Shown in pieces: positions 1 through 10,149 of a stretch of 10,149 nt of DNA; position 1 is the stretch's first letter; each line of letters opens with the position of its first letter. Made by a program: the position numbers and the translations under genes. The notes below the pieces were generated by a model. The model did no database searches, was not told the origin of the DNA, and saw nothing but the letters and a program-made list of their open reading frames with translations. This DNA is from Planctomycetota bacterium (GTDB taxonomy: Bacteria > Planctomycetota > Phycisphaerae > WQYP01 > JAJZKY01). The stretch covers positions 1-10,149 of the forward strand of contig JAJZKY010000120.1 in NCBI GenBank assembly GCA_021803885.1, written 5' to 3'.

Positions 1-18
1 CAGACCCGCGGGCGGGGT

Positions 19-57
19 ATGCGACATATCCGGTGGGATAAACCCACCGGCTCGCAT
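19..57. repeat. Two-tier hairpin (REP-like palindrome)
   Basis: An 8-bp perfect inner stem (CCGGTGGG at 30-37 with CCCACCGG at 43-50, loop ATAAA) is enclosed by a 6-bp outer stem (ATGCGA at 19-24 with TCGCAT at 52-57), with a 5-versus-1 base internal bulge between them. No U-run follows on the minus strand and only a weak T/A-rich stretch follows on the plus strand, so a classical rho-independent terminator is not well supported. It lies over 400 bases downstream of the permease stop codon and could equally belong to a gene left of the window. A repetitive extragenic palindrome or RNA-stability hairpin is the most neutral reading. Confidence 0.55.
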
Positions 58-60
58 TTA

Positions 61-470
61 TTATCCCCTGTAACATGTAACCCGTAATCCCCCATCACCA
101 CCCTCCGTTACCTCCGCTACCTCTTTGTGAATACACGTTGTGTCTTTGTGCCTTTGTGATGAACATCCCCATCCGTTGTTTCCTCCGCGCCTCTGTGATC
201 TCTGTGATCTCTGTGGCTAAATTATCTTGTGAAACCGTCGTCCCCAATCGCAAAAGCTTTTTACCATGACCATTGCCACAGAGGACACAACGTTGGGATG
301 GAATTTCACAATGAGGCAACGGAGGAAAAAGAGGTTTATAGAGGGGTTATCCATACGCCGTTCCCTCCGCTACCTCTTTGTGAGTCCCCACGTCACTTCT
401 TGGCGTTCCATCGTCGTGTCTTGGTGCCTTTGTGGTGAATGTATTTCTCTGTGAACTCTGTGGCGGTTGA
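61..470. repeat. Intergenic array of short degenerate phrases, left of the permease
   Basis: This gene-less stretch begins about 14 bases downstream of the permease stop codon. Read on the minus strand it consists of short purine-rich words: CACAGAG (three copies at 9-base period, 190-216), CACAAAGGCAC(A/C)AAGACAC, and CACAAAGAGGTAGCGGAGG. A 20-base word is repeated exactly at 111-130 and 364-383. A 24-base word is repeated with two mismatches at 140-163 and 416-439, so a larger module of about 250-275 bases has been duplicated and has diverged. Similar words also occur on the plus strand in the middle (about 274-335), so the module partly folds back on itself. Short ORFs across it have no coding character. 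I know such phrases from intergenic DNA of environmental bacteria but know of no established function. Confidence 0.7.
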
Positions 471-484
471 ACCGGGCTGCCGAG

Positions 485-1456
485 TTAAATTACGTCGGCA
501 AAGCGGCTTTCCATCTGTTTGAACAACACCAGGCCGATGATGAATACCAGCACCGAACATACGGCACTCCATGCTACTGCGCCAATGGCGAGATTACTTC
601 CGCCCACCAGTGCCCAGCGGAATGTGGAAAGAATGCCGATGAGCGGATTGGCGCAGTAATACGGATATACCCACATCATATGGAAATGTTCCAGTTTCAG
701 TTTTACCCAGGAGAGCGGAAAGATCACCGTGCTGGCGTACATGAGCATCTGCATGAAAACCGGCAGAATGTACTGGATGTCGCGGTAACTTACGGCCAGG
801 GCCGAACAGATCATGCCGATGCCGAGGCCGAAGAGAATGGGAATCAGCATAAAAAACGGCAGCAGCAGAGCATGGGGAAACGGATTAAGGTGATAGATTA
901 AAAGCAGGATCGCCATGACACCGCAGGAACAGGCGAAATCCACCAGAACCGAAACACTGGACGCCAGCGGCAGGATAATACGCGGGAAGTAAACCTTGGA
1001 AACCAGGTTGGCGTTAGAGACCATGACGGTGCTGGAGCGGGTGACGATATTGGCAAACAGGTTCCAGCCCAGCATGGCGGCGAATGTCAGCGCGGGGTAG
1101 GGCGCTTTTTCAGTTTTGTTCATGCCGGCGAGAATGCCGATGGCGGTGAAGATCATGGTAGCCAGCAGGGGCTGGAGCACCACCCAGGCGATGCCCAGGA
1201 AAGTCTGTTTATAACGAAGCTTGAGATCGCGGCCAGCGAGGCTGAACAGGAGATCACGGAAGTACCACACTTCCGCGAGATCTACCAGATGCCATGCCGA
1301 TCCGGGCCGCAAAACCAGGTGCGGCACAGGCGATGGCGGGCTTTCAGCCGAGGGGCTATGACCGCTGATTAAAGTATCAGCCATCTCCGAGTTGGCCGCA
1401 CTTACCGGCGGGTTCACCGGAACAACATCTGTTTTTTGATAAACGGATTCAGACAT
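485..1456 (-). CDS. ABC-2 type polysaccharide/polyol-phosphate export permease (Wzm/TagG/KpsM-like)
   Basis: This is a 323-aa inner-membrane permease subunit of an ABC exporter that would move a lipid-linked glycan across the cytoplasmic membrane. After a Pro/Ser-rich cytoplasmic N-terminal extension of about 55 residues comes the family signature: the W-x-LVDLAEVWYFRDLL helix, then RDLKLRYKQTFLG-AW at about 76-91. About six hydrophobic segments follow (roughly 86-110, 120-138, 163-188, 196-218, 227-248, 288-312), with YFPR at 156-159 and an NP at 271-272. The ATG has AAGG nine bases upstream; an internal Met25 with adjacent GGAG is possible but worse spaced. The gene is separated by 452 bases from the TPR gene upstream and has no ATPase (Wzt/TagH) gene directly downstream within the window, so its nucleotide-binding partner must be encoded elsewhere. 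The family call is solid; the exported polymer is unknown. Confidence 0.9.
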   Translation of the reverse strand: MSESVYQKTDVVPVNPPVSAANSEMADTLISGHSPSAESPPSPVPHLVLRPGSAWHLVDLAEVWYFRDLLFSLAGRDLKLRYKQTFLGIAWVVLQPLLATMIFTAIGILAGMNKTEKAPYPALTFAAMLGWNLFANIVTRSSTVMVSNANLVSKVYFPRIILPLASSVSVLVDFACSCGVMAILLLIYHLNPFPHALLLPFFMLIPILFGLGIGMICSALAVSYRDIQYILPVFMQMLMYASTVIFPLSWVKLKLEHFHMMWVYPYYCANPLIGILSTFRWALVGGSNLAIGAVAWSAVCSVLVFIIGLVLFKQMESRFADVI

Positions 1457-1528
1457 GGTTTAAAACCTTGAATCTGGAATGACGAAGGAAAAGATTTACC
1501 ACGACGACACGATGACACATTACGATAA

Positions 1529-1560
1529 ATTCACAGGGCGGTAGCGGAGGTAACCGGAGG
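1529..1560 (+). repeat. Right arm of an inverted phrase pair flanking the permease gene
   Basis: The sequence ATTCACA, four variable bases, GGTAGCGGAGGTAAC, then (C)GGAGG at 1529-1560 is matched in inverse orientation at 102-132. The left copy differs only in the four-base spacer (AAGA versus GGGC) and in lacking one C. A third, partial copy lies at about 357-383 in the same orientation as the left arm. The arms enclose the entire permease gene plus its downstream array. There is no transposase and no obvious target duplication, so these may simply be members of the dispersed phrase family. Confidence 0.6.
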
Positions 1561-1567
1561 ACTAAGA

Positions 1568-1594
1568 AACAACGAACAACGAACAACGAACAAC
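1568..1594 (+). repeat. 7-base tandem repeat, AACAACG, almost four copies
   Basis: AACAACG occurs at 1568-1574, 1575-1581 and 1582-1588, followed by AACAAC at 1589-1594. The repeat is perfect over 27 bases and lies within the intergenic array. Its period is not a multiple of three and it is outside any gene, so copy-number change could only alter spacing or transcription. Confidence 0.85.
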
Positions 1595-1614
1595 AAAGAA
1601 CGGGAGGGATGATC

Positions 1615-1641
1615 CACAGATTACGCAGATTTCACAGATTA
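1615..1641 (+). repeat. 9-base tandem repeat of CACAGATTA type
   Basis: Three consecutive 9-base units are seen: CACAGATTA (1615-1623), CGCAGATTT (1624-1632) and CACAGATTA (1633-1641). The period equals that of the CACAGAGAT triple at 190-216 on the other side of the permease, which suggests a common origin or shared periodicity. Confidence 0.75.
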
Positions 1642-1651
1642 CGGGTTTAGC

Positions 1652-1669
1652 GGGCCAGCCTGCTGGCCC
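1652..1669. repeat. Perfect GC-rich palindrome in the intergenic gap
   Basis: GGGCCAGC (1652-1659), a 2-base centre (CT), and GCTGGCCC (1662-1669) form an 8-bp perfect inverted repeat, effectively a 7-bp stem with a 4-base loop. No T-run follows on either strand, so a rho-independent terminator is not supported. It lies 240 bases downstream of the TPR gene's stop codon. Confidence 0.6.
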
Positions 1670-1908
1670 TGTAACGGCTGGAGACAGTGAGAACCTTGTC
1701 CTCTGTAACCTGGAATCATGGACGATGGGGAGATTTAACACAACGACATAACGACGAATGTCGCTGATAACACGGACAATATCTGCGGGTGTCGCAACCG
1801 TGTTGCACTGCCAGGAGCAATGCCGTCCGAATCTCTGTTTCCAGCAGGCCTATGCGAATTTTCCCGATCACGTCCCATGCCGCCATTGTTTTGTTGCCGC
1901 AAAAATAT

Positions 1909-4900
1909 TCACTTTAGCCGCCGCAGCAAGGCTTGGTAATGCTGACGGGTGCCGGCCGGCACTTGTGCGGAATTTACGGTCTGGGGGACGATTTTTCTAA
2001 ATACATCGGAGGCCCGTTTCATGTCCCCGGCGCGAACTAGAATGCGTACCAGATCGATCTTCCATTCCACTGCAGCAGGTTCCAGATTAATTGCCGACTG
2101 GATCGATTTTAACGCGGCTTTCATATCTCCAATGCGCGACTGTACCAAAGCCAGTGTATCCCAATAAGCGGCGACAGCTGGCTTAGCTTTTACCGCCGCC
2201 TGGGCCAGAGACAAGGCTTCAGTCAAGTCCGGATGCGTTTCCCGCACCAATAACATGGCCAGATTGTTTTGCGCCATTGGCAGATGGGCATTGAGTTTCA
2301 AGGCGTTCTGATAATTGGCAATCGCGGGAACTGTTTCGCCGGCGGATAACTGTACGGTGGCCAACTCCGAAAGCACTGTGGAGCGTTGCAATGCGGACAG
2401 CGTTTGGGTATTCAGCAAGTTGACCAGCTGCGTTGCAGCCAGATGAAGATATGCGTTGTTGCCAACACGCTGGCCCAAAGTCCACCAGCCTTGCGCAATT
2501 TGCAATTTTTCAGCCGTCGCCGTGGCGGACGTGGCGGCGGCAACCCGATGGAGCCACAGCGCGGCGGTGGCGGCCGGTAATTCGTGTCCGGCAATATCGA
2601 CAGCAAATTGCCGCCAATTGGGGTATTGCGCTATCAGAGGCAGCAGCACCGCTTTAAGTTCAACCAGGTTATGCAGAGCAATTTGCGATTGCAGGTAGGC
2701 GGCAATGATGCCGGGATCATGGGAGGGGTCTTTCAGCGCCGCGGCCATATAAGGCCGCAGAGTGCGTACGGCCGCCTCCGGCTCAGAAAGATTCAAATAA
2801 GCCACAGCTTCCAGAACTTTAGCGGAGGTGGAATACGTCGGGCTGCGTTTGGCCCAGCTTTGCGTAGCGCTTAGAGCCTGCGACCAATGGTGCGCGGCGG
2901 CAAAGGCCACGGCGGCAAGCCGGGCGGGGGTAACGGCAGCGGGGAACATTCGCACCGCACCAAGTGCAACAATAGCGCCCTGGTCGGGATGGCCTGCAGT
3001 AATCAGAAATTGAGCGGCGGCATTTTGTAAGGCAGCAAAATGCGGATGTTGCCGGGCCAGGCCCGCCAGCTGTGCCGCAAAATTCGCCAGTTTGGGTTTG
3101 GCGGCCACCGCAGAGCCAACAATTTGCACCACACTCTGGGCACCGGCCAGCGGTGGAGTGGAAAGCAATGACATCGCCAGTGGGCGAAGAAGGGCGTTGT
3201 GAAGTAACGGGTTTATCGTGCCAAGATTATTTTGGATAAACTCCAGCGTTTTATCATCCGGTAGCGCGGCTGCGGCGGAGCGGACGGTTTTTTTGACGGC
3301 CTGTACATTCCCCAGGCGCATTTCCAAAGCCAGCAGGCGATACCAGATCATCTGAACTTTGGGTGCAGAGGCGGCAGCGGCCTGGTAAGCGGCAAGGGCC
3401 TTTTTCGCATTACCGGCATTAGCATAAAAATCGCCATAAATAATATTTATAACGCCTGCGGAAAGCTGCAGGCTTTTAAGTCCGGAGAGAATTTGCAACG
3501 CTTTGGCGGTTTGCCCCTGCCGCGCATAAAACTCACTGGCGGCGGCAATGACCGCGGCGTTGGGTTTTTTCAGCAGCTGGCGATACAACCGTTGCGCGGA
3601 GATATTGCGACCCTCCCGCTGATACAATTGAGCCAGGATCAGATCATCACCGGGAGTGGATTTACCGGCACCTTGTGCACGGCGCAACAAGGCAATGGCT
3701 TTGTCGACCTGCCCATCGGCGACAAATAATGCCACGGCCTGGCGCTGTTGGGCAGGTGTAGCGGCGGTAGAATTGGCTACCTGTTGAAGATATTGGCGGG
3801 CGTGTTCGCTATCCCCTTCACTCTGGTATAATTGCGCAAGTTGCAAAGCCACGCCGGCATTTTGCGGCGCCAGAGCGGCGGCTACCCGAAGCTGGCTGAT
3901 GGCGTCAACCTTGTCGGAATTTTTCAGATCAATTTGTGCCAGCAATAAGTGCGGCAGCAGCACATCGGGCGAGGTGCGAATAGTCTGGTCCAGAAGTTTT
4001 AGCGCCGCCAGAAGGTCTTTTTTACCGGTGCTGTAATTAATCAGCCAGCCGGCTTTGGCCATTTTCCACGAGAATCCATTTTTGCCGATAATGGATTGCA
4101 GACGAACAAAGGTATTTAGAATGAAATGACGATCGGTTTGCAGGCTCGGCACGGACAGCGCCAGCCACTGGGCATGGGCGTTATCCGCATTCGCCGCCGC
4201 CGCTATTTTCCAGGCTTTTGCGGCAGCGGCATTTTGGGTGGCGGCAAAATACTCTGCCATGGCCAAATCCCATTCCGGAGCATAAGCGCCGGAAGTTTGG
4301 CGGTGTGATTGTAAAAAGTCCAGAGCCTTTTGAGGCTCTTTAGCCTGCAGATATCGTCCGGCATACGCCAGAGCCAGGCGCGGACGCAGGCCATAAAGTT
4401 TTTGGATCGCCGCCAGAATAGTTTGTCCCAGGCCTAATTTATTTTGCCGGTTCAGAGCATAAAGATTCAGGAGTGTGGAGAACCGGCGTGGAGGATGGGC
4501 AGAAAGCTCAGCGGTAATAAGGCGTTGCGCCGCAGTGATTTGTTTTAAGACCACCAGACCACGAATTTGCTCCGCCAGGAGAATCGGTTTTCCGGGAAAT
4601 TGGTGTTCTAAACGAACAATAGATTTAAGAAGTGCTTCCACCCGGTCGGGCTGGTTGATGGGCGTAGTAATGGCCCGCAGACGGATGCGGTTTATATGTA
4701 CCTGCCGATCATCAGGAGCCAGCGTGGTGGCGCGTTTTATAAGCACATTAGCGGCCTGCAGGTGTCCGGTCCGGGCTAAGACCATCGCCAGATTTAACAA
4801 TGGCTCCGGCCAGGTGGGAGCCAGGCGCGCGGCCATTTTCCATTCGATCAGCGCAAGTTCCGTTTCGCCCACGTGTTGATATCCGTCGGCCAGCAGATCA

Positions 4901-6063
4901 ACAAAATAGGGTTGGCCGGGAAACGTAGCAACGGCCGTGCGGAGCACTTTCATCCGCGTTAAATCCGACACCTTTGGATGCAACCGCAAATTCAAAACCG
5001 CGTTCCATTGTCCAGCCACCGGCGATTTAATTGATTTCAGCACTTTAAGAATCTGTGCCGCACGGTGCGAATGGCCCAGGCGAATGAGCGAACGGGCACG
5101 ATACGCCAAAAGCAGCGGATGAACCAGGGACTTGGTAGCGGTAAGTTGCAGCACCTGGTTGTCATGCCCCTGCTGATAAAGGCGATCACACAGGGCTTCC
5201 AAAATTGGAACGGCGGCGCCTCGATGCACAGCCTGTTCCAGCACCAGCGTAGCTGGGGTATATAGTTGCAGTGAATCGAGCTGCCGGGTCAGGGGGAGAA
5301 TCAGGCTGGGATATTGCGTGATATTGACATTCGCAGCCGCCTGCAGCGCGAGGCTTTTGGCTCGCTGCGGGTGTTGGGTCAAAGTGGCGGCGGCACTGGT
5401 AAGCACCTGATAAACCGGATCGGCGGGCGCTTTATTGAGGAATTGTTCTGCCCAGCTGGTCAGCGTGGCCGCCGGCAATTGCTGCTGATAGAGCATATCC
5501 AAAGCCAGTAAACCGTTCTGGATACGGGTGGGTGCCAATTGGAAAGCTTTTCCGGCGGCAGCGAAGGCGCGCTTAAATTTTCTTAACCGTCCATAGGCCA
5601 GAGATTCAGATTCCAGCGCCGGCAAGTTATTGGGATTTTTAGTTAGCATCCGCCGGGCCAGCGTAACACATTCCACATTGTAATTCAGTTCGGCCAGTAA
5701 TTTCACGAGCTTCTGCTGATAGTAGAGATCGTCAGGCTTTTGATAAAGAATCTGCTTAAGGACCGAGGCGGCCTGATAAAGATTTCTGCCACCCGGCAGC
5801 GGCACTTTCATGCTGGCGGCGGCGTAACCTTCCAGAGAGGGCAGGTCGGTGGGGTCTTGCCCCAGAAAAGCGCCCAGATCATTAAGCGCCAATTCATATT
5901 TTTTCGCTTTTACCGCCGCCAGCCCCTGGGCGCGGAGCTGCAGGAAGTGTTCATGAATACGATGTTTGCGATACATCACCACCGCTCCACCCAGCAGAAT
6001 CAAGACCAGGAAGCCAACGGCGAGTATCAACAGGCGGCGTTTCATCCGTTGTCGTGAATTCAT
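1909..6063 (-). CDS. Very large membrane-anchored TPR-repeat protein, probable polysaccharide-assembly scaffold
   Basis: The product is 1384 aa. Residues 1-10 are basic and residues 11-30 form one hydrophobic segment without a lipobox cysteine, so it reads as a signal anchor with the bulk in the periplasm. Almost everything after residue 40 is helical, Ala/Leu/Gln-rich TPR-like repeats. Clear units occur near the N-terminus (for example AVKAKKYELALNDL and the ALESESLAYGRLRKFKRAF region) and at the C-terminus (AIANYQNALKLN, AAYWDTLALVQSRIGDMKAA). No enzymatic domain or C-terminal sorting signal is visible. PrsT-type TPR proteins of exosortase loci and the TPR scaffolds of exopolysaccharide secretion are the nearest functional analogues, but those are usually shorter and PrsT is a lipoprotein. 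The ATG overlaps the upstream stop as ATGA and has GAGGAG six bases upstream, so the start is well supported. Confidence 0.85.
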   Translation of the reverse strand: MNSRQRMKRRLLILAVGFLVLILLGGAVVMYRKHRIHEHFLQLRAQGLAAVKAKKYELALNDLGAFLGQDPTDLPSLEGYAAASMKVPLPGGRNLYQAASVLKQILYQKPDDLYYQQKLVKLLAELNYNVECVTLARRMLTKNPNNLPALESESLAYGRLRKFKRAFAAAGKAFQLAPTRIQNGLLALDMLYQQQLPAATLTSWAEQFLNKAPADPVYQVLTSAAATLTQHPQRAKSLALQAAANVNITQYPSLILPLTRQLDSLQLYTPATLVLEQAVHRGAAVPILEALCDRLYQQGHDNQVLQLTATKSLVHPLLLAYRARSLIRLGHSHRAAQILKVLKSIKSPVAGQWNAVLNLRLHPKVSDLTRMKVLRTAVATFPGQPYFVDLLADGYQHVGETELALIEWKMAARLAPTWPEPLLNLAMVLARTGHLQAANVLIKRATTLAPDDRQVHINRIRLRAITTPINQPDRVEALLKSIVRLEHQFPGKPILLAEQIRGLVVLKQITAAQRLITAELSAHPPRRFSTLLNLYALNRQNKLGLGQTILAAIQKLYGLRPRLALAYAGRYLQAKEPQKALDFLQSHRQTSGAYAPEWDLAMAEYFAATQNAAAAKAWKIAAAANADNAHAQWLALSVPSLQTDRHFILNTFVRLQSIIGKNGFSWKMAKAGWLINYSTGKKDLLAALKLLDQTIRTSPDVLLPHLLLAQIDLKNSDKVDAISQLRVAAALAPQNAGVALQLAQLYQSEGDSEHARQYLQQVANSTAATPAQQRQAVALFVADGQVDKAIALLRRAQGAGKSTPGDDLILAQLYQREGRNISAQRLYRQLLKKPNAAVIAAASEFYARQGQTAKALQILSGLKSLQLSAGVINIIYGDFYANAGNAKKALAAYQAAAASAPKVQMIWYRLLALEMRLGNVQAVKKTVRSAAAALPDDKTLEFIQNNLGTINPLLHNALLRPLAMSLLSTPPLAGAQSVVQIVGSAVAAKPKLANFAAQLAGLARQHPHFAALQNAAAQFLITAGHPDQGAIVALGAVRMFPAAVTPARLAAVAFAAAHHWSQALSATQSWAKRSPTYSTSAKVLEAVAYLNLSEPEAAVRTLRPYMAAALKDPSHDPGIIAAYLQSQIALHNLVELKAVLLPLIAQYPNWRQFAVDIAGHELPAATAALWLHRVAAATSATATAEKLQIAQGWWTLGQRVGNNAYLHLAATQLVNLLNTQTLSALQRSTVLSELATVQLSAGETVPAIANYQNALKLNAHLPMAQNNLAMLLVRETHPDLTEALSLAQAAVKAKPAVAAYWDTLALVQSRIGDMKAALKSIQSAINLEPAAVEWKIDLVRILVRAGDMKRASDVFRKIVPQTVNSAQVPAGTRQHYQALLRRLK

Positions 6064-6860
6064 AATTTTCTCCTCATTATGGGAACCGCAGCCATGGAAG
6101 CCGGTGATGCATCGGGTAATATACAGCTATTGGGATCCGCCCCGGCGGCGACGTTACCACGGCCAATCCAGAGAGGCCGTGTATGAATATTAAGCGTAGA
6201 CATATCAAAACCTGTAAGGCCACGTACACGATACGCCAAACGGGTAATACTGGGAATAGCCGCTTCCGGATCAGACCAATCCCGTGTCAACGCCTGAAGA
6301 TATTCCAGTGCCTGGCGACCATGATCCGCATACGCCAGCCCTGGAACTTTGAGTGAAGCATAATCGGGATACCGCCGACGGAGGCTCATCCATTGATTTT
6401 CCACAGTACTGATGGTCCGCCAGAATTCCGCAATAGGTCGATGTGTGGTCAGGGCCAGACGTGCGGCAGGTGCAACTGTTGATGAATAATGATGAACCAT
6501 CAGCTTTTCCGGAGGTACTTGTGTTGGGTCATGGGGCGTTGAGCGTGGGAGCTTCTTTTCAGCCGCGGAGTGATGCCGTGGCGGTGGATTCAAGCCAATG
6601 AGGTACATAGCCCGTGGCATCCAGAACAAGCGATCCAGAACGTAACGCAGGTGCAAGCGGAACAAGCGTCCTGGTGAAATAAGCAAAAACACGCGGGCTT
6701 CGGGAGACAGCGGGGCAGTGGAACCGGATCGCACGATCGCAACTTCTCTGGAGAGCCAAAATAAATCATGCAATGCAGACGGGGAATATCCCCATACCGT
6801 CAACGCGTCGGCCGAGGTATTGGCATGACTATCCATATCCGATTCCGCGGGAGGTATCAT
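6060..6860 (-). CDS. Unrecognised 266-aa protein between the chain-length kinase and the TPR protein
   Basis: I do not recognise this family. The protein has a short acidic/Ser-rich N-terminus, a segment with aromatic and hydrophobic residues (about 30-90, including LHDLFWLSREVAIVRSG and a mixed Arg/Leu/Phe stretch), a Pro/His-rich linker (about 91-122), a helical, basic and aromatic region (about 140-215, with WMSLRRRYPDY and LEYLQALTRDW), and a Pro/Ala-rich tail. There is no signal peptide or clean transmembrane helix, so it is probably cytoplasmic or peripheral. It starts in an ATGA overlap with the kinase stop, with GAGGA close upstream, and ends in an ATGA overlap with the TPR gene. That tight coupling implies that its product is needed together with both neighbours. 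A second ATG at codon 9 (6836) is an alternative start. An adaptor role is only an inference. Confidence 0.8.
   Translation of the reverse strand: MIPPAESDMDSHANTSADALTVWGYSPSALHDLFWLSREVAIVRSGSTAPLSPEARVFLLISPGRLFRLHLRYVLDRLFWMPRAMYLIGLNPPPRHHSAAEKKLPRSTPHDPTQVPPEKLMVHHYSSTVAPAARLALTTHRPIAEFWRTISTVENQWMSLRRRYPDYASLKVPGLAYADHGRQALEYLQALTRDWSDPEAAIPSITRLAYRVRGLTGFDMSTLNIHTRPLWIGRGNVAAGADPNSCILPDASPASMAAVPIMRRKL
6064..6075 (-). promoter_or_regulatory. Ribosome binding site of the TPR gene
   Basis: GAGGAG (6070-6075) lies six bases upstream of the ATG at 6061-6063, inside the last codons of the preceding gene. It fixes the TPR start at the ATGA overlap rather than at the internal Met7. Confidence 0.75.
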
Positions 6861-9310
6861 TTATCCTCTTCATCCTGGGTATTGGCGGATGCGGCCACGG
6901 CCAGGGCTAAAGGCCCCAGGGGAGCCAGCGGCTTAAGTCGCTCGGCATCCAGTTGCAGGGTCAACGCATTATCCGCAGCCGGCGGCGCGCTGGCAAAACT
7001 TTCCAGTGAAGTACTATACGACTGCCGGTGCATATCACGTTCGGTGGCGCGATTGAAAACCACGCCTTCGAGATGGGCGCCAACGGAAGCGAGATAATCG
7101 GCGGCGTGACCGGCCAGATTGCGACTTTCACCACGAGCCACAACCATCAGCACGCCATCCGCCTGGCTGGCCAGAAGCGCGGATTCCAGTGATCCCAATA
7201 CCGGGCCGGTATCCACGAGCACAGAATCATATCGTTCCTTGGCATGGGCCAGCAAAGCGCGAATGGAGGCCGGTGACATACGGGCACCATGATGCGCTTT
7301 GGCCCGCCCCAGCGGCAAGACATCCAGATTAGGAATTTTGGTGTGAACCACACATTCATCCAATGGTTTGCCGGCTACAGCATCCATAAGTCCGCGTTTG
7401 CTTAAGCGTTGCAGTTGCAGGGCTTTGTCCAGCATTTCCTGGTCAATATAGCCCATTTTCAGCAGTTCCGAACCGATGGGACGTTTGGATTCTCCGGCTG
7501 CGGCTAAAGCCTCTTTGAGTTGTTCGCGGGTGATCATTTTGTGCTTAACCAGAACATCGCCAAGGCGTTGACTGCGGAGAATGCCCATACGATCGGTTAA
7601 CTGCCCCCCCACCACGTCGGCATCAATAAGTAAGGTTTTCATTCCCGAGGCGGCATACGATAAGCCCAGGGCCAGGATCATGCTGGTTTTGCCGGTGCCG
7701 GCCGTGGGGCTGGTGATAACCAGAGCCTGCGAAGAGTCCATATTGGGACGCACCTGGAGCAAGCCGCGGATGCGGTGGATGCTGCGGGCTCCAACGGCCA
7801 GTTCCAGTGCCGTGGCGGCACCATTGGAGGGTAATTGCGGCACGGCGCCCAAAATCCGGTAAGAATGCAAAGGAGTAATTTGCATATCACCCACGGTGCG
7901 CAGCCGGCCATGCAAAAATCCCCACAGCAGAATCACACCGAAACCCAGAACGATGCCGCCAAGTCCTGCGGCGGCGGTGGCAGCCAACCGCAAATGGCGT
8001 GATTGGGTGGTTGGCGCCGCCGGAAAATTACCGGTGCTTTCAACCCGGATGCGGCCCCCCGTCGCGGATTCCATATTGATGGCATCCATACGGGATTTGA
8101 TGGTATGTAATTGCCGGCGCAGGTCCTGGCTTTGAGTCTGGAGATTTTGCACCTTGGCGTAGAGACTGCCCAGCGCCAGGGTCTGCGCCTTGACGGATTC
8201 ATATAAAATGCGCAATTGATGCTCCCGCGCCTGCAGCAAGGCCAGCGACATGGGGCCCCCCGGGGTCGTGGGAGCAAGTGACGGCCCTTTACCCGCAAGG
8301 CTGGCCCGATAGGACCTTATTTCATCACGCAGGGCATCAAGGCTGGATTGCAGCGTTACAATGCGTTGATTGTTGGGGCCCAGACCTGCCAGCTCCAATT
8401 CTTTGATGGATTTTTTCAGCGCCAGAGCCTGAAGCTCAAATTGCGCGATCTGCGGGTCATATTCCGGAGCCAATGCGGCCAGGGCGGATTTCGCCGCGGT
8501 TTTTTTTCCACCGGACCGGGGTGTGGGACCGGAACCAGCCTTGGCCAGAGCGATACGGGCTTCCTGCCACTGCGTGTCGAGTTCGTTCATCAGTCCGAGT
8601 TTATAATTGTAAATGGTGCCCAAACCATCAGCGCCGTACTGGCTGGATAGCGCAGCGATCTGATCCTGATCGCTTTGCAGTTCATTTTGTAAAACCGTCT
8701 GGCGATCACGCAAGGCGTTGATTTGCAAACTTTGGGTGGCGGAATCGCCATGACTGTAAAGCTGCCGATAGGCATCTATGACGGCATTAGCGCCGATTTG
8801 CGCCACCACCGGATCCCGACTGGTAAAGGTGACATAAATCAATTCATTGCCGGACTTATGGGTAACAGCTAATTCGGATGCAAATTGAGCTTTGGCGGCG
8901 GCGTCCATACCACGATGTAACGCCTGCCACTTGGGATTCTGCATGGCCAGATCAATGGTTCGTGAACTTTCAATCAGGGCCGTCTGCGAATTGATGTAGG
9001 CGCTGAACATGGGCATAGCTTCGTTTTGTGAAGTCGTGTACAAAATACGCGGCAGGTATGGCAGAATACGCACCAAGCCGGCGCTTTTATATGTAAGCTG
9101 GACATTTTTGTACGACACGACGGCACCGGCAATCGCCAGCACCAGGCCCAGGAGAATGGCCCAAGGATAGCGCCCCGTCAACAACCGATGAATTAACAAC
9201 AGAGGATTATTCATCGGCTCGGATGAATCCACAAAGGGTCCGGGCCCCGGAACCATTGAAGATCGAGCTAAATCCGGCGTATACGCCACCGGTTCATTTG
9301 GCGGAATCAT
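6857..9310 (-). CDS. Wzz/Wzc-type chain-length determinant fused to BY-kinase-like ATPase, with an embedded MshEN-like module
   Basis: From the preferred ATG at 9310 the protein has 817 aa. Its order is: a cytoplasmic N-terminus; TM1 about 49-67; a periplasmic region with long coiled-coil-like Gln/Leu-rich stretches; a PxxP (430-433) before TM2 (about 441-468); then a cytoplasmic P-loop ATPase. Walker A is SPTAGTGKTS (534-543), Walker A' is TLLIDAD (559-565) and Walker B is VLVDT (697-701). These are the hallmarks of Wzc/CpsD-type tyrosine kinases, which control polymer length and export. Residues 582-634 are an extra module with the MshEN c-di-GMP-binding pattern. The C-terminal tail has a single Tyr instead of the usual Tyr cluster. 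The longer start at 9367 has only a weak upstream signal; 9310 has GGAG six bases upstream and overlaps the EpsI-like gene by 17 bases. The stop overlaps the next gene as ATGA. Confidence 0.9.
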   Translation of the reverse strand: MIPPNEPVAYTPDLARSSMVPGPGPFVDSSEPMNNPLLLIHRLLTGRYPWAILLGLVLAIAGAVVSYKNVQLTYKSAGLVRILPYLPRILYTTSQNEAMPMFSAYINSQTALIESSRTIDLAMQNPKWQALHRGMDAAAKAQFASELAVTHKSGNELIYVTFTSRDPVVAQIGANAVIDAYRQLYSHGDSATQSLQINALRDRQTVLQNELQSDQDQIAALSSQYGADGLGTIYNYKLGLMNELDTQWQEARIALAKAGSGPTPRSGGKKTAAKSALAALAPEYDPQIAQFELQALALKKSIKELELAGLGPNNQRIVTLQSSLDALRDEIRSYRASLAGKGPSLAPTTPGGPMSLALLQAREHQLRILYESVKAQTLALGSLYAKVQNLQTQSQDLRRQLHTIKSRMDAINMESATGGRIRVESTGNFPAAPTTQSRHLRLAATAAAGLGGIVLGFGVILLWGFLHGRLRTVGDMQITPLHSYRILGAVPQLPSNGAATALELAVGARSIHRIRGLLQVRPNMDSSQALVITSPTAGTGKTSMILALGLSYAASGMKTLLIDADVVGGQLTDRMGILRSQRLGDVLVKHKMITREQLKEALAAAGESKRPIGSELLKMGYIDQEMLDKALQLQRLSKRGLMDAVAGKPLDECVVHTKIPNLDVLPLGRAKAHHGARMSPASIRALLAHAKERYDSVLVDTGPVLGSLESALLASQADGVLMVVARGESRNLAGHAADYLASVGAHLEGVVFNRATERDMHRQSYSTSLESFASAPPAADNALTLQLDAERLKPLAPLGPLALAVAASANTQDEEDK
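7409..7567 (-). other. MshEN-like (GspE N-terminal type) c-di-GMP-binding module inserted in the BY-kinase domain
   Basis: The encoded 53 residues fit the published MshEN architecture: two 24-residue motifs separated by exactly five residues. Motif 1 starts RLGDVL and has hydrophobic residues at positions 6, 12, 17 and 21. Motif 2 starts PIGSELL and has the same spacing, ending ALQLQ with the expected Gln at position 24. Motif 1 has Ala where the consensus has Gln, and motif 2 begins with Pro. The module lies directly after Walker A' (the TDRMG segment) and directly before RLSKRGLMDAVAGK, which corresponds to the GLSDVLxG segment of ordinary BY-kinases. It is therefore a clean insertion in a loop of the ATPase fold. 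MshEN domains are known from type II secretion and type IV pilus ATPases; binding of c-di-GMP here is inferred from the motif. Confidence 0.8.
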
Positions 9311-10034
9311 AAGACACTCCGTGTAAAATTGCGGTAATGAGTTTCCAATTGGCTCCGACCAGATCATGAAATACCCGCAGACGATCAGCCGGAAGCATAT
9401 TGCCGGGCAGGGTCAATTCCACCTGCGCGGCCCCAAAAACCCGTTCATTAAAACTTCCGGAATCGTGCAGAAATTCACGCTCGGTGGCCAGAAATTTATC
9501 ATCCGGCATTACAAAAAAATCATCGACATAAATATGTGATTCCGTATCAAAAGCCCCACGATGAAATTTATATTCCATGCCCTGAATGGGCCGTTTTTGA
9601 ATCACCCAGGTCATGGGGGTGGATCGATTCAGAACCCAGCCATTACCAGGATAGCAATTCGGTGGATAATGGCCGGAAAGATTGCGGGTATCGGAACAAT
9701 CAATAACCATCAGAGTGGCCTGCTCGCCGGTTTTGGTATTGACGAAACTGCGGCACAGGTCCACATTGGGTTGCAACAGATGAACCGCGGATTGTGGCAG
9801 CGGCACATTGCGGCCATGCCAGTAACCAAAAACTTTCGGCATTTGCGCCGCCAGCGCCTGGACATGGGTGAGATATTGTCCAGCCTGCGGCGGTGGCTTT
9901 TCAAAATAGGAGCGCCCGGCAATCGCTGCCAGCAAAATCACACAGACGCAGGCCGGTACCCAGGCCAGCAGTTGGGAGCGATGCCTTGATGTTGGGTAAT
10001 ACTTCAGCATAGATTCAACCCATGAAACAGCCAC
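9294..10034 (-). CDS. epsI: EpsI-like (DUF3485) exosortase-associated protein
   Basis: The product is 246 aa with one N-terminal membrane segment (about 21-40), followed by a periplasmic domain. The diagnostic motif is the H-x-P-x-x-CYPG-x-GW pattern, here GHYPPNCYPGNGW at 121-133, preceded by a region consistent with EpsI (LPQSAVHLLQPNVDLCRSF). EpsI proteins accompany exosortases in polysaccharide/PEP-CTERM-type loci, sometimes fused to the exosortase; their biochemical role is not settled. The frame opens at GTG (10034), where AAGG is only one base away, which is too close; the ATG at codon 9 (10010) is an alternative and leaves the membrane segment intact. A stop lies in frame at 10044-10046, so no longer start exists. 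Its end overlaps the chain-length kinase gene by 17 bases. The family call is fairly sure, the start is not. Confidence 0.82.
   Translation of the reverse strand: MAVSWVESMLKYYPTSRHRSQLLAWVPACVCVILLAAIAGRSYFEKPPPQAGQYLTHVQALAAQMPKVFGYWHGRNVPLPQSAVHLLQPNVDLCRSFVNTKTGEQATLMVIDCSDTRNLSGHYPPNCYPGNGWVLNRSTPMTWVIQKRPIQGMEYKFHRGAFDTESHIYVDDFFVMPDDKFLATEREFLHDSGSFNERVFGAAQVELTLPGNMLPADRLRVFHDLVGANWKLITAILHGVSYDSAK
9311..9320 (-). promoter_or_regulatory. Ribosome binding site of the chain-length kinase gene
   Basis: GGAG (9317-9320) lies six bases upstream of the ATG at 9308-9310, within the 3' end of the EpsI-like gene. This decides the start in favour of 9310 over the ATG at 9367, which lacks a comparable site and would force a 74-base overlap. 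Confidence 0.65.
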
Positions 10035-10040
10035 ACCTTC

Positions 10041-10066
10041 GTGTCAGAGCACCAGTGCTCTGTCAC
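10041..10066. promoter_or_regulatory. Strong hairpin between the partial upstream gene and the EpsI-like gene
   Basis: CAGAGCAC (10045-10052) and GTGCTCTG (10055-10062) are perfect complements around a 2-base centre. After one T-T mismatch the stem extends by three more pairs (GTG 10041-10043 with CAC 10064-10066). On the transcribed strand it ends seven bases before the GTG start and right next to the AAGG. There is no U-run, so a terminator is unlikely; an mRNA-processing, stability or translation-control hairpin is possible. Confidence 0.5.
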
Positions 10067-10068
10067 GC

Positions 10069-10149
10069 CTATAAATTAGGGTTGATTGGCGGCAAACGCT
10101 CCAGATGCAAGAAGCCGCGGTGAAAACTGGGTCCGTTGACCCTTTGAAC
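10069..10149 (-). CDS. C-terminal end of an upstream gene, possibly the exosortase (partial)
   Basis: One minus-strand frame stays open from the window edge to a TAG at 10069-10071, giving 26 residues that include FHRGFLHLERLPP near the end. The other two frames also remain open for much of this short stretch, so the choice rests on its ending just before the hairpin and the EpsI-like start. EpsI-type genes normally follow an exosortase gene, which makes that the contextual guess, but 26 residues carry no diagnostic motif. Confidence 0.35.
   Translation of the reverse strand, partial: VQRVNGPSFHRGFLHLERLPPINPNL

Follow-up and report, generated by a model that had tools for sequence, protein, structure and literature searches.

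Our study identifies, in a Wzc-like polysaccharide co-polymerase of Planctomycetota, an MshEN_N-type insert within the ATPase fold, and we favor, at a probability of roughly 0.55, the reading that this module binds c-di-GMP in a pseudokinase PCP-2 co-polymerase and that binding gates polymer length or export. Computation establishes the module, its fold, its site, a supported branch of carriers and co-conserved contacts; the binding of c-di-GMP itself is inferred. The insert was found in the window (the whole stretch of DNA that was analysed, 10,149 nucleotides), in the product of the following gene:

6857..9367, minus strand: Wzc-like PCP-2-type polysaccharide co-polymerase with a fused BY-kinase-like P-loop ATPase, 836 aa from the first start

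Translation of this co-polymerase probably begins at the ATG at 9310, giving 817 aa. This is also the length of P0001, a near-identical database protein whose start lies 19 residues further in; consequently, residues 582-634 of the sequence-only reading are residues 601-653 of the 836-aa frame, whose numbering is used here. Residues 109-503 match TIGR01005 (exopolysaccharide transport) at 76.6 bits, far below its cut-off of 411.7, and hydropathy peaks at 62-89 and 461-489 flank the matching region. The predicted structure of the ATPase has the CapB/Wzc fold. The profile matches, the hydropathy and this fold support the original assignment to the Wzc-type chain-length proteins, and the predicted layout is that of a PCP-2 protein, with two membrane stretches, a periplasmic domain between them and a cytoplasmic ATPase. 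In the C-terminal part, BY-kinase models match in two pieces that are broken at residues 601-653, where the following elements lie:

7409..7567, minus strand: predicted MshEN_N-type 53-residue c-di-GMP-binding motif inside the ATPase domain, residues 601-653
7496..7567, minus strand: motif I (RLG...L...L..A); R1, L2, G3, L17 and L21 kept, Q24 replaced by A
7481..7495, minus strand: spacer GESKR, five residues, between motifs I and II
7409..7480, minus strand: motif II (PIG...L...L..Q); G3, L17, L21 and Q24 kept, R1 replaced by P and L2 by I

Motif I reads RLGDVLVKHKMITREQLKEALAAA and motif II reads PIGSELLKMGYIDQEMLDKALQLQ; two 24-residue motifs, a five-residue spacer and hydrophobic residues at positions 6, 12, 17 and 21 had been described from the letters alone, and this description is true of both motifs. 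The model NF053729 (MshE-related c-di-GMP motif) matches the whole window protein at 50.2 bits (cut-off 38, E 1.6e-13) over model positions 1-53 of 53, that is, residues 601-653, and matches the 61-aa insert piece alone at 56.6 bits; the match is far beyond chance. When the insert piece was used in a PDB sequence search, PilF, MshE and PilB ranked top. The predicted structure of the insert is the four-helix MshEN_N fold, and insert and ATPase are modelled as one continuous domain with a mean pLDDT of 90. Thus, the profile search and the structure prediction proposed as checks of the earlier reading both agree with it, and on the basis of profile and predicted fold the insert is filed as an MshEN-type domain, not as a proven receptor. 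The MshEN_C alpha/beta subdomain is absent from the insert, since 58 residues leave no room for it and the profile search gave no PF05157 match. Pfam alone misses the domain: its best matches, FumaraseC_C and DUF4388, are both under cut-off, and we read them as cross-matches rather than as the identity of the insert because P0179 and P0239, two strong NF053729 matches, are also labelled PF10415.

The position of the insert is defined by the nucleotide-binding motifs of the ATPase:

7685..7711, minus strand: Walker A, SPTAGTGKT, residues 553-561
7610..7633, minus strand: Walker A', LLIDADVV, residues 579-586; has both Asp but not the Arg of BY-kinases
7202..7222, minus strand: Walker B, VLVDTGP, residues 716-722

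The insert starts 17 residues past the second Asp of Walker A' (D584) and ends before the segment RGLMDAVAG, inside the ATPase fold and between Walker A' and the GL segment, just where the first reading had located it. Insert-less sisters are mostly 58 residues shorter here (45 vs 103). Other inserts were observed at the same site in five loci (L020 and L030, L022 and L023, and L038), with a segment of 92-163 aa against the 103 aa of the window, and none of these stretches matches NF053729 at E values up to 0.1. The site after Walker A' is an insertion hot spot.

Walker A (SPTAGTGKT) and Walker B (VLVDTGP) are both present in the window protein, and because of these motifs the ATPase probably binds ATP. 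Two further regions bear on its kinase character:

6860..7042, minus strand: C-terminal tail without a tyrosine cluster (one Tyr)
7748..7795, minus strand: helix corresponding to the EX2RX2R oligomer motif, which reads RxxHxxR in this protein (R528, H531, R534)

The Arg of Walker A' (DxDxR) is absent from 71/71 insert representatives and from 51/51 insert-less sisters and present in 30 of 31 canonical relatives, and at least four tail tyrosines are found in two of the 71 insert representatives (L033 and L037), in none of the 51 insert-less sisters and in 25 of the 31 canonical relatives. The first Arg of EX2RX2R is replaced by His in 20/20 insert representatives, in all of which the second is kept; in the canonical relatives this motif has E in 30, R in 23 and R in 27 of 31. 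The label of BY-kinase given earlier to the window protein therefore does not hold: judged by these residues, its ATPase is not a canonical BY-kinase and is predicted to lack the usual tyrosine-phosphorylation switch. Since the insert-less sisters also lack the kinase features, their loss probably predates the insert. In CapB, half of the ring interface is made by the EX2RX2R helix and half by the Y-cluster (PMC3795738), and both halves of a CapB-type interface are altered in the window protein.

Relatives were pooled from three protein searches (the best 120 of 151 matches listed, with the best-sharing candidates scored; 20; and 108) and from 392 sampled genomes of the phylum. Among the 265 sequences aligned, the site is occupied by an insert of this length in 110, is empty in 149 and holds a segment of another length in six. 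Besides the window, the 110 comprise 89 database proteins (of 231) and 20 locus genes, some of them fetched twice; the six are five loci and the canonical protein P0120, whose segment is 69 aa long. Other MshEN proteins (P0134-P0138, P0179, P0238 and P0239) were left out of this alignment. Clustering at 80% identity gave 71 insert representatives, the window included. In alignment A1, 23 of 43 proteins carry the insert, and NF053729 matches, as a bare count, also number 23 of 43. The query P0029 is matched by 331 of the 392 genomes (two candidates scored per genome), and at least 10 genomes carry the insert, as seen in 23 regions of 21 genomes chosen among the best P0029 matches. All insert-bearing records with an organism name belong to Planctomycetota and, where lower ranks are stated, to Phycisphaerae, Phycisphaerales or Tepidisphaeraceae.

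In a tree of 118 rows built from the ATPase columns minus the insert, 38 insert rows sit in one supported branch of 45 rows (bootstrap 96, SH-aLRT 83), which also holds five rows with other inserts and two without. The distribution of the insert on this tree needs six changes, four of which supported branches make unavoidable, and a strict test for one clade (p 0.174) neither shows nor rejects a single origin; the simplest reading is one gain followed by replacements and losses. Seven pairs of close relatives, several with saturated synonymous sites, give the insert a dN/dS of 0.04-0.27. Compared with the ATPase core, this value is lower or equal in four pairs and higher in three, and the faster evolution of the insert is clearest in the two closest gene pairs.

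It has been reported that the ligand is contacted in MshE by R1, L2, G3, L17, L21 and Q24 of each motif (PMC5013675). The window insert has nine of these 12 contacts identical and one conservative change: G3 (Gly603 and Gly632), L17 and L21 are present in both motifs; position 1, where R, K or L was accepted, is R in motif I and P in motif II; and Gln24 is not shared by the two motifs, with A24 in motif I and Q24 in motif II. Among the 71 representatives, motif I has Gln at position 24 in a single one (P0129) and has lost it in 70, with Ala, Ser or Gly in 64, and motif II keeps its Gln24 in 60. Both G3 and the Q24 of motif II are held together by 54 of the 71, and the co-occurrence of G3 in motif I with G3 in motif II has a Fisher p of 5e-7, uncorrected for kinship. 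The entropy of the contacts is 1.66 bits, compared with 2.69 bits for positions that are neither contact nor core (p 2e-4) and 1.76 bits for the core. The remaining 17 of the 71 have lost contacts but retain the fold core: a hydrophobic residue (L, I, V, M, F or A) stands at 6 and at 12 in each motif in 17/17, and position 20 is kept in 15/17 and 13/17 in the two motifs. This degenerate state requires at least six changes on the tree of the 38 insert rows. A basic residue stands among the two before motif I in 53 of the 54 intact and 13 of the 17 degenerate representatives. L035 and P0121 are examples with fuller contacts than the window, L040 and L041 of the degenerate kind. With 54 intact and 17 degenerate, selection appears to have maintained ligand binding in most lineages, several others having lost it while keeping the body of the module.

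Studies of related domains indicate how far such departures matter. The GSPII-C domain of PilF has Pro at position 1 of motif II and an assigned KD of 324-460 nM, and the PilF change Q190E, equivalent to position 24 of motif I, is reported to increase the KD to about 500 nM (PMC11731258); the MshEN_N part of PilF, engineered as a separate piece, binds at 695 nM (PMC12002112). According to Wang et al., changes at R9, D12 and Q32 alter affinity about fivefold at most (PMC5013675). R9 and Q32 have been termed pivotal (PMC12943098), and H33Q is among the changes reported as needed in a reconstruction of GSPII-A (PMC12002112). By analogy, the Pro of GSPII-C and the fivefold limit indicate that the window's departures from the MshE contacts are in part of a kind known to be tolerable. 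The near-universal loss of Gln24 from motif I, the missing MshEN_C and the faster evolution of the insert in the two closest gene pairs speak against the favored reading, as do the reports on Q190E, on H33Q and on R9 and Q32.

In the mechanism we propose, c-di-GMP would bind the four-helix MshEN_N module in the loop after Walker A'. Ligand binding in PilF is reported to unwind the first turn of helix alpha1 (PMC11731258), and in the predicted structure of the window protein alpha1 (from residue 602) comes about eight residues after a short helix that follows Walker A' (589-593), so that binding could shift the nucleotide site or the surface turned to the next protomer. Movement of the module would set the assembly state of the co-polymerase ring, and high c-di-GMP would directly gate polymer length or export; the mechanism predicts that ATP binding or ring assembly depends on c-di-GMP. 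Wzc cycling is driven by phosphorylation of the tail (PMC11986026), and a bolder proposal is that in this clade c-di-GMP replaces tyrosine phosphorylation as the assembly switch of a Wzc-type ring, giving a kinase-free PCP-2 cycle with the sensor wired into the Walker A' segment. We hold this proposal to be doubtful; insert-less sisters without the Y-cluster persist without the module, which therefore is not an obligatory substitute for phosphorylation.

The possibility that deserves most attention besides c-di-GMP binding, although we judge it clearly less probable, is that the insert derives from MshEN but no longer binds c-di-GMP and has a structural or docking role, like the degenerate domain of XpsE or the PilZ-binding N-terminal domain of PilB, either shaping the ring interface or docking a partner. 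Had binding been lost ancestrally together with Gln24, the other contacts should have decayed everywhere, yet 54 of the 71 representatives keep them, and for docking of the PilB kind the seven genomes searched offer either no PilZ or a single weak match (four of seven). On the other hand, 17 of the 71 inserts are degenerate and the four genomes examined with such inserts (G349, G249, G363 and G359) all retain GGDEF proteins, which means that ligand binding is not all that maintains the insert. An asymmetric site for a related ligand, such as 3',3'-cGAMP or a mononucleotide, would also fit the loss of Gln24 on one side (A, S or G in motif I of 64/71, Gln in motif II of 60/71), and MshEN is reported to bind cGAMP weakly (KD 3.3e-4 M; PMC5013675); however, Gln24 touches ribose and phosphate, not the base, and G3, which reads the base through the backbone, is kept in both motifs, so we consider a different ligand improbable. 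A fusion of two genes by an assembly or gene-calling artefact has practically no credibility: we found no evidence in its support, and it is refuted by independent relatives, with 89 database proteins carrying the insert at one site, by the dN/dS constraint given above and by the single continuous domain of the model.

The genomic setting of the proposed c-di-GMP binding was also considered. GGDEF proteins are encoded in 16/16 insert-bearing genomes tested and EAL proteins in 12 of 13. The idea that loss of the contacts tracks loss of c-di-GMP metabolism was rejected, as GGDEF proteins occur in 9/9 genomes, including four with degenerate inserts. In seven close genomes, PilZ gave one weak match in four and none in the rest, so the proposal that c-di-GMP acts here without a PilZ protein is only loosely true. 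Rfam searches of the window and of L042 gave no family at its gathering score or above, and hence no known c-di-GMP riboswitch was seen in either.

The MshEN (GSPII) domains of MshE, PilB, PilF and GspE are N-terminal, whereas the MshEN_N of the window is internal to another ATPase fold and lacks both MshEN_C and the Gln24 of motif I. Known MshEN partners are REC, HD-GYP, CheA, CheX, cyclase and Ser/Thr kinase (PMC5013675); P0179 (1158 aa) combines eight c-di-GMP motif matches with CheA-like parts. In the same organisms, MshEN is also joined to a Ser/Thr kinase, as seen in L015 (415-1701, minus strand), where a weak motif stands at the N-terminus, and similar open frames occur in G002 and G004-G007; this kinase is eukaryotic-type, the fusion is terminal and the motif scores 36.8 bits against a cut-off of 38. 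NfrB of E. coli, whose profile matches the window insert at 26.7 bits, resembles the window protein in having an MshEN that controls exopolysaccharide output, and differs in being a glycosyltransferase with the MshEN at its C-terminus, not within a co-polymerase ATPase (PMC8669469). Compared with Wzc and CapAB, the window protein lacks the tyrosine cluster and the Walker A' Arg, has an altered EX2RX2R and has gained the insert. The BY pseudokinases EcpK and HfsB, which work without phosphorylation, likewise serve a polysaccharide co-polymerase with a BY-kinase-like domain devoid of phosphorylation machinery, but they are stand-alone and EcpK also lacks the Walker motifs; the available portion of that source makes no mention of a c-di-GMP module in either (PMC12004946).

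A precedent is the EpsG model TIGR03029, which is MshEN-like at its first 60-74 positions according to profile matches: its start is matched by the insert of L035 (28.0 bits), by three GspE/PilB-type ATPases and by P0179. In this model the module is N-terminal to the kinase, in contrast to its internal position in the window protein, which scores 51.7 bits against the TIGR03029 cut-off of 313.8 and so falls outside EpsG; the window's own insert gave no match to the MshEN-like part at E up to 1. No EpsG sequence above the cut-off was found in 149 genomes or four plasmid records, so that the N-terminal MshEN of EpsG is known here from profile matches only. As a separate observation, the MshEN-like positions 3-74 of TIGR03029 suggest that EpsG kinases may be unrecognised c-di-GMP receptors. 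Because of this model, the pairing of MshEN with a BY-kinase is not itself new, and this part of the novelty claimed in the sequence-only reading falls; the other part stands, since no MshEN in a Wzc protein or BY-kinase, and no intradomain insertion of it, is reported in the literature searched, which consisted mainly of titles and abstracts and may miss an earlier listing. What appears new, then, is a predicted MshEN_N inserted within the ATPase fold of a pseudokinase co-polymerase, with a precedent at profile level for the pairing. Exopolysaccharide control by c-di-GMP is described, in the literature searched, for synthase-type systems (PilZ; NfrB, PMC8669469); profiles and predicted structure suggest that in these Planctomycetota c-di-GMP may directly set the building of the slime coat. 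If binding is true, the second messenger would gain a direct grip on polymer length and export, and the control of BY pseudokinase co-polymerases in the absence of phosphorylation would have an explanation; if it is absent, the family would be a case of a sensor domain reused as a scaffold where insertions are frequent.

The co-polymerase gene is surrounded in the window by four others:

9294..10034, minus strand: EpsI-like exosortase-associated protein, overlapping the co-polymerase gene; DUF3485 above cut-off, EpsI models below theirs
6060..6860, minus strand: protein of 266 aa, related to a sugar transferase in its N-terminal half and lacking Bac_transf, the catalytic domain
1909..6063, minus strand: large TPR protein similar to PrsT, a protein of exosortase (PEP-CTERM) loci; 134.3 bits, model cut-off 312.2
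485..1456, minus strand: ABC-2 type polysaccharide export permease

After the co-polymerase come, in this order, the 266-aa gene, the PrsT-like TPR gene and the ABC-2 permease, and relatives of the same five genes stand in the same order in L001, L002 and L005; exosortase genes lie upstream in L002 and L034. Judging from its gene content, this is a Planctomycetota polysaccharide locus of the exosortase-linked kind. The 266-aa protein is the counterpart of the N-terminal half of the 477-aa sugar transferase of L034 (27% identity), and since the close relatives L001-L003 and L005 share a short form of 255-266 aa, the initiating transferase seems to have been reduced to its N-terminal part in this lineage. 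In the polysaccharide locus of L002, a NusG/UpxY-type antiterminator is encoded upstream of the exosortase (5222-5956, plus strand).
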